A stretch of DNA of 64,000 nucleotides. Origin: Nitrososphaera sp. (GTDB taxonomy: Archaea > Thermoproteota > Nitrososphaeria > Nitrososphaerales > Nitrososphaeraceae). The notes beneath the pieces are model-generated. The model was not told the origin of the DNA, did no database searches, and saw nothing but the letters and a program-made list of their open reading frames with translations. The translations under genes were made by a program, and so were the position numbers. The stretch is from NCBI RefSeq assembly GCF_013388945.1, contig NZ_JACAEH010000010.1, forward strand, positions 1-64,000. Reading direction: 5' to 3'. Within the stretch, counting starts at the first letter, position 1; the number at the start of each line of letters is the position of its first letter. This document shows, piece by piece, positions 1 through 64,000 of this stretch.

Positions 1-840
1 AAGGTGGGAAAGAGCCTTGCCCAGGTGGCCATAGAGAGCGCGGCAAAATACCACCAGGTAAGGGACGGCAAGGTCGTAGTGAGCCCGGGCATCGCGCTTG
101 ACAGCCACGACGCCGACAAGGCGACGACTGTTTCTGCATCTGATTTTGCAAAGGCCCTTGAAGATTCAGAGCCGGATGTTGTCCTGAACCTGATATCGTC
201 CGGGATGGACAGGACTTCTGCAGAGTATGCAAAAGTGGCGCTCAAGGCAGGGGCGGCGTTTGTAAACGCGACTCCAGCCAAGATAGCCAACTCTGTGCTT
301 GCAGCCAGATTCGCACAGAAAAAGCTGGTGCTTGCCGGCGACGACCTGCTGAGCCAGTTTGGCGGAACAGCATTCCACAAGGGCATGATAGACTTTATGG
401 TAGAGCGCGGCGTGCACGTCTCAAAAAGTTATCAATTAGACGTCGGCGGGAGCGAGGAGACGAAAAAGACGATGGACGAGCGCATAAAGATGCTCAAGAG
501 GGGAATGAAGACAAGTTCCATCGGCCTTGAAGCCCCGTACAGGTTCGAGTCAGTCGCAGGAACGACTGAATACACCGACTTTCTTGGCGACTCGCGCAAC
601 AGCTACTACTGGATGTCAAGCGACGGATTCCTTGGTGCAAAAATAATCATGGACCTGACTCTCAGGACAAGCGACGGCGCAAACGCCGGAAACGTGCTCC
701 TTGACGTCGCAAGGGCCGCAAAGGCGCGGGGCAACGTGAAAAAGATAGTAGAAGCGATAAACGCGTACGGCTTCAAGAACCCGCCCAGGAAGGCAAAGAT
801 AAGGCAGGCCTACGCGGGCTTTGTGCAGATGTTCTGCTGA
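1..840 (+). CDS. ino1: Myo-inositol-1-phosphate synthase (5' end cut by window)
   Basis: The reading frame is open from base 1, so the N-terminal NAD-binding start lies outside the window; 279 codons remain before TGA. The visible part has the archaeal-type inositol-1-phosphate synthase pattern: LNLISSGMD, FVNATPAKIAN, LAGDDLLSQFGGTAFHKG, then a lysine-rich active-site region and the C-terminal IIMDLTLRTSDGANAGNVLLD block. The enzyme converts glucose-6-phosphate to inositol-3-phosphate, used in archaea for phosphoinositol lipids. It lies 41 bp before thi4 on the same strand, but thi4 has its own TATA box, so the two are probably separate units. Confidence 0.9.
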   Translation, partial: KVGKSLAQVAIESAAKYHQVRDGKVVVSPGIALDSHDADKATTVSASDFAKALEDSEPDVVLNLISSGMDRTSAEYAKVALKAGAAFVNATPAKIANSVLAARFAQKKLVLAGDDLLSQFGGTAFHKGMIDFMVERGVHVSKSYQLDVGGSEETKKTMDERIKMLKRGMKTSSIGLEAPYRFESVAGTTEYTDFLGDSRNSYYWMSSDGFLGAKIIMDLTLRTSDGANAGNVLLDVARAAKARGNVKKIVEAINAYGFKNPPRKAKIRQAYAGFVQMFC

Positions 841-850
841 GGCCAACAAT

Positions 851-859
851 CTATTAATA
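851..859 (+). promoter_or_regulatory. TATA box of thi4
   Basis: CTATTAATA is centred 27 nt before the ATG at 882. That spacing puts the transcription start at or next to the start codon, so a leaderless mRNA is inferred. Confidence 0.55.
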
Positions 860-881
860 CCGAGGCATCGGAGCTAGCCTC

Positions 882-1715
882 ATGGCCAAGATATTCTCCG
901 ACACCAGCGAGAAAGAGATCACAAGAACCATAGCCCAGATGTTCAACGAGACCATGAACGAGTATGTCGATTCTGATGTCATAATCATAGGCGCAGGACC
1001 TGCGGGGCTGACCGCAGGCCGCGAGCTTGCAAGGGCAGGCGTGCGCACCCTTATCGTCGAGCAGAACAACTACATCGGCGGCGGATACTGGGTCGGCGGG
1101 TACATGATGAACCCGGTGACCGTAAGGGCGCCGGCGCAGAAAGTCTGGGACGAGCTCGGAGTTCCCTATCGCAAGATATCTGACGGCCTTTATGCGACAT
1201 GGGGCCCGCACGCGTGCTCGAAGCTGATAGCAGCGGCGTGTGACGCCGGCGTGCGCTTTTTGCAGCTGACAAAGTTTGACGACCTGGTGTTGAAGGAGAC
1301 TCCGAACCAGCCAAAGACCAAACGCGTAGCAGGCGTGGTGGTCAACTGGATGCCAGTTTCGGCGCTTCCAAGGAACATCACATGCGTGGACCCTGTCGCC
1401 CTTGAGAGCAAGATAGTCATAGACGCTTCAGGCCACGACTCGGTTGCGGTCAGGCGCCTGATGGACAGAGGGTACGTAAAGTGGAAGGGCATGGACCCGA
1501 TGTGGGTGGAAGGAAGCGAGGACAACGTCGTGAACGCCACCGGCGAGGTCTTCCCGGGCCTTATCGCAGCAGGCATGTCGGTGACTGAAACCCACGGCCT
1601 GCCGAGGATGGGCCCGACGTTTGGAGCGATGCTTCTTTCAGGAAGAAAGGCGGCAGAAGTGGCGCTTGGCAAGCTGAAGGAGATGCCAAACCCGCCGAGG
1701 CTCAAGGCAAAGTAA
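882..1715 (+). CDS. thi4: Thi4-family thiazole synthase
   Basis: A 277-residue FAD/NAD-binding protein of the Thi4 family, which makes the thiamine thiazole moiety from NAD and glycine. The dinucleotide-binding IIGAGPAGLTAGRELA is at residues 35-50, the YIGGGYWVGG loop at 64-73, and the C-terminal PRMGPTFGAMLLSGRKAAE block is present. Residue 168 is Cys in ITCVDP, the position where yeast Thi4 uses a sulfur-donating Cys and methanogen enzymes have His. A cysteine there predicts a suicide (single-turnover) enzyme that gives up its own sulfur. The start is the ATG at 882, with a TATA box 27 nt upstream. Confidence 0.9.
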   Translation: MAKIFSDTSEKEITRTIAQMFNETMNEYVDSDVIIIGAGPAGLTAGRELARAGVRTLIVEQNNYIGGGYWVGGYMMNPVTVRAPAQKVWDELGVPYRKISDGLYATWGPHACSKLIAAACDAGVRFLQLTKFDDLVLKETPNQPKTKRVAGVVVNWMPVSALPRNITCVDPVALESKIVIDASGHDSVAVRRLMDRGYVKWKGMDPMWVEGSEDNVVNATGEVFPGLIAAGMSVTETHGLPRMGPTFGAMLLSGRKAAEVALGKLKEMPNPPRLKAK

Positions 1716-1739
1716 AATACGCTCCCTCCCTTTTCCTTT

Positions 1740-2462
1740 TTGTTGGATTTTTCCCGCGCCCACTTTTACCGCACACCTTCGATCGACACTGAGAGAGTGG
1801 CGTCCGGCGTCCTGGAAATATTCCCAAAATGCAAGATTGACGCAAGAAAGCCAGTCGTTCTGCCTGCAGAGCAGGCAATGATTTCATACATTGCACAGCC
1901 TTTCCACGCACAGCCAAAGGTGCAGAAGGACTTTGACCTGTACGGCAAGAGCGTCAGGCTGTACGACGGCTTCCAGCTGCAGCAGATCTTTGCGCAGGCG
2001 ATTCCTGAAAAGGAAAAAAGTCTTGATCACCTGCACATCATTTTCACAGACCTGCTTGCGTGTACGTTTTCAGAGGACGACTGGCGCTACCATGTCCGGA
2101 CAGTCATCTGCGGCACGCCTTCCATAATCTCGGTGCCGGGAATAGTCGAGGCGCCGGCAAAGCCGAGGGAGTTTTACTTTGGCCTCAGCTTTGGCCTTGA
2201 CGCCGAGTCTGCAAAGAAAAGCGTCCGGGGCAGGTTCGTAGACTACGGCGACGAAAGGATTGTTGACGCGGCGACAAACTTTGCACTGCAGGCTATGTTC
2301 TTTTTCCTGACAGAAGGCGAGCCGTTCTGCGACGACAGCACTTGCAGGCTGTTCAACGCGCACTGGTAGGAGGATCTGATAAGGACGCTGAAAAACCCGG
2401 CGCTTTGCAGGAAGCACAGGCAGGTCGCAGATAAATTCAACAGCCGGCTTGCAAGAATGTAA
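1740..2462 (+). pseudogene. Metallopeptidase-like archaeal family protein (DUF6775-like), broken by an in-frame TAG
   Basis: Frame 1740-2366 encodes a 209-residue protein with blocks of an archaeal conserved family (DUF6775-like, from memory): LHIIFTDLLACTF, WRYHVRTVICGTPSII and GIVEAPAKPREFYFG. It ends CRLFNAHW followed by TAG at 2367-2369. The same frame continues for 30 more codons, starting EDLIRTLKNPALCRKH, to TAA at 2460-2462. Family members as I recall them read NAHWQ at this point and end in a conserved C..H segment, so TAG looks like a single C-to-T change of CAG. The product may be truncated, read through, or the base may be an assembly error. The start is a TTG at 1740. Confidence 0.7.
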
Positions 2463-2560
2463 AGCGCACAACTACAGCCAGAGCAGGTAGGATTTTTTGC
2501 GAAATGGCCTTCCAATGTCTGAAAATAATCATGAAAATACACTACAGGATAACCGTCCGA

Positions 2561-2570
2561 ACAAATTATT
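2561..2570 (+). promoter_or_regulatory. TATA-like box of trxB
   Basis: ACAAATTATT lies about 37 nt before the TTG of trxB at 2603, placing the likely transcript start near 2594, about 9 nt before that codon. Confidence 0.4.
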
Positions 2571-2602
2571 AAGAGGTTGAGGGATTTCCGGCTTGGCGCA
2601 CC

Positions 2603-3544
2603 TTGTCCGAGACTAGCAATCATCGCGATGTTATCATCATAGGTTCGGGTCCTGCAGGCTACACTGCAGGCATCTACACTTCCCGCGCCAGGCTTTCGGT
2701 CCTGATAATATCAGGCACTCTTCCAGGCGGCCAGCTGATGACGACAAGCGAGGTGGAAAACTATCCCGGCTTTCCAACAGGCATATTCGGGCCGGAGCTC
2801 ATGATGAACATGCGCCAGCAGGCCGAGCGCTTTGGGGCCGCGATTGTCGACGACGAAGTGATAAAGGTCGACTTTAAAAAGAGGCCGTTTACGATAACAA
2901 CCCACGCCGAGACCTACACCGCCGACGCGGTCATCATCGCCACAGGAGCGTCGCCACGCAAGATAGGCATTTCAGGCGAGCAAAAGTACGGCGGCCGCGG
3001 CGTGTCGTACTGCGCCACGTGCGACGGGCCGTTCTTCCGCGGTGAGGACATCGTGGTAGTAGGGGGCGGCGACACGGCTGTCGAGGAAGCCACGTTCCTG
3101 ACAAAGTTTGGCAAGTCGGTGAGAATAGTCCACAGGCGCGATTCTCTGCGCGCAAGCAAGATAATGGCAGAAAAGGCGCTTGCAAACCCCAAGATCAAGT
3201 TTTCCTGGAACAGCGTTGTCACCGACATCACCGGCGACAAGAAAGTGTCTGCAGTAACGATAAAGGACACAAACACCGGCAAGGAGAGCAAGATTACAGC
3301 GGGCGGCATATTCGTGGCGATAGGCCACGAGCCCAACACCGCGGTTTTCAGGGGGCACCTGGACCTTGACGACAAGGGCTACATGGTACTCAAGGACCAC
3401 ACCCGCACAAGCGTGGAAGGAGTGTTTGCAGCAGGCGACGTGCACGACCACCGCTACAGGCAGGCCGTTACCGCCGCAGGGTTTGGCTGCATGGCAGCAA
3501 TAGACGTAGAAAGATGGCTGTCAGAGCAGAGGCACGGAAACTAG
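2603..3544 (+). CDS. trxB: Thioredoxin reductase
   Basis: A 313-residue flavoprotein of the low-molecular-weight thioredoxin reductase family. The FAD-binding IIIGSGPAGYTAGIYTSRA begins near residue 11, the redox-active CATC is at 137-140, the NADPH-binding VVVGGGDTAVEEA at about 151-163 with HRRDSLRAS after it, and the C-terminal FAD motif GVFAAGDVHDHRYRQAVTAAG is present. The start is TTG; no better in-frame codon sits nearer the promoter. It would transfer NADPH electrons to thioredoxin in the cytoplasm. Its TAG stop is part of a CTAG copied at the far side of the neighbouring low-GC gene. Confidence 0.93.
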   Translation: MSETSNHRDVIIIGSGPAGYTAGIYTSRARLSVLIISGTLPGGQLMTTSEVENYPGFPTGIFGPELMMNMRQQAERFGAAIVDDEVIKVDFKKRPFTITTHAETYTADAVIIATGASPRKIGISGEQKYGGRGVSYCATCDGPFFRGEDIVVVGGGDTAVEEATFLTKFGKSVRIVHRRDSLRASKIMAEKALANPKIKFSWNSVVTDITGDKKVSAVTIKDTNTGKESKITAGGIFVAIGHEPNTAVFRGHLDLDDKGYMVLKDHTRTSVEGVFAAGDVHDHRYRQAVTAAGFGCMAAIDVERWLSEQRHGN

Positions 3545-3553
3545 TTCAGGCTG
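3541..3553. repeat. 13-bp direct repeat, left copy
   Basis: CTAGTTCAGGCTG is repeated exactly at 3988-4000. The left copy carries the trxB stop codon and the right copy the cysteine synthase stop on the other strand. Between them lies one AT-rich gene, so the pair looks like a target-site duplication. Confidence 0.75.
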
Positions 3554-3944
3554 ATCTTGCAATTTCGACTACAACATACTGTTTTAGATCTGATTGATGT
3601 TTTCTGGCAATGATTTCATTGACAAGCCAATCCTTCTTGATATCACCAACGATATTTTCATAGATAGAATCGATTGGAATCTTACACAGATTATCGATGT
3701 TTTTGTGTTCGTTCTTGGCAGCACGGTCAAAATGTTTCTTGCTTAGGTAGAAGTCTAGTTTGATTGACACGAAACCTTCAGCAAGCACCGCCCGTAGCAT
3801 GCTCAGGTTGTAATTCGGCAATTGTTCTCTTATCGCTTCGAGAAGCTTGTTGCTAAACTCATTCCTTCTTTCCCTATCAATTTTTGAGCCCCAAGTGACA
3901 GGTTCCATATCAACTATAATTTGTGGAAGAATAATGTCTGCCAT
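3546..3944 (-). CDS. RusA-like endonuclease family protein, probable insertion
   Basis: A 132-residue protein. After VSIKLDFYLS it has NIDNLCKIPIDSI, then DIKKDWLVNEIIARKH and a final VVVEI strand. This order resembles RusA-type Holliday junction resolvases (DLDNL-K---D--, -D---V-E---RK, -V-V-I), common in phages and mobile DNA. I chose the ATG at 3944 because an AT-rich box (CTTAAAGTTAAAG on the plus strand, near 3968-3981) lies about 27 nt upstream; an in-frame ATG at 3962 is the alternative. The gene is visibly AT-richer than both neighbours, and its stop codon lies inside the left 13-bp repeat. Function is inferred from motif order only. Confidence 0.6.
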   Translation of the reverse strand: MADIILPQIIVDMEPVTWGSKIDRERRNEFSNKLLEAIREQLPNYNLSMLRAVLAEGFVSIKLDFYLSKKHFDRAAKNEHKNIDNLCKIPIDSIYENIVGDIKKDWLVNEIIARKHQSDLKQYVVVEIARSA

Positions 3945-3987
3945 CGTACAGCAGAAGTGCATACAAACTCTTAAAGTTAAAGAAAAG

Positions 3988-4000
3988 CTAGTTCAGGCTG
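3988..4000. repeat. 13-bp direct repeat, right copy
   Basis: Exact copy of 3541-3553. Removing one copy plus the intervening segment would restore a convergent trxB/cysteine synthase pair sharing one CTAG. Confidence 0.75.
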
Positions 4001-4992
4001 TAAGCAAGTTTTGACATGTGCTTGGCGTTTGCAAGCGCGCTGTCGTATTCCTGCTCCGTGAATATACCTTCCCTGACGTAGAGGCTCTTGAACTTGCGCC
4101 CGTCGTCTGCGAAAATCCCGACCACGACGCCTGCGTCTATCTTTTCAGCGGCTTTCAGCATCCCGGCCATGACAGAGCCTGACGATGGTCCGACCAGCAG
4201 CCCTTCCTTCTTGGCAAGCATTTTTGCCGCGTCAAACGAGTCCTTGTTTGTCGCGGTGAACCATTCGTCGACCACGGACTCGCGCCTCTTGAATAGCTCG
4301 GGCATTGCAGATTCCTCAAAGTTCCTCAGCCCCTGCAAAAGGTGGTTTGGCTGCGCCTGCACGGCGATGACTTTGACGCGCGGGTTCTTTTCCTTCAGGT
4401 AGGTCGCAGTCCCGGTTATGGTGCCTCCCGTGCCGGTGCCTGCAAGAAAGTGCGTCACGGTGCCGTTTGTCTGCTTCCAGATTTCAGGCCCCGTGCTTTC
4501 ATAGTGCGCAAGAAAGTTGGCGTCGTTCTCGTACTGGTTTGGCATGTAGTAAATGTCAGGACGCGGCTTTGATATCGCCTTTGCAAGGGCGATGCTCTGG
4601 TCAGTCCCCGAGCCTACGCGCGGGCACAGGTCGTCTGACGTCTCGTGCAAAGTCGCGCCAAGGTGCCTCAGGATGGCCTTTGTCTCGTCGCTCACCTTCT
4701 CAGGTATCACAATCTCGACCTTGTATCCAAGAGCCCTTGCGATGCCCGTGAGCGCGATGCCAGTGTTGCCCGACGTGGGCTCGATGATTATGCTCTTGTC
4801 TTTCTTCAAAAGCCCGCGCTTTTCTGCGTCTTTAATCATCCAGTACGCCGCGCGGTCCTTGACGGAACCAAACGGGTTGTGCCATTCAAGTTTTGCAAAG
4901 AACTTGACGTTCTTTGTCGCAAACGACTTGAGCTCAAGAAGCGGGGTCTGTCCTATTCGCTGGACGACGTCAGGGCTTGCTACCGCGGTCAT
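3988..4992 (-). CDS. cysM: PLP-dependent cysteine synthase family protein
   Basis: A 334-residue fold-type II PLP enzyme of the O-acetylserine/O-phosphoserine sulfhydrylase family. The PLP lysine is K45 in PFGSVKDRAA, the substrate loop is EPTSGNTGIAL, and the phosphate-binding loop is GTGTGGTITG. GPSSGSVMAG closes the active site. It makes cysteine (or cystathionine) from an activated serine; the exact acceptor cannot be told from sequence. It starts 1 nt after the TusA-like stop, so tusA and this gene are one operon and the sulfur carrier may serve the same pathway. Confidence 0.88.
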   Translation of the reverse strand: MTAVASPDVVQRIGQTPLLELKSFATKNVKFFAKLEWHNPFGSVKDRAAYWMIKDAEKRGLLKKDKSIIIEPTSGNTGIALTGIARALGYKVEIVIPEKVSDETKAILRHLGATLHETSDDLCPRVGSGTDQSIALAKAISKPRPDIYYMPNQYENDANFLAHYESTGPEIWKQTNGTVTHFLAGTGTGGTITGTATYLKEKNPRVKVIAVQAQPNHLLQGLRNFEESAMPELFKRRESVVDEWFTATNKDSFDAAKMLAKKEGLLVGPSSGSVMAGMLKAAEKIDAGVVVGIFADDGRKFKSLYVREGIFTEQEYDSALANAKHMSKLAYSLN

Positions 4993-4993
4993 T

Positions 4994-5233
4994 TTATTTC
5001 GCCTTCTTTATTATGAATTCGAGGTCCTTTCCGTTCTTGTTTAGCGCCACGAGCTGGTGGCCGTTGCGGTTGACCCACCTTGAAATGTCCGTTTCAGACT
5101 CGGGGTCGTCGGCGACTATCTTTAGCACGTCGCCTATTGACAGCCTCTCTATCTCCATCTTGGTGCGGAAGACAGGCTCCGGGCAGTAAAGCCCCCTCAC
5201 GTCAATTGACTTTGTCGGGGTAACGGTGCTCAT
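4994..5233 (-). CDS. tusA: TusA-like sulfur carrier protein
   Basis: A 79-residue protein from the ATG at 5233 (an in-frame ATG at 5245 is also possible). It has the TusA signature IDVRGLYCPEPVFRTK with the persulfide-carrying Cys in CPEP, then IGDVLKIVADDPESETDISRW and a C-terminal strand. TusA proteins relay sulfur as a persulfide for tRNA thiolation, molybdopterin or other sulfur metabolism. It lies 1 nt before the cysteine synthase gene. Confidence 0.88.
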   Translation of the reverse strand: MSTVTPTKSIDVRGLYCPEPVFRTKMEIERLSIGDVLKIVADDPESETDISRWVNRNGHQLVALNKNGKDLEFIIKKAK

Positions 5234-5265
5234 GCTAAACAGCATATTTTGACAACGGCGTTATA

Positions 5266-6054
5266 TTAACCCTTTTTAGGATGCCTGAAAAGGTCATTTT
5301 TCTTGGGCCGGACGAGAGGCTTTGCAGAAGCCCGGTCATCTTTATCGAACTTCAGCCCCCTGACTATTGCAACGGGCACGCCGTCGGACTTGTTCATGAC
5401 AAGCTCTGCCGCCGACGCTATTTCGTCTGCAACCGCTATCTCTGTCACGTGCAGTTTGCGGCCAAACATGTCCTTCTTGCCGATGTAGCTCTTTATCGGG
5501 CGCAGGCCGGCCACCCCGATTGCGACGTTCACCTGGCCTTCCCGGAACGGCCTGCCAAAAGTATCTGTTATTATCACTGCAACATCTTTGCCTGTCTTTT
5601 TCAGAAATAGCGCGTGGAGTTTTTTCGCGGACGCGTCCGGGTCTTTTGGCAGCAACACGGCGCTGTCCCTGCCTGCAAGGTTGCTCTGGTCAACTCCGGA
5701 ATTTGCGCAGACAAGCCCGTGCCTTGTCTCTGTGATTATTATCCCGTTTTGTATCTTGACCACCTCTTTTGACTCCTGCAGTATCAGCTCGACTATCCTC
5801 GGGTCCTTGCGCAGCTGCAGGGCAAGTTTTCGCGCCCTCTGTGAGGGTTTTACGCTGTCAAGGTCGACCACCCTGCCTTCGGCTTTTGACACTATTTTCT
5901 GTGCGATGACGACCACGTCGGCGCCTGCCAGTTCCACACGGCTTTCGGCAAGCGCGCCAAGTATGATGCCATCAAGCCTGCTGCCGGCAACAATGTCGCC
6001 GGCGACCCTTACCGGGATTACCTCCATGACTTGCACTTGGTGATGCAAGGGCAT
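5266..6054 (-). CDS. cofE: Coenzyme F420-0:L-glutamate ligase
   Basis: A 262-residue protein with the CofE pattern: IPVRVAGDIVAGSRLDGII at the N-terminus, DVVVIAQKIVSKAEGRVV, GIIITETRHGLVCANSGVDQSN, VIITDTFGRPFREGQVNVAIGVAG and the KDMFGRKLHVTEIAVADEIASAAELVM block. It adds glutamates to F420-0 using GTP. It is on the same strand as tusA and cysM, 32 bp upstream, and may be transcribed with them. The ATG at 6054 is used; an internal ATG at 6027 is a possible shorter start. Confidence 0.92.
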   Translation of the reverse strand: MPLHHQVQVMEVIPVRVAGDIVAGSRLDGIILGALAESRVELAGADVVVIAQKIVSKAEGRVVDLDSVKPSQRARKLALQLRKDPRIVELILQESKEVVKIQNGIIITETRHGLVCANSGVDQSNLAGRDSAVLLPKDPDASAKKLHALFLKKTGKDVAVIITDTFGRPFREGQVNVAIGVAGLRPIKSYIGKKDMFGRKLHVTEIAVADEIASAAELVMNKSDGVPVAIVRGLKFDKDDRASAKPLVRPKKNDLFRHPKKG

Positions 6055-6093
6055 AGAAAAACCAAGCTGCTCTTTAGCGCGCTATCGGCAGTC

Positions 6094-6103
6094 TTTTATA
6101 TTA
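6094..6103 (+). promoter_or_regulatory. TATA box before the 6123 gene
   Basis: TTTTATATTA is centred about 25 nt before the GTG at 6123, which supports that start and a leaderless mRNA. Confidence 0.55.
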
Positions 6104-6122
6104 GCCGTACAGACTGAAAAAA

Positions 6123-6386
6123 GTGCGCGCGCCAAAGGGCAAGCACGGCGACCAGCTTATCGACGGCGCTGTTTTAAGAGGAGTGATAGAACGGGGCCTT
6201 GCAGTCATCGGCGCTTCCGCGCTCAGGGCGCTATTCCACGACCTCGAGTTTGGCGGAATCATGCTCGAGCAGGGCAAAGCCTACTCCCTGAAAGACCTCA
6301 GCAGGGCGCTTGCGAGCCTTTTTGGCGCCGAAGCCACTGAAATAATGATGGACAGGATACGCCGCGAGCTTGCCAGGCAGGGCTAG
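6123..6386 (+). CDS. Small NitrOD5-like protein
   Basis: An 87-residue protein starting with GTG. From about residue 10 it shows an all-helical pattern: AVLRGVIERGLAVIGASALRALFHDL, then LKDLSRALASLFGAEATEIMMDRIRREL. The spacing of VIG, a helix ending in H-x-L, and a final LFG-x-E-x-I helix matches the small output domain (NitrOD5, from memory) multiplied in thaumarchaea, and three other proteins in this window share it (7057, 7789, 51966). Function is unknown. Its TAG stop shares a CTAG with the convergent gene. Confidence 0.65.
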   Translation: MRAPKGKHGDQLIDGAVLRGVIERGLAVIGASALRALFHDLEFGGIMLEQGKAYSLKDLSRALASLFGAEATEIMMDRIRRELARQG

Positions 6387-6913
6387 GTCTGCACCGTGAA
6401 AACAACAGTGTTGCCTGTCGCGCTGAACTTGGCTGGCTTGGTTGTCAGCGACTCGAAGGTGTACTCGAACAGCTTGGCAAGGTAGAGCGACCATTTCTTG
6501 CTCATGTCGTGCTGTATGACAAACGAGTGCTCTCCGTCCTTTACGTTGTGATGGTACGGAAAGCCTGACGCCCTGACCCACGACTCGGTCACTTCAAGGA
6601 AGGAGTCGAGGTCGAACTTGCGCCTCATGATGTAGGTGATGTCCGCCATCTCCGTCTGGGCTATGAGCTTGGCTATCTCGGCAATCTCCTCTTCGGTGAA
6701 CCTGTCGAGTATCTTTACAAGTAGCGCTTTAGGAAAGGAGACGAGGCCTGCCTTGCCGGCGGTCGCGGAAAAGTCCACGTGCTGGTTGAATATCTGGTTT
6801 GCAAGCGTGTTCAGACTGATCTCCTTGTTCTCCGACTCACTTTTCAGGCTGTCAAGGGTATCCTTTTCAAGCCTGAAGGTGATGCCTTCGGTCTTTCTTG
6901 GAGCCTTGCCCAA
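6383..6913 (-). CDS. Ribbon-helix-helix-type DNA-binding protein with a conserved C-terminal domain
   Basis: A 176-residue protein with TTG start. Residues 8-50 look like a ribbon-helix-helix module: ITFRLEKDTLDSLKSESENK, then ISLNTLANQIFNQHV. The remaining ~125 residues form an alpha/beta domain ending in VVFTVQT, seen in multi-copy thaumarchaeal proteins but with no function I can name. DNA binding is inferred from the N-terminus; the C-terminal part may sense a signal. It converges with the 6123 gene and the two stop codons overlap on CTAG. Confidence 0.7.
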   Translation of the reverse strand: MGKAPRKTEGITFRLEKDTLDSLKSESENKEISLNTLANQIFNQHVDFSATAGKAGLVSFPKALLVKILDRFTEEEIAEIAKLIAQTEMADITYIMRRKFDLDSFLEVTESWVRASGFPYHHNVKDGEHSFVIQHDMSKKWSLYLAKLFEYTFESLTTKPAKFSATGNTVVFTVQT

Positions 6914-7028
6914 TGCTCACCCGTATTATGGTGTGCATGTCTAATAAATTGCACTGTAGTTATTTGATTGCAAACCGGTGCACAGGAGGTCGGATACATG
7001 CGGTATGTTGCAGAGAATTCCTGCTACT

Positions 7029-7037
7029 GATATAATT
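7029..7037 (+). promoter_or_regulatory. TATA box of the 7057-8058 operon
   Basis: GATATAATT is centred 24 nt before the ATG at 7057; the three following genes overlap and likely form one transcript. Confidence 0.55.
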
Positions 7038-7056
7038 CGACACCAAACGTAAATTC

Positions 7057-7401
7057 ATGAACGGCAGAGAGGATGAGGCAGGACCGGTTCTTGAAAGGCC
7101 TCAACTGGGCTTTGACCATTCAAGGGTCTGGCAGTCAGCCCTCTCGTCCCTGGAGCAGGTGCTTGGCAGGGACACCACGGCGGCGCTTTGTTTTCACATT
7201 TCCACACAGTCAGGCATGCCGGTCGGCAGGCTGTTGATCGAGGACCCGGAAGGGTTCAGGCAGACGATGCTCTCGATCCTTCAGGGCGACGTTGACGTTA
7301 TACTGAAAAGAGTTGCGTACAGCACGTACGCCGAGTTTGGGCTAGAACGCAAGGATCCGTCGTTTGTCAAAGTCATACATGATCTGGTGAAGAAAAGATG
7401 A
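7057..7401 (+). CDS. NitrOD5-like small protein
   Basis: A 114-residue protein. Residues 23-100 follow the helical pattern of the 6123 and 7789 proteins (RVWQSALSSLEQVLGRDTTAALCFHI, then a helix with ILQGDVDVILKRV), although the FG-x-x-SE signature is weak. No catalytic residues are evident. Its TGA overlaps the next start as ATGA (7398-7401), implying translational coupling in a three-gene operon. Confidence 0.6.
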   Translation: MNGREDEAGPVLERPQLGFDHSRVWQSALSSLEQVLGRDTTAALCFHISTQSGMPVGRLLIEDPEGFRQTMLSILQGDVDVILKRVAYSTYAEFGLERKDPSFVKVIHDLVKKR

Positions 7402-7814
7402 GCCACGCCTTTGTAAGGTACGCGGAAAGGGAATTTGACGGCCTCTGCCGCAGGGTCTGCGAGATGGATGACGGCATACTCGCCGTCGTCATATCGGAAG
7501 GAAGCGAACTTGTCGGCACCTGTCTCAGGAAGGGATTCCCTGTGCCTTCAAAGCAAAAACTGGCAACCATGCTCCTGCAGGCCGAAATAGTATTCAGCAT
7601 AGCTAGGGCTTCCGAGGATTTTCACGGCAAGGCAAGGCATGCGATTTTGCGCTATGCCAACCTCGACGAGCACCTGTTTCCCATTTCTGCAGAAGACAGG
7701 CGGATGATGATAGTGTCCACAAGGCCCGAGGCGATGGATGCTGAACTGATTGAAAAAGCGGCTTCAATCGCGGCGGCCGGGAAAGAACATGATAAGCCAG
7801 TACTGGAAGAATGA
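7398..7814 (+). CDS. DUF6659-like protein (roadblock-like fold suspected)
   Basis: A 138-residue protein. The pattern is a strand pair ILAVVISEGSELVGTCLRKGFPVP, a helical middle, then HAILRYANLDEHLFPISAEDRRMMIVSTRPEAM. The gene at 53020 has the same order (intro strand pair, GKARYIMMSMENADVFHF, then a valine-rich strand), so the two are paralogs. I recall this multi-copy thaumarchaeal family as DUF6659. Function is unknown; the fold resembles small regulatory roadblock/profilin-like domains. It sits between two NitrOD5-like genes. Confidence 0.6.
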   Translation: MSHAFVRYAEREFDGLCRRVCEMDDGILAVVISEGSELVGTCLRKGFPVPSKQKLATMLLQAEIVFSIARASEDFHGKARHAILRYANLDEHLFPISAEDRRMMIVSTRPEAMDAELIEKAASIAAAGKEHDKPVLEE

Positions 7815-8058
7815 ACCTTCCAGATCGTATCCTGCTTCAAGATGGCGCGAGGCTTTTGGCGTTTTGGAGCCGATGGTAGGCAGGTCCGTTTCAGAAGTCC
7901 TGGTAGAGGACCTTTCAGCCAACGGCGTGGACGTAAGCAAGGGCGATGCCCTAGTCAGCGTCGAAGATGTAAAGAAGGTCCTGCACTGGCTCTTTGGCGA
8001 CGGAAGCGAGATAATTTTAGAGCATCTTGAGCGACGGATGAAAGAAGCTACGAGCTAG
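7789..8058 (+). CDS. NitrOD5-like small protein
   Basis: An 89-residue protein from the ATG at 7789 (7750 would lengthen it inside the preceding gene). SRWREAFGVLEPMVGRSVSEVLVEDL and VKKVLHWLFGDGSEIILEHL give the LFG-x-GSE-I signature also present in the 51966 protein. It overlaps the upstream gene by 26 nt and converges with the broken phosphatase gene, overlapping it by 11 nt. Role unknown; its operon partners suggest a small signalling or scaffold module. Confidence 0.6.
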   Translation: MISQYWKNEPSRSYPASRWREAFGVLEPMVGRSVSEVLVEDLSANGVDVSKGDALVSVEDVKKVLHWLFGDGSEIILEHLERRMKEATS

Positions 8059-8719
8059 CGGCAAGCACCGCTTTGCCGAACTTTTTCTCAAGCAGGTGCA
8101 AGAGCAGGCTCAGGTCGCGCCGCTCTATCGTATCGTCCGCCTTTTCCTTCACAATTTCTACGGGGCAGAATCCCACAGTGTAGCCGGCGATGTCAAACAG
8201 CTTCAGGTCGTTTGCCCCGTCGACTACGACGACGATGTCCTCCTTCTTTATGCCCCAGTCCTTTACAGTCTGCCTTATCGCTGCCGCCTTGTCAGACGTC
8301 ACCTTGAGCACGACGTCTTCGAGCTTGCCGTCCTTGAACACGAGCTCGTTTTAGAATATCTTGTCGATGCCAAGGTCGGCCTTGAGCCTGTCGGTGATTA
8401 TCGTAAAGCCGCCTGACACGGCAATCATCTTCCATCCGGCCTTCTTCAATGCCGCGCACAGCTCCTTTGCGCCAGGCATTATCGGCAGGTTCTCGGCAAG
8501 CTCCTTTGCCTTTTCGTAACGTATGCCCCTGAGCGCGTGCACGCGCTTGACAAGGCCCTGCTCCCAGTTTATCTCTCCCCTGATGCCGGCCTTGGTGATG
8601 TCCCAGATCTCCTTCTCCTTCTCCGGGCCCATAACAGAAGCGAGGACTGGAAGGTACTCTGCGTCCAGCAGCACACCTTCCACGTCAAAAACAGCCAGCA
8701 TTTTTCGTTGCTTGTCCAA
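8048..8719 (-). pseudogene. HAD-family phosphoserine phosphatase-like gene, broken by an in-frame TAA
   Basis: Two adjacent segments in one frame make a SerB-like HAD phosphatase. Residues 1-122 (8719-8354) carry VFDVEGVLLDAEY (HAD motif I, with E in place of the second D), IMPGAKELCAALKKAGWKM and IAVSGGFTIITDRLK (motif II). The stop at 8351-8353 follows DKIF. The frame then resumes NELVFKDGKLEDVV and VVVDGANDLKLFDIAGYTVG (motif IV). SerB proteins read straight through here, typically with a short residue pair before N-L-V-F, so the TAA looks like a single nonsense change. Each half alone lacks essential motifs. The start is TTG. Confidence 0.75.
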
Positions 8720-8748
8720 GACTCTCTCAACTCATTATATTAAGCTTG

Positions 8749-10137
8749 TCAGTAGGACCGTGCCCGCAGCATCTGCTGTCTTTTGTTCTTCAGGTAGTCT
8801 GTGAGCAGCACCTTGTCAATGTCTGCTGGGTTGATGTAGTAAGATCTGCCCCTGACGTACTTTTCCATTTCGTTGACGTACCCAAGGAGCGAGTCTTCCT
8901 CGCTTATCATTATGGTGTCGATGTCTATCTTCATCGAATGGCATTTCTTGGCCTCCACTATGGTGCGCTCGCCGATGTACTGGTCGACCTGCCTGTACCT
9001 GTAGCACAGGTAGACAAGCTCGCCTGAAGCCACGTCGAGCTCCATGTCCTGGTTGCTCTTGACCTGGGCAAGCGTGTCCTTGTCAGGCGTGTAAAAGTGC
9101 GAGTACGGGCGCTGGGAGAGTATCTTTTCCTGCTCGCCCTTTTCGTCTATGAAACATGCGCTTGGGTGGCCGTCGGTGACAAGCACTATGCGCTTGTTTT
9201 CCGCGCCGTCCTTTTGCAGGATCTTGCTTGCAAGCCGGAACGCGGCCTGGTAGTTTGTGTAGTGCAAAAAGTCGGTGCCCGGCTCAAACGTCTTCAAGTA
9301 AGGGATGTCGTGCGGCAGGACCTTTGACGCAAGAGCGCCAAAGCCGACGATGTAGACAGAGTCTGACGGGAAGAACTTGCGGTTCAAAAGATACAAACTC
9401 CACAGCGCCCGCTTGGCCGCTTCAATCCTGCTCATGTCCCCGTACATCGACGAGTAGCGCATGGTAGACGAGAGGTCTATGCAGTACACCACTGCGACGC
9501 GCACGTCCTGCATTGTCTCGTACTCTTCAAAGTCCTCGACGTCTATCTGCAGCGGAAGTTTCAGTTTTCCGCCCTTTGAAGTGCGCTGGATTGTGTTGAG
9601 CAAAGACTTGGGCACGTTTAGAAGCCTGATGTCGTCGCCGGGCTCGTACTTTTTGCTCGTGTCAAGCACTATAGAGCCCTGGCCGTAGTCGTGAGTCTCG
9701 TGCATGCCGTAATCGCCGGCCTTGAGCGCCTTCATCACGTCGTCAAGTATCCTGCTTCCGATGTGGACAAAGCCCTTGCCCGAGAGCCACTTGGGCGAGT
9801 CCTTCAGGTATCCCTTCTGCATCAGCTTGCGCACAAGAGGCATGCCGTCGGCGTCGTCTTCCTTTGTGCCGGCCTGCGACCCCCTCTTTTGCCGCGAGTC
9901 GCCTTCCCTGCCTTCCGACATGGACTGCATTGCGCCTTCAAGCGCCTGCTCCAGCTCCTGCAGGCTAGGGGTCTTTTCCCTGAGCGCTTCTCGTCCTGCC
10001 ACCTTTAGCATCTTGTCAAGGACGTCCTTTGGGAGGTCTGACGTCCCCTGCGACTTTTGCTGCTGTTGCTCGCCTTCCCCTTCGTGTGGAAAATAGACGT
10101 ATTTTCTTGCGCCAGGCGTCCTACTGCGAGAGGGCAT
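8749..10137 (-). CDS. VWA-domain protein paired with a MoxR ATPase (ChlD-like)
   Basis: A 462-residue protein from the ATG at 10137, which overlaps the end of the upstream ATPase gene by 17 nt. The N-terminal half is charged and Gln-rich. The C-terminal half (from about residue 220) is a von Willebrand A domain: VAVVYCIDLSSTMRYSSMYG supplies the DxSxS-like metal-binding loop (D-L-S-S-T), and IVLVTDGHPSACF a later metal ligand. MoxR/VWA pairs act as chaperone-like metal-insertion or complex-assembly systems. The substrate is not evident here; magnesium or cobalt chelation is only one possibility. Confidence 0.82.
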   Translation of the reverse strand: MPSRSRTPGARKYVYFPHEGEGEQQQQKSQGTSDLPKDVLDKMLKVAGREALREKTPSLQELEQALEGAMQSMSEGREGDSRQKRGSQAGTKEDDADGMPLVRKLMQKGYLKDSPKWLSGKGFVHIGSRILDDVMKALKAGDYGMHETHDYGQGSIVLDTSKKYEPGDDIRLLNVPKSLLNTIQRTSKGGKLKLPLQIDVEDFEEYETMQDVRVAVVYCIDLSSTMRYSSMYGDMSRIEAAKRALWSLYLLNRKFFPSDSVYIVGFGALASKVLPHDIPYLKTFEPGTDFLHYTNYQAAFRLASKILQKDGAENKRIVLVTDGHPSACFIDEKGEQEKILSQRPYSHFYTPDKDTLAQVKSNQDMELDVASGELVYLCYRYRQVDQYIGERTIVEAKKCHSMKIDIDTIMISEEDSLLGYVNEMEKYVRGRSYYINPADIDKVLLTDYLKNKRQQMLRARSY

Positions 10138-11767
10138 AGCTGTTGTCCTTCTTGTCAAGGAGCGGGGGCTCGGTGTGCCTGAGCCCTTCAAGTATCACCT
10201 CTGCCACCGCGGCCGTGAGCTCGCCGTTCAGGTCGACTGCCGCGATGCTTGCGGTGCCGATTCCAAGCTCCTTTGCGCGCTCGACCAGCTCTTTCTGCTC
10301 TTCCTTTACCGCGGTCACGGTCTCGCTGACTGCCTGCCTGAGCGCGGGGAACTTGGCAAGCTGCGACTCGTAGTCGCCTTCCATCTTTTTGCCGCCGGGC
10401 AGCACCTGCGAGACCTGGAACTCCTTATTCCTTGCAAACTCGGCCTTCATCTTCGATATCTGCTCGGGTGCAAGCTTTGAGACGTACTCAAGCGAGACTT
10501 CCTTCAATGCCGCGTCGATGACAGAGTCAAGTATCCCCCTGCGGTTTTCGCGCGTGTCCTCCATCTCTGCAAGCTCGAACTTGGACGACTGGTGGATGCA
10601 GTGGATGTCGCAAAAGCGCGGCACCGCCTTGATGTTGTGCACTATTGCCCGGGCGCGCTCTGCCTCTCCGACCATCATCTCCATCGAGTGCACGGCCATC
10701 CTGACGCTCACGCCCTTGTCGTGGTTGACGCCAGAGTGGGCGCGGGTCATCTGCGTTATCTTGGCTACAGCCTTTATGACGAACACGGGCAGAAAGACGT
10801 TCTTTGCGTCTGCCACCCTCGTCTCCTGCACCATTATCATCATCTCGTCCTCGACGGTCTTGGGATAGTGCGTGTCGATGTGGCTGCGCAGCCTGTCAAA
10901 GAGCGGCTCGATTATCTTGCCCGAGTGAGTGTAGTCGATGGGGTTCGCAGTGGCGATTATCTTGACGTCCGGTCTAAAGATAACGGGGTACGCCCCGGTG
11001 GTAAAGCGCCCTTCCTGGAGCACGCTTAGCAGCGCGACCTGCTTTCTAGGGTCGAGCACAGGAAGCTCGTCGATGCAAAGTATGCCGTGCCTTGCCTGCA
11101 GGAGCTGGCCGGCAGAATACGACTCCATGCTGTACAGCTCTACTCCTTTCTTGGCTATCTTTATCGCGTCTATCTGGCCCACCAGGTCCTTGACCGAAAT
11201 GTCTGGAGTCGAGAGAATGTACTTGAACCTGTCGGCGCCTGAGACCCAGTCTATTTTTGTCTCCAGCTTGTCCTGCCTGATGATGTCCTCGCATTCCCGG
11301 GACACCGTGAACTCGGGCGTGGTCCGGACCACTTCGCTTCCTGTCAAAAGCGCGGCCATGTGGTCTTCGGGGACGAGCGTGGGGATGTCGCTTGTAACAG
11401 TCCCGCGGACAACAGGTATGGGCGAAAGCAGGTTTTTCGCTATCGCCTCCGCAAGTTTTGTCTTTGCCTGCCCTATCTGGCCGACGAGCAAGATGTCGTG
11501 GCCGGAAAGAATCGCCCGGTTTACCGCCGGCACGACGTCATCGTCGTAGCCAATGATGCCGGGGTACGGGTGCTCGCCGGCCTTTAGCTTTGCAATCAGG
11601 TTGCCGCGCAGCTGCTCCTCGACAGTCACGTGCTTGTAGTTTATCTTCAAAAGGTCGCCGAGGGTCTTTAGCTGCTTGTAGTCCTCGGGCACGCCGGGCA
11701 TTATCTCGCTATACTTGGGCTTTGAGCTGTAAGACTTGTGGACGAGGTCGTCTAACTTGGCACTCAT
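10121..11767 (-). CDS. MoxR/ChlI-type AAA+ ATPase
   Basis: A 548-residue AAA+ ATPase. The Walker A is GQIGQAKTKLAEAIAKNL, Walker B is GILCIDELPVLDPRKQ, the sensor-1 region KIIATANPIDYTHSGKIIEPLFDRL, with a helical C-terminal lid domain. This layout is that of MoxR and magnesium-chelatase I subunits. It overlaps the VWA gene downstream, as expected for a two-protein machine in which the ATPase remodels a target held by the VWA partner. The target is unknown. Confidence 0.87.
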   Translation of the reverse strand: MSAKLDDLVHKSYSSKPKYSEIMPGVPEDYKQLKTLGDLLKINYKHVTVEEQLRGNLIAKLKAGEHPYPGIIGYDDDVVPAVNRAILSGHDILLVGQIGQAKTKLAEAIAKNLLSPIPVVRGTVTSDIPTLVPEDHMAALLTGSEVVRTTPEFTVSRECEDIIRQDKLETKIDWVSGADRFKYILSTPDISVKDLVGQIDAIKIAKKGVELYSMESYSAGQLLQARHGILCIDELPVLDPRKQVALLSVLQEGRFTTGAYPVIFRPDVKIIATANPIDYTHSGKIIEPLFDRLRSHIDTHYPKTVEDEMMIMVQETRVADAKNVFLPVFVIKAVAKITQMTRAHSGVNHDKGVSVRMAVHSMEMMVGEAERARAIVHNIKAVPRFCDIHCIHQSSKFELAEMEDTRENRRGILDSVIDAALKEVSLEYVSKLAPEQISKMKAEFARNKEFQVSQVLPGGKKMEGDYESQLAKFPALRQAVSETVTAVKEEQKELVERAKELGIGTASIAAVDLNGELTAAVAEVILEGLRHTEPPLLDKKDNSYALSQ

Positions 11768-11868
11768 GATACGGAAAAGAAGCTGGGAGCGTTAGAGATT
11801 TAAAGATACTGCAGTTGCGTAGTGCGAAAACCAGATTCGGGCATACATCAGAAGGCGTGCAGTGAAAA

Positions 11869-11985
11869 TTAATGATTTTCGAGCGCAAGTTCCAGCTGGC
11901 GCAGGTACTCTTCGTAGGCAAGGTCTTCCTCTGTCTTGGCAGGCTTGGCGACCAGCTTTGCGCCCGGCTGCTTCTTTGACGGCAT
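11869..11985 (-). CDS. Very small conserved-looking protein
   Basis: A 38-residue ORF beginning MPSKKQPGAKLVAKPAKTEE and ending LRQLELALENH, ATG at 11985 and TAA at 11869-11871. The lysine-rich start and a short acidic amphipathic helix look protein-like rather than random, and it lies 101 bp upstream of the MoxR gene on the same strand. No family recognised; a short helical adaptor is possible. Confidence 0.45.
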   Translation of the reverse strand: MPSKKQPGAKLVAKPAKTEEDLAYEEYLRQLELALENH

Positions 11986-12165
11986 CTTTTCCACACTACT
12001 TGGAAGGATTCAGCTTATAATGATTTACATGAATCAATCCGCGCATACAGTTCAATTTTTTTCACAAAACCTCCCCGACATTTGAATAACGGCCAATCGG
12101 GGCCCGAGCCACGGGCGATTTGTTGCAAATATTGCAAATATTGCGCGCAAGAGAGCCCAGCATGG

Positions 12166-12173
12166 TTTTTATT
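12166..12173 (+). promoter_or_regulatory. TATA box of the S13-S4 operon
   Basis: TTTTTATT is centred about 29 nt before the TTG at 12199. Just upstream (12122-12150) a short tandem of ATTGCAAAT units with TTGC/GCAA symmetry could bind a regulator. Confidence 0.45.
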
Positions 12174-12198
12174 GCCGAATATACGCTTGCATGGTGAT

Positions 12199-12810
12199 TT
12201 GTCCGCTTCGGAGTACAAACACATACTCAGAATCGCAGGGAAGGACGTTGAAGGCAGCAAGAAACTGCTCGTCGCCCTCAGCGAGGTTAAAGGCGTAGGT
12301 TACAATTTTGCGCAAGTTTTGACGCAGTCTTTAGGGATAAGCCCTAACACGCGCGTCGGCTTTCTCACAGACAGCCAGGTAAAGCAGATAGAGCAGGCCC
12401 TGACAAACCCGGCAAAGGTCGGGGTTCCTGAATGGTACCTCAACAGAAAGAAGGACATGGACTCTGGCACGACGCACCACCTGATAACTTCTGATCTCGA
12501 TTTCTCGATAGGAAACGACGTCGACAGGGAAAAGACCATCATGAGCTGGCGCGGATACCGCCACATGTTCGGCCTCAGGGTAAGGGGCCAGCGCACCAGG
12601 ACGACTGGAAGGAAGGGCGGCGCAGTCGGAGTCAAGAAGGTCAAGATGATGCCGGGCGCAGTGCCTGGAGCAGCACCGGCGGCAGGCGCAGCGGGTGCGG
12701 CCCCAGCAGCAGGCGCAGCAGCCAAACCAGCGGCTGGCGCGGCACCGGCTAAACCGGCAGCAGGCGCAGCTCCAGCCAAGCCGGCGGCAAAGGAGCCGGA
12801 GAAAAAGTAG
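12199..12810 (+). CDS. rpsM: 30S ribosomal protein S13 (uS13)
   Basis: A 203-residue protein from the TTG at 12199, chosen because the homologous N-terminus begins SASEYKHILRIAGKDVEG and a TATA box lies the right distance upstream; an in-frame codon at 12082 would add a non-homologous cysteine-rich stretch. It has VKGVGYNFAQVLTQSLGI and the RGYRHMFGLRVRGQRTRTTGRKG rRNA-binding tail. After about residue 155 comes an Ala/Pro/Gly repeat tail (PAAGAAPAKPAAG units) about 48 residues long. It begins a two-gene S13-S4 unit. Confidence 0.93.
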   Translation: MSASEYKHILRIAGKDVEGSKKLLVALSEVKGVGYNFAQVLTQSLGISPNTRVGFLTDSQVKQIEQALTNPAKVGVPEWYLNRKKDMDSGTTHHLITSDLDFSIGNDVDREKTIMSWRGYRHMFGLRVRGQRTRTTGRKGGAVGVKKVKMMPGAVPGAAPAAGAAGAAPAAGAAAKPAAGAAPAKPAAGAAPAKPAAKEPEKK

Positions 12811-12819
12811 GTGTGACAA

Positions 12820-13341
12820 ATGGGCGATCCTAGAAAGCAGAAAAAGATGTTCCACCGCCCAAGGAGGATCTGGTCTACAGACCAGCTTAACGCTGAACTT
12901 TACATCATGGGCTCGTACGGCCTGAGGAACAAGCGCGAGCTTTGGGCCGCCCAGACAGAGGTGGCAAGGATACGCAACCAGGCCCGGGCGCTTCTTGCAG
13001 CGACTGCAGAGGTCCGCGCCGAGAAGGAAAAGAGGCTCCTGAACTTCCTCTCGAGGATAGGCCTTGCAAAGGAAGGCACGACGCTTGATGACATACTCAA
13101 CCTGAAGGTGGAGGACTTGCTTGAGCGCAGGCTCCAGACCATAATCATGAAGAGGTCCGGCGCCAAGTCGCCGTACCAGGCAAGGCAGATAGTGAGCCAC
13201 GGCCACGTCTCGATAGGCAACAGGAAGGTCAACAGGCCCGGCTACATAGTCAGGACCGACGAGGAAGGCCAGATACTGGTGCACATTGAAGTTGCGCCGC
13301 CGGCAACCCCCCAGGGCGCCGAGGCGACTCCTGCATCCTAG
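12820..13341 (+). CDS. rpsD: 30S ribosomal protein S4 (uS4)
   Basis: A 173-residue archaeal S4. The N-terminus is MGDPRKQKKMFHRPRRIW, the middle AAQTEVARIRNQARALLA, and the S4 RNA-binding domain follows: LERRLQTIIMKRSGAKSPYQ, ARQIVSHGHVSIGNRKVNRP. It binds 16S rRNA early in small-subunit assembly. It follows S13 by 9 nt. In many archaea S11 comes next, but here the neighbour is a convergent gene sharing the CTAG stop. Confidence 0.95.
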   Translation: MGDPRKQKKMFHRPRRIWSTDQLNAELYIMGSYGLRNKRELWAAQTEVARIRNQARALLAATAEVRAEKEKRLLNFLSRIGLAKEGTTLDDILNLKVEDLLERRLQTIIMKRSGAKSPYQARQIVSHGHVSIGNRKVNRPGYIVRTDEEGQILVHIEVAPPATPQGAEATPAS

Positions 13342-14285
13342 CTGACGACGTCCACGTGGTCTATCTTTCCGTCGGCGTTCATGTCAAAACCCTGCACTAC
13401 CACTGCCCAGTCTTCCTTTCCCCTGAACTTTCTCAGCACGTCCTCGCTGTAGGTGGTGAGGCCTATTACTGCCGATTTTGTCCCTGCCGAGCGCACGCCT
13501 GCCACCACTACCAGGCTTGACGACTCGTCGTACGGGTTGCGGATCTTGGCGATTAGCCCGTGGTTGTCAGAGCTGTAGCGCTTGCCGGCTTTGTCGACAA
13601 GCCCAGACCAAAAGTTGCCTTCATCAAACCTGATCGGCAGATAGCGGTTAAACTCTGCAGTCACGATGTTGGTGCCCGGCCCGCCTATTGAAACAAGGTT
13701 GTGGCCGGAAAGCACCTTTTCTGCCTTGGCGTCCACGTCCAGCTTTACCACAAACTCGCCGGGCGCGGCGTTTGTTATCGTGCCAAGAAAGAACGCAAGG
13801 TGCACCGCGTAGTGGCCGTCGCGCGCAGACGACTTGTAGGGGCCGTGGGGCTCGGGCGCGCCAACCACCATGAGGCCGTCAAACGATTCGTCCTTCACAA
13901 AACCCTCGAAGAACCTCAGGGCGCTCTTGTGCCGGGTTGCACCCGGCGACTCGACTGGTGTTTCGCCCCAGCCAAGCTCGACCCCAAACGCGGGGCTTGC
14001 AGCGTGGTAAAGCCGCGCGGTGCCGCCCCGGACAAAATTGTTCCCGGCCTCTTCAATCGCGCCCACCTGCGCCAGCCGGCGTATGTAATAGTAGGCGCTC
14101 TGCTCGTAGATCCGCAGTTCCTTTGCCACCTGCGCGGGGTACATCGGCTGTCTTGACAAGAGTTCCATTATCCTCCAGGCGACAGGGTTTGCAAGTACGC
14201 GCATCTGCGCGACGTCTTTGAATACTGTTATCTTTTTCGCAGAGACCTGGCCGTCGGATTCTGTCACCAGGGATTTCCTTGTCAT
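13338..14285 (-). CDS. Winged-helix regulator with S-layer-like domain
   Basis: A 315-residue protein. Residues 25-85 form an ArsR-like winged helix: MRVLANPVAWRIMELLSRQP, YPAQVAKELRIYEQSAYYYI, RRLAQVGAIEE. The C-terminal ~200 residues include LVSIGGPGTNIVTAEFNRYLPI and VVVAGVRSAGTKSAVIGLTTY, which resemble the GGP-containing domain of archaeal S-layer proteins. It is divergent from glmS across an AT-rich palindromic region. Since glmS feeds amino-sugar synthesis, a role sensing or controlling envelope synthesis is possible but is inference. Confidence 0.7.
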   Translation of the reverse strand: MTRKSLVTESDGQVSAKKITVFKDVAQMRVLANPVAWRIMELLSRQPMYPAQVAKELRIYEQSAYYYIRRLAQVGAIEEAGNNFVRGGTARLYHAASPAFGVELGWGETPVESPGATRHKSALRFFEGFVKDESFDGLMVVGAPEPHGPYKSSARDGHYAVHLAFFLGTITNAAPGEFVVKLDVDAKAEKVLSGHNLVSIGGPGTNIVTAEFNRYLPIRFDEGNFWSGLVDKAGKRYSSDNHGLIAKIRNPYDESSSLVVVAGVRSAGTKSAVIGLTTYSEDVLRKFRGKEDWAVVVQGFDMNADGKIDHVDVVS

Positions 14286-14303
14286 GGCTAAACATAGCAG
14301 CCT

Positions 14304-14317
14304 GTATTATATAATAC
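14304..14317. promoter_or_regulatory. 14-bp palindrome in the divergent regulator/glmS region
   Basis: GTATTATATAATAC is a perfect palindrome lying 19 bp from the regulator's start. ATAGCAG occurs at 14294-14300 and again at 14321-14327, giving a repeated arrangement around it. It overlaps the expected TATA region for the minus-strand regulator. Confidence 0.45.
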
Positions 14318-14413
14318 TTTATAGCAGTATAATAAAAAATACAATAAAGTATGCCAATTCACGCTCGAACCATTATAACTTAACATATAGCGGTGAAAAG
14401 CTCTTTTCATAAA

Positions 14414-14423
14414 TGTTTTAAAC
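14414..14423 (+). promoter_or_regulatory. TATA box of glmS
   Basis: TGTTTTAAAC is centred 28 nt before the GTG at 14447, agreeing with the start codon that places the catalytic Cys at position 2. Confidence 0.5.
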
Positions 14424-14446
14424 ACGATATCCCAAGTGGGAATACC

Positions 14447-16210
14447 GTGTGCTCGATAATAGGATACAAAGGCAGGCAGTCTGCCGCACCGATAATAGTT
14501 GACAGCCTGAAGAGGATGGAATACAGAGGCTACGACAGCGTTGGCGTTGCGATGATAAAGGACGGCAGCCTGATGGTGCGCAAGGGCACCGGCAAGGTCG
14601 CGGAGGTCAACCAGAACCTCGGCATAAGCGATATGTCCGGCCTGATTGGAATCGGCCACACCAGGTGGGCGACGCACGGCGGCGTCACCGACAGCAACGC
14701 GCATCCGCACTCTGCCTGCAAGAACAACATCGCCGTAGTTCACAACGGCATAATCGAAAATTACAAGGAACTGAAAGAGGAGCTTATTGCGCAGGGCCAT
14801 GTCTTTTCGTCAGAGACTGACAGCGAGGTGATAGCCCACCTGCTGGAGATACACCACGGAAGCGACGTAAAGAAGACAGTAATACAGACGTGCAAGCGCC
14901 TGCGCGGAAGCTATGCTTTTGTCGCGGCTTTCCAAGACGGCACCATTGCCGGCGCAAGGTACGAGGAGCCGCTCATAATTGGCGTCGGTAACGACGGCTA
15001 CTTTGTTTCGTCTGACGTGCTCGGATTTTTGCAGCACACGGACAAGGCAATATTTCTTGACAACTGCGATATCGCGGTAATCGACAACACGAAAATGGAG
15101 ATCTTTGACTTTGACGGCGTGCCGGTCGCAAGGCCGATAACGCAGGTGGCCTGGGAGCTTGGCGAGGCAGACAAGGGCAAGTACGCACAATATACCCTCA
15201 AGGAGATAAACGACCAGCGCCTTACCATAGCAAACGCGGCCAGGCAGGACAAGTCTGCAATGGCAAAATTCTGCGAGATTTTGGGGAACGCCAAGAGCGT
15301 CTACATCACTGGAAGTGGAACCTCCTATCACTCTGCGCTCATATTCAAGCAGATCCTGGCCCGCTTTGCCAAGGTGCGCGCCGAGACCGTGATGTCAAGC
15401 GAGGCGCAGGACGGGCTTGCCGCCATCGACTCTGATTCTGTCGTCATCGCCATCTCGCAGAGCGGCGAGACTGCCGACGTGCTTGCCGCCATCAAGACCG
15501 CAAGGGCGCAGGGAGCCAAGGTGCTTGCGATAGTGAACGTCACCACGTCGTCGCTTGCAAGGTCAAGCGACTGCTTCCTGTCGACAAACTGCGGCCCCGA
15601 GATAGGAGTTGCGGCGACAAAGAGCTTTACGGGCCAGCTTGCTCTTGCCTACGCAGTCACCGACAGGCTTGCAGGCGGCGCGCTCAAGGCAGGCGAGCAG
15701 GCCGAGTTTGTGGCGGCTGCAGAGAAGGTCATCTCGATGTGCCAGCCTGCCATCGAAAAGATGGCCGGCGAGCTGAGCGACGTTAACGACATCTACCTGC
15801 TTGGCAGGTCCGCGCATTACCCCATTGCGCTTGAAGGCGCGCTCAAGCTGAAGGAGCTTGCCTACGTGCACGCAGAGGGAGTCGCGGCAGGCGAGCTGAA
15901 GCACGGACCACTTGCGCTCATGGAAAAGAACACGCTTGTGGTGATGCTGAGCCCGGATGACGCGACTCACAGCGACTCTATCTCCAACGCGCACGAGATA
16001 AAGGCAAGGGGCGCAACTGTCATCGGCATATCCGACGCAAAAGACGAGATCTATGACCATTTCATCGAGATACCGCACATGGAGCAGGAGGCGTTCTACC
16101 CCATTGTTGAGGTCATCCCCTTGCAGATGCTTGCATATTATCTGGCGCTTGCCAAGAACGCAGACCCGGATTATCCGAGAAACCTGGCAAAGTCGGTAAC
16201 TGTAAAGTAA
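14447..16210 (+). CDS. glmS: Glutamine-fructose-6-phosphate aminotransferase
   Basis: A 587-residue enzyme from the GTG at 14447. This start yields M-C-S-I-I-G-Y, exposing the N-terminal nucleophile Cys2 after Met removal, as the family needs. The glutaminase domain has YRGYDSVG, HTRWATHG and VHNGIIENY; two SIS sugar-isomerase domains follow (GSGTSYHSA, ISQSGETADVLAA, GRSAHYPIALEGALKLKE, AEGVAAGELKHGP), ending KSVTVK. It makes glucosamine-6-phosphate for UDP-GlcNAc and surface glycans. Longer in-frame starts are rejected because they bury the Cys. Confidence 0.95.
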   Translation: MCSIIGYKGRQSAAPIIVDSLKRMEYRGYDSVGVAMIKDGSLMVRKGTGKVAEVNQNLGISDMSGLIGIGHTRWATHGGVTDSNAHPHSACKNNIAVVHNGIIENYKELKEELIAQGHVFSSETDSEVIAHLLEIHHGSDVKKTVIQTCKRLRGSYAFVAAFQDGTIAGARYEEPLIIGVGNDGYFVSSDVLGFLQHTDKAIFLDNCDIAVIDNTKMEIFDFDGVPVARPITQVAWELGEADKGKYAQYTLKEINDQRLTIANAARQDKSAMAKFCEILGNAKSVYITGSGTSYHSALIFKQILARFAKVRAETVMSSEAQDGLAAIDSDSVVIAISQSGETADVLAAIKTARAQGAKVLAIVNVTTSSLARSSDCFLSTNCGPEIGVAATKSFTGQLALAYAVTDRLAGGALKAGEQAEFVAAAEKVISMCQPAIEKMAGELSDVNDIYLLGRSAHYPIALEGALKLKELAYVHAEGVAAGELKHGPLALMEKNTLVVMLSPDDATHSDSISNAHEIKARGATVIGISDAKDEIYDHFIEIPHMEQEAFYPIVEVIPLQMLAYYLALAKNADPDYPRNLAKSVTVK

Positions 16211-16240
16211 AATAGAAAAAGGAAAGAAAGGGAGGCTCGC

Positions 16241-16897
16241 TTACTGCTGCGAGTTCTCGCCTGCGGACGACCTGTAGCCTGACGAGGAGCCCACCGGGAC
16301 GTCGGGGAAGCTCTCGTTCATGCGCTGCTCTGCGACTGCGCCGGCTTCTGCGAGTATCTTGTCGACCTCTTCTCCTGCCGCGTCGAAGGCAAACGATGTG
16401 TTGCCCATGGACCCTGCAGACATCATGATGTCGCTGAACACGCCGTTTATCTCGCCCAGTTCGCGGTCGACCTCTGGCATCACGCCTGACAGGCCCGACC
16501 TCACGCGTGTGAGGGCGCCCATCGCCGGCCCGATTGCCACCATAACGTCTCCGAGGTCCATCGTTGTCTCGAGGCGCATCTGTATCTGCTCAAGTGCCAT
16601 CTTCAGCTGAGATATGGTCTTTATCGTCTTGCGAACCTGTGCAAGCTCGTTTGACACCATCCTTCCTGCCTGCGTGTCGTGCCTCTGAAGCGCGGAGACT
16701 ACCTGGTTGAAGAGGTTCTTCTCCTTGCCGCGGAGTTTCTCTAAAATAGCGTCAAGCTTCTGGTTCTGCGCCTGGAGTTTGTTCTTGGCGAACTCGATCC
16801 TAGGCTTCAGCGGCTGTTGCGGTCCGAGGCTCTCTTTCAGCCTCTCCGACATGTTCTGCCGGTTGTCCTTGACCCAGTTATTGGAAAAGTTGGTCAT
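16241..16897 (-). CDS. cdvB: CdvB-family ESCRT-III-like protein
   Basis: A 218-residue helical protein with the Snf7/ESCRT-III pattern: a basic N-terminus (LKPRIEFAKNKLQAQNQKLD), long charged helices (EKLRGKEKNLFNQVVSALQR, ELAQVRKTIKTISQLKMALE), then the MRLETTMDLGDVMVAIGPAM segment and an acidic C-terminal helix (EEVDKILAEAGAVAEQRM). CdvB polymers act with the Vps4-like CdvC ATPase in cell division. Thaumarchaea carry several paralogs; there is no clear C-terminal winged helix, so this may be a secondary CdvB. Confidence 0.85.
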   Translation of the reverse strand: MTNFSNNWVKDNRQNMSERLKESLGPQQPLKPRIEFAKNKLQAQNQKLDAILEKLRGKEKNLFNQVVSALQRHDTQAGRMVSNELAQVRKTIKTISQLKMALEQIQMRLETTMDLGDVMVAIGPAMGALTRVRSGLSGVMPEVDRELGEINGVFSDIMMSAGSMGNTSFAFDAAGEEVDKILAEAGAVAEQRMNESFPDVPVGSSSGYRSSAGENSQQ

Positions 16898-17097
16898 GCC
16901 AACTAGCCTAGGAAAACGACGTTAAATTGAAGTGTCATCATTCAGCAACCAACAGCTAATATTTTGTAGACACTGGTCTTGCGCGTTGAGACGCGGTTTC
17001 ATGCAGAAAAATCCAACAGAGCGGTAGTACATGTTTTGCGCCGGTAATGCACGTGGGAAAACATTAAATCCTCTGCCCAACCAGACGCGGGTGACAC

Positions 17098-17532
17098 ATG
17101 CCCAAGGCGAAAAAGTCCGAAGCGCAGGAAGAGGGCCTGCCAAAGTGGGCCGAGGACGAGATAAAAGCAGCGCAGTTTGGCAAGCCCGAGGTGATGACAA
17201 GGACTGGTTACATACTTGAGATATACGACAAGGACCTCAGGCTCGACATACAGGTGTACGAGCCGATGCCCGACGGCAGGGTCATAGTAGAGGGCATCAG
17301 CCTTCCCAAGTCTGTCAAGACAAACGACCTCATGAAGGGGTTTGTCTACGAGTTCAAGATTTCAGTCTACACCGCGCCTCTGAGCGACAAGGTTGTGGAG
17401 CTTTTAAAGACGAAATTCGGGCTTGAAATGAAGGCCATCTACAATTTTGAGATAAAGGAACTGACGCTGATGGACGTGGAATCCGACATGCCTGTTCCCT
17501 CGTCATCCTCTGAAGAAGAGGGCGACGACTAG
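17098..17532 (+). CDS. Conserved thaumarchaeal protein of unknown function
   Basis: A 144-residue cytoplasmic protein. Lysine-rich N-terminus, then a beta-rich core (TGYILEIYDKDLRLDIQVYE, RVIVEGISLPKSV, VYEFKISVYTAPL) and an acidic tail ending SSSSEEEGDD. No family I can name; the acidic tail is seen on many halotolerant or nucleic-acid-associated archaeal proteins. A TATA-like ACATTAAAT near 17060-17068 and GGTGA just before the ATG support the start. Its TAG shares a CTAG with the convergent membrane gene. Confidence 0.65.
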   Translation: MPKAKKSEAQEEGLPKWAEDEIKAAQFGKPEVMTRTGYILEIYDKDLRLDIQVYEPMPDGRVIVEGISLPKSVKTNDLMKGFVYEFKISVYTAPLSDKVVELLKTKFGLEMKAIYNFEIKELTLMDVESDMPVPSSSSEEEGDD

Positions 17533-18581
17533 CTCGGTGCGGCCTCGGCCGGCTTTTTGCCTATTGCAAGCTTCATAATCGCTATCCACATGATGACAAG
17601 CGGAACGTGGTACGAGGCTATGCGCCAGGCGATTATCACGTTCAGCTTCGAGTCCTGGGCTATCTCCTCAAAGTTCGGGATGGTAGACAGGTTCGAAACG
17701 TAGGCCCAGATGCCAAGCTCAGTAAGCCCGGAACCGCCTATCGTAATTGGTATGTTGCCCACCACGTTTGAGGCTGCAACTGCCATGAGCGAGTCAAAGA
17801 GCCCTATCCCTGAGCCTATGGTCTCTGCAAGCACCAAGAACGACACGCCGTAAGCAACGTACGAGGCAAAGGTTATCGCAAGACCGACTACAAATGGCCT
17901 TATCACCCGGCTTGAGGCAAAGTTCTCCCGGCTCATCGTGCACAGGTCGCCAAGCGCCTTGTTCACCTGCCCGATGTACTGCTCGGCCTTTTTCTGCGCA
18001 AACCGCTCCACAATCCTCACTATAAACATCGGCACCTGCATGTTGCGCTTGGCAGAGTAGACTATGACTATGAACCAGAACAAAAAGGTGGGAAGCGCAA
18101 GCAGTATGACTGTGATGCCTATCGTGGTGCCGCCCTTCATTATCGCCAGCGCGCCGGCGATAAACCCGAGGATGGTGACTGCAAACACGTCGGCTATTAT
18201 CTCCATCGTTGCGACCCAGGCAGCCTTGCCCGGCGGCACGCCCTGCTTTGACATCCAGGCTATCCTGACAAACTCGCCCCCGACGTAGGAAGGCGTCGTG
18301 TATGTTACAAATTCGCCGGCAAGCCTGGCAGCCATCGTCCTCCCCGTAGAGGAGATATCCTGGCCGATGAACTTGCGGATAAAGTACTTGAACCTGTAGG
18401 CCTGGAGCATTATCCTTGTAACGGCTGCAAACGCCGCGGCCATGAACGGAAACAGACCTACTGCGAATATGTCCTGGGGCGTGACGTTTGTGGTCACAAA
18501 GATGATGACAAACGGCACGATGCTGGCGGGGACCGCCAAGATTCGCCAGTTCAAAGTCAGCGCACATACACAACATGTCAT
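17529..18581 (-). CDS. Flippase-like / LPG synthase-type (UPF0104) integral membrane protein
   Basis: A 350-residue polytopic membrane protein from the ATG at 18581; a longer in-frame start (18719) runs through the divergent GTPase gene and is unlikely. Hydrophobic segments begin at ILAVPASIVPFVIIFV, and the family signatures RLAGEFVTYTTPSYVGGEFVR and NIPITIGGSGLTELGIWAYV are clear. Relatives include the YbhN/AglD group, implicated in lipid or glycan transfer. Substrate unknown. It is divergent from the GPN GTPase. Confidence 0.8.
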   Translation of the reverse strand: MTCCVCALTLNWRILAVPASIVPFVIIFVTTNVTPQDIFAVGLFPFMAAAFAAVTRIMLQAYRFKYFIRKFIGQDISSTGRTMAARLAGEFVTYTTPSYVGGEFVRIAWMSKQGVPPGKAAWVATMEIIADVFAVTILGFIAGALAIMKGGTTIGITVILLALPTFLFWFIVIVYSAKRNMQVPMFIVRIVERFAQKKAEQYIGQVNKALGDLCTMSRENFASSRVIRPFVVGLAITFASYVAYGVSFLVLAETIGSGIGLFDSLMAVAASNVVGNIPITIGGSGLTELGIWAYVSNLSTIPNFEEIAQDSKLNVIIAWRIASYHVPLVIMWIAIMKLAIGKKPAEAAPS

Positions 18582-18633
18582 ATAATAACGAATGTGTAAA
18601 GCAGATATACGCCGGCGCGCAGATTGCAGGAAG

Positions 18634-19389
18634 ATGGCCAACGCCGTTTTTGTGACCGGGACTGCAGGTTCTGGAAAATCGCTTCTCACCTCGCGCTTGT
18701 TACAGTGGTACCGCGACAACGGCGCCTACCCCATAGCGCTCAACCTCGACCCGGGCGTAGCGTCGCTACCATACGAGCCTGACGTCGACGTGCGCGATTT
18801 CATCGACATCGGGACTTTGATGGACAACTTCAGCCTGGGGCCCAACGGCGCGCTAATCATGGCAAGCGACATGGTGGCTACCAAGATAGACGAGATGCAG
18901 CATCAAGTTGACGAGCTGAACGCCGACTATGTCATAGTGGACACGCCGGGCCAGATAGAGCTGTTTGCGTTCAGGGCAAGCGGGCCCTACTTTGTGTCGA
19001 ATTTCAACGCAGACAACAAGACAACAATCTTTGCGTTTGACGCGACTCTCGTCTCGTCGCCCATCAACTTTGTGTCCATATCGCTTCTGGCCTCGTCGGT
19101 GAAACTGCGACTAAAGACAGCGCAGGTAAACGTGCTCACAAAGCGCGACCTTGTAATCGACAAGCTGAAGGACATCCTGGACTGGGCGGCGTCCACGCAG
19201 GCGCTTGAAGTCGCGCTGAGCGCAGAGAAGGAGAGCGAGTACTCGCTTTTGAGCAAGGACCTTGCGCGCAGCATGACCCGCGCAGGTTTTGCGCCCGGCC
19301 TCATTGCCGTGTCGAGCACCACCATGAGCGGCATGATAAACCTGGCTGCCGCGCTTTCCCGAACCCTTAATCAGGGGGAGGACGCGTAG
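18634..19389 (+). CDS. GPN-loop GTPase
   Basis: A 251-residue GTPase of the XAB1/Npa3 family. The P-loop GTAGSGKS is at 9-16, the defining GPN motif in LGPNGAL is at 69-71, the G3 DTPGQIELF and the G4 TKRD are present. The ATG at 18634 gives the homologous N-terminus MANAVFVTG; AGATATAC near 18604-18611 lies about 26 nt upstream. Archaeal GPN proteins are homodimers; the eukaryotic relatives help assemble RNA polymerase II. The homoserine kinase gene starts 1 nt after its stop. Confidence 0.92.
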   Translation: MANAVFVTGTAGSGKSLLTSRLLQWYRDNGAYPIALNLDPGVASLPYEPDVDVRDFIDIGTLMDNFSLGPNGALIMASDMVATKIDEMQHQVDELNADYVIVDTPGQIELFAFRASGPYFVSNFNADNKTTIFAFDATLVSSPINFVSISLLASSVKLRLKTAQVNVLTKRDLVIDKLKDILDWAASTQALEVALSAEKESEYSLLSKDLARSMTRAGFAPGLIAVSSTTMSGMINLAAALSRTLNQGEDA

Positions 19390-19390
19390 A

Positions 19391-20332
19391 TTGGCCGTGA
19401 AATCCTGCACGGCTGTCGCTCCGTCGTCGACTGCAAACCTCGGGCCCGGCTACGACGTGTTCGGGCTTGCGCTTGACGCGCTGTACGACAGGGTCACGAT
19501 AACGAGACAGAAAGGCGCCGACGGCAGGATAGCCATCAAGATGTCTGACGCTTCCATACCGTCTGTTCCAGAGTCCAACTCGGCTGGGCTTGTTGTCAAA
19601 AAGATGGCGCAGGACTTTGGAATAAAGGACAACCTCGAGGTGAAGGTGAAAAAAGGCGTGCCTGCAGGCTATGGCATGGGCTCAAGCGCCGCTTCTGCAG
19701 CAGCCGCGGCAGTCGCATTTGACGGCCTTTACAAACTGAAGATAAAGAAGGAGAAATTAGTAGAGTACGCTGCCGAAGGTGAAGTTGCAAGCGCAGGCGC
19801 AAGGCACTACGACAACGTTTCAGCGTCCGTCCTTGGCGGCTTTGTTATATCCAGCATGAAAGACGGTCCCGTCCCGCGCTTTGTGCGCATGGCGCCGCCC
19901 CGCGACCTCTGCCTTGTAGTAGCTGTGCCGTCGATCCCTGTCCCCGAGAGAAAGACAGAGGTGGCAAGGAGCGTCCTTCCAAGCGAAGTCCCGCTGAAAA
20001 GCGCGGTCCGCAACGTGTCCGGCGCAAGCACTATCGTGGCAGGGATTGCCCTGAAGGACGTGGAGCTGATAGCAAGGGGCATCGACGACGCCATTGTAGA
20101 GCCGGCAAGAAAGCACATGATACCGGGATTTGATTCGGTGAAGGAAAACGCGCTTGCCGCCGGCGCCCTTGCAGTATCGATATCAGGCGCCGGCCCTTCA
20201 GTCATTGCGTTCTTGAAGACAGGCAGGAATTCAAAAAAGGTGGCTCAGGCCATGGCCGCAGGGTTTGGAAAGGCCGGCGCAAAGTGCCGGACGTTTCCCT
20301 GCAGGCCCAGCGTCGGGGCGCACGTCGTCTAG
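19391..20332 (+). CDS. thrB: Homoserine kinase
   Basis: A 313-residue GHMP kinase with TTG start. The N-terminal APSSTANLGPGYDVFGLAL motif, the ATP-binding GYGMGSSAASAAAAAVAF and the C-terminal SISGAGPSVIAFL are those of ThrB, which phosphorylates homoserine on the way to threonine. It follows the GTPase gene by 1 nt, so the two are likely cotranscribed without an obvious functional link. Its TAG abuts the TAG of the convergent crotonase gene with no gap. Confidence 0.92.
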   Translation: MAVKSCTAVAPSSTANLGPGYDVFGLALDALYDRVTITRQKGADGRIAIKMSDASIPSVPESNSAGLVVKKMAQDFGIKDNLEVKVKKGVPAGYGMGSSAASAAAAAVAFDGLYKLKIKKEKLVEYAAEGEVASAGARHYDNVSASVLGGFVISSMKDGPVPRFVRMAPPRDLCLVVAVPSIPVPERKTEVARSVLPSEVPLKSAVRNVSGASTIVAGIALKDVELIARGIDDAIVEPARKHMIPGFDSVKENALAAGALAVSISGAGPSVIAFLKTGRNSKKVAQAMAAGFGKAGAKCRTFPCRPSVGAHVV

Positions 20333-21193
20333 CTATTTCTTGCCCTTGTTGAGGAACGCCGACATCATGTTCTTGCGGTCCTCGTGTGAGAAGCAGAGCG
20401 CCCAGCCGTAGATCTCAAGCCGCAGGCCGGTCTCGATGTCCGCGTCCATGCCGCGGTTTATCAGGTGCTTGCTCATCTTGACTGCGGTAAAGCTGTTCTT
20501 TGCTATCTCTTTGGCAAGTGCCATGCACTCGCTCATCAGCTTCTTGTTCAGTATCTTGCCCACTTCTGCGGCACGGGCTTTTTCTGCAGCCTTGTCGCCT
20601 TCAGGCGCCTCCGGCGGAAGCTGGTCTTCAGGCCCGAGCCTGACCACCTTGTTCACGAGGCCTATCTTTTCTGCCTCCTCTGCGGATATCATCTTGCCGG
20701 TGTATATCATCTCCTTTGCCTTTGCCGGCCCCACTATCCTGAGCAGGCGCTGCGTCCCGCCCCATCCCGGCGGGATGCCTATCGTGACCTCGGGCTGGCC
20801 TATCTTGGCGTTTTCAGAGGCGATCCTGATGTCGCAGACCATCGAAAGCTCGCACCCGCCGCCAAGCGCAAAGCCGTTCACTGCCGCTATCACCGGCTTT
20901 TCGAGATTCTCTATCTTGTTGAGGACGGCCTGCGCAGATGAGGCGTATTTCTCTGCCTGCATCGGCTCGATGTTGACCATGAAGGAAATGTCTGCGCCGG
21001 CGCAAAACGAGCGCTCGCCTGCCCCCGTGATGATGACTACCCTTATCGACTCGTCGGCCGCGAGGATGTCCATAGTGCGCGATAGCTCTGAAATGACGTC
21101 AACGTTCATGGCGTTGAGCGCCTCCGGCCTGTTTATCTTGACGACGGCGATGTCGCCGTGCGGTTCCAGCTGGATATACTTCATTGTGGACAT
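20333..21193 (-). CDS. Enoyl-CoA hydratase/isomerase (crotonase) family protein
   Basis: A 286-residue crotonase. INRPEALNAMN, FCAGADISFM (oxyanion hole), NGFALGGGCELSMVCDIRIA and GQPEVTIGIPPGWGGTQRL are all present. The thaumarchaeal 3-hydroxypropionate/4-hydroxybutyrate carbon-fixation cycle uses a protein of this family as a crotonyl-CoA hydratase/3-hydroxypropionyl-CoA dehydratase (Nmar_1308 type). Assignment to that cycle is inference. An insertion around residues 187-205 (GPEDQLPPEAPEG) is unusual and may be family-specific. ATGs at 21193 and 21184 are both possible. Confidence 0.85.
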   Translation of the reverse strand: MSTMKYIQLEPHGDIAVVKINRPEALNAMNVDVISELSRTMDILAADESIRVVIITGAGERSFCAGADISFMVNIEPMQAEKYASSAQAVLNKIENLEKPVIAAVNGFALGGGCELSMVCDIRIASENAKIGQPEVTIGIPPGWGGTQRLLRIVGPAKAKEMIYTGKMISAEEAEKIGLVNKVVRLGPEDQLPPEAPEGDKAAEKARAAEVGKILNKKLMSECMALAKEIAKNSFTAVKMSKHLINRGMDADIETGLRLEIYGWALCFSHEDRKNMMSAFLNKGKK

Positions 21194-21313
21194 GAGAGAG
21201 GGGGATCGCTTGGCTCAACTTAAAGCTTGTTCAAGCCCGGTATGGAAAAAGGAGTTAAAAGCAGGCTGTGCTTACTGTCTGCGTTGAAGTTTTACCGCGC
21301 CACCGCCGCTACG

Positions 21314-22141
21314 ATGGCAGATGCCAACATAGTGATAACAGGAGTTCCCGACGAGAGCAGGTCGCACGCCCTGCGCAAGGGCACCGACACGGCTCCGGAC
21401 ACGCTCAGGGCGGCATCGGGCGAGTCCGAGTTTTTTGTCCGCGACGGCAAGACGATACCGACAGTCCCCATGATGGGCACGCTTGAAGGCAAGCGGATGT
21501 TTGATGCGGGCAACATCAAAAGAGAGCAGGTCTATGAGCATACGCTTGGCATCATTAAGGCAGGCAAGATTCCCGTCGCGATTGGAGGAGACCATTCGCT
21601 GACGACGGATGTGCTTGCCGCTGCTAGCAAGACCCTTGGCAAAAAGCTGTCGCTTCTGTATTTTGACGCTCACCCCGACTTTGTTTCGTCGGCAAGAAAC
21701 TATTACGGCTCGGTGATGACTGACTCGCAGGACCACATCGACTTTGGAAAAAGCATGACAATAGGGACGCGGGCGGCAGAGCCGGAAGAAATAGAAAATG
21801 CAAGAAAGGCCGGCCTGCAGATAGTGACTCCGATTGACATTGTAGAGATGGGCGTGCACAGGGTCGCCGAGATGATCCTCGCAAAGACTGCAGGAAGTAA
21901 AACCTACATCTCGATAGACCTCGACTGTGTCGACCCAGCATCGGCGCCAGGCGTGTCTGTCCCGTCGCCCGGCGGCCTGACTACTGCAGACCTGCTTTTC
22001 TTGCTCACCAAAGTGATGGCCGCAGGCAACGTCGCCGGCTTTGACATAGTCGAGCTGTCGCCGGACTACGACCTGAACAACATGACTGCATACCTTGCGG
22101 CGCGCATACTGACAGAGTGCATCGCGTCGCTGAAAATCTAG
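21314..22141 (+). CDS. Agmatinase/arginase family ureohydrolase
   Basis: A 275-residue ureohydrolase from the ATG at 21314, which has an AGTTTTAC box about 23 nt upstream. The two manganese sites are built from GGDHS, DAHPD and SIDLDCVDP, and GFDIVELSPDYD is typical. The family hydrolyses agmatine, arginine or related guanidino compounds; the substrate cannot be fixed from sequence. In thaumarchaea such enzymes could supply putrescine or urea. Its stop shares a CTAG with the convergent small gene. Confidence 0.85.
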   Translation: MADANIVITGVPDESRSHALRKGTDTAPDTLRAASGESEFFVRDGKTIPTVPMMGTLEGKRMFDAGNIKREQVYEHTLGIIKAGKIPVAIGGDHSLTTDVLAAASKTLGKKLSLLYFDAHPDFVSSARNYYGSVMTDSQDHIDFGKSMTIGTRAAEPEEIENARKAGLQIVTPIDIVEMGVHRVAEMILAKTAGSKTYISIDLDCVDPASAPGVSVPSPGGLTTADLLFLLTKVMAAGNVAGFDIVELSPDYDLNNMTAYLAARILTECIASLKI

Positions 22142-22389
22142 AGCCCGTCGACTATTTCCTTCAGGTCATCGGACAATTCGGGAAGTTCGCCTGCCGCGCT
22201 TTCATTGTTCTGTATGACGTCAGGCCCTATGCGCCTGACCTTCTGGGTCGCTATCAGAGTGTCGATTCCGCGCTCGATGTCCTTTTCAGACATCACGCCT
22301 TTCAGTTTTTCCTTTATCACGGGTTCGGAATCGTACTTGCTGATTGCATGCTGCAAAAGCACAAGCCGGTCGTTGTATGAGAGCGGCAC
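22138..22389 (-). CDS. Small conserved-looking protein of unknown function
   Basis: An 83-residue helical protein: SYNDRLVLLQHAISKYDSEP, VIKEKLKGVMSEKDIERGID, then TLIATQKVRRIGPDVIQNNE and an acidic end. The arrangement of three helices followed by a basic strand resembles a small winged-helix domain, but no family is recognised. It converges on the agmatinase-like gene through a shared CTAG. Confidence 0.55.
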   Translation of the reverse strand: MPLSYNDRLVLLQHAISKYDSEPVIKEKLKGVMSEKDIERGIDTLIATQKVRRIGPDVIQNNESAAGELPELSDDLKEIVDGL

Positions 22390-22422
22390 GCAGGCATTCA
22401 GACCAGAAGGGCTAATAAATTT

Positions 22423-22590
22423 TCAGGGCTGGTCCTTTTTCTTTGACATCGAGACGAGGTTGACCTTCTCGGCCTCGTCGTTTGCCTTCATGACCGACTC
22501 CTGCTGCCTGTGCAGCTGCTCCTTGCGCGACTTCCAGCCTGAAATGGCGGCCATGTGGTCGTCTGAAACACCGCTTTCGCTACCAGACAA
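22423..22590 (-). CDS. Small charged protein
   Basis: A 55-residue protein from the TTG at 22590, chosen because an AT-rich box (TTTTAACTTT on the plus strand, about 22619-22628) lies about 30 nt upstream. The sequence AAISGWKSRKEQLHRQQESV is followed by KKKDQP at the C-terminus and looks like a highly charged helix. A longer frame extends back to the PAC2 start codon but loses promoter support. Function unknown. Confidence 0.45.
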   Translation of the reverse strand: MSGSESGVSDDHMAAISGWKSRKEQLHRQQESVMKANDEAEKVNLVSMSKKKDQP

Positions 22591-22672
22591 GTCTCTGGTG
22601 CGAAGAGTTTGCGTCGGATTTTTAACTTTTGCCTTGCCAACTTTTTTATCAGGCCGCTGCGCAGGGCCTTTC

Positions 22673-23356
22673 ATGAAGGCCGTAAACGTTGGTGACGCGG
22701 CCATAAGCAAGCCGATAGTTATTGCCGCCATGCAGGACATGGGCAACGTCGGCGGCATCGCCATCGATTTTATCAACAAGAGCATGGAGACCCGCACGTT
22801 TCGGTTCATAGACGTCCCGTTCCCAAATTATGTCATCGACCAGGGCGGCTACATAGACTACCAGCGCGAGAGGTGGGAGTACCGCCACGGCTCCGACGGC
22901 AGCGTCATAGTGTTTGGAGGCGGGGCGGGCCAGCCGCAGACAAACCAGGAGCTCTACGACCTTTGCCAGGATGTCATTGATGTTGCAAAGAAATACTCGG
23001 CGCAGCTGATATACACGCTTGGCGCGTTCCACACGACCCGGGACTATGGCAAGAGCCCCAAGGCCCTTGTGACTGCCACGTCGCAAGAGCTTGCGCAGCA
23101 CCTGCAGAACCTCGGCTTTGAGCTGACGCCCGGCTCGTCGCTTATCACCGGCTTTAACGGCCTGATACTCGGGCTTGCAAAAGAAAGTGGCCTGCAAGGG
23201 ATAGGCCTGTACGCGGAAATAAGCGACCCGGAGGTGCCGCAGTTCAGGTCGGCAAAGAGCCTGCTTGTCGCGCTTGAAAAGCTGACGTACCAGAAATTCC
23301 GCGGCATGGAAGAGCTTGACGAGATGGCAGGCAGGGTCGAGCGGGGCGAAAGCTAG
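22673..23356 (+). CDS. PAC2-family protein (proteasome assembly chaperone-like)
   Basis: A 227-residue protein. PIVIAAMQDMGNVGGIAIDF opens it, then FRFIDVPFPNYVIDQGGYID, IYTLGAFHTTRDYG and SLITGFNGLILGLAKESGL. This is the PAC2/COG1938-COG2047 pattern, related to proteasome assembly chaperones. The ATG at 22673 has a CTTTTTTATC box 23-30 nt upstream. A second, more divergent PAC2 protein lies at 53975. The exact archaeal role is unsettled. Confidence 0.82.
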   Translation: MKAVNVGDAAISKPIVIAAMQDMGNVGGIAIDFINKSMETRTFRFIDVPFPNYVIDQGGYIDYQRERWEYRHGSDGSVIVFGGGAGQPQTNQELYDLCQDVIDVAKKYSAQLIYTLGAFHTTRDYGKSPKALVTATSQELAQHLQNLGFELTPGSSLITGFNGLILGLAKESGLQGIGLYAEISDPEVPQFRSAKSLLVALEKLTYQKFRGMEELDEMAGRVERGES

Positions 23357-23658
23357 CGCCCTATCTTGAGGCCCGTGTCAATCCTTTCCACCTTGCGGCA
23401 TATCAGCTTGAAAGAGTCTACAACGTCCATCTCTATCACGCCGGGCAAATGCTGCATGTTCTGTGAAAAATTCGTCGCCACATAGATGTCGCCCACCCTG
23501 ACTTCGACTGCCGCGTCGCCCGACCTCAGATCGTCAAAGGCGGCCTTGCTTGTCACCTTCAAGAGGCCGGCGCACTTTTTCTGCGTGTCTGTTTCAAGCG
23601 GGTAACGCCCGGACTTTATCGACTCTTCTATCATGCCGCACAGCTCTGACACCTTCAT
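23353..23658 (-). CDS. Conserved thaumarchaeal small protein
   Basis: A 101-residue protein of mixed alpha/beta character: MKVSELCGMIEESIKSGRYP, then AVEVRVGDIYVATNFSQNMQ and GVIEMDVVDSFKLICRKVE. No family I can name. It lies 25 bp downstream of the DNA ligase gene on the same strand and is probably cotranscribed, so a link to nucleic-acid metabolism is possible but unproven. It converges with PAC2 on a shared CTAG. Confidence 0.55.
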   Translation of the reverse strand: MKVSELCGMIEESIKSGRYPLETDTQKKCAGLLKVTSKAAFDDLRSGDAAVEVRVGDIYVATNFSQNMQHLPGVIEMDVVDSFKLICRKVERIDTGLKIGR

Positions 23659-23683
23659 GCGGTTGTTTTGCAGGCGCAGATAT

Positions 23684-25456
23684 TTAATCTGCCGGCGGAG
23701 CGCCGGTCCGGACCCTCACCTGGCGCTTGTACATGGTAGCCACTTCCTCGACAGTTGTTGCGGCCTCGGGGTCCTTGTCGTCGCGAATCCTGCCCGTGAA
23801 TTTCGGGAAGCGCAGCGCAAGGCCGTACCCTTCCCGTATGAGGTTCTTTGCCGCAGTGTGCGACGGGCTCAGAGTTATCTCTGACGCGATTACTTCAATG
23901 ACCATGACAGGCTCAAACCAAACGTCCATGTCCATCCCTGTGTCGACGCGGGCGTGCTTTTGGTGCACCACGTGCTTTTCAAGCTCGCGGTAAAACTGGT
24001 CCAGGTGTTCATCGGTAAAGCCTGTTCCAACCTTTGACACGCTTTTGAAAACGTCTTCGCTCTTGTCGTATGCTGCAAGCAAGAGCGCGCCATACTTGCC
24101 CACGCGCCTGCCCCGGCCGTGCAGCGCGCCCACGACCACGAGGTCGAGCGTGTCTGCAAGCTCGCTTCGGTACTCGCGCTTTAGCTTCACCCAGAGGTAT
24201 TCGCGCGAGCCGGCCCGGTAGATGCTCTGCGGCAGCTTTACCATCACGCCCTCGCAGCCGTCCTCTATTGCCTGGTTCATGAACCTGTCCACCTGCTCGG
24301 GCTTTGTCGCGATTTTCTGCGGCACCACCTTTATCATCCCGTCTCGGGCTCCCATGAGGACCTTCTCGAGAAGTTCCCTGCGCTCCTCGTAAGGGAGCGG
24401 CATCTTGTTTTTGCCATCAAGGTACAGGACGTCAAAAAAGTTGATTACTACAGGGTAGGCCTCCATAGCCTCCTCGAACCCGTACTTGCGCCTCCTGTGC
24501 ATCAGCTCCTGAAACGGCAGGTATTCCCCCGTCTGAGCATTTATCGCCACGACCTCGCCTTCCATTATAGCCTCCTTTGCCTTTATCCCCATGGCGGCCT
24601 TTGTCACGTCGGGATAGTGGCTTGTTATCTTTTCAAGCCTGCGCGAAAAAAGCTCGACGCGGTCTTTGCCCTTGTGCACCTGCACCCGCTCGCCGTCCAG
24701 CTTGTATTCTACTGCGGCCTTGCCTTCCATGCGCTCAAGTGCCTCTTCTGCGGTGGTGACCCGCTCGGCAAGCATCGGTCTGATGGGCTTGAAAAGAGTC
24801 ACCTGCATGGCCTTGACTGCAGCAAGCCCTTTTGTGGCAAGCAGGCGGGCCACCGTGCCAAGGTCGCTTGAGACGTTGTAGGCGTTTTCAAGCGCCTCGC
24901 GGTTTGCCTTGTCGCCGGTAAAGGCGATGGCAAGGGCGTCAAGAACCGTATAGTCTGCAATTCCAAGGCGCAGGGCGCCCATGACAAACTTCATGATGTA
25001 CCGGCCTTCTTCCGGCGTCGAGTCGTTGAGCAGGCTGCTGACGTGGCGCAGTTTAGTTTCCTGCGAGCCCTGGCCTGTGGTGCGGGCGATCCTGTCAAAC
25101 GTGGAATACACGCGCTCGACAGTCATTGCTTCTGAAACCAGGGTCGACTGGGCCTTTGAAACCATGACCTTGCCGGCGGTGTCGCCGATGTCGCCTGTTT
25201 CGCGGTAGACCTTTTCGACTGCAGACAGGTTCTTGCCCGACGAGCTTGCTATTGCCCGAAGCGCCATCTTTTCTGCAAGGCCCATCTCTATCCCTTCGTA
25301 GTCCGGGTACAGCTTGCCCTGGATGAGGTAGGTCACCTTGTCGATGAGGTCGGGAGGGGTCTTTTTTAAAAGCGAAACGAGATAGTCCGTGAGCGCGATC
25401 CTGCTCGAGGTCTGCTCCATCTCCGCAAAGGTCTCGACCAGCGGCTTGAAGTCCAT
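23684..25456 (-). CDS. lig: ATP-dependent DNA ligase
   Basis: A 590-residue archaeal replicative-type ligase. The N-terminal DNA-binding domain covers about the first 210 residues. Motif I is AAVEYKLDGERVQVHKG, whose Lys is adenylylated; motif III YFP-like is FFDVLYLDGKN, and the later motifs GCEGVMVKLP and WVKLKREY are present, followed by the OB domain (LRFPKFTGRIRDDK). It seals nicks during replication and repair. The start is the ATG at 25456. Confidence 0.95.
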   Translation of the reverse strand: MDFKPLVETFAEMEQTSSRIALTDYLVSLLKKTPPDLIDKVTYLIQGKLYPDYEGIEMGLAEKMALRAIASSSGKNLSAVEKVYRETGDIGDTAGKVMVSKAQSTLVSEAMTVERVYSTFDRIARTTGQGSQETKLRHVSSLLNDSTPEEGRYIMKFVMGALRLGIADYTVLDALAIAFTGDKANREALENAYNVSSDLGTVARLLATKGLAAVKAMQVTLFKPIRPMLAERVTTAEEALERMEGKAAVEYKLDGERVQVHKGKDRVELFSRRLEKITSHYPDVTKAAMGIKAKEAIMEGEVVAINAQTGEYLPFQELMHRRRKYGFEEAMEAYPVVINFFDVLYLDGKNKMPLPYEERRELLEKVLMGARDGMIKVVPQKIATKPEQVDRFMNQAIEDGCEGVMVKLPQSIYRAGSREYLWVKLKREYRSELADTLDLVVVGALHGRGRRVGKYGALLLAAYDKSEDVFKSVSKVGTGFTDEHLDQFYRELEKHVVHQKHARVDTGMDMDVWFEPVMVIEVIASEITLSPSHTAAKNLIREGYGLALRFPKFTGRIRDDKDPEAATTVEEVATMYKRQVRVRTGAPPAD

Positions 25457-25498
25457 CCAGGGAAAAGCTTGCCCGGCTCATGCTTAAAGTTTTGCATA

Positions 25499-25508
25499 GA
25501 ATATTAAT
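25499..25508 (+). promoter_or_regulatory. TATA box of the eS25 gene
   Basis: GAATATTAAT is centred 29 nt before the ATG at 25533. GGTAG and CTACC flank 5 bp just at the start codon (25519-25533), a small inverted repeat at the mRNA 5' end. Confidence 0.45.
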
Positions 25509-25532
25509 GGGTGGCTTGGTAGTAGCGCTACC

Positions 25533-25856
25533 ATGGGCGGCAACAAGAACAAGCCGGCGGGAAAGCAGGACAAGGGCACAATCACAGGCCCGGCAGGCGA
25601 GATAAAGCCGGCTGCAAAAGAGGAGAAGAAGGGCAAGCCGCAGCAGAAGGCCAAGCTAGCGGTAATCCTGGAAGAGCCGGCAGGAATGAAAGCAATATCA
25701 AACATGAAGGCGATAACAATCCAGTCGGTAGCCAAGTCTGCCAACGTCAAGATATCCGTGGCAAACGCGTTTGTCAAGTCGCTTGAGGCAAAGGGCCTCG
25801 TAAGAAAGGTAGGCGGCTACAGCGGCCACCGGGTCTACGAAAAGGTCAAGCAGTAG
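25533..25856 (+). CDS. rps25e: 30S ribosomal protein S25e
   Basis: A 107-residue protein with a lysine-rich disordered N-terminus and a C-terminal winged helix: ITIQSVAKSANVKISVANAF, VKSLEAKGLVRKVGGYSGHR, VYEKVKQ. This is archaeal/eukaryotic eS25. Within archaea it is restricted to certain lineages including Thaumarchaeota, so it supports the taxonomic placement. Its 3' end overlaps the convergent gene by 11 nt. Confidence 0.9.
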   Translation: MGGNKNKPAGKQDKGTITGPAGEIKPAAKEEKKGKPQQKAKLAVILEEPAGMKAISNMKAITIQSVAKSANVKISVANAFVKSLEAKGLVRKVGGYSGHRVYEKVKQ

Positions 25857-26229
25857 CCCTTTTCACGGACACCACGTCTCCGGCCTGGACAGCTTCTATC
25901 GACTCGATATTGCTGATTATCCGGCCTATAGGGTTCATCGCAGGCACGGTGCAGTCCTTTATCACAAAGCATATCGCGCCGTTTGAAGGCAAAAGCGCCA
26001 GGTCGCCCCGCTTGAACTGCATCCGCTGCTTTTCTGCGCCTATCACCATGCCCGTCTCTATGTAGACAAACTTGTCCTCAAAGCGGTGCACCCTGTCCTG
26101 CACGGGCAGGCCTTTCAGCAAGATGGTCGATGTTATCGGGGCAAGGTGCCGCACAAGCTCGCACTCTGCCGACCCCTTGCCCGCAATTTCTGCGACAAGC
26201 CTAATTCGCGAGACTGACCCTGCCTGCAC
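25846..26229 (-). CDS. Cyclophilin-like fold protein (COG2164-like)
   Basis: A 127-residue protein with GTG start. AECELVRHLAPITSTILLKG, LPVQDRVHRFEDKFVYIETG and FKRGDLALLPSNGAICFVIK follow the conserved order of archaeal COG2164 proteins, which have a cyclophilin-like barrel. Prolyl-isomerase residues are not evident, so catalysis is doubtful. It converges with eS25. Confidence 0.7.
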   Translation of the reverse strand: MQAGSVSRIRLVAEIAGKGSAECELVRHLAPITSTILLKGLPVQDRVHRFEDKFVYIETGMVIGAEKQRMQFKRGDLALLPSNGAICFVIKDCTVPAMNPIGRIISNIESIEAVQAGDVVSVKRATA

Positions 26230-26342
26230 ATCCCAAGGAAAAGGGCAGATGTAATGAAAACGTTTTGCCTGTTTGCAGTCAGGGCATTAGTTGAAAAATT
26301 CGCAACATTTAATTAGATAGCTGATAGCTTTTTGCATCATTC

Positions 26343-26741
26343 TTGGTAGTCAAGCGCTTTACAAAGAAAACGGCTTCTAAAAAGTCTGCAAAGACAAAGG
26401 GCAAGGTCGAGGAGGAGGAAGTAAAGAAGTCCAGCAGGCCTGCCGACGAGGTTGTCACTTATGCCGAGTCCGAGTATGAGCTCCGCGAGGTCGAGGCCCA
26501 GGGCAACAAGATAGTCATCGGCCTGCCGTGGCTGACGCGCTTTGAGCGCGCAAGGATTACCGGCGCACGCGCCCTCCAGCTGTCGCTTGGGGCCCCGCCG
26601 CTGATAAAGGGGTCGGAGGAGGCAAAGACGTCCATCCTGCTTGCGATGGAAGAAGTCGAGCAAAAGGCGCTCCCGATATCCATAAGGCGCGTCCTTCCAA
26701 ACGGCCTTTACCAGGACATTCCAATCGACTGGATGAAGTAA
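26343..26741 (+). CDS. rpoK: DNA-directed RNA polymerase subunit K (Rpo6)
   Basis: A 132-residue protein with TTG start. After a basic/acidic N-terminal extension of about 50 residues comes the RpoK/Rpb6/omega core: LPWLTRFERARITGARALQL, SLGAPPLIKGSEEAKTSILL, AMEEVEQKALPISIRRVLPN. It stabilises the largest polymerase subunit. CATTTAATT near 26305 lies about 34 nt upstream. Confidence 0.93.
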   Translation: MVVKRFTKKTASKKSAKTKGKVEEEEVKKSSRPADEVVTYAESEYELREVEAQGNKIVIGLPWLTRFERARITGARALQLSLGAPPLIKGSEEAKTSILLAMEEVEQKALPISIRRVLPNGLYQDIPIDWMK

Positions 26742-26788
26742 TTATCCATTAGCAGCCTGACAACGCACATCACCCTGTATCCAAAAAT

Positions 26789-26819
26789 TGCACCATTTTT
26801 TCGTGCTTAAAATGGTGCA
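26789..26819. promoter_or_regulatory. 11-bp inverted repeat TGCACCATTTT, 3' of rpoK
   Basis: TGCACCATTTT (26789-26799) and AAAATGGTGCA (26809-26819) are perfect complements around a 9-nt loop. A third TGCACCAT occurs at 26823-26830. As RNA it would be a stem-loop suitable for ending rpoK transcripts; as DNA the three half-sites could be an operator. Confidence 0.55.
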
Positions 26820-26887
26820 CAATGCACCATATTTCCACTGGAAACGCGCATGAATGTGCCAAAAAGGTGGCCGTGCCCGGAAGTTAA

Positions 26888-27040
26888 TTACGGGTAAACT
26901 CCTGCTTCTTTGAGGATCCTGATTACCGTCGGGATGTCCAGGTCCAGCTGCATCGCGATAAATTCTTCTGGCATGTCCCCCAGGTACAGGTTCTTTGCAG
27001 TTTCTCTCTTTGCGTCAGAGACCTGAGCAGCGGCCTGCAT
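26888..27040 (-). CDS. Small helical protein
   Basis: A 50-residue protein from the ATG at 27040; TTTTTTTATTG on the minus strand (about 27061-27071) gives TATA spacing. KNLYLGDMPEEFIAMQLDLD followed by IPTVIRILKEAGVYP reads like a helix-turn-helix of the kind that recognises DNA by counting on a short HTH only. An upstream ATG (27088) is less well placed. Function unknown. Confidence 0.5.
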   Translation of the reverse strand: MQAAAQVSDAKRETAKNLYLGDMPEEFIAMQLDLDIPTVIRILKEAGVYP

Positions 27041-27160
27041 GGAGGAGGTTCGCAGGCGGGCAATAAAAAAAGCTGTCAGTCCTGTCATTTACACGCCACT
27101 GTTCTTACCCCGTCAAGGGCATCGTGTATCAAGTGTGATTTCCAAGTTGCAGGGTGTGCA

Positions 27161-28489
27161 ATGTCCAAAAAAAGAATACTGATACTGGGCGGAGGGTTTG
27201 CAGGCGTCTACTGCGCAAAGGAGCTTGAAAAGCTGGCCCGCAATGATGCCGGCCTGCAGGTGAGCCTGGTAAGCCGCGAGAACTTTTTCGTCTTTACGCC
27301 GATGCTCCCGCAGGTGGTGTCAGGCATGATAGAGAGTAACCATGTCGTCGTGCCGGTAAGGCAGATCCTGAAAAGGACCCAGTTCTACGAGGCAGACGTC
27401 AGGCGTCTGGACGTCAAGAACAAGAAAGTCGCAATCGGCGTGGCCGGAGAATCCGGCCCGGAGCGCGTGCTTGAATACGACCAGCTCGTGGTATCACTTG
27501 GCGGCGACACCAACTTTGCCAAGATGCCGTACATACAGGGTTTTGTGTTCACGCTCAAGAACCTCAAGGACGCGCTGGTGCTCCGCAACCACGTAATCGA
27601 CATGCTCGAGCGGGCAGACATAGAGGGTGACATCGAAAACAGGCAAAAGCTTCTGACCTTCGTGGTTGTCGGCGGTGGGCTGTCTGGCGCAGAAACCGCA
27701 GGCGAGCTTGCCAGCTTTTTTGATGAAGCGGTCAAGTATTATCCAAATGTAAGGAACGGACTTGCGGCGGTCCCAGTCAGGGTAGTCCTGCTGCAGTCAA
27801 GGGACAGGATACTTCCAGAGCTTGACTTGGAGCTTGCAGATTTTACGTTAAATGAACTTGTAAAAAGCGGTGTCGAAGTTCGACTGAACTCCAGAGTCGT
27901 GGATGTCACAGCCGACCACGTCGAGATTATGGACGGCAAGGGCAGGACCACCCTGCCTGCCAATACCACCATCTGGACTGCAGGAGTCTCGCCAAACCCG
28001 GTAGTGTTTGAGATACCTGGCGCAATGCACGAGTCTGGCAGGCTGCCTGTCGACAGTTTCTTGCGCGTCAAGGGAGCAGATGGTATCTGGGCGATAGGCG
28101 ACTGCGCCTACATAGCAGACGGCCGGTCAGCTCCGTGCCCTCCAACCGCGCAGCACGCAATAAGGGAAGCGCAGGTGGCCGCCCAAAACATCCTGCTGTC
28201 GATGCAGTGTAAGGGAATGAAACGATTTGACTACGATAGCAACAAGCAGATGGCGGTGATAGGCGAAAAAAAGGCGATAGCAAGGTTCGCAGGTTTCAAG
28301 CTGTACGGCATCGCCGCGTGGTGGCTCTGGAGGGCAGTCTATTTGCAGAAGCTGCCGATGCTCAAAAAGCGGCTGCGGGTGCTGTTTGACTGGACTATTG
28401 ACATGTTCTTTGACAGGGACCTCACGCACATCAGGGGCCTGAAAGACGACAGGAAGGTAGCAAGGAGCCTGCCGGCCCGGACGCAGTGA
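27161..28489 (+). CDS. ndh: Type II NADH dehydrogenase-like flavoprotein
   Basis: A 442-residue FAD-dependent oxidoreductase. The FAD-binding RILILGGGFAGVYCAKELEK opens it, the NAD-binding VVVGGGLSGAETAGELASFF is near residue 170, and the second FAD motif is GIWAIGDCAYI. The membrane-anchoring C-terminal helix region (LFDWTIDMFFDRDLTHIRG) is that of NDH-2, which passes electrons from NADH to quinone without pumping protons. Sulfide:quinone reductase relatives exist, but their Cys pattern is absent. Confidence 0.85.
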   Translation: MSKKRILILGGGFAGVYCAKELEKLARNDAGLQVSLVSRENFFVFTPMLPQVVSGMIESNHVVVPVRQILKRTQFYEADVRRLDVKNKKVAIGVAGESGPERVLEYDQLVVSLGGDTNFAKMPYIQGFVFTLKNLKDALVLRNHVIDMLERADIEGDIENRQKLLTFVVVGGGLSGAETAGELASFFDEAVKYYPNVRNGLAAVPVRVVLLQSRDRILPELDLELADFTLNELVKSGVEVRLNSRVVDVTADHVEIMDGKGRTTLPANTTIWTAGVSPNPVVFEIPGAMHESGRLPVDSFLRVKGADGIWAIGDCAYIADGRSAPCPPTAQHAIREAQVAAQNILLSMQCKGMKRFDYDSNKQMAVIGEKKAIARFAGFKLYGIAAWWLWRAVYLQKLPMLKKRLRVLFDWTIDMFFDRDLTHIRGLKDDRKVARSLPARTQ

Positions 28490-28490
28490 A

Positions 28491-29321
28491 TCAGATCTCT
28501 TTCAGGTGGCTCTCGTCGAATATGTCGGAGCCGTACCACCGGTAGCGGAAGTAGTCGAGGCACCACTCGTGGAATATCGGGTCGTCGCTGTAAAATATCA
28601 TGTTCATGTCAGTCTCGCCCTTTTGCGTGGGGAACATGACTGACGCGTGCTTTTCGTTCAGGACGACTGCCACCTGCACGCTGTCCACCATCCGCCTCTC
28701 TATTGCACCCTTGTTCATCAGCTCGTTGTGCCCCAATTTTTTCAAGAGGTCTTTGCGGCCCTTTGGGATAATCACGTTTCTTGGCAGGACGTAGCTGTAC
28801 TTCACTCCCTTTGACTTTACCCTGTCGATTGCCGGCTCTATCAGGTCGATTGGCACCTGCGGAACTATCTCGTAGATGTACTCGTCGGCGTTGCGGTATA
28901 TGTCCTTCCAGCGCTCAAGTATTGCGACCACGCCTTTTACGTACTCGCACTGGTCAAGCGCGCCAAGGCGCATGATGAACTTTATCGGGAGCTCTCCGAG
29001 CACGTGCTCTGAAAAGTACTCCTTGTGCTTTGACAGGTAGTTGAAAGTCGGGATCTGCTTGATTATCGTATTGCCAAACGTCGTGAGCGAAAACACGCCT
29101 TCCGGGTTTTTCTCTATCAGGCCGGCGTCCTGCAGGCGGTTGACGTTTCTGTGCGCCTCCTGCATGGTTATGCCGAGATCCTTTGCCAGCTGCGATATCT
29201 TGGCTTTCTTCTCGTTTATCCGAAAGATGATTGAGAGGCGCTGCTCGCTTGCAAGCTCGAAGAAGGTCTTCTCTGTGTTTGCGTAGGCGCTGACCGGCTC
29301 GTCGGCGTCGTGTGAGGGCAT
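28491..29321 (-). CDS. HTH regulator with FilR1-type middle domain
   Basis: A 276-residue regulator. Residues 20-85 form a winged helix (ASEQRLSIIFRINEKKAKIS, QLAKDLGITMQEAHRNVNRL, QDAGLIEKNPEGVFSLT); the rest matches the FilR1 middle domain (PF08350 type): FIMRLGALDQCEYVKGVVAI, EIVPQVPIDLIEPAIDRVKS, GVKYSYVLPRNVIIPKGRKD. Archaeal genomes carry many of these; ligand and targets are unknown. It converges with ndh, the two stops lying 1 nt apart. Confidence 0.82.
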   Translation of the reverse strand: MPSHDADEPVSAYANTEKTFFELASEQRLSIIFRINEKKAKISQLAKDLGITMQEAHRNVNRLQDAGLIEKNPEGVFSLTTFGNTIIKQIPTFNYLSKHKEYFSEHVLGELPIKFIMRLGALDQCEYVKGVVAILERWKDIYRNADEYIYEIVPQVPIDLIEPAIDRVKSKGVKYSYVLPRNVIIPKGRKDLLKKLGHNELMNKGAIERRMVDSVQVAVVLNEKHASVMFPTQKGETDMNMIFYSDDPIFHEWCLDYFRYRWYGSDIFDESHLKEI

Positions 29322-29359
29322 GTTATTGCATCACGCAGGGATTGTTAAAAGCGTTGCAC

Positions 29360-29569
29360 CTAGTGGCGGTGTTCTACGTGCGGGTGCTTCTTCTCGTTGC
29401 TTGCGGTCCAGAAGCCAAGTGCTATAACCCCGATCCCGACTGCGAGCAGCACATAGTCCGCCGGAAGGGCGACGGCCCATATAGGGTTGACCATACCTGC
29501 AAAGATGAAGAGAAGCGCCAGAAAGGTTAGTGCGGTGCCTGCGACGATTTCGCCATTTAACCGGCCCAT
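29360..29569 (-). CDS. Small two-helix membrane protein
   Basis: A 69-residue protein with two hydrophobic segments, about residues 9-28 (GTALTFLALLFIFAGMVNPI) and 36-55 (ADYVLLAVGIGVIALGFWTA), and a His-rich tail (HPHVEHRH) that might bind metal. Widely seen style of thaumarchaeal small membrane protein; function unknown. Confidence 0.6.
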   Translation of the reverse strand: MGRLNGEIVAGTALTFLALLFIFAGMVNPIWAVALPADYVLLAVGIGVIALGFWTASNEKKHPHVEHRH

Positions 29570-29613
29570 CGCTTCGATGTGTCATGTATTCTGTATATTA
29601 ATTTTTGTGATAA

Positions 29614-30018
29614 CTAGTGCTCGCGGATGAGCGTGCCCCTGCACTGCTCGCAGATGGTCTCGTCGATGTTTGACTCCATACTGTGGTGCACGTCGCAGAT
29701 GAGCAGCGTGTAGCGCATATAGTTTGTCAGACCGACGAACTTGGCAAGCGTGCTTGGCGTGTACGCCTTGTGCGTAGAAAGCTCGCGGGCAATGTCGTCT
29801 ATCATGCGCATTACCTCCATCACCGATTCCAGCTTGGATATCAGCTCCAAGTCGCCCCTTGTGCCACGCACATAGTTGCTGACTGCAGCCTGGGTGATGC
29901 CAAGTACCTTGGCTACGTCCTCTTCCCTGAGCGCGTATTCCTTGATGAGTTTCCGGGCAAGGATGGCCCTCACTGCAGGGATGAGAGACTTGGCTTCTAT
30001 CTCGGAGGGTAACAGCAT
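29614..30018 (-). CDS. XRE-type HTH transcriptional regulator
   Basis: A 134-residue protein. Residues 20-60 form the HTH (KLIKEYALREEDVAKVLGIT, QAAVSNYVRGTRGDLELISK). The C-terminal part has CDVHH and ICEQC, a possible metal-binding knuckle. It matches archaeal COG2522-type regulators. It is divergent from the zinc dehydrogenase gene across 96 bp and may regulate it. Confidence 0.78.
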   Translation of the reverse strand: MLLPSEIEAKSLIPAVRAILARKLIKEYALREEDVAKVLGITQAAVSNYVRGTRGDLELISKLESVMEVMRMIDDIARELSTHKAYTPSTLAKFVGLTNYMRYTLLICDVHHSMESNIDETICEQCRGTLIREH

Positions 30019-30082
30019 GACGGTATGAACGAATTTCTTTTTTTATTATTTAAAGGTTCTTAGGATCGCCTAATTCATACGC

Positions 30083-30090
30083 TATTTATA
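30083..30090 (+). promoter_or_regulatory. TATA box of the dehydrogenase gene
   Basis: TATTTATA is centred 28 nt before the ATG at 30115, fitting a leaderless mRNA. Confidence 0.55.
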
Positions 30091-30114
30091 GACCGCACCT
30101 CTAGATCCAAAAAG

Positions 30115-31152
30115 ATGAAGGCGGTCTTTGTCAAGGGCCAGAGCGCTGTTTCAGTAGACGACGTAAGCGATCCGCAGATAGCCGGCGCAGGCGACGTCGT
30201 AGTGAAGATGCGCGCGTGCGGCCTGTGCGGCTCGGACCTTGAAAAGGTGTACGGCGAATATGGCATGACGTCGGGCAGGCTCGGGCACGAGCCGGCAGGC
30301 GAGGTAGTCGCAGTGGGCAAAGACGTCATGGACTTTGCGCCCGGCGACAGGGTTTTCATTCACCACCATGTCCCTTGTTATTCATGCCATTACTGTCTCC
30401 ACGGCGACCACACGATGTGCCCCGAGTACCAGAAGAGCAACATCAGCCCGTGCGGCCTTGCAGAGCAGTTTTTGGTGCCGGCATGGAACGTGTCGAGGGG
30501 CGGCCTCATAAAACTGCCCGAGGGCATGACATTTGACGAGGCGTCGCTGATAGAGCCCTTTGCGTGCTGCATCCGCGCATGGAACAAGAGTGGATTTCAG
30601 GCAGGCGACGACCTGGCGGTCCTGGGAGCAGGACCGGCGGGCCTGATGCACGTCATACTTGCAAAGGCGTTTGGCGCCGGAAAGGTGTTTGTTTCTGACA
30701 TCAACGACTTTAGATTGAATTTTGCGAAAAAGTACGGCGTCACGACTTTCAACTCCATTTCAGATCAGAATTTTGCTCAGAAGGTAAAGGAGCAGACCGG
30801 CGGCCGCGGCGTTGACGTCGCAATCGTAGCGACTGGAAGCACCAAGGCTCTCCTGCAGGCGTTTGACATGACGCGGCGCGGGGGCAAGATAGTGCTCTTT
30901 GGCGTCCCGCCCAAGGGATCGAACGTTTCGTACGACATGAGCAAGCTGTATTCAAGCGAGCATGCGCTCATCCCAAGCTACGCAGCATCGGAGGTCGAGA
31001 CGAATCAGGCCATAAGGATGATGGCAGAAAAGCGCGTCGACATTGCGCCACTCATCACCCACCGCTTTGACATCAAGGACGCGTCCCAGGCCATCAAGTG
31101 CGCGCACGAGGCAAAGGACGCGATGAAAGTCATTGTCACGTCAGGCTCGTAG
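30115..31152 (+). CDS. Zinc-dependent alcohol/polyol dehydrogenase (MDR family)
   Basis: A 345-residue medium-chain dehydrogenase. The catalytic zinc ligands sit in CGLCGSDLEK and GHEPAGEVVAVG; a structural zinc site is suggested by the C..C..C region at about 90-105 (PCYSCHYCLHGDHTMC). The Rossmann motif is VLGAGPAGLMHVILAKAFGA. Relatives oxidise sorbitol, threonine or similar; the substrate is not clear. An aldolase-family gene follows with its own AT-rich box. Confidence 0.85.
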   Translation: MKAVFVKGQSAVSVDDVSDPQIAGAGDVVVKMRACGLCGSDLEKVYGEYGMTSGRLGHEPAGEVVAVGKDVMDFAPGDRVFIHHHVPCYSCHYCLHGDHTMCPEYQKSNISPCGLAEQFLVPAWNVSRGGLIKLPEGMTFDEASLIEPFACCIRAWNKSGFQAGDDLAVLGAGPAGLMHVILAKAFGAGKVFVSDINDFRLNFAKKYGVTTFNSISDQNFAQKVKEQTGGRGVDVAIVATGSTKALLQAFDMTRRGGKIVLFGVPPKGSNVSYDMSKLYSSEHALIPSYAASEVETNQAIRMMAEKRVDIAPLITHRFDIKDASQAIKCAHEAKDAMKVIVTSGS

Positions 31153-31193
31153 AAACTATAAATAATAAAAACGGCCCCGGGGCTTTGATAACA

Positions 31194-32039
31194 ATGGACT
31201 GGGGAATGAAAAACCGCTTTTCCAGGATAATCAAGCCGCAGGACGGCCGCTGCCTCATGCTTGCGGTGGACCACGGCTACTTTCTGGGCCCGACAGAGCG
31301 CCTCGAGAACGCCACAGAGACCATCAGGCCGCTTTTGCCCTACGCCGATTCTCTGATGCTCACCAGGGGCATCCTTCGCAACTGCGTGCCGGCAGAGCGC
31401 GACATCCCGATTGTGCTTCGCGTGTCTGGCGGGACCAGCATCGTCGGCGAGGACCTCTCAAAAGAGACCATAACCACGTCCATCGAAGAAGCTATCAAGC
31501 TGAACGTATCGTGTCTTGCGCTCTCGATATTTGTAGGAAGCAAGTATGAGCACCAGACACTTGCGTCGCTCGGCAGGCTCGTCGACGAGGGCGAGAAATA
31601 CGGAATCCCGGTGCTTGCCGTGACGGCTGTAGGAAAGGAGATGGGCCGCGACGCAAGGTATCTCGCATTGGCGTGCAGGGTTGCGGCGGAACTTGGCGCG
31701 CACATCGTCAAGACGTACTACTGCGATAACTTTGAAAAAGTAGTCGAAGCCTGCCCGGTGCCGCTTGTTGTGGCAGGAGGCAAGAAACTGCCGGAGATGG
31801 ACGCGCTGAAACTTGCATACGACTCTGTCAGCCACGGCGCGGCCGGAGTAGACATGGGCAGGAACATCTGGCAGTCCGACTACCCTGTCCCGATGATAAA
31901 GGCGGTCAAGGCAATCGTGCACAACAAGGCTACAGTGAAGGAGGCCTACGACGTTTTCATGCGCGAGCGCCAGAAGATGAAGCAGAAAAAGCCCCAGGAA
32001 ATTGTCAAGACAGTGAGCAGCTCCGGCGACTTTGACTAG
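31194..32039 (+). CDS. FbaB/LsrF-type class I aldolase family protein
   Basis: A 281-residue TIM-barrel protein from the ATG at 31194; a TTG at 31185 is slightly better spaced from the AACTATAAATAATAAAA box at about 31152-31168. GRCLMLAVDHGYFLGPTERL, VAAELGAHIVKTYYCDNFEK and AAGVDMGRNIWQSDYPVPMI are typical; the Lys in VKTYY is the likely Schiff-base residue. Relatives are archaeal FBP aldolase, LsrF thiolase and ADH synthase of the alternate shikimate route. The closest match cannot be fixed without a tree. Confidence 0.8.
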   Translation: MDWGMKNRFSRIIKPQDGRCLMLAVDHGYFLGPTERLENATETIRPLLPYADSLMLTRGILRNCVPAERDIPIVLRVSGGTSIVGEDLSKETITTSIEEAIKLNVSCLALSIFVGSKYEHQTLASLGRLVDEGEKYGIPVLAVTAVGKEMGRDARYLALACRVAAELGAHIVKTYYCDNFEKVVEACPVPLVVAGGKKLPEMDALKLAYDSVSHGAAGVDMGRNIWQSDYPVPMIKAVKAIVHNKATVKEAYDVFMRERQKMKQKKPQEIVKTVSSSGDFD

Positions 32040-32446
32040 CCGGGCATCTTTGAAAAGTGCTGGTGGAGCATCTTCCACCCGCCTTTTTTGTCCTTTTTGA
32101 ATACCATAGTGACGCGCGACTTGTTGTTTATCGCAGTCCCGCGGAAACTGTAATCGTCGACTATCATGCCGGTGCTCTGCAGGACAAAACTTGCGACCGC
32201 GGCGTCGCCTACGACATCCACCTTCAGGTCCTCGATTTTAAAGTCATAGTCGGATATGCTTGCAAACTGCAGCTGTTCAAGCATAAGCGCGCGCTCAAGG
32301 TCCCTTCTGTCGTAGGGAGGCGAATCGCCGAACTTTGTGAACCTGTCGTCAAAGAAATCCGGGATGCCCTCGATTTCCTTGCTCTTGGCTATCTGGAAGT
32401 ATTTGTAAATCAGGTCCTGAATAGTCGCGGAATCCGCAGCAGACAA
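32036..32446 (-). CDS. SnoaL/NTF2-like protein
   Basis: A 136-residue alpha+beta cone protein: DLIYKYFQIAKSKEIEGIPD, FFDDRFTKFGDSPPYDRRDL, ALMLEQLQFASISDYDFKIE, then KSRVTMVFKKDKKGGWKMLH. This is the DUF4440/SnoaL-like fold, used by both binding proteins and small enzymes. No catalytic assignment. It converges with the aldolase gene on a shared CTAG. Confidence 0.72.
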   Translation of the reverse strand: MSAADSATIQDLIYKYFQIAKSKEIEGIPDFFDDRFTKFGDSPPYDRRDLERALMLEQLQFASISDYDFKIEDLKVDVVGDAAVASFVLQSTGMIVDDYSFRGTAINNKSRVTMVFKKDKKGGWKMLHQHFSKMPG

Positions 32447-32475
32447 TAATGTTCATGCGCCTGTAATTGCCAAAA

Positions 32476-32485
32476 CTTTATAAAT
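32476..32485 (+). promoter_or_regulatory. TATA box of the ilv-leu operon
   Basis: CTTTATAAAT, followed by AAATTATAT, lies 24-29 nt before the ATG of a 22-codon ORF at 32510. The mRNA is therefore predicted to start at or within a few bases of that ORF, about 120 nt before ilvB. Confidence 0.6.
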
Positions 32486-32509
32486 TATATCATAACAATC
32501 CACCTCCAG

Positions 32510-32578
32510 ATGCCCAATACAGGCAGCGAGCGCTCTAGGCACAAAGTTAAGATTCTGGTCCTGCTGGTACTTGCCTAG
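32510..32578 (+). CDS. Putative ilv leader peptide (branched-chain-rich mini-ORF)
   Basis: ATG at 32510 to TAG at 32576-32578, 22 residues, MPNTGSERSRHKVK followed by I-L-V-L-L-V-L-A. Seven of the last eight residues are branched-chain amino acids, the products of the operon that follows. Two inverted repeats overlap its end: TCTAGGC (32534-32540) with GCCTAGA (32573-32579), and AGACAAA (32577-32583) with TTTGTCT (32604-32610). They share bases 32577-32579, so only one can form at a time, and the Leu/Val codons lie in the loop of the first. This is the architecture of a bacterial ilv attenuator. No poly-U terminator is visible, so the output could be transcriptional or translational. Confidence 0.6.
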   Translation: MPNTGSERSRHKVKILVLLVLA

Positions 32579-32617
32579 ACAAATCTCTGCTAACAGGCGG
32601 GCGTTTGTCTTGAAAAT

Positions 32618-32622
32618 GGTGA
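32618..32622 (+). promoter_or_regulatory. Shine-Dalgarno of ilvB
   Basis: GGTGA lies 8 nt before the ilvB ATG at 32631. ilvB is thus translated from a leadered mRNA, unlike most promoter-proximal genes here. Confidence 0.6.
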
Positions 32623-32630
32623 TAGCATAG

Positions 32631-34319
32631 ATGGCGGAAATGACCGGTGCAAAGGCGTTGATCCATGCCCTCGAGAAGGAGGGCGTAGACGTGGTCTTTG
32701 GCCTTCCCGGCGGCGCTAACCTGCCGATATACGACGCGCTTGTGGGCGCAAACCTCAGGCACATCCTCGTGCGCCACGAGCAGTCTGCGGCCCACATGGC
32801 CGACGGCTATGCCAGGATAAAGAGAAAGTCAGGCGTGTGCTTTGCCACTTCTGGCCCAGGCGCCACCAACCTCATCACAGGGATTGCTACTGCATACGCT
32901 GACTCGATACCGATGGTCGCAGTTACAGGGCAGGTTCCCTTGGCAATGATAGGCAAGGACGCCTTCCAGGAGACTGACATCATCGGCGTGGCAAACCCTT
33001 GCACCAAATATGCCTTCCAGCCCAAAGTTGCTACTGAAATCCCCGAGATGGTGAAAAAGGCGTTCTACATTGCCGAGAGCGGCAGGCCCGGCCCGGTGCT
33101 CGTGGACATTCCAAAGGACGTGCAGCAGGCAACTGCAGAGATGAAGTTTCCAGACCTAATCAAGGTGAGGGGCTACAGTCCCATAGTGGACGCGGACCTT
33201 TCAGAGGTGGGCAAGGCAGTTGAACTCATACTAAAGGCAGAGCGCCCGATAATCATGGCCGGAGGAGGCGTCATACTCTCTGGCGCGTTTGCCGAGCTCC
33301 AGGCTCTTGCAGAGCTTCTCATGATACCCGTAGTTACGACGTTCAAGGGCAAGGGCGCGTTCCCGGAGAACCACCCGCTTGCGATGGGCCCGATAGGCAT
33401 GCACGGCCACCCCGAGGCTAACAAGATAATCATCGAGGCAGACTGCATAATAGCGATAGGCGCGCGCTTTTCTGACAGGTCGGTGGGCCGCTTTGACGAG
33501 TTCGGCAAAGGCATGAGCATCATACACATGGACATCGACCCGGCAGAAATAGGCAAGAACAAGTCAGTCGACGTCGCAATCGTGGGCGACGTCAAGTCGT
33601 CGCTCAGGACGCTTGTCAAGCTGCTCGGCAAAAAGGTAGTGAAAAGGGATGCCGACAACCCCTGGCTCAAGCGCAGGAAGGAGATAATACAGTACTACCA
33701 GGAAACCATCAAGGACTATGCAAGGGAGATAACCGCCAAAAAGTCGCTCAAAAAGTTGCGCGAGCTCTTGCCGGCAAACGCGATTGCCACCACCGAGGTG
33801 GGCCAGTGCCAGATGTGGGCGTCGCTCCACTTTGACGTCATATCGCCGGGCACCTTCTTCAGCTCCACGGGTCTTGGCACTATGGGATTTGGATTCCCGG
33901 CGTCAATTGGCGCCAAGGCGGCAAGGCCCGATGTGCCTGTGGTGGACATCGCCGGCGACGGGTCGTTCAACATGACTGAAAACTCGCTTGCAGTGTCGGT
34001 GCTCGAGAAACTGCCGGTGATAGTGTTCCTCATGAACAACTACATGCTCGGCATGGTGGCCCAGTGGCAGCGCACCTTCTACAACCGAAGGTACAGCGGT
34101 GTGCACCAGCACCAGTGCCCGGACTATGTCAAGATAGCAGAGGCCTACGGCGCGCAAGGCATACGCGCCCAGTCGATGGCAGAGCTTGAGAAGGCAATAA
34201 AGACCGCGCTAAAGAGCGACGTGGCAACGGTAATCGACATCCCGATTGACCCAGACGAGGACGTGTACCCGTTCGTGGCCCCGGGCACGAGCCTCAAGGA
34301 CATGATAACAGGAGCTTGA
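32631..34319 (+). CDS. ilvB: Acetolactate synthase large subunit
   Basis: A 562-residue ThDP enzyme. The catalytic Glu lies in VRHEQSAAHMADGYAR, and the ThDP-Mg motif is GDGSFNMTENSLAVSVLEKL onward. It condenses pyruvate (or pyruvate plus 2-oxobutyrate), the first common step of valine, leucine and isoleucine synthesis. It heads ilvB-ilvN-leuA-leuB, with a 4-nt gap to ilvN, and sits behind the leader mini-ORF and its own GGTGA. Confidence 0.95.
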   Translation: MAEMTGAKALIHALEKEGVDVVFGLPGGANLPIYDALVGANLRHILVRHEQSAAHMADGYARIKRKSGVCFATSGPGATNLITGIATAYADSIPMVAVTGQVPLAMIGKDAFQETDIIGVANPCTKYAFQPKVATEIPEMVKKAFYIAESGRPGPVLVDIPKDVQQATAEMKFPDLIKVRGYSPIVDADLSEVGKAVELILKAERPIIMAGGGVILSGAFAELQALAELLMIPVVTTFKGKGAFPENHPLAMGPIGMHGHPEANKIIIEADCIIAIGARFSDRSVGRFDEFGKGMSIIHMDIDPAEIGKNKSVDVAIVGDVKSSLRTLVKLLGKKVVKRDADNPWLKRRKEIIQYYQETIKDYAREITAKKSLKKLRELLPANAIATTEVGQCQMWASLHFDVISPGTFFSSTGLGTMGFGFPASIGAKAARPDVPVVDIAGDGSFNMTENSLAVSVLEKLPVIVFLMNNYMLGMVAQWQRTFYNRRYSGVHQHQCPDYVKIAEAYGAQGIRAQSMAELEKAIKTALKSDVATVIDIPIDPDEDVYPFVAPGTSLKDMITGA

Positions 34320-34323
34320 AAAG

Positions 34324-34821
34324 ATGTCTGCAAACGGCTGGTACATAGTCTCGGCGCTTGTTGAGAACAAGCCGGGCGTGCTCTTCAGGGTCACCAACCT
34401 GTTCAGGGCGCGCAGCTTCAACATCGAGTCGATAACCGTTGGCACGACGGAGCAGCAGGACCTCTCGAGGATGACAATCACAACCAACAGCGACCAGCGA
34501 ACTCTCGACCAGCTTGTGAAGCAGTTGAGGAAGCTGATAGATGTGGTCGATGTCAAGGTGCTTGACCTCGACAAGTCAGTATACAGGGAGCTTGCCCTCA
34601 TCAAGATGAAGGCCATCGACCCCACCACCAGGAGCGAGATACTCAACTATGCCAACATATTCCGTGGCAACATCATCGACATAGGCAAGGAGACAATCAC
34701 AGTCGAGATAACAGGAACACCGGACAAGATAGATGCGTTTAAGAATCTGGTCGAACAATATGGTATTGCCCAGCTGGCAAGGACCGGCGTTTCGGCGTTG
34801 CCGAGGGGGACGGAACTTTGA
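34324..34821 (+). CDS. ilvN: Acetolactate synthase small (regulatory) subunit
   Basis: A 165-residue protein with an N-terminal ACT domain (WYIVSALVENKPGVLFRVTN, LFRARSFNIESITVGTTE) and the conserved C-terminal domain (ELALIKMKAIDPTTRSEILN, then ETITVEITGTPDKIDAFKNL). It activates IlvB and confers valine feedback inhibition. Its TGA overlaps the TTG start of leuA as TTGA. Confidence 0.94.
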   Translation: MSANGWYIVSALVENKPGVLFRVTNLFRARSFNIESITVGTTEQQDLSRMTITTNSDQRTLDQLVKQLRKLIDVVDVKVLDLDKSVYRELALIKMKAIDPTTRSEILNYANIFRGNIIDIGKETITVEITGTPDKIDAFKNLVEQYGIAQLARTGVSALPRGTEL

Positions 34822-36326
34822 GCGAGGAAAAGGTAAGGATTTTCGACACGACGCTCCGTGACGGCGAGCAGACGCCGGGCGTGACAGTCACGCCAGAGCA
34901 GAAAGTGCAGATAGCCACGAGGCTGAGCGACCTTGGAGTTGACGCCATAGAGGCGGGCTTTCCCATAGTCTCTCACGGCGAGATGCAGGCCATAAAGACG
35001 ATAGTAAACAGCGGCCTTAAGGCCGAGATCTGCGGCCTTGCCCGCGCAACTGAAACTGACATTGATGCTGCCATAAAGTGCGACTTGAAGTACGTCCACA
35101 CGTTCATCGCGACGTCTGATATCCACATGAAGTTCAAACTAAAGATGACCCGCGAGCAGGTGCTCGAGCGCGCAGTCCACGCAGTGGAATACGCCAAAAA
35201 GCACGGCTTGGCAGTCGAGTTTTCTGCAGAGGACGCGACGAGGTCTGACAGGCCCTTCTTGCTCCAAGTGTTCAAGGCAGTCGAGCAGGCAGGCGCCGAC
35301 AGGCTCGACATACCCGACACGGTAGGCTATGCGACGCCCCAGTACATCACGCAGGTGGTAAACGACGTCAGGGCCGCGACGAAATTGCCAATAAGCATGC
35401 ACTGCCACGACGATTTTGGCCTTGCGGTTGCAAACTCGATAGCCGGCATCAACGCCGGCGCGGCGTGCGCCCATGTGACGATAAACGGCCTTGGCGAGAG
35501 GGCGGGCAACGCTTCCCTTGAAGAGTTTGTGATGGCGCTCCAGTGCCTCTACAACAAAAAGCACAACATCAAGACCCAGATGCTCTACGAGACTTCAAGG
35601 TTCGTGTCAAACACGATGGGCATCATAGTCCAGCCAAACAAGGCGATAATCGGCGAGAACGCGTTCGGCCACGAGTCAGGCATACACACGCACGGCATAC
35701 TCAACAACCCGCTCACCTACGAGCCAATCAGCCCCGAGCTTGTGGGCAGAAAGCGCTGGCTCCAGGCAGGCAAGCACGCAGGCGCACACGGCATCAACGC
35801 CATGCTTGCCGAGTTTGGCATAACGCCCACAGAGGAGCAGTTGAAGCTCATAGTTGAAAAGCAAAAGGACGTGGCAGACAAGGGCAAGGCAATCACGACT
35901 GCAGACCTCCTCTCGATAGCAGGCGAGGTTATGCACAACGCCCAGTTTGAGGAGAAGTTCAAGCTCTACGACTTTCACATAGTTACTGGCATGAACATCA
36001 TACCGACCGCGGTTGTCAGGCTCAACGCAGAAGGCAAGGACCTGATATCGTCAGAGACAGGCGTCGGCCCCGTCGACGCGGCGCTCAAGGCTATCCAGAA
36101 AATCGCGGCCGACGTTGCAAGCATCAAGATCCGCGAGTACAAGCTCGACTCGATAACGGGCGGTTCGGACGCCCTTGCAGAGGTCTCTGTAAAGGTAGAG
36201 GACAAGAACGGCAACATCGTGTCTGCGCGCAAAGCAAACGAGGACATCGTCGTGGCGTCGGTAGAGGCCATGATGGACGCGATAAACAAGGTTCTTTTGA
36301 AGAAGGTCCTGTACTCAAAGAGCTAG
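34818..36326 (+). CDS. leuA: 2-isopropylmalate synthase
   Basis: A 502-residue enzyme with TTG start. The catalytic barrel opens with [20 protein letters not shown], with metal ligands in [20 protein letters not shown] and [20 protein letters not shown]. The C-terminal 130 residues form a LeuA dimer/regulatory domain ending in VAVKVED-like strands, which supports 2-isopropylmalate rather than homocitrate or citramalate synthase. It starts leucine synthesis from the ketoacid made via IlvB and is probably feedback-inhibited by leucine. Confidence 0.92.
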
Positions 36327-36336
36327 GCGCAGGGGT

Positions 36337-37362
36337 TTGGCCAGGTACGACATTTCACTCATCACAGGCGACGGCATAGGCCCCGAGCTTGCGGCAGCTG
36401 CAAAAAAGATACTTGAAACGATAAGCGACAGGTCGTCGACGAAATTTTCGATAAGAGAAGTCGAGGCCGGCGACGCGGCGCTCAAAAAGCACGGCAAAGC
36501 CCTGCCGGATTCCACTGTCGATGTTGTAAAAAAGTCGCAGGCGTGCCTCAAGGCGCCGGTGGGCGAGAGCGCGGCTGACGTCATAATAGTTCTCAGGCGC
36601 ATGTTTGACCTCTACGCAAACGTGAGGCCGGCCAGGTCGTACCCGAACATCCCTGCGCTTTCCAGAAACGTCGACCTTGTGACAGTCAGGGAAAACACCG
36701 AGGACGTCTACCTCGGCTGGGAGTTCAACACCGACGAGGACACGGTGGTCGCTTTGCGCGTCACATCCAGAAAAGCGTCGCAGAGAATAGCCGAGTATGC
36801 GTTCAAGACAGCCGAAGCCAGAAACGGCAAGCGAAAGGTTGTGGCCGTGCACAAGTCAAACGTTATGCGAAAAGGCGACGGGCTCTTTGCGTCCGTGTGC
36901 AAGGAGGTCGCAAAAAGGCACCCCAAGATACAGTACAGCGAGCTCTATGTCGACGCGGCTTCGATGAACCTTATCCGCAACCCCGAGGAGTTTGACGTCA
37001 TTGTCACGACGAACCTCTTTGGCGACATACTCTCAGACGAGGCGGCGCAGGTAGTCGGAGGCCTCGGTATGGGCCCGGCGGCAAACATCGGCGAGGGCTT
37101 TGCGCTATTTGAGCCGGTCCACGGCGCGGCGTTTGACATTGCAGGCAAGAATGCGGCAAACCCGTCGTCTATCCTGCTGTCGGCAAAGATGATGGCAGAG
37201 TGGCTTGCAGACAAACACCGCGACCAAAAGATAGCCGAAGAAGGAAGGCGCATAGAAGACGCAATCATAAAGCTACTAGCCAAGAACCAAAAGACAAAGG
37301 ACATCGGCGGCGCGCTGACCACTACGCAGTTTGCGGACCTTGTCGCAAAGTCGATGTACTAG
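36337..37362 (+). CDS. leuB: 3-isopropylmalate dehydrogenase family protein
   Basis: A 341-residue beta-decarboxylating dehydrogenase with TTG start 10 bp after leuA. ISLITGDGIGPELAAAAKKI opens it; substrate residues lie in YANVRPARSYPNIPALSRN and VTVRENTEDVYLGWEF, and the cofactor/metal region in NLFGDILSDEAAQVVGGLGM and EPVHGAAFDIAGKNAANPSS. Isocitrate and homoisocitrate dehydrogenases are close relatives; the operon argues for LeuB. leuCD are not in this window. Confidence 0.88.
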   Translation: MARYDISLITGDGIGPELAAAAKKILETISDRSSTKFSIREVEAGDAALKKHGKALPDSTVDVVKKSQACLKAPVGESAADVIIVLRRMFDLYANVRPARSYPNIPALSRNVDLVTVRENTEDVYLGWEFNTDEDTVVALRVTSRKASQRIAEYAFKTAEARNGKRKVVAVHKSNVMRKGDGLFASVCKEVAKRHPKIQYSELYVDAASMNLIRNPEEFDVIVTTNLFGDILSDEAAQVVGGLGMGPAANIGEGFALFEPVHGAAFDIAGKNAANPSSILLSAKMMAEWLADKHRDQKIAEEGRRIEDAIIKLLAKNQKTKDIGGALTTTQFADLVAKSMY

Positions 37363-37733
37363 CCCGGCGACTTTTTCTGCCAGGCTATCATCATGAACAC
37401 GAAAGGTATCGTCATGAGGGCAGTCGCTATGAGCACCGGCTGCAGGATAGACGCCATCACTTCCGGAGGGTAGCCGCTAAAGTTGAGAAACGGCAGCGGG
37501 AATATGGCAAATAGCCAGTAGCCGCCAAGTATGCCAAACACCATCTTGTTGCGCCGGAGCACCGCTGCAACGCTTATCTTGTTCACCTTCTTGCGCTCGC
37601 ATGCCACGCACTTTACAGTCGTCCTGCTGCCTGACACGTCGGCCGGCACTATGCACGAAGTGCACGCGTGCTTCTGGCAGAAGTAGCAGCGCTTTGTCGC
37701 AAAGCGCGAGCCGCAGATGGCGCAGTCGGGCAT
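37359..37733 (-). CDS. Zinc-binding B-box-like membrane protein
   Basis: A 124-residue protein from the ATG at 37733. The N-terminal 50 residues hold paired cysteines and a histidine (CAICGSRFATKRCYFCQKHA, CTSCIVPADVSG, KCVACERKK), like a zinc ribbon/B-box. Two hydrophobic helices follow (FGILGGYWLFAIFPLPFLNF and ILQPVLIATALMTIPFVFMM). Function unknown. It converges with leuB on a shared CTAG. Confidence 0.65.
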   Translation of the reverse strand: MPDCAICGSRFATKRCYFCQKHACTSCIVPADVSGSRTTVKCVACERKKVNKISVAAVLRRNKMVFGILGGYWLFAIFPLPFLNFSGYPPEVMASILQPVLIATALMTIPFVFMMIAWQKKSPG

Positions 37734-37782
37734 GCAAAAACGTTCGCAGCATCGAAATATTACCTTGTCGCCGATAAGCAAA

Positions 37783-37790
37783 ACTTAAAT
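37783..37790 (+). promoter_or_regulatory. TATA box of carAB
   Basis: ACTTAAAT is centred about 27 nt before position 37813, which lies some 55 nt before the first ATG of carA. GGTGA at 37809-37813 is at the predicted mRNA start. Confidence 0.45.
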
Positions 37791-37867
37791 GCCCTCATCA
37801 AAGTAGTTGGTGAGGGTCAAAAATTCCGACACTTCAAAAGACCTACAGTGGCTACGCCGCCAAGCTG

Positions 37868-39034
37868 ATGCTTGAAGACGGCACTGTTTTTGACGGAATC
37901 GGCTTCGGGTACCCGTCCGAGATAACGGGAGAAGTGGTCTTTAACACGGGCATGGTCGGATACACGGAGACCCTCACCGACCCTTCGTACAGGGGCCAGA
38001 TACTCTGCATGACCTACCCGCTTGTGGGCAACTATGGCGTGCCGGGATTTGACGTCAAGGACGAATATGGACTTCCAAAATTCTTCGAGTCGGACCACAT
38101 ACAGGTAAAGGCGCTTTTGCTCCACGACCTGTCAGACGTGGCGAGCCACTGGAGCGCAGTCAGGACGCTTGACCAGTGGCTGTATGACGAAAAGGTCCCC
38201 GGCATTTACGGCATCGACACGCGTGCTCTGACAAAGAAACTGCGCGTAAGCGGCGTCATGATGGGCGCAATCATTGTATCAAAAGAGACCGTGGACGAGG
38301 CGCGGCTGAAAAAGCTGGTAGCAGGCGCCAAATACGAGGGCCTGAACTTTATGCCAGAGGTCTCGACGGCAGGCCCGCAGGAGTACGGCGACAAGAGCAA
38401 GGACTGCATCGCGGTAATCGACACGGGAGTAAAGTACAGCATTATCCGAAACATCATGCGCACAGGCTACAGGGTGGTGCGCCTACCATGGGACGCGACC
38501 TACGAGCAGGTGATGTCGTACAGTCCAAAGGGCGTGGTGATAAGCAACGGCCCGGGCGACCCCAAGGTCTGCAAGGGGACGATAAAGACTGCCACCAAAT
38601 TGATAAAAACATCAACGCCGACGCTTGGGATCTGCCTTGGGAACCAGATACTTGCGCTTGCAGGGGGCGCAAACACGTACAAGCTGAAGTTCGGCCACAG
38701 GGGGCAGAACAAGCCGTGCATCGACCTGCGGAGCAACCTGTCCTACGTGACGAGCCAGAACCACGGCTACGGCATCGACCCGAAAAGCCTCAAGGGCACA
38801 GGGTTCAAGGTGTGGTTTGCAAACGCCGACGACGACACGGTGGAAGGCATAGAGCACTCAACCAAGCCTGTCATCGCAGTCCAGTTCCACCCCGAGGCGT
38901 CGCCGGGGCCGTACGACTGCATGTACGTGTTTGACAGGTTCAAGGAAGTTATAGCAGCCGGCGTGGAAAAGCCCGCGGCTCCAAAAAAGAAGGCTGCAAA
39001 GAAAAAGAAGGTGAAAAAGAGTGCCAAAAGATAA
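37868..39034 (+). CDS. carA: Carbamoyl-phosphate synthase small subunit (glutaminase)
   Basis: A 388-residue protein counted from the ATG at 37868. The N-terminal LEDGTVFDGIGFGYPSEITG, NTGMVGYTETLTDPSYRGQI, the nucleophile in GICLGNQILALAGG and the catalytic His/Glu in FHPEASPGP are clear, followed by a Lys-rich tail. The start is uncertain: the open frame continues upstream to 37814 with CarA-like residues (TYSGYAAKL) but offers only an ATT at 37823 as a start, about 9 nt after GGTGA. It supplies ammonia to CarB, with which it overlaps by 14 nt. Confidence 0.9.
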   Translation: MLEDGTVFDGIGFGYPSEITGEVVFNTGMVGYTETLTDPSYRGQILCMTYPLVGNYGVPGFDVKDEYGLPKFFESDHIQVKALLLHDLSDVASHWSAVRTLDQWLYDEKVPGIYGIDTRALTKKLRVSGVMMGAIIVSKETVDEARLKKLVAGAKYEGLNFMPEVSTAGPQEYGDKSKDCIAVIDTGVKYSIIRNIMRTGYRVVRLPWDATYEQVMSYSPKGVVISNGPGDPKVCKGTIKTATKLIKTSTPTLGICLGNQILALAGGANTYKLKFGHRGQNKPCIDLRSNLSYVTSQNHGYGIDPKSLKGTGFKVWFANADDDTVEGIEHSTKPVIAVQFHPEASPGPYDCMYVFDRFKEVIAAGVEKPAAPKKKAAKKKKVKKSAKR

Positions 39035-42000
39035 GTCGATAAAGAAGGTGCTGGTGCTCGGCAGCGGGGCCATAAAGATAGGCGAGGCCGGCGAGTTTGA
39101 CTATTCGGGCTCGCAGTGCCTCAAGGCGCTTGCAGAAGAAGGCGTCAAGAGCGTGCTCATCAACCCCAACATCGCCACAATCCAGACAGACACCAGGTTT
39201 GCAGACAAAGTATACCCGATTCCCATTGACACCGCATACGTCGAGAAGGTGATAATAGAAGAAAAGCCCGACTCGATAATGCTCGGGTTTGGCGGCCAGA
39301 CGGCTCTAAATTGCGGAGTCGCGCTGCAGGAGCAGGGCATACTTGAAAAATACAACGTCAGGGTGCTTGGCACACAGATAGAGGGTATCAAGGTCACGGA
39401 AGACCGGCAGCTGTTCAAGGAAGCAATGGCAAAAAGCGACGTGCCGGTGCTGCAGAGCTACGCCGTAAACTCGCTCAAGGAGGCGCAAAAGGCTGCAGAG
39501 GAGATAGGATACCCAGTAATAATCCGCGTCGCATACACGCTTGGCGGCAGGGGTGGCGGAGTAGCGTACAACGAGATAGAGCTCCAGGACATTGTCCAGC
39601 GCGGCCTCAACCTCAGCATGGTGCACCAGGTGCTGATTGAAAAGTACGTGGGCCACTGGAAGCAGATAGAGTACGAGGTGATGCGCGACTACAACGGCAA
39701 CAGCGTCATAGTGTGCAACATGGAAAACGTGCTTGCTATGCGCGTGCACACCGGCGACAACATCGTGATTGCGCCGTCGCAGACACTGAACAACTATGAA
39801 TACCACATGCTCAGGTCCGCTGCAATCAGGGCTGTCAGCCACTGCGGCATAGTGGGCGAGTGCAACATCCAGTATGCGCTCGACCCGCAGTCTGAACAAT
39901 ACACCGCGATTGAAATCAACGCAAGGCTGTCAAGGTCGTCGGCCCTTGCAAGCAAGGCCACTGGCTACCCGCTTGCGTACATGGCGGCCAAGATAGCGCT
40001 TGGCTACACACTCCCGGAGCTCCTGAACAGGATAACCAAGGTCACAACGGCGTGCTTTGAGCCGTCGCTTGACTACTGCGTGCTCAAGATGCCCAGGTGG
40101 GACTTTTCCAAGTTCGAGGGCGTCAAGCGCAGGCTCGGGTCTGCCATGAAGTCTGTAGGAGAAGTCATGGCGATTGGCAGGAACTTTGAGGAAGTCCTGC
40201 AGAAGGCGATAAGGATGTCGTCCATCGGCCGGGACGGGCTGGTGGCAAACGGCAAGGACACGTACTCGGAGACTGACATCGAGCGCATAGAGCAGGCGCT
40301 CCTGAGGCCAGACGACGAGATAATCTACGCCGTCGTGCAGGCCATGAAGGCCGGCTTTGACATCGACAGGATTTACCAGCTGTCGGCCATCGACCCCTGG
40401 TTTTTGGCAAAGATAAAGAACATCGTCGACATGGAAGAGCGCCTGAAAAAGCAGGCAGGCTTTGACGCAGGCACCGTCAGGGAAGCAAAGAGGCTCGGGT
40501 TTTCCGACACGCAGGTCGCAAGGTGTTTGAAGTCAGACGAGATGCAGGTGCGCTCCTTGCGCGAAAAGAACGGCATAGTCCCGGCAGTCAAGCAGATAGA
40601 CACGCTGGCAGCAGAGTGGCCTGCAAAGACAAACTACCTCTACCTCACATACGGCGGCTACCAGGACGACGTGGTGGTGAAAAACACGAAGGACAGCAGG
40701 ATGATAGTGCTTGGCGCCGGCCCGTACAGGATTGGAAGCTCTGTCGAGTTTGACTGGGGCACCGTCAACATGGTGTGGGGGCTCAAGGAAAACGGCGTGA
40801 AAGAGATTTCGGTCATCAACTGCAACCCCGAGACCGTGTCTACAGACTATGACATCTGTGACAGGCTGTACTTTGAAGAGCTGACGCTTGAGCGCGTGCT
40901 TGACATCTGCGACAAGGAGAATCCGACAGGCATCGTCACGTGCGTGGGCGGCCAGACTGCCAACAACCTTACGCCCAAGCTCGCCAAAAGCGGCATCAGG
41001 ATAATAGGCACCTCAAGCGAGGACGTCGACAGGGCTGAAGACCGCGCCAAGTTCGGCAAGATGCTCGACTCGCTTGGCATCGGGCAGCCGGCATGGCGCC
41101 AGTTCACAAACCTTTCAGAGGCAGAGGAGTTTGCAGAAAAAGTCGGCTATCCCGTCCTTGTCAGGCCGTCGTACGTCCTGTCGGGCGCGGCCATGAAAGT
41201 CGTGTGGGCTGCAGACCAGCTGGAGCGATTCCTGACAGACGCCACAAACGTCAACCCCGAACATCCTGTAGTCATAAGCAAGTTCCTGCAGGACGCCGCC
41301 GAAGTCGAGGTGGACGCGGTGTGCGACGGCAGCGAAGTCGTCATCGGCTCCATTATAGAGCACATCGACAACGCAGGCGTGCACTCTGGCGACGCGATGA
41401 TGAGCATACCGCCCTGGAGGCTTGACAGGCGCATGATGGATACTGTCGCAGACTACTCTACAAAGATAGGCAGGGCGCTCAACGTCAGGGGGCCATTTAA
41501 CATCCAGTATCTTGTAAAGGACGAGCAGGTGATGGTCATAGAGGCAAACGTGCGCGCGTCGCGCTCGATGCCCTTCGTGTCGAAATTCGCCGGCGTCAAC
41601 CTGATAAACCTGGCGGCAAGGGCGATGCTCGGAAAACCGCTGCCTGCAAAGGCAAAGGACCTGTGGATGAAGGCCCACGGCTTTGGCGTCAAGGTCCCGC
41701 AGTTCTCGTTCATGCAGCTGGAAGGCTCTGACATCGTGCTTGGAGTCGAGATGAGGTCTACAGGCGAGGCGGCATGCTTTGGCTCGAGCTTTTACGACGC
41801 GCTGTCAAAGGCGTACATGGCGGCAGGGTATTCGCTGCCGCTGTCAGGCTCGGTGCTGATAACGATAGGCGGACAAAGGAACAAGGAGAAATTGCTTCCG
41901 CTGATATCGATGCTGTCGTCGATGGGCTTCAAGATACTTGCAACTGAACACACGGCAGAGTTCATGGAGAACAACAAGGTCAAAGATGTTGAACTGGTGC

Positions 42001-42275
42001 ACAAGATAAGCGAGCCGGACCGCAAGCCCAACATAGCAGACATGCTGGTAGAGCGCAAGCTGGACTTCATCATCAACATACCGGCCACTGCGACCCTTGA
42101 AAAGTTCGTCGGCATGCTGCAGGACGAATACCAGATACGCCGAAAGGCAGTAGAGATGGGAGTGCCAGTTCTAACGACAGTCGAGTCTGCAAGCTCGTTC
42201 ATAAAGACGGTGCAGTGGCTGCGGGAGAACACGCCGACTCTGGCGCCGCTTGGAAGCTACGTCAAGCTGGACTAG
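39021..42275 (+). CDS. carB: Carbamoyl-phosphate synthase large subunit
   Basis: A 1084-residue enzyme, full length for the family, with GTG start. The two duplicated ATP-grasp halves open with VLVLGSGAIKIGEAGEFDYS and MIVLGAGPYRIGSSVEFDWG. GGRGGGVAYNEIEL marks the first ATP site, and a C-terminal MGS-like allosteric domain closes the chain (DMLVERKLDFIINIPATATL). It makes carbamoyl phosphate for pyrimidines and arginine. Confidence 0.96.
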   Translation: MPKDKSIKKVLVLGSGAIKIGEAGEFDYSGSQCLKALAEEGVKSVLINPNIATIQTDTRFADKVYPIPIDTAYVEKVIIEEKPDSIMLGFGGQTALNCGVALQEQGILEKYNVRVLGTQIEGIKVTEDRQLFKEAMAKSDVPVLQSYAVNSLKEAQKAAEEIGYPVIIRVAYTLGGRGGGVAYNEIELQDIVQRGLNLSMVHQVLIEKYVGHWKQIEYEVMRDYNGNSVIVCNMENVLAMRVHTGDNIVIAPSQTLNNYEYHMLRSAAIRAVSHCGIVGECNIQYALDPQSEQYTAIEINARLSRSSALASKATGYPLAYMAAKIALGYTLPELLNRITKVTTACFEPSLDYCVLKMPRWDFSKFEGVKRRLGSAMKSVGEVMAIGRNFEEVLQKAIRMSSIGRDGLVANGKDTYSETDIERIEQALLRPDDEIIYAVVQAMKAGFDIDRIYQLSAIDPWFLAKIKNIVDMEERLKKQAGFDAGTVREAKRLGFSDTQVARCLKSDEMQVRSLREKNGIVPAVKQIDTLAAEWPAKTNYLYLTYGGYQDDVVVKNTKDSRMIVLGAGPYRIGSSVEFDWGTVNMVWGLKENGVKEISVINCNPETVSTDYDICDRLYFEELTLERVLDICDKENPTGIVTCVGGQTANNLTPKLAKSGIRIIGTSSEDVDRAEDRAKFGKMLDSLGIGQPAWRQFTNLSEAEEFAEKVGYPVLVRPSYVLSGAAMKVVWAADQLERFLTDATNVNPEHPVVISKFLQDAAEVEVDAVCDGSEVVIGSIIEHIDNAGVHSGDAMMSIPPWRLDRRMMDTVADYSTKIGRALNVRGPFNIQYLVKDEQVMVIEANVRASRSMPFVSKFAGVNLINLAARAMLGKPLPAKAKDLWMKAHGFGVKVPQFSFMQLEGSDIVLGVEMRSTGEAACFGSSFYDALSKAYMAAGYSLPLSGSVLITIGGQRNKEKLLPLISMLSSMGFKILATEHTAEFMENNKVKDVELVHKISEPDRKPNIADMLVERKLDFIINIPATATLEKFVGMLQDEYQIRRKAVEMGVPVLTTVESASSFIKTVQWLRENTPTLAPLGSYVKLD

Positions 42276-42424
42276 GGAGGGGGTCGTTTCCAGTGGAAAA
42301 GCTGCCAGAAAAATTAGTTCTTTTATAGCGACAGCGCCTTTGTGGCCGGGTGCGGCTGGAAAAGGCAGTGCGCTTTCCCAAGGTAACGAGCTGCAAGCTG
42401 GAGATTCGAATATTCTAACCTGTC

Positions 42425-43168
42425 CTAGAGCGCGCTTGCAAGCACCGACTCGTCGCCCACTATGGACCCGTCAAGCGTCGCAATCACGCACTTTTGTATC
42501 GCGTCAGGACTCAGGCGCGATATCAGAGGCGACTGGGACCTTTTTGGGCCGCGCCCTTCCGCGTAGAGGTACCTGTTGAACGAGGGCACGATGACAATCT
42601 CAAGCGTTCCCTGCTCTGCAAAAAGCGCCTCCTTTCTCACCTGCATCGATATCCAGACCCGCTGGCCGTTGACAACGCTACCGCTCTTCAAGAAAACAGG
42701 ATGGAGGTGGCCCATCACTATCCTGCTAACGTGGGACCGGGCGTCAGACGGCAGGCTGTGACCGTGCAGAAAAAGCGTGTCTTCTATCACCATGCCCTTG
42801 CTCCCTATCACGTTTACAGAGTCCGGGACTAGGTGGCGGATGTTTCCGTCGTGGTTCCCCGGCACAAGGTAGACGTCTGTTGCCGACGACAGATTCTTGA
42901 ACAGTTGTGGCACGTCGTCCCATTCCTGCTTGCTTATCGAGCCGACAGTGTTTTTGATGTCGCCAAGAAGAACCAGCCCGTCGGCCTGCTGAGACGATAC
43001 GAGCGAGAGCAGCTCTTCCTGCATCTCGCCCACCAGGTTTGACTTGACCGTTATCCCCTTGCCTACAAGCTCCGCCTCAAGGCCTATGTGCAGGTCAGAC
43101 ACTGCCACGTACTTTTTCCTGCCCTCAAGCAACAGCGCGGCGTGCGGGCGCACCGGGCGGGCGTTCAT
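42425..43168 (-). CDS. ICC-like metallophosphoesterase (COG1407-like)
   Basis: A 247-residue calcineurin-like phosphoesterase from the ATG at 43168. The metal motifs are VAVSDLHIGLEAE, VLLGDIKNT, VPGNHDGN, LHGH and MGHLHPVF, in the standard order. A longer in-frame start would run through the divergent SWIM gene. The family is often linked to DNA repair helicases, but no such neighbour is present. Substrate unknown. Confidence 0.82.
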   Translation of the reverse strand: MNARPVRPHAALLLEGRKKYVAVSDLHIGLEAELVGKGITVKSNLVGEMQEELLSLVSSQQADGLVLLGDIKNTVGSISKQEWDDVPQLFKNLSSATDVYLVPGNHDGNIRHLVPDSVNVIGSKGMVIEDTLFLHGHSLPSDARSHVSRIVMGHLHPVFLKSGSVVNGQRVWISMQVRKEALFAEQGTLEIVIVPSFNRYLYAEGRGPKRSQSPLISRLSPDAIQKCVIATLDGSIVGDESVLASAL

Positions 43169-43173
43169 GCCGG

Positions 43174-43180
43174 TTTTATA
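43174..43180 (+). promoter_or_regulatory. TATA box of the SWIM gene
   Basis: TTTTATA is centred 26 nt before the GTG at 43203, selecting that start over longer in-frame codons. Confidence 0.5.
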
Positions 43181-43202
43181 CCACTTCCCGCAAATAAACC
43201 GC

Positions 43203-43505
43203 GTGGAAAAGGCGGAAGGCGCGCTTGCGGCAGGAAGCGTCAAGCTGCATCTGTTCCAGCCAAGCGGCAGGAAACTCTGGACTGTCGTGGGCAAAGAAGG
43301 CGAGTACTGGGTCGACCCCGAGCTCTCGTTCTGCTCGTGCAAGGACTATTACTTTGCCACGCTCTCGGGAGGCGCGCCGTGCTACCACATAAAGAGCGTG
43401 AAAAAGGCAATCGAGGAAGGCACGGATGCTTTGGAATTTTCCGACGACGACTATGTCCCGTTCTTGCAGGCGCTCGCAGCCGAGGCCGAAAGCGCGCTCC
43501 GCTAA
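43203..43505 (+). CDS. SWIM zinc-finger protein
   Basis: A 100-residue protein with leaderless GTG start. After VKLHLFQPSGRKLWTVVGKE and YWVDPELSF come the SWIM ligands CSCKDYYFATLSGGAPCYHI (C-x-C ... C-x-H). SWIM domains bind DNA or protein; in archaea small SWIM proteins are linked to recombination (Sws1-like) by some authors. It lies between a phosphoesterase gene and purD. Confidence 0.78.
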   Translation: MEKAEGALAAGSVKLHLFQPSGRKLWTVVGKEGEYWVDPELSFCSCKDYYFATLSGGAPCYHIKSVKKAIEEGTDALEFSDDDYVPFLQALAAEAESALR

Positions 43506-43510
43506 AAACA

Positions 43511-43520
43511 ATTTATTATC
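43511..43520 (+). promoter_or_regulatory. TATA box of purD
   Basis: ATTTATTATC is centred 25 nt before the GTG at 43540. Confidence 0.5.
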
Positions 43521-43539
43521 GAGCTGGTCTACCCGTGCC

Positions 43540-44823
43540 GTGTCAGGCACGGTTCTGGTCATCGGTTCCGGCGGCAGGGAGCACGCCCTTGGGTGGAAGC
43601 TGTCGCAGAGCCCACGCGTGAGCAAGGTCTACCACGCGCCGGGGAACGGCGGCACGTCTGAAAACGTTGCGATAAAGCACAACGACGTCGACGGCCTCGT
43701 CAGGTTTGCAAAAAAGATAGGAAAGGACTGCCTTGCAGTGGTCGGCCCGGAAGAGTCGCTCTCGCTCGGTGTCGTCGACGCCTTTTCAAAGGAGGGACTC
43801 AGGATATTTGGCCCCATAAAGAAGGCCGCGATGCTTGAGGCAAGCAAGGTCTTTGCTAAGGAGTTCATGAAAAGCGCCAATATCCCGACAGCCGCGTTTG
43901 CCACCTTTTCTGACGCCGACAAAGCGAAAGACTACATCAAACGCCAGGACAGGCCGCTTGTCGTAAAGGCAGACGGGCTGGCGGCGGGCAAGGGCGTCAT
44001 CGTCTGCGACAGCGCGGCGCAGGCACTTGACGCAGTGGGCAAGATAATGGTTGGAAAGGAGTTTGGGCAGGCAGGCGCAAGCGTGGTAGTTGAGGAGAGG
44101 CTGTCAGGCGAGGAGGCGTCGTTCATTGCGCTTTGCGACGGCAGGACGATAATGCCCCTTGCCTCAAGCCAGGACCACAAGCGCATATTTGACGGCGACA
44201 GGGGCCCCAACACCGGCGGCATGGGCGCGTACTCGCCGGCGCCTGTCGTCGACAGCGATCTGCACGACAAGATAGTAAAGCGCGTGATGCAGCCTGTGCT
44301 AAGAAAGATGCAGGAGCGCGGGACGCCCTTTGTGGGGTTCCTCTACGCAGGCATCATGGTCGACGAAAAGACAGGCGAGCCTTCGGTTCTTGAATTCAAC
44401 GCGCGCATGGGCGACCCCGAGTGCCAGCCGATAATGATGCGAATGAAGTCCGACCTCTACGAGTACATGCAGGCCGCAATCGACGGCAGGCTCGACTCGA
44501 TGCCTCCCATAGAGTGGCACGACCAGACGGCGGTGTGCGTAGTCATGGCCTCTCGCGGATACCCGGGAAGCTACAAGAAGGGCGAGGTGATTGAGGGCCT
44601 CGACTCTGACTTTGGACCCGGCACGATGGTCTTTCACGCCGGCACTGCAAGGGACGCGCAGGGAAGGGTCGTGACTGCAGGCGGCAGGGTGCTTGGAGTG
44701 ACCGCGCTTGGCGCCGACGCAAGGCATGCCATCGACAGCGCCTATTCTGCTGTAAGGAAGATAAGATGGGGCGAGAACGGCCACTACTACAGGACCGACA
44801 TCGCAAGAAGGGCGATACGCTAA
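43540..44823 (+). CDS. purD: Phosphoribosylamine-glycine ligase
   Basis: A 427-residue ATP-grasp enzyme from the GTG at 43540, giving the canonical N-terminus SGTVLVIGSGGREHALGWKL. PLVVKADGLAAGKGVIVCDS, the HKRIFDGDRGPNTGGMGAYS loop and VLEFNARMGDPECQPIMMRM are diagnostic. It makes GAR in purine synthesis. The longer in-frame start at 43426 overlaps the SWIM gene and is rejected. Its 3' end overlaps fthC by 4 nt. Confidence 0.94.
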   Translation: MSGTVLVIGSGGREHALGWKLSQSPRVSKVYHAPGNGGTSENVAIKHNDVDGLVRFAKKIGKDCLAVVGPEESLSLGVVDAFSKEGLRIFGPIKKAAMLEASKVFAKEFMKSANIPTAAFATFSDADKAKDYIKRQDRPLVVKADGLAAGKGVIVCDSAAQALDAVGKIMVGKEFGQAGASVVVEERLSGEEASFIALCDGRTIMPLASSQDHKRIFDGDRGPNTGGMGAYSPAPVVDSDLHDKIVKRVMQPVLRKMQERGTPFVGFLYAGIMVDEKTGEPSVLEFNARMGDPECQPIMMRMKSDLYEYMQAAIDGRLDSMPPIEWHDQTAVCVVMASRGYPGSYKKGEVIEGLDSDFGPGTMVFHAGTARDAQGRVVTAGGRVLGVTALGADARHAIDSAYSAVRKIRWGENGHYYRTDIARRAIR

Positions 44824-45371
44824 AAGTACATGATGCCCTCGTCGGTGGCAAGCGCGCCCAGCTTTCTGTCAAACCTGCCCCTCGGGAGCGCTTCCACGAC
44901 CTGGAAAGAGTACGCCAGCCCCACCGAGAAAGTCGCCAGCCGCTCTGCTAAAAACCGGTCGTAAAACCCCTTGCCGTAGCCTATCCTGCAGCCCTGCGCG
45001 TCAAACACGACGCCGGGGATTACCACGAGGTCGAGCGGCCCAGCTGGGTGGGAGGGTGCCGGCTCCATGACCCCGAACCTGCCCTCCACCAGGTCGTCGC
45101 CTTCTTTGTATTCGTAGAACCTGATCATGTTTCCTTCTGTCCGGGGAAGCGACACCTTCTTGCCACCTGCCCTTGCCGCCCTAGCTATCTCGTCTGTGCG
45201 CACCTCCGAGCCCAGCGGATAGTATATCCCTATAGTCCGGGCCGACTCGAATTCCGGGATCTCGACGACGTGCTTTTGCGCTAGCGCGCCAAGCCTTGCT
45301 GCCTCTGTGGCGGGAAGTGCGTTGCGCTTTTCAAGCATGCGCCGGCGGAGCCTCTGCTTTTCTGCACGCAC
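44820..45371 (-). CDS. fthC: 5-formyltetrahydrofolate cyclo-ligase
   Basis: A 183-residue enzyme with GTG start. RAEKQRLRRRMLEKRNALPA, TIGIYYPLGSEVRTDEIARA, VVIPGVVFDAQGCRIGYGKG and FYDRFLAERL match the family; the GYGKGFYDR loop binds ATP phosphate. It converts 5-formyl-THF to methenyl-THF. It follows folD by 9 nt, a folate C1 operon. Confidence 0.92.
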   Translation of the reverse strand: MRAEKQRLRRRMLEKRNALPATEAARLGALAQKHVVEIPEFESARTIGIYYPLGSEVRTDEIARAARAGGKKVSLPRTEGNMIRFYEYKEGDDLVEGRFGVMEPAPSHPAGPLDLVVIPGVVFDAQGCRIGYGKGFYDRFLAERLATFSVGLAYSFQVVEALPRGRFDRKLGALATDEGIMYF

Positions 45372-45380
45372 GTCTGGCAG

Positions 45381-46238
45381 CTACTGCATCACTCTCGATA
45401 TCGAGGCGGCAGAGACCGTGTTTTTCATGAGCATTGCAATCGTCATGGGGCCAACGCCGCCGGGCACCGGCGTTATCCAAGACGCCTTCTCCTTTACGGC
45501 GTCAAAATCCACGTCGCCTGCAAGCTTGCCGGCGTGCCTGCTTGTCCCGACGTCTATCACTATCGCTCCTTTCTTTACCATGTCTGCAGTCAGCGTGAAC
45601 CGCTCCCTGTTGCCCACAGCCGTCACGACGAGGTCGGCATTGCGCAGCTTCTCTGCGAGGTTTTTTGTCCTTGAATGGCAGACAGTTACAGTCGCGTTCT
45701 TTTCTACAAGCATCAATGCCAGCGGCAGCCCCACGAGGTTGCTCCTGTTTACGATGACCGCGTCCATGCCTGCGACGTCTATCTTGTAAAAGTCGAGGAT
45801 CTCCATGACGCCTGAAGGCGTGCAGGGCTTCAGGTGGGCCATGTTGTTAAGCAGCATGCCGGCGCTGTACGGCGTCAGTCCGTCCACGTCTTTTAGCGGG
45901 CTGATGGAGCTTGTTATCGCAAACTCGTCGATGTGCTTGGGCAATGGCAATTGTACAAGTATGCCGTGCACTTCAGGGTCGCTGTTTAAGAGCTGCACAA
46001 GGTCAAGGAGCTCCTGCTGCGTAAAAGACGCCTTGAGCCGGTGGTCGCGCGTAGCGATTCCGAGCTCCTTTGCGGTCTTTTGCTTGCTGTTGACGTAGGT
46101 GGCAGAAGCCGGGTCGTCGCCCACGAGGACGGTGGCAAGGCACGGCGTGACGCCCTGCCTCTTCAGCTCCTCGACTGCCTTTCTCACCCGCTCCTTTACG
46201 TCTGCTGCGACTGCAAGCCCCGAGAGTATCTGCGCCAA
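45381..46238 (-). CDS. folD: Methylene-THF dehydrogenase / cyclohydrolase
   Basis: A 285-residue bifunctional enzyme with TTG start. The catalytic Lys region is ATYVNSKQKTAKELGI; GILVQLPLPKHID and the Rossmann segment VNRSNLVGLPLALMLVEKNA follow, with TPVPGGVGPMTIAMLMKNTV at the C-terminus. It interconverts methylene-, methenyl- and formyl-THF. With fthC and purU nearby, the organism runs a tetrahydrofolate C1 pool. Confidence 0.94.
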   Translation of the reverse strand: MAQILSGLAVAADVKERVRKAVEELKRQGVTPCLATVLVGDDPASATYVNSKQKTAKELGIATRDHRLKASFTQQELLDLVQLLNSDPEVHGILVQLPLPKHIDEFAITSSISPLKDVDGLTPYSAGMLLNNMAHLKPCTPSGVMEILDFYKIDVAGMDAVIVNRSNLVGLPLALMLVEKNATVTVCHSRTKNLAEKLRNADLVVTAVGNRERFTLTADMVKKGAIVIDVGTSRHAGKLAGDVDFDAVKEKASWITPVPGGVGPMTIAMLMKNTVSAASISRVMQ

Positions 46239-46328
46239 ACACCACCTCTGCGTCTGGCTCGGTATTTTGCTTTTCCGATTCTTTGCGCAAAGCGAAACTA
46301 AATTAATAAGAATTCAGGACATGTATTG

Positions 46329-46772
46329 ATGGCCAACCAGTTTCTGCAGAGGCGCTGGCTAGATTTCAGAAACGGCCACAGCATATACCTGGCGTTTGTG
46401 CTCACGTTTGTCAACTTTATCCTCATCACGTACAACTTTGCGATTGAGAGAATCACCATTCTGCAGGGCGTCATAGACAACACGCTCGTGTTTGCCGCCC
46501 TCTTTGTCGTCGTCTACGTGCCTGCAGCGATTGCGATAGGCTACTACCACCGCAAAAAGCAGTACGTCATCGAGAACGAGGCGTGGCTCAAGGAGAACTG
46601 GATATGGGCCTGGATATCCATGTACCAGATACGCCTGATAGAGGGCAAGGTGACGCCTGAAGAGACGAGGCAGGTCAAGGAGTACCTCGACGCCATACTC
46701 AAGGCCCACAAGAAGGACTCGCTCATAGGCCCCGACACTGAAGATGCTGTCAGGCGCAAGTTCCCGGCCTAG
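46329..46772 (+). CDS. Thaumarchaeal two-helix membrane protein
   Basis: A 147-residue protein from the ATG at 46329; AATTAATAAG is centred 25 nt upstream. Two membrane helices (about residues 19-37, IYLAFVLTFVNFILITYNF; and 50-70, TLVFAALFVVVYVPAAIAIG) are followed by a charged cytoplasmic tail (EAWLKENWIWAWISMYQIRL). Function unknown. It converges with the glycosyltransferase gene on a shared CTAG. Confidence 0.62.
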   Translation: MANQFLQRRWLDFRNGHSIYLAFVLTFVNFILITYNFAIERITILQGVIDNTLVFAALFVVVYVPAAIAIGYYHRKKQYVIENEAWLKENWIWAWISMYQIRLIEGKVTPEETRQVKEYLDAILKAHKKDSLIGPDTEDAVRRKFPA

Positions 46773-47602
46773 GCCACGCCGAGCCTGCTCTTTATCCTCT
46801 TCAGCTGGTGCCTGCGGATGAAGCGTCGTACGTCGCTGTCGTGCATGCTGTTGTAGCCTGTGTCCTTTGGCCTGTACGACAGGTAGTAGTAGAGCATGTA
46901 AAGCGCGCCAAGCCTCCCGATAGGCCTGCCTGTCGCAAAATACAGCGCAAACCTTCCCAGCACAAAGAGCGGGTGGTAGCCAAGCGTCTTCATGCTGGCG
47001 CCAAACTCGTAAAAGTGGTGGTTTGACCCAAGCGGGCGGACGTGCTCAAAGCGCGCGTCGTCAAAGACCGCGCACGAGTACCCTTGCTGCACGGCGGTGT
47101 GAAGGACGAGCGACTCGTAGCCCATCTTTTCAGGATACAGGCCGTGGCGCTTTTCAAAGAACCTGTTGCTTACAAGCCTGCCGGCGCCGTGCGGCGTCAC
47201 CGCGCCGTGCTCGCCGTAGTTGCCCGAAGCGACTGCTATCTCGCCATGGTCCATCCTGCGCATAAGCTTTTCGACATAGTCCTTCTCGTACATGACGTCG
47301 TCTGCGCTTATCATGTGGTAGTCAGTCGCAGGCAGGCCGTTCTGCCGGGCATAAGTTAATGCCTTGTTCCAGTTGCTCACGACGCGGGCGATGTCGTAGC
47401 CAAGGTCAGGGTTTGTAATGACGTACAAGTCAGGCCAGCCGGCCTGCAGCCTCTTCAGCATCTCAGGCGTCCTGTCCCTCGAGCCGTCGTCTATAACTAT
47501 CACGTATGCGGGCTTGACTGTCTGGGCCTTTAGCGAGAGAAGCGCCCGCTCTATGTTTGCCTCAGAGTTCCTGCACGTCACTATCGCAAAGTACGAGCCC
47601 AA
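46769..47602 (-). CDS. Family 2 glycosyltransferase
   Basis: A 277-residue GT-A protein. FAIVTCRNSEANIERALLSL, the nucleotide-sugar site VIVIDDGSRDRTPEMLKRLQ and the SADDVMYEKDYVEKL metal motif are present. No membrane helix is obvious except a weak one near ALYMLYYYLSYR. It lies downstream of an asparagine-synthase-like gene on the same strand, suggesting a small polysaccharide or glycan-modification unit. Confidence 0.82.
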   Translation of the reverse strand: MGSYFAIVTCRNSEANIERALLSLKAQTVKPAYVIVIDDGSRDRTPEMLKRLQAGWPDLYVITNPDLGYDIARVVSNWNKALTYARQNGLPATDYHMISADDVMYEKDYVEKLMRRMDHGEIAVASGNYGEHGAVTPHGAGRLVSNRFFEKRHGLYPEKMGYESLVLHTAVQQGYSCAVFDDARFEHVRPLGSNHHFYEFGASMKTLGYHPLFVLGRFALYFATGRPIGRLGALYMLYYYLSYRPKDTGYNSMHDSDVRRFIRRHQLKRIKSRLGVA

Positions 47603-47644
47603 GGGTGAAAGGGATTGCCGGAAATTCCTATAAAAAATGTTGCA

Positions 47645-48844
47645 TCAGAGCTTTTCGGACTTGTTCATGGTGCGGCTGACAAACAGGCGCCACCAGACTT
47701 CAAGTGCAAGTATTGCAAGCATCTTGTTCACGTAGCGAAAGTCAGGCTCGGACTCTAGCCTTGAGCGCGTCTTTTCCACCCATTCTCCGCTTATGATGCC
47801 CGCTTTTACCACCTCAGAGCCCGAGTTAACGTAGCGATCCGTGATTTCCCGGGCGTCCCTGCTCCAGAGCGCGATTGTATCTACAGAGAAGCCCTTCTTG
47901 ACAGGCTCTGCATGCAGCCCCTGCTTTTTCAAAATAGACCTGAGGGGGAGCTTGCCCGTGGCAGTTTCCTGACAGTACTTTGCCTGCCAGGGCAGGTGCG
48001 TGGCAAATTTGGTCATCTTGCTTGAAAGAAAGAGCGACGTTATCCTGGCGTCAAGTTCCCTTGCAAAGGCGATGTTTGCAGGGATCCAGTCGTAGAGGAG
48101 CTTGCCGTCATAGTCTGCAAGGAAAACCTGGTCAAGCGGGTCAAGGGAATTGTCAAAGTGCCTTTTCAAAAGCGAGTATATCCTGTCCCAAGAGAACCTG
48201 ACCTTTGGCCCGAACACCTTTTCCTGGTCTGGCACCCAGTCCCGCTCGTGGCACGAGACGTATAACTGCGCCTTTTGCTTCCAGCTGGCCCTTTTTGGCA
48301 GAAGCGACAGGAATTTCTGGTACCTGAAGGTGTAGCCGCCGAAAAGCTCGTCGCCCCCGTCGCCGGAGAAAATGAGCCTTGACTTTGACCTTGCTGCCTT
48401 GAGCGCATAGTACTGGTACAGGTTCCACCGCGGCTCTTTGACGATGCTCACAAGCATAGGCAGGTCGGACAGCACGTCGCCCCTTACCACGGCCTCAAAG
48501 TCGCAGCCAAACGAGTCTGCTATCGCCCGCGCGGGGCCAACCTCGTCGTCGGGGTCGCCAAACCCCATGCTTACGCACGACACCTTGATGTCAGGCCTGA
48601 ACTTTCTTATCATAGCAAGCGTGAGCGCCGAGTCCACGCCGCCGCTCATGAGCACCGCCGCGCTATCCGCCTTTACGCTGTCAAGGTCCTGCTCGATTAT
48701 TTCTAAAATGCGCACTTCCGCGCCATCCGCACTTTTTTTAGCGGGCCTAAAGTCTGTGGCAGAAAGCGGCCTTGTCTGCGGCCTGTGCGGGTCGTAGCGC
48801 AGGGTCAGTATGTTTGCTATAGCGTCGTGGTCGACTGCTTTCAC
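47645..48844 (-). CDS. Asparagine synthetase-like ligase without glutaminase domain
   Basis: A 399-residue protein with GTG start. The ATP pyrophosphatase motif AAVLMSGGVDSALTLAMIRK and the loop SRLIFSGDGGDELFGGYTFR are those of AsnB synthetase domains. The N-terminal class II glutaminase (Cys2) is absent: only about 60 residues precede the P-loop. It may use free ammonia or amidate another substrate, as do relatives in surface-polysaccharide clusters. It is 42 bp upstream of the glycosyltransferase gene on the same strand. Confidence 0.8.
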   Translation of the reverse strand: MKAVDHDAIANILTLRYDPHRPQTRPLSATDFRPAKKSADGAEVRILEIIEQDLDSVKADSAAVLMSGGVDSALTLAMIRKFRPDIKVSCVSMGFGDPDDEVGPARAIADSFGCDFEAVVRGDVLSDLPMLVSIVKEPRWNLYQYYALKAARSKSRLIFSGDGGDELFGGYTFRYQKFLSLLPKRASWKQKAQLYVSCHERDWVPDQEKVFGPKVRFSWDRIYSLLKRHFDNSLDPLDQVFLADYDGKLLYDWIPANIAFARELDARITSLFLSSKMTKFATHLPWQAKYCQETATGKLPLRSILKKQGLHAEPVKKGFSVDTIALWSRDAREITDRYVNSGSEVVKAGIISGEWVEKTRSRLESEPDFRYVNKMLAILALEVWWRLFVSRTMNKSEKL

Positions 48845-48863
48845 GGAAAAACGCGCCTTTGTG

Positions 48864-49436
48864 TCAGTCTTTGTCCAGCTCTACCTGCTCGAGCCGGGTG
48901 AGCGCCTGCATTATCTCGCCCTGCAGCTGTTCTATGCTCTTTTCTTCTGCCTTGAACTGCTTCTTGTCCGAGTCGTCCACCACCTTCTCAGGCGTGGGCA
49001 TGACCTGCACCCTCTCGACCACTATTGGCTTGGCGCTTGACATCTGGGCAAGTTTCGCATCGATAGCAGATATCCTGTCCTGTATGAGAGAGACCAGCTG
49101 GTTGCGCACCTCCGTGAGGTCTGCATACTCGGCAACCGGCTGCAATGTGGCAATCCTTTCGTTAAGAGAATCGAGGTCCCGCTTGTACTTCAGCAAGAGC
49201 CTGTCGCGCTCAAGGCGCTCGACCTTGCCTTCCTGGGCCGCCTCGTATATGCGGGTTATTGCCTCTGCTGCAAGCGTCTTTTCAAAGAGGAGCGAGGCAA
49301 GCTCGACCCTTGCGGCGTTGACAGACTTGGGCTCTTTTGCTGTCTTTTCCTTGAGCCTTGACATCCGGGCCATGATTGCGGCAGAAATGGCGCCGGCAGC
49401 CGACGAGCCGGCAATGACTGCAAACTCCTCCACCAT
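48864..49436 (-). CDS. Coiled-coil protein with N-terminal hydrophobic segment
   Basis: A 190-residue protein. Residues 5-22 (FAVIAGSSAAGAISAAIM) are small and hydrophobic and could insert in or associate with the membrane. Long charged helices follow (ERDRLLLKYKRDLDSLNERI, EVRNQLVSLIQDRISAIDAK), ending in another (EKSIEQLQGEIMQALTRLEQ). No family recognised. It is 19 bp upstream of the asparagine-synthase-like gene. Confidence 0.55.
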   Translation of the reverse strand: MVEEFAVIAGSSAAGAISAAIMARMSRLKEKTAKEPKSVNAARVELASLLFEKTLAAEAITRIYEAAQEGKVERLERDRLLLKYKRDLDSLNERIATLQPVAEYADLTEVRNQLVSLIQDRISAIDAKLAQMSSAKPIVVERVQVMPTPEKVVDDSDKKQFKAEEKSIEQLQGEIMQALTRLEQVELDKD

Positions 49437-49519
49437 GGCGATCTAACCGCCGGGGATACAGAAAAGCTTTGCTAGAGAAGTTTTGTCAAGTATTTGATTG
49501 AACGGAGATTCCCCTCTCC

Positions 49520-49850
49520 CCGGGGTGCTCCCCTACTTAAATGGCAGTCGTTGATAGGATGCACAACAAGCCGTCAGTCGATGAGGACTGCGCAAGGCAA
49601 ATGAAGAAGTGCTCGGATGCCAAGTAATCTGATGTGGGCGAGCAACAGGTCGGGTATCGCACCCCATAAAGCTCCATGTCCGTGCGAAACTCAAGGAGTG
49701 AATTGCTCCGAAGGGCGCTGCAGTGTTCCAGCGTTCAAAAGGCTTGGCAGGTGAAGCGATGAAGGGGAACGTGAGACTGACGCTAATCCTCCCAGTCGAT
49801 GGGTAGAAGTCAGGTATCAGCTATAACTTGACAGAACCCTAGACCACCTG
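49520..49850 (+). ncRNA. rnpB: Structured non-coding RNA, RNase P RNA candidate
   Basis: About 400 bp without a convincing gene. The 3' part has ACAGAA (49831-49836), the universal RNase P element, preceded by GTAGAAGTCAGG resembling the AGAnnAnn region. CCCTAGACC (49837-49845) can pair with GGTCGGG (49648-49654), which sits in GAGCAACAGGTCGGG, similar in layout to the 5' P4 strand. GTTGATAG (49550-49557) can pair with CTATAAC (49821-49827), where P2 is expected. Ends are uncertain; the 3' end overlaps the convergent eL37 stop. A different structured RNA is possible. Confidence 0.4.
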
Positions 49851-50009
49851 GCGCTTTATCCAGGTGTACTTGCGCATCTGCGGGTCAGGGTAGCCGCACT
49901 TGGCGCAGCGCTTGTGGCGCTTGTGGAACGAGTTGTGCCCGCACCTCCTGCAGCGTATGTGGGTCTTTTTGCGGGTGAAATTGCCCATCGAGGTTGTGCC
50001 TTTTGTCAT
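49839..50009 (-). CDS. rpl37e: 50S ribosomal protein L37e (eL37)
   Basis: A 56-residue zinc-binding protein, ATG at 50009 and TAG at 49839-49841. [20 protein letters not shown] opens it; C20, C23, C35 and C38 (RCRRCG and RCAKCG) bind zinc, and it ends YTWIKRQVV. It contacts 23S rRNA. It follows the LSm gene by 10 nt, a pairing common in archaea. Confidence 0.95.
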
Positions 50010-50019
50010 ACTGGTTCAC

Positions 50020-50250
50020 CTACTTTGGAGGGGGCGAGATGATTACGACGTTGTCGCCCCTGACAACTATGGTGCCAAGGTCGTTGGTCTTGCCCTCGTC
50101 CAGAATCTCAGTCGAGTCCTCAAGGAGCAGGTTCATGTGCTGGTCAAAGCCGTGGAGGTTGCCCCTTATCACTTTGCCACCCTTCAGCTTGATGAGCACG
50201 ACTTTACCGAGGCTCTCGTCGAGAACCTTAACAGCCATATCAACGGACAT
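50020..50250 (-). CDS. LSm (Sm-like) RNA-binding protein
   Basis: A 76-residue archaeal Sm protein. Sm1 is [30 protein letters not shown] follows, and Sm2 is [17 protein letters not shown]. It forms a hexa- or heptameric ring that binds U-rich RNA. The LSm-eL37 pair is a conserved archaeal operon. Confidence 0.94.
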
Positions 50251-50307
50251 GTAATTTATCGAAAGGTAAGCGCATTTATGCCATATATTAAAATTCGCAC
50301 GCGCCCT

Positions 50308-50988
50308 CTATGATTCAAGCACGGCCTTTGCTATCTTGGCGCTAATCTGCTGTATCAGCTGCCTGCCCTTTTCGGCAGACGCCTCCCGCGGGTCGCCCCA
50401 GACCCCGTTGCCGGTTATTTTCACAAAAGAGCCCGGTTTGTCTGCAATTTTGGCAAACGCCTCCCTGTCGGGCTTTTTTGAGCCTGCCTTTGCGCGGTCC
50501 ATGTGCACGAGCTCCGGCGCAATGGCAAGTATGAGCGACGTCTCGGCGTCGCCGGCGTGGCCCAGCTCCTGCTCCATAAAGCGCCAGTAGTGGACGACGC
50601 GAACAGAGACGCCTTTTTTGCGTCCAATGTTTTGCAGCGCCTTGATGTTTCCGTGGTGGCCGTTGAAGATAGTTATGTCCTTTATCCCGTTGCCGGCCAA
50701 AGACGCGCACGCGTCGCGGACAAGCGACGACAGAGTGGACTTGCGCACTGACACCTGAAACATCGGCATGTGCTCAAACGACACGCCGTACGCAATAACA
50801 GGGAGCACGAACGCGCCGACGCTTGCGGCTACCTGGTGCGCCAGGTATTCAGCGATGAGCGCGTCTGTTGAAACCGGCAGGTGCGCGCCGTGCTGCTCAA
50901 GCGAGCCCACCGGGATTATCGCTCGTTTGCACTTTTTTATGTCGTGCCGAAATCCGTATTCGTTCATCGCCGGGACCGGGATTGACAT
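50308..50988 (-). CDS. Creatininase-family amidohydrolase (ArfB-like)
   Basis: A 226-residue enzyme. The metal ligands are in IPVGSLEQHGAHLPVSTDAL (E, H, D), FNGHHGN, and GHAGDAETSLILAI (H, E), in the order of the creatininase family. In archaea one branch is ArfB, which removes formate from the GTP-derived pyrimidine in riboflavin and F420 synthesis; cofE at 5266 makes this attractive, but other members are possible. It is 14 bp downstream of purU. Confidence 0.82.
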   Translation of the reverse strand: MSIPVPAMNEYGFRHDIKKCKRAIIPVGSLEQHGAHLPVSTDALIAEYLAHQVAASVGAFVLPVIAYGVSFEHMPMFQVSVRKSTLSSLVRDACASLAGNGIKDITIFNGHHGNIKALQNIGRKKGVSVRVVHYWRFMEQELGHAGDAETSLILAIAPELVHMDRAKAGSKKPDREAFAKIADKPGSFVKITGNGVWGDPREASAEKGRQLIQQISAKIAKAVLES

Positions 50989-51002
50989 GTCAGTTCACCG
51001 GT

Positions 51003-51857
51003 TTACTTGTCATGCACGACTACCTTGCCCCAGTACACTTCAAGTCTGTCCTCAAGGTACAGCCGGACTGCCTCAAAGAGCGTCTCGGCCTCGAGCTCCT
51101 GGCCCTTCTTCTTTATCGTGTCAAGTGTGTCTGCCTGCGACACCTTGAACGACTCCTGGCAGATTATCGGCCCCTGGTCCAGGTCCTCCGTTACAAAGTG
51201 CGCTGTGCAGCCCACTATCCTTGCGCCCCGCTCGTACGCCTGGACGTAGGCGTAGGCGCCCGGGAACGCGGGCAGGAGCGAAGGGTGGATGTTTATCACC
51301 CTGTTAGGGTAGCGCCACACAAAGTTTGGAGTGAGTATGCGCATGTACCTGGCAAGCACGATAAGATCTGCGTCGTACCTTTCGATGAGCTCAAGGATTT
51401 CCTTTTCTGCCTGCGCCTGGTCCGTGTGCGACACCGCATGGAACGGTATGCCGGCGTCCTCCGCCATAGACTTGAGCGCGGGCTCGCTCCCGATGATGAC
51501 TGCAATGTGGGCCTTTATCTCGCCCTTCTTGCGCCCATGCAAAAGCCTCGCAAGGCAGTGGGGCTCCCTGCTGACCAGGATGGCGACCTTGCGCAGGCGC
51601 CCGGGCTCCTGGTAGTGTACCTTTATCTCCATCTTTAGCCTGTCTGCAAGCTCGGCAAGGCCCTTGTCGAGTTCTTTCCGGTCGGCCTTCTGGAACGAGG
51701 CTTCAAGCTGCATGCCAAACAGCCCACGGACGACGTTCTGGCTAATCTTTTCGATGTTGCCGCCGTTTTTGAAGATAAAGTTGGTGATGTCTGCGACTAC
51801 CCCCTTGCGGTCCTTGCCTATCACCGTGACTTCCACTATCGTCTTGGCGGCTGACAT
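51003..51857 (-). CDS. purU: Formyltetrahydrofolate deformylase
   Basis: A 284-residue protein from the ATG at 51857. Residues 5-80 form an ACT-like domain (VEVTVIGKDRKGVVADITNF); the formyltransferase domain has VAILVSREPHCLARLLHGRK, the catalytic N-x-H in RVINIHPSLLPAFPGAYAY, and the Asp in VTEDLDQGPII. It releases formate from 10-formyl-THF, feeding formate-dependent purine synthesis. Confidence 0.9.
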   Translation of the reverse strand: MSAAKTIVEVTVIGKDRKGVVADITNFIFKNGGNIEKISQNVVRGLFGMQLEASFQKADRKELDKGLAELADRLKMEIKVHYQEPGRLRKVAILVSREPHCLARLLHGRKKGEIKAHIAVIIGSEPALKSMAEDAGIPFHAVSHTDQAQAEKEILELIERYDADLIVLARYMRILTPNFVWRYPNRVINIHPSLLPAFPGAYAYVQAYERGARIVGCTAHFVTEDLDQGPIICQESFKVSQADTLDTIKKKGQELEAETLFEAVRLYLEDRLEVYWGKVVVHDK

Positions 51858-51965
51858 CTGGAGCTGATAGCCCTGCCCAAGATAATTAAATCTTGCATCC
51901 CGCAAGCTCGTACAGGCGTACAGACACCTGTTTTACTATTCAAAAAGCGACTTTTACGCTGGCGC

Positions 51966-52697
51966 ATGTTAGAGATACACCAGTTCCTCATCAGCGCGGG
52001 ATACCGCCCCCTGACTGCGGCAAACAACATCGTGGAAAACGCGATCATCAGGGCGTTCAAGCTCCTCGGCGAGCCCTGCTACGACCTTCTGGTCAACCAC
52101 CTTTGTGCCATGCACAGGCTCCCCCGGCATATCCTTCTGACAAGGTACGACCTGATATCGGTGGCAATCCGGCAGGTCTTTGGCTACGGTTCGGAGGTTT
52201 TCCTGCACGAGATAAGGGAAAGCCTGCTTGAGAGCCTCCCGCACCTTGACCGCTCCCTGGGCACGGCGCGGATAGTAGAAGAGGCCCACAAGTTCGAGGT
52301 CCTAAAGTTTGCCGGCGACCTTAGGCGCGGGAGGGTGATACTGCTCTGTAGTAATTACTCGAGCAGGCAGCAGGTGCTCGACGCGTTTTTCCAGCGAACT
52401 ACCGCGGCGGGTACAAGAATGCAGCATCGGCTGGCTGAAGCCAGGTACGACGACGGGGAGAACGTCGTGGCGGGCGCAAGGGCCTACTGCAACCTGGTAT
52501 CGTGCCAGCATTCCCCGGTAAAGCAGGAGGAGCACACCTCCGCCAGAGTGTTCCTGTGCACCCACAACATCGACGAATCCGAGGTGGACCTGTACGACTC
52601 GGTCATCTCCCACGACCACGTGGTGACCGACAGGCCGTTCATGGTGTATTCCAGAACCGGTGTGCCATCAACCTTAAATAACCGAGAGCACAATTGA
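51966..52697 (+). CDS. NitrOD5-like protein with an unassigned C-terminal domain
   Basis: A 243-residue protein. Residues 15-90 carry the helical signature shared with the 6123, 7057 and 7789 proteins: NNIVENAIIRAFKLLGEPCY, DLLVNHL, and IRQVFGYGSEVFLHEIRESL. The C-terminal ~130 residues begin LRRGRVILLCSNYSSRQQVL and look alpha/beta, recalling ligand- or methanogen-style MEDS sensor domains, but the match is too weak to name. A signalling role is inferred. Confidence 0.6.
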   Translation: MLEIHQFLISAGYRPLTAANNIVENAIIRAFKLLGEPCYDLLVNHLCAMHRLPRHILLTRYDLISVAIRQVFGYGSEVFLHEIRESLLESLPHLDRSLGTARIVEEAHKFEVLKFAGDLRRGRVILLCSNYSSRQQVLDAFFQRTTAAGTRMQHRLAEARYDDGENVVAGARAYCNLVSCQHSPVKQEEHTSARVFLCTHNIDESEVDLYDSVISHDHVVTDRPFMVYSRTGVPSTLNNREHN

Positions 52698-52792
52698 CGC
52701 TGTTGTGCAAGGCTTGCGCAAATGCAAGTGCTTTTGAGGTTCCCTAGTCAATGTATTTTCCACCTTTTCAAACCCAACATCTTTGAGCAGAC

Positions 52793-52987
52793 ATGAAGGC
52801 GCAGCCAAGACAGCAAAAGCAACTACCGCAAAAAAAGCCGCGCAAGGACTATGACTACAACAAGCCGGTTGGCAAGTGCGTCGTATGTTACACTCTATCG
52901 GGGTGGCACTGCGACGACTGCGGCAACGACTACTGCCAGTCGCACTTTTACGACCACAAGGAAAAGAACCAGTGCCGGCCTTCGTAA
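52793..52987 (+). CDS. Small zinc-finger protein
   Basis: A 64-residue protein. A basic N-terminus (KAQPRQQKQLPQKKPRKDYD) is followed by C28-x-x-C31, CDDCGNDYCQSHFYDHKEKN and a final Cys, an AN1/B-box-like set of zinc ligands. Basic tail plus zinc knuckle suggests nucleic-acid or protein binding. Function unknown. Confidence 0.62.
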   Translation: MKAQPRQQKQLPQKKPRKDYDYNKPVGKCVVCYTLSGWHCDDCGNDYCQSHFYDHKEKNQCRPS

Positions 52988-52989
52988 AA

Positions 52990-52999
52990 GTATAATATT
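52990..52999 (+). promoter_or_regulatory. TATA box of the 53020 gene
   Basis: GTATAATATT is centred 26 nt before the GTG at 53020, fixing that start. Confidence 0.55.
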
Positions 53000-53019
53000 T
53001 GTGCGCTTTTTCAAAACAT

Positions 53020-53370
53020 GTGGACTATACAAACGAATTTTGCGCTCAGGTTGCCAAGGTTAATCCAAACATCGTGATAACAGCCTGGCTCCGCAAGAAC
53101 AAGGCAGTAGCATGGTACGTGGCTCCCGGCGTCCCTGTACCTAAAGAGGAACGGAACGAGATAATGGGGCTCCAGACAGAGATAGTCAGGTCAATCTTAA
53201 AGACAAACGAGGAGTATTTTGGAAAAGCGCGCTACATCATGATGAGCATGGAAAACGCAGACGTGTTCCACTTTGCAGGCAAAGAACCTGATTATGGATT
53301 GTCGGTGGTCGTCAGGCGCCCGTACGAGCATGACGCGCTGGTCAAGGGCGTGCTTGCAAAGATTTCGTGA
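53020..53370 (+). CDS. DUF6659-like protein
   Basis: A 116-residue protein with leaderless GTG start. NIVITAWLRKNKAVAWYVAP, MGLQTEIVRSILKTNEEYFG, KARYIMMSMENADVFHFAGK and YGLSVVVRRPYEHD follow the same order as the 7398 protein, so they are paralogs of one thaumarchaeal family. Function unknown; a roadblock-like fold is suspected. Confidence 0.62.
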   Translation: MDYTNEFCAQVAKVNPNIVITAWLRKNKAVAWYVAPGVPVPKEERNEIMGLQTEIVRSILKTNEEYFGKARYIMMSMENADVFHFAGKEPDYGLSVVVRRPYEHDALVKGVLAKIS

Positions 53371-53375
53371 AAAGG

Positions 53376-53489
53376 TGCGGGGGGTGGGATTTGAACCCAC
53401 GGACCCCTGAGGGACGGGATGACCCATTGTGAGATCTTAAGTCCCGCGTCTCCAAGATTTCCTATTTGGCCGGGCTCTACAACCCCCGC
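53376..53489 (-). tRNA. tRNA-Leu(UAA) with two introns
   Basis: Acceptor GCGGGGG (53489-53483) pairs with CCCCCGC (53383-53377), discriminator A at 53376. Removing 14 nt (53450-53463) and 15 nt (53421-53435) leaves 85 nt with the D stem GTA/TAC, anticodon stem CGGGA/TCCCG, loop CTTAAGA (anticodon UAA) and a long variable arm. Both introns fit a bulge-helix-loop: CCAA/TTGG flanked by 3-nt bulges ATA and AGA for the first, CTTA/TGGG flanked by AGA and TCA for the second. The second is at the usual 37/38 site; the first lies inside the D arm. CCA is not encoded in full. Confidence 0.9.
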
Positions 53490-53577
53490 GCACATTGTGC
53501 AGACGCGGATTTTGGTAATTAAACCTTGACGGGGTTCGATACCTTAATCAAACCCTCGTGGAGAAACTTTCGTTTAA

Positions 53578-53651
53578 GCCTCGGTAGCTCAGCCTGGCAG
53601 AGCGTTACCTTGGTAAGGTAGAGGTCGCGGGTCCAAATCCCGCCCGAGGCT
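53578..53651 (+). tRNA. tRNA-Thr(GGU)
   Basis: Acceptor GCCTCGG (53578-53584) pairs with CCGAGGC (53644-53650); U73 at 53651 is the archaeal Thr discriminator. D stem GCTC/GAGC, anticodon loop TTGGTAA (anticodon GGU), T arm GCGGG/CCCGC. No intron. CCA follows in the DNA at 53652-53654. Confidence 0.93.
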
Positions 53652-53688
53652 CCATCTTTCGCACCTAATGATACTGCAAGAATACCCG

Positions 53689-53895
53689 CTACTGCTTTTC
53701 CTGTTCTGAAGGTTTCGCTTCTTCCGGCGCGCTCTCCAGTCCCATCATCACCTTCATCCCGTCCCGGAAGCAGTCGACTGAAAACGACGATACCTGCATC
53801 CTGCCTAGCGCTTCATTGATGAAGGTCACCATAGTCTTGACGGCGTCAGTCGTAGTCTCCTTGTCGTCTATGGTCACCACGATTTGGTAGGGCAC
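53689..53895 (-). CDS. Small conserved-looking protein
   Basis: A 68-residue protein: PYQIVVTIDDKETTTDAVKT, MVTFINEALGRMQVSSFSVD, then FRDGMKVMMGLE and an acidic tail. A short alpha/beta unit with no recognised family. Located between tRNA-Thr and the PAC2 paralog. Function unknown. Confidence 0.5.
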   Translation of the reverse strand: MPYQIVVTIDDKETTTDAVKTMVTFINEALGRMQVSSFSVDCFRDGMKVMMGLESAPEEAKPSEQEKQ

Positions 53896-53974
53896 AGGTA
53901 CAGTCTGGCGCCATGTTATTTAAGGACACCCGAAATACCAAAGGCTTTAAAGTGCATGTTGGGCTTTGCACCCT

Positions 53975-54751
53975 GTGCCAGAGCCGGAGATTAGGTTCAT
54001 CCATACGGGGGAAATGCCAAAGCCCAAGACGGCACCCCACCTCGTGTGCGGCTTTCCAGGCTCGGGGTTTGTGGGCAAGCTCGCAGTCGACCACCTCATT
54101 GAAGAATTAAAGGCAACACGGCTTGTCGACATTTATTCAAGTTCCTTTCCGCCACAGGTGCTGATAGGCGCTGACGGCACGGCAGAGCTCATGAAAAACA
54201 GCATTTTCTGGTGGGAAGGCGACGACGCAAGTTTGCTACTGCTGACAGGCGACACGCAGCCGCAGAACCCCGACTCGGAATACGCGCTTGCGTCGCAGAT
54301 ACTCGATTTTGCAGGCAATCTTGGGATGAAGCAGGTGTTCACGCTTGCCGCATACATCACCGGCGTGTTTGTGGAAAAGCCCCGCGTGTTTGGGACAGCA
54401 ACTGACACTGAAACAGTAGCAGGCTTTGCAAATAACAACGTCTCTGCGATGGACAGCGGAAGCATCACAGGCATGAACGGCCTTGTGATAGGGATTGCCA
54501 AGATGCGCGGGCTCAAAGGCACGTGCCTGCTTGGCGAGACTTCGGGCTATGTCGTCGATGCCAAGGCCTCAAAGGCGGTGCTGGAAGTCCTTCTGAAGCT
54601 GATAAACCTGAAAGTAGACATGGCAAACTTGGACAAGAGGGCAAAGGACACCGAGATGCTGATACAGACTATAGAGCAGCAGATGTCGGGAAGGGCAAGG
54701 CCGGCCTCAGAAGGCCAGCAGCGCCCCCAGAACACGGGATACATCAGCTAG
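53975..54751 (+). CDS. PAC2-family protein (second copy)
   Basis: A 258-residue protein from the GTG at 53975, about 27 nt after GGCTTTAAA; a TTG at 53966 is also in frame. HLVCGFPGSGFVGKLAVDHL, YALASQILDFAGNLGMKQVF and GMNGLVIGIAKMRGLKGTCL define the PAC2 family, as for 22673. A coiled helix and a Gln-rich tail (EGQQRPQNTG) end it. Proteasome-assembly-like function is inferred from eukaryotic homologs. It converges with the OB-fold gene on a shared CTAG. Confidence 0.82.
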   Translation: MPEPEIRFIHTGEMPKPKTAPHLVCGFPGSGFVGKLAVDHLIEELKATRLVDIYSSSFPPQVLIGADGTAELMKNSIFWWEGDDASLLLLTGDTQPQNPDSEYALASQILDFAGNLGMKQVFTLAAYITGVFVEKPRVFGTATDTETVAGFANNNVSAMDSGSITGMNGLVIGIAKMRGLKGTCLLGETSGYVVDAKASKAVLEVLLKLINLKVDMANLDKRAKDTEMLIQTIEQQMSGRARPASEGQQRPQNTGYIS

Positions 54752-55035
54752 ACTTTGGTCATCTTGCCGAACTTGCCGACGCTGATGCTGTTCTCGCCCT
54801 TGAAGGTGTTGATGTAGCCGTTCTCTATCGAGACCCTGTCGCCGGGCTTGACCTTGTTGATGTCGTCGCCCCACAGCGACAGCTTGATGGAGCCCGACTC
54901 GTCGGAAATGACTGCATCTGCGACGTTGTTCGTGCCGCCCGACTTTAGGTTGACCGTGCGGGGCTGGCCCACGCTGTCTATCTTGGCTGTCACGCTGACG
55001 TTGCGCATTCCAGCCTTGAGTTCGCTTATCTTCAT
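54748..55035 (-). CDS. Single OB-fold ssDNA-binding protein (RPA-like)
   Basis: A 95-residue OB-fold protein: MKISELKAGMRNVSVTAKID, SVGQPRTVNLKSGGTNNVAD, AVISDESGSIKLSLWGDDIN, KVKPGDRVSIENGYINTFKG. This is the compact thaumarchaeal RPA/SSB type, which coats single-stranded DNA. Aromatic W near residue 55 and F near 79 are candidates for base stacking. Confidence 0.85.
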   Translation of the reverse strand: MKISELKAGMRNVSVTAKIDSVGQPRTVNLKSGGTNNVADAVISDESGSIKLSLWGDDINKVKPGDRVSIENGYINTFKGENSISVGKFGKMTKV

Positions 55036-55068
55036 GGAGCGTAGTTTATGAGAATCTCGTAATAAAGG

Positions 55069-55215
55069 TTAGGATTCAAGCTTTGTTACGACCTGAGAAA
55101 AGCCGCAGTCCGTGCAGACGACCCGTGTCCCTGCAACGGTCCTGTCGCGGACTTCGTGTACCGTCTTTGAATGACACTTGATGCACAGCCGGGTAACTGT
55201 CTGGGGCTTTGCCAT
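55069..55215 (-). CDS. 48-residue zinc-ribbon protein
   Basis: From the ATG at 55215: CIKCHSKTVHEVRD, then VVCTDCGFSQVVTKLES. Two C-x-x-C pairs 19 residues apart form a zinc ribbon like those of archaeal transcription and ribosomal factors. It lies downstream of nothing on its strand but 33 bp upstream of the RPA-like gene. Function unknown. Confidence 0.62.
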   Translation of the reverse strand: MAKPQTVTRLCIKCHSKTVHEVRDRTVAGTRVVCTDCGFSQVVTKLES

Positions 55216-55299
55216 AAGCCACAATATTTTTGGAAGCACTTGCAAATTAACTTTAAGGCGCAAGCAAGAAATAAGGAGCACGGATCATCACGCCTGCGT

Positions 55300-55440
55300 G
55301 GAGGGGTAGCGAAGCCCGGTCAAACGCGCAGGACTCAAGATCATGGCGCGCACGGCGTCATTTATTCCCGCGACATCACGAATGCGGGATGGGTGATCCC
55401 GTCCCTCAGGGGTTCGTGGGTTCAAATCCCACCCCCTCCA
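55300..55440 (+). tRNA. tRNA-Leu(CAA) with a 56-nt intron
   Basis: Acceptor GGAGGGG (55300-55306) pairs with CCCCTCC (55433-55439), discriminator A at 55440. D stem GCG/CGC, anticodon loop CTCAAG|A (anticodon CAA), T arm GTGGG/CCCAC. The intron is 55340-55395 at site 37/38: helix CTCA/TGGG flanked by bulges AGA and TGA gives the splicing motif, and the intron holds two hairpins, ATGGCG with CGTCAT-type pairing and TCCCGC/GCGGGA. The anticodon stem has an A28 x C42 mismatch (55330 and 55400). Mature length 85 nt. Confidence 0.9.
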
Positions 55441-55478
55441 CCTAAAAGTTCAAATCTGTTTTCCGCCCCACTGCCTTC

Positions 55479-55970
55479 GTGGCGCGCAAGTCGGCAGTCC
55501 TCATACCCACCTTTGCCGCAGCCGTCCTGATAGGCGGCCTCGGCATCGCGTTCATGCCGCAGGACATCAAGGACAGGTCCGGCGACTTTTCAAAAGGCAC
55601 GGTGCGCATCGGCGACGACGTGTTAACGGTAGAGATTGCAGAAACCACGGCAGAGAGACAGCGCTGGATGACGTTTAGGCAGGACGTTCTGCCATACGAC
55701 ACTGCGATGCTGATAAAGTACGACACGCCGGACCTCTACGAGATATGGATGCTAAACGTAGAGTACAACCTCGACCTCGTTTGGTTTGACCAGGACGGCA
55801 ACGCAGTCTATATCAAGGAAAACGTCGAGCCGTGCGGGAACATACTGGACCAGGTCGGCTGCACGTACAAGCCGACTTCAAAGGCGCTCTACATAGTAGC
55901 AGGAACGGCAGGGTTTGCAGACGCGCACGGAATAGACATCGGTTCTAAAATGACTATAATTTCTGTATAG
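55479..55970 (+). CDS. DUF192 protein with N-terminal membrane anchor
   Basis: A 163-residue protein with GTG start. Residues 5-25 (SAVLIPTFAAAVLIGGLGIA) form a signal-anchor; the DUF192 core has VLTVEIAETTAERQRWMTFR, LYEIWMLNVEYNLDLVWFDQ, NVEPCGNILDQ and YIVAGTAGFADAHGIDIGSK. Probably displayed outside the membrane. Function of the family is unknown; CRISPR/toxin links proposed elsewhere do not apply here. Confidence 0.8.
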   Translation: MARKSAVLIPTFAAAVLIGGLGIAFMPQDIKDRSGDFSKGTVRIGDDVLTVEIAETTAERQRWMTFRQDVLPYDTAMLIKYDTPDLYEIWMLNVEYNLDLVWFDQDGNAVYIKENVEPCGNILDQVGCTYKPTSKALYIVAGTAGFADAHGIDIGSKMTIISV

Positions 55971-56042
55971 GATAGATAAATGGGAAGGACGCCGGCCGAA
56001 GTCAGAAGGTGGCGCGGATGCGGCCGGCGCCCGGTTTGTGTG

Positions 56043-56714
56043 CTAGCCCAAGTCGACTATGGCGTCATAGATCGAGGGGACGTGCCTCTTGACCGTGAGC
56101 AGCGAGCCTGTCGGCACGATTATCTCGGTCTTGATCTCGTCAAGCGATGTCGGCTTGTCGGTGTTCTTGAACATCACCAGCACTATGGCGTTTTCGCCCG
56201 TGTCCAGGATCTTGTTGTTGTTCTTGTTCGTAGTGAAGTACACCAGGGCCGAAGTCTGGTTCATGCCGCTTCCTGTCCACGGGTACTGGTTTATCATGTT
56301 CGCAGTCTTGGCAGCCGCTATTGCCGCCGTGCTGTTGGAGTACGTCCCTGTCGGGAGTATCCCCTTGTATATGCTCTCAAGCGCGATGTTCTTGCTGTAG
56401 TACCTTATCGCGGTGTTTTCCACCTCGAGGTTGACTGACTCGCCCCCGGGCGCGACCTTGATAGGTATCGCATAGTAGTTCAGTCTGTTCTGCGTGACAT
56501 TGCCGCTCCCCACGACGCCGCCAGTGATTTCCATTGCACTGCTTGCCTCGCTAAGACCGGACGTGATGGTTGTCTTTGCCTTCTGCGTGGTGGAAAAACC
56601 CATGTTCAGGATGACAAAAGACAGAGCTGCTGCCACCATGACAAAGGCGATCAGCACGATTGCGGACTCGATGCCGATCACACCACGACGCGTTTGCCTT
56701 TGTTTCGACTTCAT
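56043..56714 (-). CDS. flaB: Archaellin / type IV pilin-like protein
   Basis: A 223-residue class III signal peptide protein from the ATG at 56714; GTATTAAG (56737-56744) is centred 26 nt upstream. The prepilin-peptidase site is QTRRG|VIGIESAIVLIAFVMV, with the cleavage after Gly. The mature part has sequons NVT, NST and NQT for glycosylation and an archaellin-like C-terminal beta domain. It is expected to form the archaellum filament. The divergent TrmB-type gene is a plausible regulator. Confidence 0.88.
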   Translation of the reverse strand: MKSKQRQTRRGVIGIESAIVLIAFVMVAAALSFVILNMGFSTTQKAKTTITSGLSEASSAMEITGGVVGSGNVTQNRLNYYAIPIKVAPGGESVNLEVENTAIRYYSKNIALESIYKGILPTGTYSNSTAAIAAAKTANMINQYPWTGSGMNQTSALVYFTTNKNNNKILDTGENAIVLVMFKNTDKPTSLDEIKTEIIVPTGSLLTVKRHVPSIYDAIVDLG

Positions 56715-56736
56715 GCCATACATCTAGCGCGTTTGA

Positions 56737-56744
56737 GTATTAAG
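56737..56744 (-). promoter_or_regulatory. TATA box of the archaellin gene
   Basis: On the minus strand CTTAATAC lies 26 nt before the ATG at 56714, supporting the shorter start and a leaderless mRNA. Confidence 0.5.
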
Positions 56745-56870
56745 CGGGAGTGTGTACGCCGGAACGAGCTTGCATGCAGGGCGCCACCGGCAGGGGCATT
56801 TCTAGGATGGCATGTATAACGATATTCATGCAAATCTTGTAAAATCCGCTCGGCAGCTGCATATCTGCAC

Positions 56871-58490
56871 GTGTCGCTTGAAAACATTACCAGTAGATTT
56901 GTAGATCTGGGGCTCGACCAGGAGGAGGCCGCTGTCCTGAGAGACCTCTATCTTTCAGGCGAGTCAAAGGCAGGCGACCTTGCCAAGTCGTGCGGGCTTG
57001 CCAGGATAAAGGTGTACAGGATACTGGAGAGGCTGCAGGAGATGAACATAGTCGAGTCAACGATGGGCAGGCCGGTGATGTTCTCCGCAATCCCGGCAGA
57101 AAACGCCATTGAAAAACTGATAGGCCACGCCGCAAAGAAACTGGAAAAGATGGAGTCAGCCCGGCATGATGTCATCCAGGAGCTTGCCAAGTTCAAGCTG
57201 CACCAAAAGCCACAGGTGGAAGCCAAGTACAAGATAGTGCAGGGCAAGTCGCAGGTATATTCGATGATAGCCAAGATGGCGGGGGCCGCAAGGTCGGTGA
57301 TACTTGCATACGTCGAGCGCGAGGACCTGATGAAAATAGCCTACACAGAGATTCCAGAAGAATTTGCAAAGGCAAGGAAAAGGGGTGCGAAGGTCATGAT
57401 CCTGACAGATGTCGATTTCTCTCTTGAGGAGACCATAAAGGAGTACTCCGAGTTTGCAGAGATAAGGCACACCAAGATACCCGGCATGAGCATGCTCCTT
57501 GTCACCGACGACTCGGAGCTTGTTGTGTCGGCGATGACAAGGGCGGACAGCGCGTCGGGCGACGTGGCGCTGTGGATGAACGGGCGCAACTTTGTTGCAG
57601 GAATCCGCGGGCTGTTGGGCGACAGCTGGCAGAACGCCGTGGACGCGCGGACGCGGATTAACATAATGAAGGAAGGCGGCAAGGCGCTTGAAGACATACT
57701 CATAGTAAAAGGCACGCAGCCGATATCCGAGCTGTACAGGAGCATGCTTGCCCGGGCAAAAAGGCACGTACTCCACATCTCTGTCCCGTACGACGCGGCG
57801 TTTTTCGACAGTATTTCGCGCGACACGCTTGCCGGCGCAGGCAAGAAGATGAAGGTGCGCGTGCTGACAGCCATCGAAAAGGACTCGCTCGGAAAGGTGA
57901 GAGCACTTGAGAGGTGTGAGGTCCGGCACGTCGACGCAAAGGCAGGCGTCAACATCACGCTTGCAGACGACGAGGTGATGCTGACGCCGGCAGCCGGAAG
58001 CAGGGGCCAGAGCGCGATATGGTCGAGCGTGCGCGACTACGTGGATCACTACAGCGCGATGTTTGAAAGCCTCTGGTCGTCCTCGTCTGCCATGTCTGAC
58101 AGGATAAAGGCCATAGAGGACCAGGAAAAGGCTGCGCGCGCCCTGGCGTCTGCAGTACAGCTCCTAAAAGGAGCAGGGTTTGAAATCCAGAAGCAATTGA
58201 AAGGCGCAAGCGGCCTTTCGCACGAGTTTGCAATAGTGGCGCAGGGCAAGGGCGGCACGGTGGTATTGGACATCGCAGGGCCCGACACGCAGTCTGCAGT
58301 AATTGGCTTTCTGGTCAAGTGCATGGACGTGAAAGCCGACCACAAGATACTCGTAACGCTTTCCGACCCGTCTGCGATGAGAGCGCCGGCAAAGTCACTC
58401 CAGAGCGACCTGAAGGTCGTGGGCGCAGGCGACATAGAGGAAGTGCTGCGCGGCATGCTGGCGCGCTGGCAGCCCACGTCCACTGCGTGA
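56871..58490 (+). CDS. TrmB-type regulator with phospholipase-D-like and nuclease-like domains
   Basis: A 539-residue protein with leaderless GTG start (TTGTAAAAT centred 30 nt upstream). Residues 5-75 form the TrmB winged helix (LGLDQEEAAVLRDLYLSGES, KAGDLAKSCGLARIKVYRIL, ERLQEMNIVESTMGRPVMFS). Two PLD-like repeats follow (one containing MNGRNFVAGIRGLLGDSWQN), then a C-terminal domain (SHEFAIVAQGKGGTVVLDIA) like restriction-type nuclease folds without clear active-site residues. It is divergent from archaellin and upstream of the MCP, so motility control is likely. Confidence 0.78.
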   Translation: MSLENITSRFVDLGLDQEEAAVLRDLYLSGESKAGDLAKSCGLARIKVYRILERLQEMNIVESTMGRPVMFSAIPAENAIEKLIGHAAKKLEKMESARHDVIQELAKFKLHQKPQVEAKYKIVQGKSQVYSMIAKMAGAARSVILAYVEREDLMKIAYTEIPEEFAKARKRGAKVMILTDVDFSLEETIKEYSEFAEIRHTKIPGMSMLLVTDDSELVVSAMTRADSASGDVALWMNGRNFVAGIRGLLGDSWQNAVDARTRINIMKEGGKALEDILIVKGTQPISELYRSMLARAKRHVLHISVPYDAAFFDSISRDTLAGAGKKMKVRVLTAIEKDSLGKVRALERCEVRHVDAKAGVNITLADDEVMLTPAAGSRGQSAIWSSVRDYVDHYSAMFESLWSSSSAMSDRIKAIEDQEKAARALASAVQLLKGAGFEIQKQLKGASGLSHEFAIVAQGKGGTVVLDIAGPDTQSAVIGFLVKCMDVKADHKILVTLSDPSAMRAPAKSLQSDLKVVGAGDIEEVLRGMLARWQPTSTA

Positions 58491-58504
58491 CCAGTCCGTA
58501 CGGA

Positions 58505-58530
58505 TTTTGACACAATCCCCGTTTTATTCC
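58505..58530 (+). promoter_or_regulatory. Promoter of the MCP operon, taxis-type
   Basis: TTTTGACACAATCCCCG followed by TTTTATT repeats the layout of the promoters at 61431 and 62596 (TTTGACA, 9 nt, TTTTA/ATATT). The TATA part is centred about 34 nt before the mini-ORF ATG at 58559. Confidence 0.5.
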
Positions 58531-58558
58531 CCACTCTGCAAAGATAGGCGATATCACT

Positions 58559-58633
58559 ATGAACAGAACAAGAGATACTGATCGGAAGACAGAGGCTTCA
58601 GTATTTCAGGCAGCTTGCGGAGGCGCGTCCTAA
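58559..58633 (+). CDS. Mini-ORF (24 residues) coupled to the MCP gene
   Basis: ATG at 58559 to TAA at 58631-58633; the stop shares its last base with the MCP ATG (TAATG). The peptide starts [15 protein letters not shown] and is not hydrophobic. It begins near the predicted transcript start. Its likely role is to bring ribosomes to the MCP start by termination-reinitiation, since the MCP has no Shine-Dalgarno; chance cannot be excluded. Confidence 0.45.
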
Positions 58634-60870
58634 TGCTAGGCATCCTCACAAACAGCCTGAACAGAAAGCTGATAGCCCTTTTTGTCGCGATGTCAGTCGT
58701 GCCGATGGCTTCGCTTGCCGTCGTCAACTTCAACGCAGCGCAGGGCTCCATGAGCGACATGGTTGCAGACCAGGTCCAGTCGCTTGCGGCAAGCAGGGCG
58801 CAGGCGATTAAGAACCTGAACGAGCTGCGCGTGCAGCAGGCCTCGACATTTGCATCCGGCGAGACGGTGCAGAGGCTGTTTGAGGCGTACGACGCTAAAG
58901 AGTCAGGGGCGCCTGTGAGCGACTCTGCGATCAGCGACGCGTCGGCGGCTCTTGCGCAAAAGTTCTCAGAGTTCGGCCAGGCGACGGGCGGCGCCAGCGG
59001 CTTTTACAAGATGAAGGCAGTGTCAGAGAAGGGCACGGTGTTCTTCTCCACAGACAGCTCTGAAGTCGGCAAAAACATCGCGCAGGACGCAAACTTCCAG
59101 AAGGGCAAGACTCAGAAGTTCGGGTTTGTAGAGTTTGACCCTGCCACAAAGGAAGGCGCGCGCACGATAATCCTCCCCGTGACTTCGGGCGCAGGCGACG
59201 TCATCGGCGTCATGTACACAAGCGTGCACACACACGTCGCATCCGAGATACTGCTCAACAGGGAAGGCCTCAAGGAGACGGGCGAGACTTACCTCGTGAA
59301 CAGGGATGGGCTCATGATATCCGAGTCCAGGTTCGTGGAAGGCGCAGCCTTTAACCAGATGGTAAACACGCTTCCAGTCCAGGAGTGCTTTGCAAAGGGC
59401 ACGACTGTAAACGGCATTTACCCTGACTACAGGGGCATACCGGTCTACGGTGCCTCTGCATGTGAAAAGGACGCAGGGTTTGTGCTCCTGGCAGAGTTTG
59501 ACGTCTCAGAGATAAACGCGCCGGTAACAGACCTGCAGAACCAGGCAACGATAATCACCGGAGCCGCGGCAGGCGCAATAGGTGTCGCGGCGTTTTTCAT
59601 CTCGAGATCCATCTCGAGGCCGATAGCTGGAATGAGCAGGGTGGCGCAGCAGGTAAGCGAGGGCGACCTCATGGTCAGGCTGGAAGAGGTCAAGTCAAGC
59701 GACGAGATAGGCGTGCTTTCAAGGTCGTTTGCCGGTATGGTGTCCGGGATCCGCGAGCTTGTCAAGCAGGCCCAGGGCAACTCGCTGACGCTTTCGTCCA
59801 CAGCAGAGCAGATGGCGGCGTCTACCGAGCAGGTGAATGCGTCCATCAACCAGGTGTCGACAAGCGTCCAGCAGATAGCCAAGGGGACGCAGGATCAGGC
59901 AAAGAGGCTCGAAGAGAACAACAGGATAGCCGACGACCTCAGGAACACAATGAGGAACGTGTCAAGGTCGGCGGAGGAGGTCGCGGGCCAGGCCATGCAG
60001 ACAGGCAAGACCGCGCAGGCAGGCCAGACAGCAGCGTCAGATGCCGCCAAGAGGATGACAAAGATACACGACTTTGTCAACAAGGCGGTGTCTGACATCA
60101 AGGGCATAAGCGAAAAGTCTGCCCAGATAGCCTCGGCGCTCAGCGTGATTAACACCATATCCGACAAGACCAACCTTCTTGCCCTGAACGCGGCGATAGA
60201 GGCCGCAAGGGCAGGGGAAGCAGGCAAGGGCTTTGCGGTGGTGGCCGACGAGGTAAAGCGCCTCGCGGAAGGGTCGCTCAAGGCTTCCGAGGAAATTGCC
60301 AAGCTGGTCGAGGAGATCAAGACCACCATAGAGGCGTCGGTGGTGAACATCGAGTCTGGCTCGAAGGAGGTCTACGAAGGGACGGACATCATCAACAGGG
60401 CGCTCTCCTCGCTTGAAGCCATATCGACTGAGGCGCTGCAGACAGCAAAGAAGGTCCAGGAGATAGCAACAAGCACGCAGGGCCAGGTCAAGGCGGCAGA
60501 AAACGTGACGAAGCTGACGGCAGAAGTCGCGTCCGTCGCCGAAGAGACCGCGGCCTCGGCAGAGCAGGTGTCGGCTGCGACTGAAGAGCAGACTGCAAGC
60601 ATGCAGGAAGTGACCAACGCCGCGCAAGAGCTTGCCAAGATAGCAGAAAAGTCGCAGGGCCTGATAGCCAGGTTCAAGACGGACCATTCAGACGAGCAGG
60701 CAAAGCCTGCCGTTCCGGCGGCCGAGGAAAAGCCGGCGCAGGAAAAGAAGCCGTTCAGGCTAAAGACTCCTTTTTCGAAAAAGGAAGAATCGAAGAAGGA
60801 AGAACAAAAGCCGCTGCTCGGGCAAATAAGGGCAATATCTGGAGGGAGCCATGAAGAGGCTGTAAACTAG
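58633..60870 (+). CDS. Methyl-accepting chemotaxis protein
   Basis: A 745-residue transducer from the ATG at 58633. TM1 (residues about 13-32, [20 protein letters not shown]), an external Cache-type sensor of about 260 residues, TM2 ([20 protein letters not shown]), HAMP ([20 protein letters not shown]) and a long coiled-coil signalling domain with the tip [20 protein letters not shown]. The C-terminal tail is Lys/Glu-rich. It signals through CheA, not in this window, and CheW at 62702. Confidence 0.93.
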
Positions 60871-60902
60871 TATCCATGCCTCTCTTACCGCGAGGGCCAG
60901 GC

Positions 60903-61079
60903 TCAGGCGCTGCTTGAGATGCTGGCGCTCTCACGGTATCCTACAATTGCTTCTTTGATAGAACCTAGAAGATCCTTTAGCGCCGAGTTGGACAGAGGGT
61001 GCAAAACGCTGACTGGGATTCCGAGCCGGCCAAATTCCTCGTAGAGGACCTGTCTTTCCTTGTCCATCATTACCGCCAT
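60903..61079 (-). CDS. Small protein in the taxis cluster
   Basis: A 58-residue protein, ATG at 61079 and TGA at 60903-60905. KERQVLYEEFGRLGIPVSVL, HPLSNSALKDLLGSIKEAIV, ending SASISSSA. A TATA box (CTATAATAAAAT on the minus strand, about 61105-61116) lies 26-37 nt upstream. Short helical protein, no family recognised. It is transcribed against the flanking receptor genes. Confidence 0.5.
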   Translation of the reverse strand: MAVMMDKERQVLYEEFGRLGIPVSVLHPLSNSALKDLLGSIKEAIVGYRESASISSSA

Positions 61080-61136
61080 CCAGCTGCAGATTCGTATATT
61101 TGAATTTTATTATAGATACCTCTGTTACTATCGTAC

Positions 61137-61361
61137 CTATACGTGCCAGCGCAAATAGCACGACTCGTCGCCTGTCTGCGCGACATAGTCCCTGCACTCG
61201 ATTCCTGCCCTGAACTTTAGCGCGACGGAGGCGACGGGGTTGGAGCTGTCAAGGTCAAGGCCTGTGGCAATGTCGGCCATGTGGTACATCGCAGTAAAGA
61301 ACCCGTAAAATGCCAGCGTGCAGCACGCAACCAGGTACGCAATCTGACCCCTCTCAGCCAA
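61137..61361 (-). CDS. Small membrane-anchored protein in the taxis cluster
   Basis: A 74-residue protein with TTG start. One hydrophobic segment (GQIAYLVACCTLAFYGFFTA, residues about 5-24) is followed by a short soluble tail with two Cys (ECRDYVAQTGDESCYLRWHV) that could form a disulfide outside the cell. Divergent from the 61477 receptor-like gene; shared TTGACATGTCAA and TGTCAAA/TTTGACA sites lie between them. Function unknown. Confidence 0.5.
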   Translation of the reverse strand: MAERGQIAYLVACCTLAFYGFFTAMYHMADIATGLDLDSSNPVASVALKFRAGIECRDYVAQTGDESCYLRWHV

Positions 61362-61377
61362 TTTGTCCGCACGCTTT

Positions 61378-61389
61378 TTGACATGTCAA
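61378..61389. promoter_or_regulatory. 12-bp palindrome TTGACATGTCAA
   Basis: Perfect palindrome made of TTGACA and its complement with no spacer, 17 bp upstream of the minus-strand small gene (start 61361). It shares half-sites with 61418-61437 and 62596-62602. Confidence 0.55.
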
Positions 61390-61417
61390 TTGTTATATAC
61401 TTTTTGTACAGGCGCGC

Positions 61418-61437
61418 TGTCAAACCTGTATTTGACA
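61418..61437. promoter_or_regulatory. Inverted repeat TGTCAAA-N6-TTTGACA
   Basis: Seven-base perfect arms separated by CCTGTA, ending 9 nt before the TATA-like CTTTTAAT at 61446-61453. Position and symmetry suit a transcription-factor operator for the 61477 gene. Confidence 0.6.
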
Positions 61438-61476
61438 TACTTGCTCTTTTAATCGCCACCTGTCTACAACTTGTCC

Positions 61477-62556
61477 ATGCACGCTGAACAAGTGGCTAGC
61501 GCCGAAAACAACTCTTCGCTTGAGACAGTCGCCAAGCTGTCCGAGATGCTTTCCGCAAAGACCGAGACTGCAATCAACCAGATAGATCACATAAACGGCG
61601 AGACCCAGGTCCTTGCCATAAACGCGCTGATAGAGGCAAGCAGGGCCGGCGAGGCAGGCAAGGCCTTCAGCGTGGTAGCAGAGGAGATGAGCAGGCTTTC
61701 AAGGAAAATAGTCGACACGACTGACAAGCTCCGCAAGGAGAGCAGGGGCGCGATTAGCGAGCTCAAGAACATCATCAAGATGCAGGCCACGAACATTCGC
61801 GGCATAAGGCTTTCAGACCTTGCGCTTACAAACATCGACCTCATAGACCGCAACCTGTACGAAAGGTCGTGTGACGTCAGGTGGTGGGCAAAGGACGTCA
61901 GCATGGTCTCCGCGCTTTCAGACAGGGGCAACGACAGCCGCGAGATGGCTTCAAAGCGCCTCGGCGTGATACTTGACGCATACACCGTATATTTCGACCT
62001 GGTGCTGTGCGACATAGACGGGAACGTGATTGCAAACGGCAGGCCGCAGCAGTTCAGGTCACAGGGCACGAACCAGCGAAACACGCAGTGGTTTGAGTCT
62101 GCGATGAACAACGCGTCAAACGACCAGTTCGGCTTCCAGGCGGTGCACAGGTCGCCTCTTGTAAACGACCAGATGGCAGTCGTGTTTTCCTGCTGCGTGC
62201 GCGAAAACTGCCAGAGCAACGGCAAGGTCCTGGGCGTGCTTGGAACCGTGTTCAACTGGGAGGCCCTTGCGCAGGAGATAGTCAACAAGACGCCTCTTAG
62301 CAAGGAAGAAAAATCCAACAGCAGGGTCTGCATCGTAGACGACAAGGGCACGGTGCTTGCAGACACTGAAGGCAGGATACTTGAGGACAGCATACACTTT
62401 GCCGGCCAGGGCGAGCTTTACGCGATTAAGAAAGGATTTGTGATGAAAAAGTACAACGACAACGACTGCTGCATCGCGCACGCAGTCTCCACCGGCTACG
62501 AGACCTATTCTTCTGGCTGGCACTCTGTCATCATACAAAAGCTCCAGTCAAGCTGA
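61477..62556 (+). CDS. Soluble chemoreceptor-like protein with N-terminal signalling hairpin and C-terminal Cache-like domain
   Basis: A 359-residue protein from the ATG at 61477, 27 nt after its TATA box. No membrane segment. Residues 15-80 contain an MCP hairpin tip (THAT IS ...VLAINALIEASRAGEAGKAF then SVVAEEMSRLSRKIVDTTDK) within a shortened coiled coil. From about 125 to the end it is a Cache-like sensor: YFDLVLCDIDGNVIANGRPQ, TQWFESAMNNASNDQFGFQA, GVLGTVFNWEALAQEIVNKT, VCIVDDKGTVLADTEGRI. Signalling first and sensor last reverses the usual order and has no HAMP. It may report on an intracellular ligand. Confidence 0.8.
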   Translation: MHAEQVASAENNSSLETVAKLSEMLSAKTETAINQIDHINGETQVLAINALIEASRAGEAGKAFSVVAEEMSRLSRKIVDTTDKLRKESRGAISELKNIIKMQATNIRGIRLSDLALTNIDLIDRNLYERSCDVRWWAKDVSMVSALSDRGNDSREMASKRLGVILDAYTVYFDLVLCDIDGNVIANGRPQQFRSQGTNQRNTQWFESAMNNASNDQFGFQAVHRSPLVNDQMAVVFSCCVRENCQSNGKVLGVLGTVFNWEALAQEIVNKTPLSKEEKSNSRVCIVDDKGTVLADTEGRILEDSIHFAGQGELYAIKKGFVMKKYNDNDCCIAHAVSTGYETYSSGWHSVIIQKLQSS

Positions 62557-62595
62557 CCCGCGTTTTTTTGCGCCACGATTTTTTCCCGTACGTGA

Positions 62596-62619
62596 TTTGA
62601 CATACTTGCCCATATTAAC
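62596..62619 (+). promoter_or_regulatory. Promoter of the cheW operon, taxis-type
   Basis: TTTGACATACTTGC (62596-62609) is identical to 61431-61444; CATATTAAC (62611-62619) is the TATA box, centred 25 nt before the GTG at 62640. Confidence 0.55.
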
Positions 62620-62639
62620 GCCGTCGCCATACGAAATTT

Positions 62640-62705
62640 GTGAGTGCAATGATCGCAGGCATCTTCAATAACAGCGGCCGGCGCTCGGAGGAGGCCAGCC
62701 CATGA
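62640..62705 (+). CDS. Mini-ORF (21 residues) coupled to cheW
   Basis: GTG at 62640 to TGA at 62703-62705, overlapping the cheW ATG as ATGA. The peptide is MSAMIAGIFNNSGRR plus SEEASP. The promoter predicts mRNA initiation right at the GTG, so this is a leaderless mini-ORF whose termination would deliver ribosomes to cheW. Confidence 0.5.
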   Translation: MSAMIAGIFNNSGRRSEEASP

Positions 62706-63187
62706 GCGCGACTGCAGTGGCAGACAACTCTTCGCAGATCCTGGTGTTCAGCCTGCTTGAAGAGAAGCTGTCAAAGCGGATGGACTACGGAGTAGACGTG
62801 TCCCAGGTGCAGGAGATAGGGCTTTTGGAAAACATCAGCATGGTCCCTAACGCGCCGGCGTACGTCAAAGGCGTCATGAACCTCCGGGGCAAGATAATCA
62901 CCATAATCGACGTGAAGGAGAAGCTGGGCTTCCAGGCGATAAAGGAGGTCAACGCGTCTACAAGGATACTCATAGTCGGCGTGGGCTCTACCCTGACAGG
63001 CCTCCTAGTGGACGAGGTCGACGAGGTGATGCGCATACCTGCAAGCGACATCGAGCCCAACCCCGCAAGCGTCGCAGAGACTTCGCCCTATGTCAAGGGC
63101 ATTGCCAAGATACACGACAGGCTGATCGTGATACTTGACCTGAAGATGCTCCTTGGCGGAGCCGAAGGGATGGAGGCTGGAAGGTAG
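62702..63187 (+). CDS. cheW: CheW chemotaxis coupling protein
   Basis: A 161-residue CheW: ILVFSLLEEKLSKRMDYGVD, VSQVQEIGLLENISMVPNAP, AYVKGVMNLRGKIITIIDVK, LTGLLVDEVDEVMRIPASDI, and YVKGIAKIHDRLIVILDLKM. It links receptors to the CheA kinase. It starts within the mini-ORF's stop (ATGA) and its own TAG overlaps the cheY GTG by one base. Confidence 0.94.
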   Translation: MSATAVADNSSQILVFSLLEEKLSKRMDYGVDVSQVQEIGLLENISMVPNAPAYVKGVMNLRGKIITIIDVKEKLGFQAIKEVNASTRILIVGVGSTLTGLLVDEVDEVMRIPASDIEPNPASVAETSPYVKGIAKIHDRLIVILDLKMLLGGAEGMEAGR

Positions 63188-63567
63188 TGTCGTCGAGGAG
63201 CTCGACAAAGATACTGGTCGTAGACGACGCCCTGTTCATGCGGACAATACTGAAGGACATACTGAACTCCAACGGGTTTACAAACATCCTGGAGGCAGGC
63301 GACGGCGCGGCGGCAATTGACATGTACCGCAAGAACAAGCCGGACATCACCACGATGGACGTCAACATGCCCGGGACTGACGGCATGCAGGCGCTCAAGT
63401 CCATCATGGCGATGGACCCTGCCGCCAAGATAATCATGGTCACCTCTGTAGAGCAGAAACAGATAATGCAGGACGCAATAAAGGCCGGTGCCAAAGACTA
63501 TGTCGTCAAGCCGTTTGACAGGGCGATGGTGTCGGCAGTCCTGAGCAAGGTAATGAGGGGCCGGTGA
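63187..63567 (+). CDS. cheY: CheY response regulator
   Basis: A 126-residue single-domain receiver with GTG start. Acidic pair D13/D14 in ILVVDDALFMR, phosphoacceptor D58 in ITTMDVNMPGTDG, Thr at about 86 (IIMVTS) and K108 in VVKPFD. It passes CheA phosphate to the archaellum switch (via CheF-type adaptors, not seen here). Confidence 0.94.
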   Translation: MSSRSSTKILVVDDALFMRTILKDILNSNGFTNILEAGDGAAAIDMYRKNKPDITTMDVNMPGTDGMQALKSIMAMDPAAKIIMVTSVEQKQIMQDAIKAGAKDYVVKPFDRAMVSAVLSKVMRGR

Positions 63568-63582
63568 GAGGGCCTGTCCTTC

Positions 63583-64000
63583 ATGTCGGCAAAGCAGATC
63601 GAGGTCATGGTGGTAAACGACTCGACTTACATGCGAAGTTTGTTCAGCGACCTGATATCTTCAAGCAGCAGGCTCCACGTGTGCGACACCGCAAATGACG
63701 GCGCCGACGCGCTGCGCAAGATACGCAAGAGCAAGCCTGACGTCGTGCTCCTGGACCTTGAAATGCCGAACATGGACGGGCTTTCGTTCATAGAAAACGT
63801 CATGCCAACAACGCCGGTGCCGATAGTGCTTGTTAGCAGCTACGGGCAAAAGGGCGCAGGAATAGTGTTTGACGCACTGGAGATGGGCGCAGTCGACTTT
63901 GTCCCGGTGCCCCAGGACGACCCGGAAAAGATGCGCTCGCTCAAAGACACGCTTGTTTCCAAGATAGAGATAGCCGCGCAGACAAGGCACCTAAAGCCGG
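63583..64000 (+). CDS. cheB: CheB methylesterase, N-terminal receiver (cut by window end)
   Basis: 139 codons from the ATG at 63583 run off the window. The receiver domain has VMVVNDSTYMRSLFSDLISS, VVLLDLEMPNMDGLSFIENV with D58 as phosphoacceptor, PIVLVSSYG and GAVDFVPVPQDDPE, the typical start of CheB. The first acidic residue of the usual D-D pair is Asn (N12-D13). CheB removes methyl groups from receptors when phosphorylated; the esterase domain lies outside. Confidence 0.88.
   Translation, partial: MSAKQIEVMVVNDSTYMRSLFSDLISSSSRLHVCDTANDGADALRKIRKSKPDVVLLDLEMPNMDGLSFIENVMPTTPVPIVLVSSYGQKGAGIVFDALEMGAVDFVPVPQDDPEKMRSLKDTLVSKIEIAAQTRHLKP

Follow-up and report, generated by a model that had tools for sequence, protein, structure and literature searches.

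A segment of 114 bp in the analysed window (the whole stretch of 64,000 nucleotides of DNA from Nitrososphaera sp., an ammonia-oxidising archaeon) has the sequence of a leucine tRNA gene interrupted at two sites. The question raised by this locus is whether it specifies a working tRNA-Leu(UAA) from whose transcript both interruptions are spliced, and, if so, where exactly the exons are joined. The features are listed below, with the basis of the assignment in brackets where one applies.

53376-53489, minus strand: tRNA-Leu(UAA) gene, unspliced, 114 bp, CCA not encoded (sequence)
53464-53489, minus strand: exon 1, tRNA positions 1-23
53450-53463, minus strand: D-arm intron, non-canonical, site 23/24, 14 nt, AGGAAATCTTGGAG (sequence; site fixed by D-stem covariation in 96 genes)
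53466-53469, minus strand: exon strand of the D-intron central helix, CCAA, at D-loop positions 20-21 (sequence)
53452-53455, minus strand: intron strand of the D-intron central helix, TTGG (homologous introns)
53436-53449, minus strand: exon 2, tRNA positions 24-37
53437-53439, minus strand: anticodon UAA (sequence)
53421-53435, minus strand: canonical intron, site 37/38, 15 nt, ATCTCACAATGGGTC (sequence)
53438-53441 and 53423-53426, minus strand: central helix of the canonical intron, CTTA and TGGG
53376-53420, minus strand: exon 3, tRNA positions 38-73, including the long variable arm
53516-53523, minus strand: putative TATA-like box, TTTAATTA, approximately 27-34 nt upstream of the mature 5' end (suggested by the sequence)
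53370-53373, minus strand: short T run 3' of the gene, possible terminator (suggested by the sequence)

Read in the 5' to 3' direction, with the introns in brackets, the gene is GCGGGGG TT GTA GAGCCCGGCCAA AT [AGGAAATCTTGGAG] AC G CGGGA CTTAAG [ATCTCACAATGGGTC] A TCCCG TCCCTCAGGGGTCC GTGGG TTCAAAT CCCAC CCCCCGC A. The first-pass annotation had placed introns of 14 and 15 nt here, one of them in the D arm; its coordinates were exact, and the strand (minus) is added by us. Its further claim that excision gives a Leu tRNA of 85 nt was also confirmed from the sequence: removal of both introns leaves 85 nt without CCA, a type II Leu tRNA, and the predicted mature 85-mer contains ...CCAAAUACGCGGG... 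and ...CUUAAGAUCCCG.... In standard numbering, set by the Leu D loop, the D-arm junction is T23/A24 and the second junction is the canonical 37/38. The TATA-like sequence is well placed for this gene and lies within the 88-bp gap (53490-53577) to a divergent tRNA-Thr(GGU). The tRNA-Leu(UAA) of cyanobacteria and plastids is known for a group I intron, a type with a catalytic core of about 100 nt and some ten helical elements. Such an intron was ruled out here, where the introns measure only 14 and 15 nt.

The expectation that simple gene finders might miss such a tRNA was borne out. No tRNA was reported at 53376-53489 when the window was scanned with ARAGORN, and with the Rfam tRNA model the segment stayed below the gathering threshold. 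When edited copies were submitted to ARAGORN, the precursor again gave nothing and removal of a single intron led to miscalls (Leu aag; Ser gga), while the sequence from which both introns had been removed was called tRNA-Leu(taa). A covariance model built on eight mature Leu tRNAs aligned to all 85 positions of the gene with 81.4 bits, placing insertions at both intron sites; this score is not independent, because the spliced sequence of the gene itself was among the eight. The default archaeal mode of tRNAscan-SE 2.0 should pick up the gene. The failure of ARAGORN and of the Rfam gathering search would also be understandable if the locus were a decayed pseudogene or remnant that had acquired insertions and is no longer used in translation. 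We consider this very improbable, since the exons are intact, no other Leu tRNA able to decode UUA was found in the genome assembly, which is 99.29% complete (31 contigs), and, as described below, dozens of genera share the layout, with compensated changes in the D stem. No second tRNA-Leu(UAA) was detected in this genome with the covariance model, which recovered the Leu GAG, UAG and CAA genes, and a pattern search of the genome returned, besides the gene itself, a single chance match. The second intact copy that, according to the first-pass annotation, would speak against the intron reading was not found by either method within the 31 contigs, although a further copy might lie in an assembly gap.

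Other tRNA genes of this genome also have interruptions. The tRNA-Leu(CAA) gene at 55300-55440 of the window (plus strand), 1.8 kb away, has an intron of about 56 nt at the canonical site; it was missed by the default ARAGORN scan and found by Rfam. A tRNA-Trp gene (L039, G000:C27:35362-35495) has a 37/38 intron and, in the T loop, an insertion of about 35 nt with a GC-rich hairpin. Apparent introns, several at non-canonical sites, were seen in genes for Asn, Ser(UGA), Gln(UUG), Ser(CGA) and Arg(CCG) tRNAs (L034, L038, L043, L044 and L253). Since ARAGORN misses or misnames these intron-bearing genes, its tRNA list for the genome is incomplete. Contigs C7 (L251) and C8 (L252) of the genome start with an identical stretch of 119 bases (1-119 in both loci) and then diverge. 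The shared segment corresponds to the 3' portion of a gene resembling tRNA-Leu(CAG) with apparently two introns (in the anticodon stem at about 30/31, and at 37/38), and it may be an attachment-site duplication of an integrated element or a duplicated tRNA.

The distribution of the two-intron layout was followed by pattern searches. An exact pattern covering the stretch from the D loop to the anticodon had matches in 28 of the 61 nearest genomes, all belonging to the window's own family. With a looser pattern, applied to 400 genomes of the order Nitrososphaerales, 131 genomes of 35 genera were matched. Inspection of the printed matches showed a D-arm insert ending in TTGGNN in about 120 of these 131 genomes, and seven, from families f12 and f14, were intronless at the D-arm site. 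Among the named matches are records of Nitrososphaera, Nitrosocosmicus, Nitrosotalea, Nitrosotenuis, Nitrosothermus and Nitrosopolaris, and the genera with the D-arm intron include Nitrosocosmicus, Nitrosotalea, Nitrosotenuis and Nitrosothermus; a few of the pattern matches (e.g. G061, G107:C19, G152:C93 and G000:C18:37362) are due to chance. The largest genus of family f9 escaped the first order-wide pattern because its D arm differs. Its apparent lack of the D-arm intron was an artefact of that pattern, which required GAG at positions 13-15. T-arm-anchored and looser class-wide searches showed that the D-arm intron is present in this genus, with the canonical intron also present in most members. 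The canonical 37/38 intron of the relatives is mostly 13-18 nt long. The two-intron layout recurs across the order, with scattered absences of the D-arm intron, and because it is so widespread among the relatives, the feature is an ordinary, clade-typical one of a known kind. The first-pass annotation had regarded short paired introns and a D-arm site as unusual. This did not hold: the D-arm intron recurs order-wide, and short, D-arm and multi-intron cases have been published (PMC4090602, PMC4307357, PMC3293823).

The relatives also made it possible to locate the D-arm junction. Ninety-eight distinct tRNA-Leu(UAA) genes were parsed from the fetched loci and 96 of them were used in a junction scan; one intronless gene was left out, as was L075, because its insert sits elsewhere. 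The junction was shifted from -2 to +4 with the mature length held constant. With the junction at 23/24 the 3-bp D stem was fully paired in all 96 genes, so that the site given by the first-pass annotation as between about 23 and 24 could be made exact. A shift of +1 preserved full pairing in 37 genes, and every other shift in only 2-4. Four versions of the stem occur across the intron, GTA/TAC (50 genes), GCC/GGC (37), ATC/GAT (7) and GCT/AGC (2), which means that both sides of the stem have changed together. When the 5' strands were shuffled among the genes, the mean number of pairings was 41.7 and the maximum 57 of 96, values that ignore relatedness, although the stem types follow clades. 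The exon strand CCAA is found in nearly all of the 98 distinct genes and the intron strand TTGG or GTGG in nearly all of the 96 homologous introns. The interior of the intron is variable, conservation being limited to its last bases (TTGGA plus one more). The length ranges from 14 to 27 nt, the 14 nt of the present gene being the shortest of the set.

These data bear on two other readings of the D-arm segment. The 14 nt might stay in the mature tRNA and enlarge its D arm, with splicing confined to the 37/38 intron. The length of D arms can vary, but a segment of 14-27 nt would have to be accommodated, the contiguous 5' trinucleotide of the unexcised form pairs at 3/3 positions in only 3 of 97 genes, and the intronless Leu(UAA) genes of related families have exactly the D arm predicted for the spliced product; retention is, in our judgement, scarcely credible. 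Alternatively, the segment could be an intron whose junction is displaced by one nucleotide, as the pairing at +1 in 37 of 96 genes would allow. To this we give the least credence of all, since zero shift alone works in 96 of 96 genes and, at both borders, puts the cut behind the second residue of a 3-nt bulge, in agreement with the experimental rule that EndA cuts between the second and third bulge residues (PMC4307357). The junction supported by covariation falls exactly where this rule puts it. Because of the conservation and of the compensatory D-stem changes across the intron, the sequence comparison strongly supports a genuine, functional tRNA-Leu(UAA) gene with two BHB-type introns.

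In both introns the exon-intron borders lie in 3-nt bulges on either side of a central helix of 4 bp, and the cuts would fall after the second bulge nucleotide, as in a BHB. The helices are those described in the first-pass annotation, CCAA/TTGG with bulges ATA and AGA, and CTTA/TGGG with bulges AGA and TCA, the latter containing two G-U pairs. The chance of finding the D-arm central helix in a random 14-mer is 0.4%. Neither intron has the strict hBHBh' form: the D-arm intron is without a clear outer helix and its h' is 2 bp long, and the canonical intron has the anticodon stem as h and is without h'. The class is accepted to include the relaxed forms hBH and HBh' (PMC4090602, PMC6379350), and the two motifs would be relaxed BHBs, HBh'-like in the D arm and hBH-like in the anticodon arm. 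Among the relatives the inner helix h' has 5-7 bp in genes with the ATC stem and mostly 4-6 bp in the clades with the GCC stem; in the window's own family many genes have a weak one or none. In energy folding the D-arm BHB alone came to at least +2.0 kcal/mol, and the minimum free energy structure of the precursor was a different fold. This test does not discriminate, because RNAfold also failed to fold the spliced tRNA into its cloverleaf.

The enzymes required for BHB introns, EndA and an RNA ligase, are encoded in the genome, which has two PF01974 (EndA) genes and one RtcB ligase; two EndA genes are also present in most of the 61 nearest genomes. The EndA encoded on contig 4 (180 aa) aligns over its full length with the Aeropyrum pernix EndA chain 3p1z_B. 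It keeps the GIDHAP-motif His, where 3ajv_B has Ala, and its K-P-K stands opposite K44-P45-R46 in the Crenarchaea-specific loop of the A. pernix enzyme, a loop required for relaxed substrates. The EndA of contig 21 is without the catalytic His and is presumably the structural subunit. A catalytic subunit with the loop Lys and a structural subunit correspond in sequence to an EndA of the (alpha-beta)2 type, and their assembly is predicted.

We hold it to be highly probable that the locus is a functional tRNA-Leu(UAA) gene present in one copy, and that its transcript contains two protein-spliced archaeal tRNA introns, with cleavage by EndA and exon joining by RtcB. In the precursor each central helix would be formed with intron bases close to the 3' end of the intron: UUGG of the first intron opposite the D-loop CCAA, and UGGG of the second opposite the anticodon-loop CUUA. 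An (alpha-beta)2-type EndA would cleave every 3-nt bulge behind its second residue, and once joined by RtcB the exons would again form the anticodon loop and a D stem paired as GUA/UAC. We infer that the gene is transcribed and that its transcript is cleaved and ligated in this way, and the order of intron removal is to be understood in the same sense. The results correct how an essential tRNA gene overlooked by common finders is annotated, and with 96 distinct genes and four compensated versions of the D stem a non-canonical splice site could be fixed by sequence comparison. The D-arm introns, with inner helices of 5-7 bp down to 0-2 bp, also form a natural series on which the amount of BHB structure needed by an (alpha-beta)2 EndA at moderate temperature could be gauged. 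A more speculative proposal, which we think rather unlikely, is that the 23/24 intron dates back to the ancestor of the Nitrososphaerales and that selection has maintained it despite drift in sequence and length, which would imply a role beyond its removal, and that the 14-nt copy of Nitrososphaera, whose inner helix is nearly absent, is near the minimum for the endonuclease. If this were true, the intron might, for example, time the order of D-arm modifications or shield the gene from integrases.

A search of the open literature, with most subscription papers, supplements and GtRNAdb outside its scope, returned no paper on a 23/24 intron in tRNA-Leu(UAA) of Nitrososphaerales; the intron is probably present in existing databases already. 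For tRNA introns of archaea, published lengths are 11-129 nt and the medians mostly 12-25 nt (PMC4090602), and D-arm introns and multi-intron tRNAs of archaea are already described (PMC4307357, PMC3293823). The same isoacceptor with multiple introns occurs in Candidatus Caldiarchaeum subterraneum, a separate and more distant lineage (PMC3293823); the likeness described is one of isoacceptor and of the presence of more than one intron. In Sulfolobus tokodaii tRNA-Glu(UUC/CUC) and Aeropyrum pernix tRNA-Thr(UGU), D-arm BHB introns are known whose cleavage by crenarchaeal EndA was confirmed experimentally. These are other tRNAs of another lineage, and a second intron at 37/38 is not noted for them in the accessible text of PMC4307357. 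The A. pernix (alpha-beta)2 EndA (3p1z, 3ajv) resembles the present enzyme over the full length of the alpha subunit, including the His and those loop residues (K-P-K/R) that are associated with cleavage of relaxed BHBs, whereas the structural subunit found here is much more divergent. The closest counterparts by lineage are those covered by tRNAscan-SE 2.0, for which PMC8450103 describes a dedicated Thaumarchaeota BHB model and 107 non-canonical introns in Thaumarchaeota genomes: these introns belong to the same broad lineage and the same BHB class as the D-arm intron of the present tRNA-Leu(UAA).
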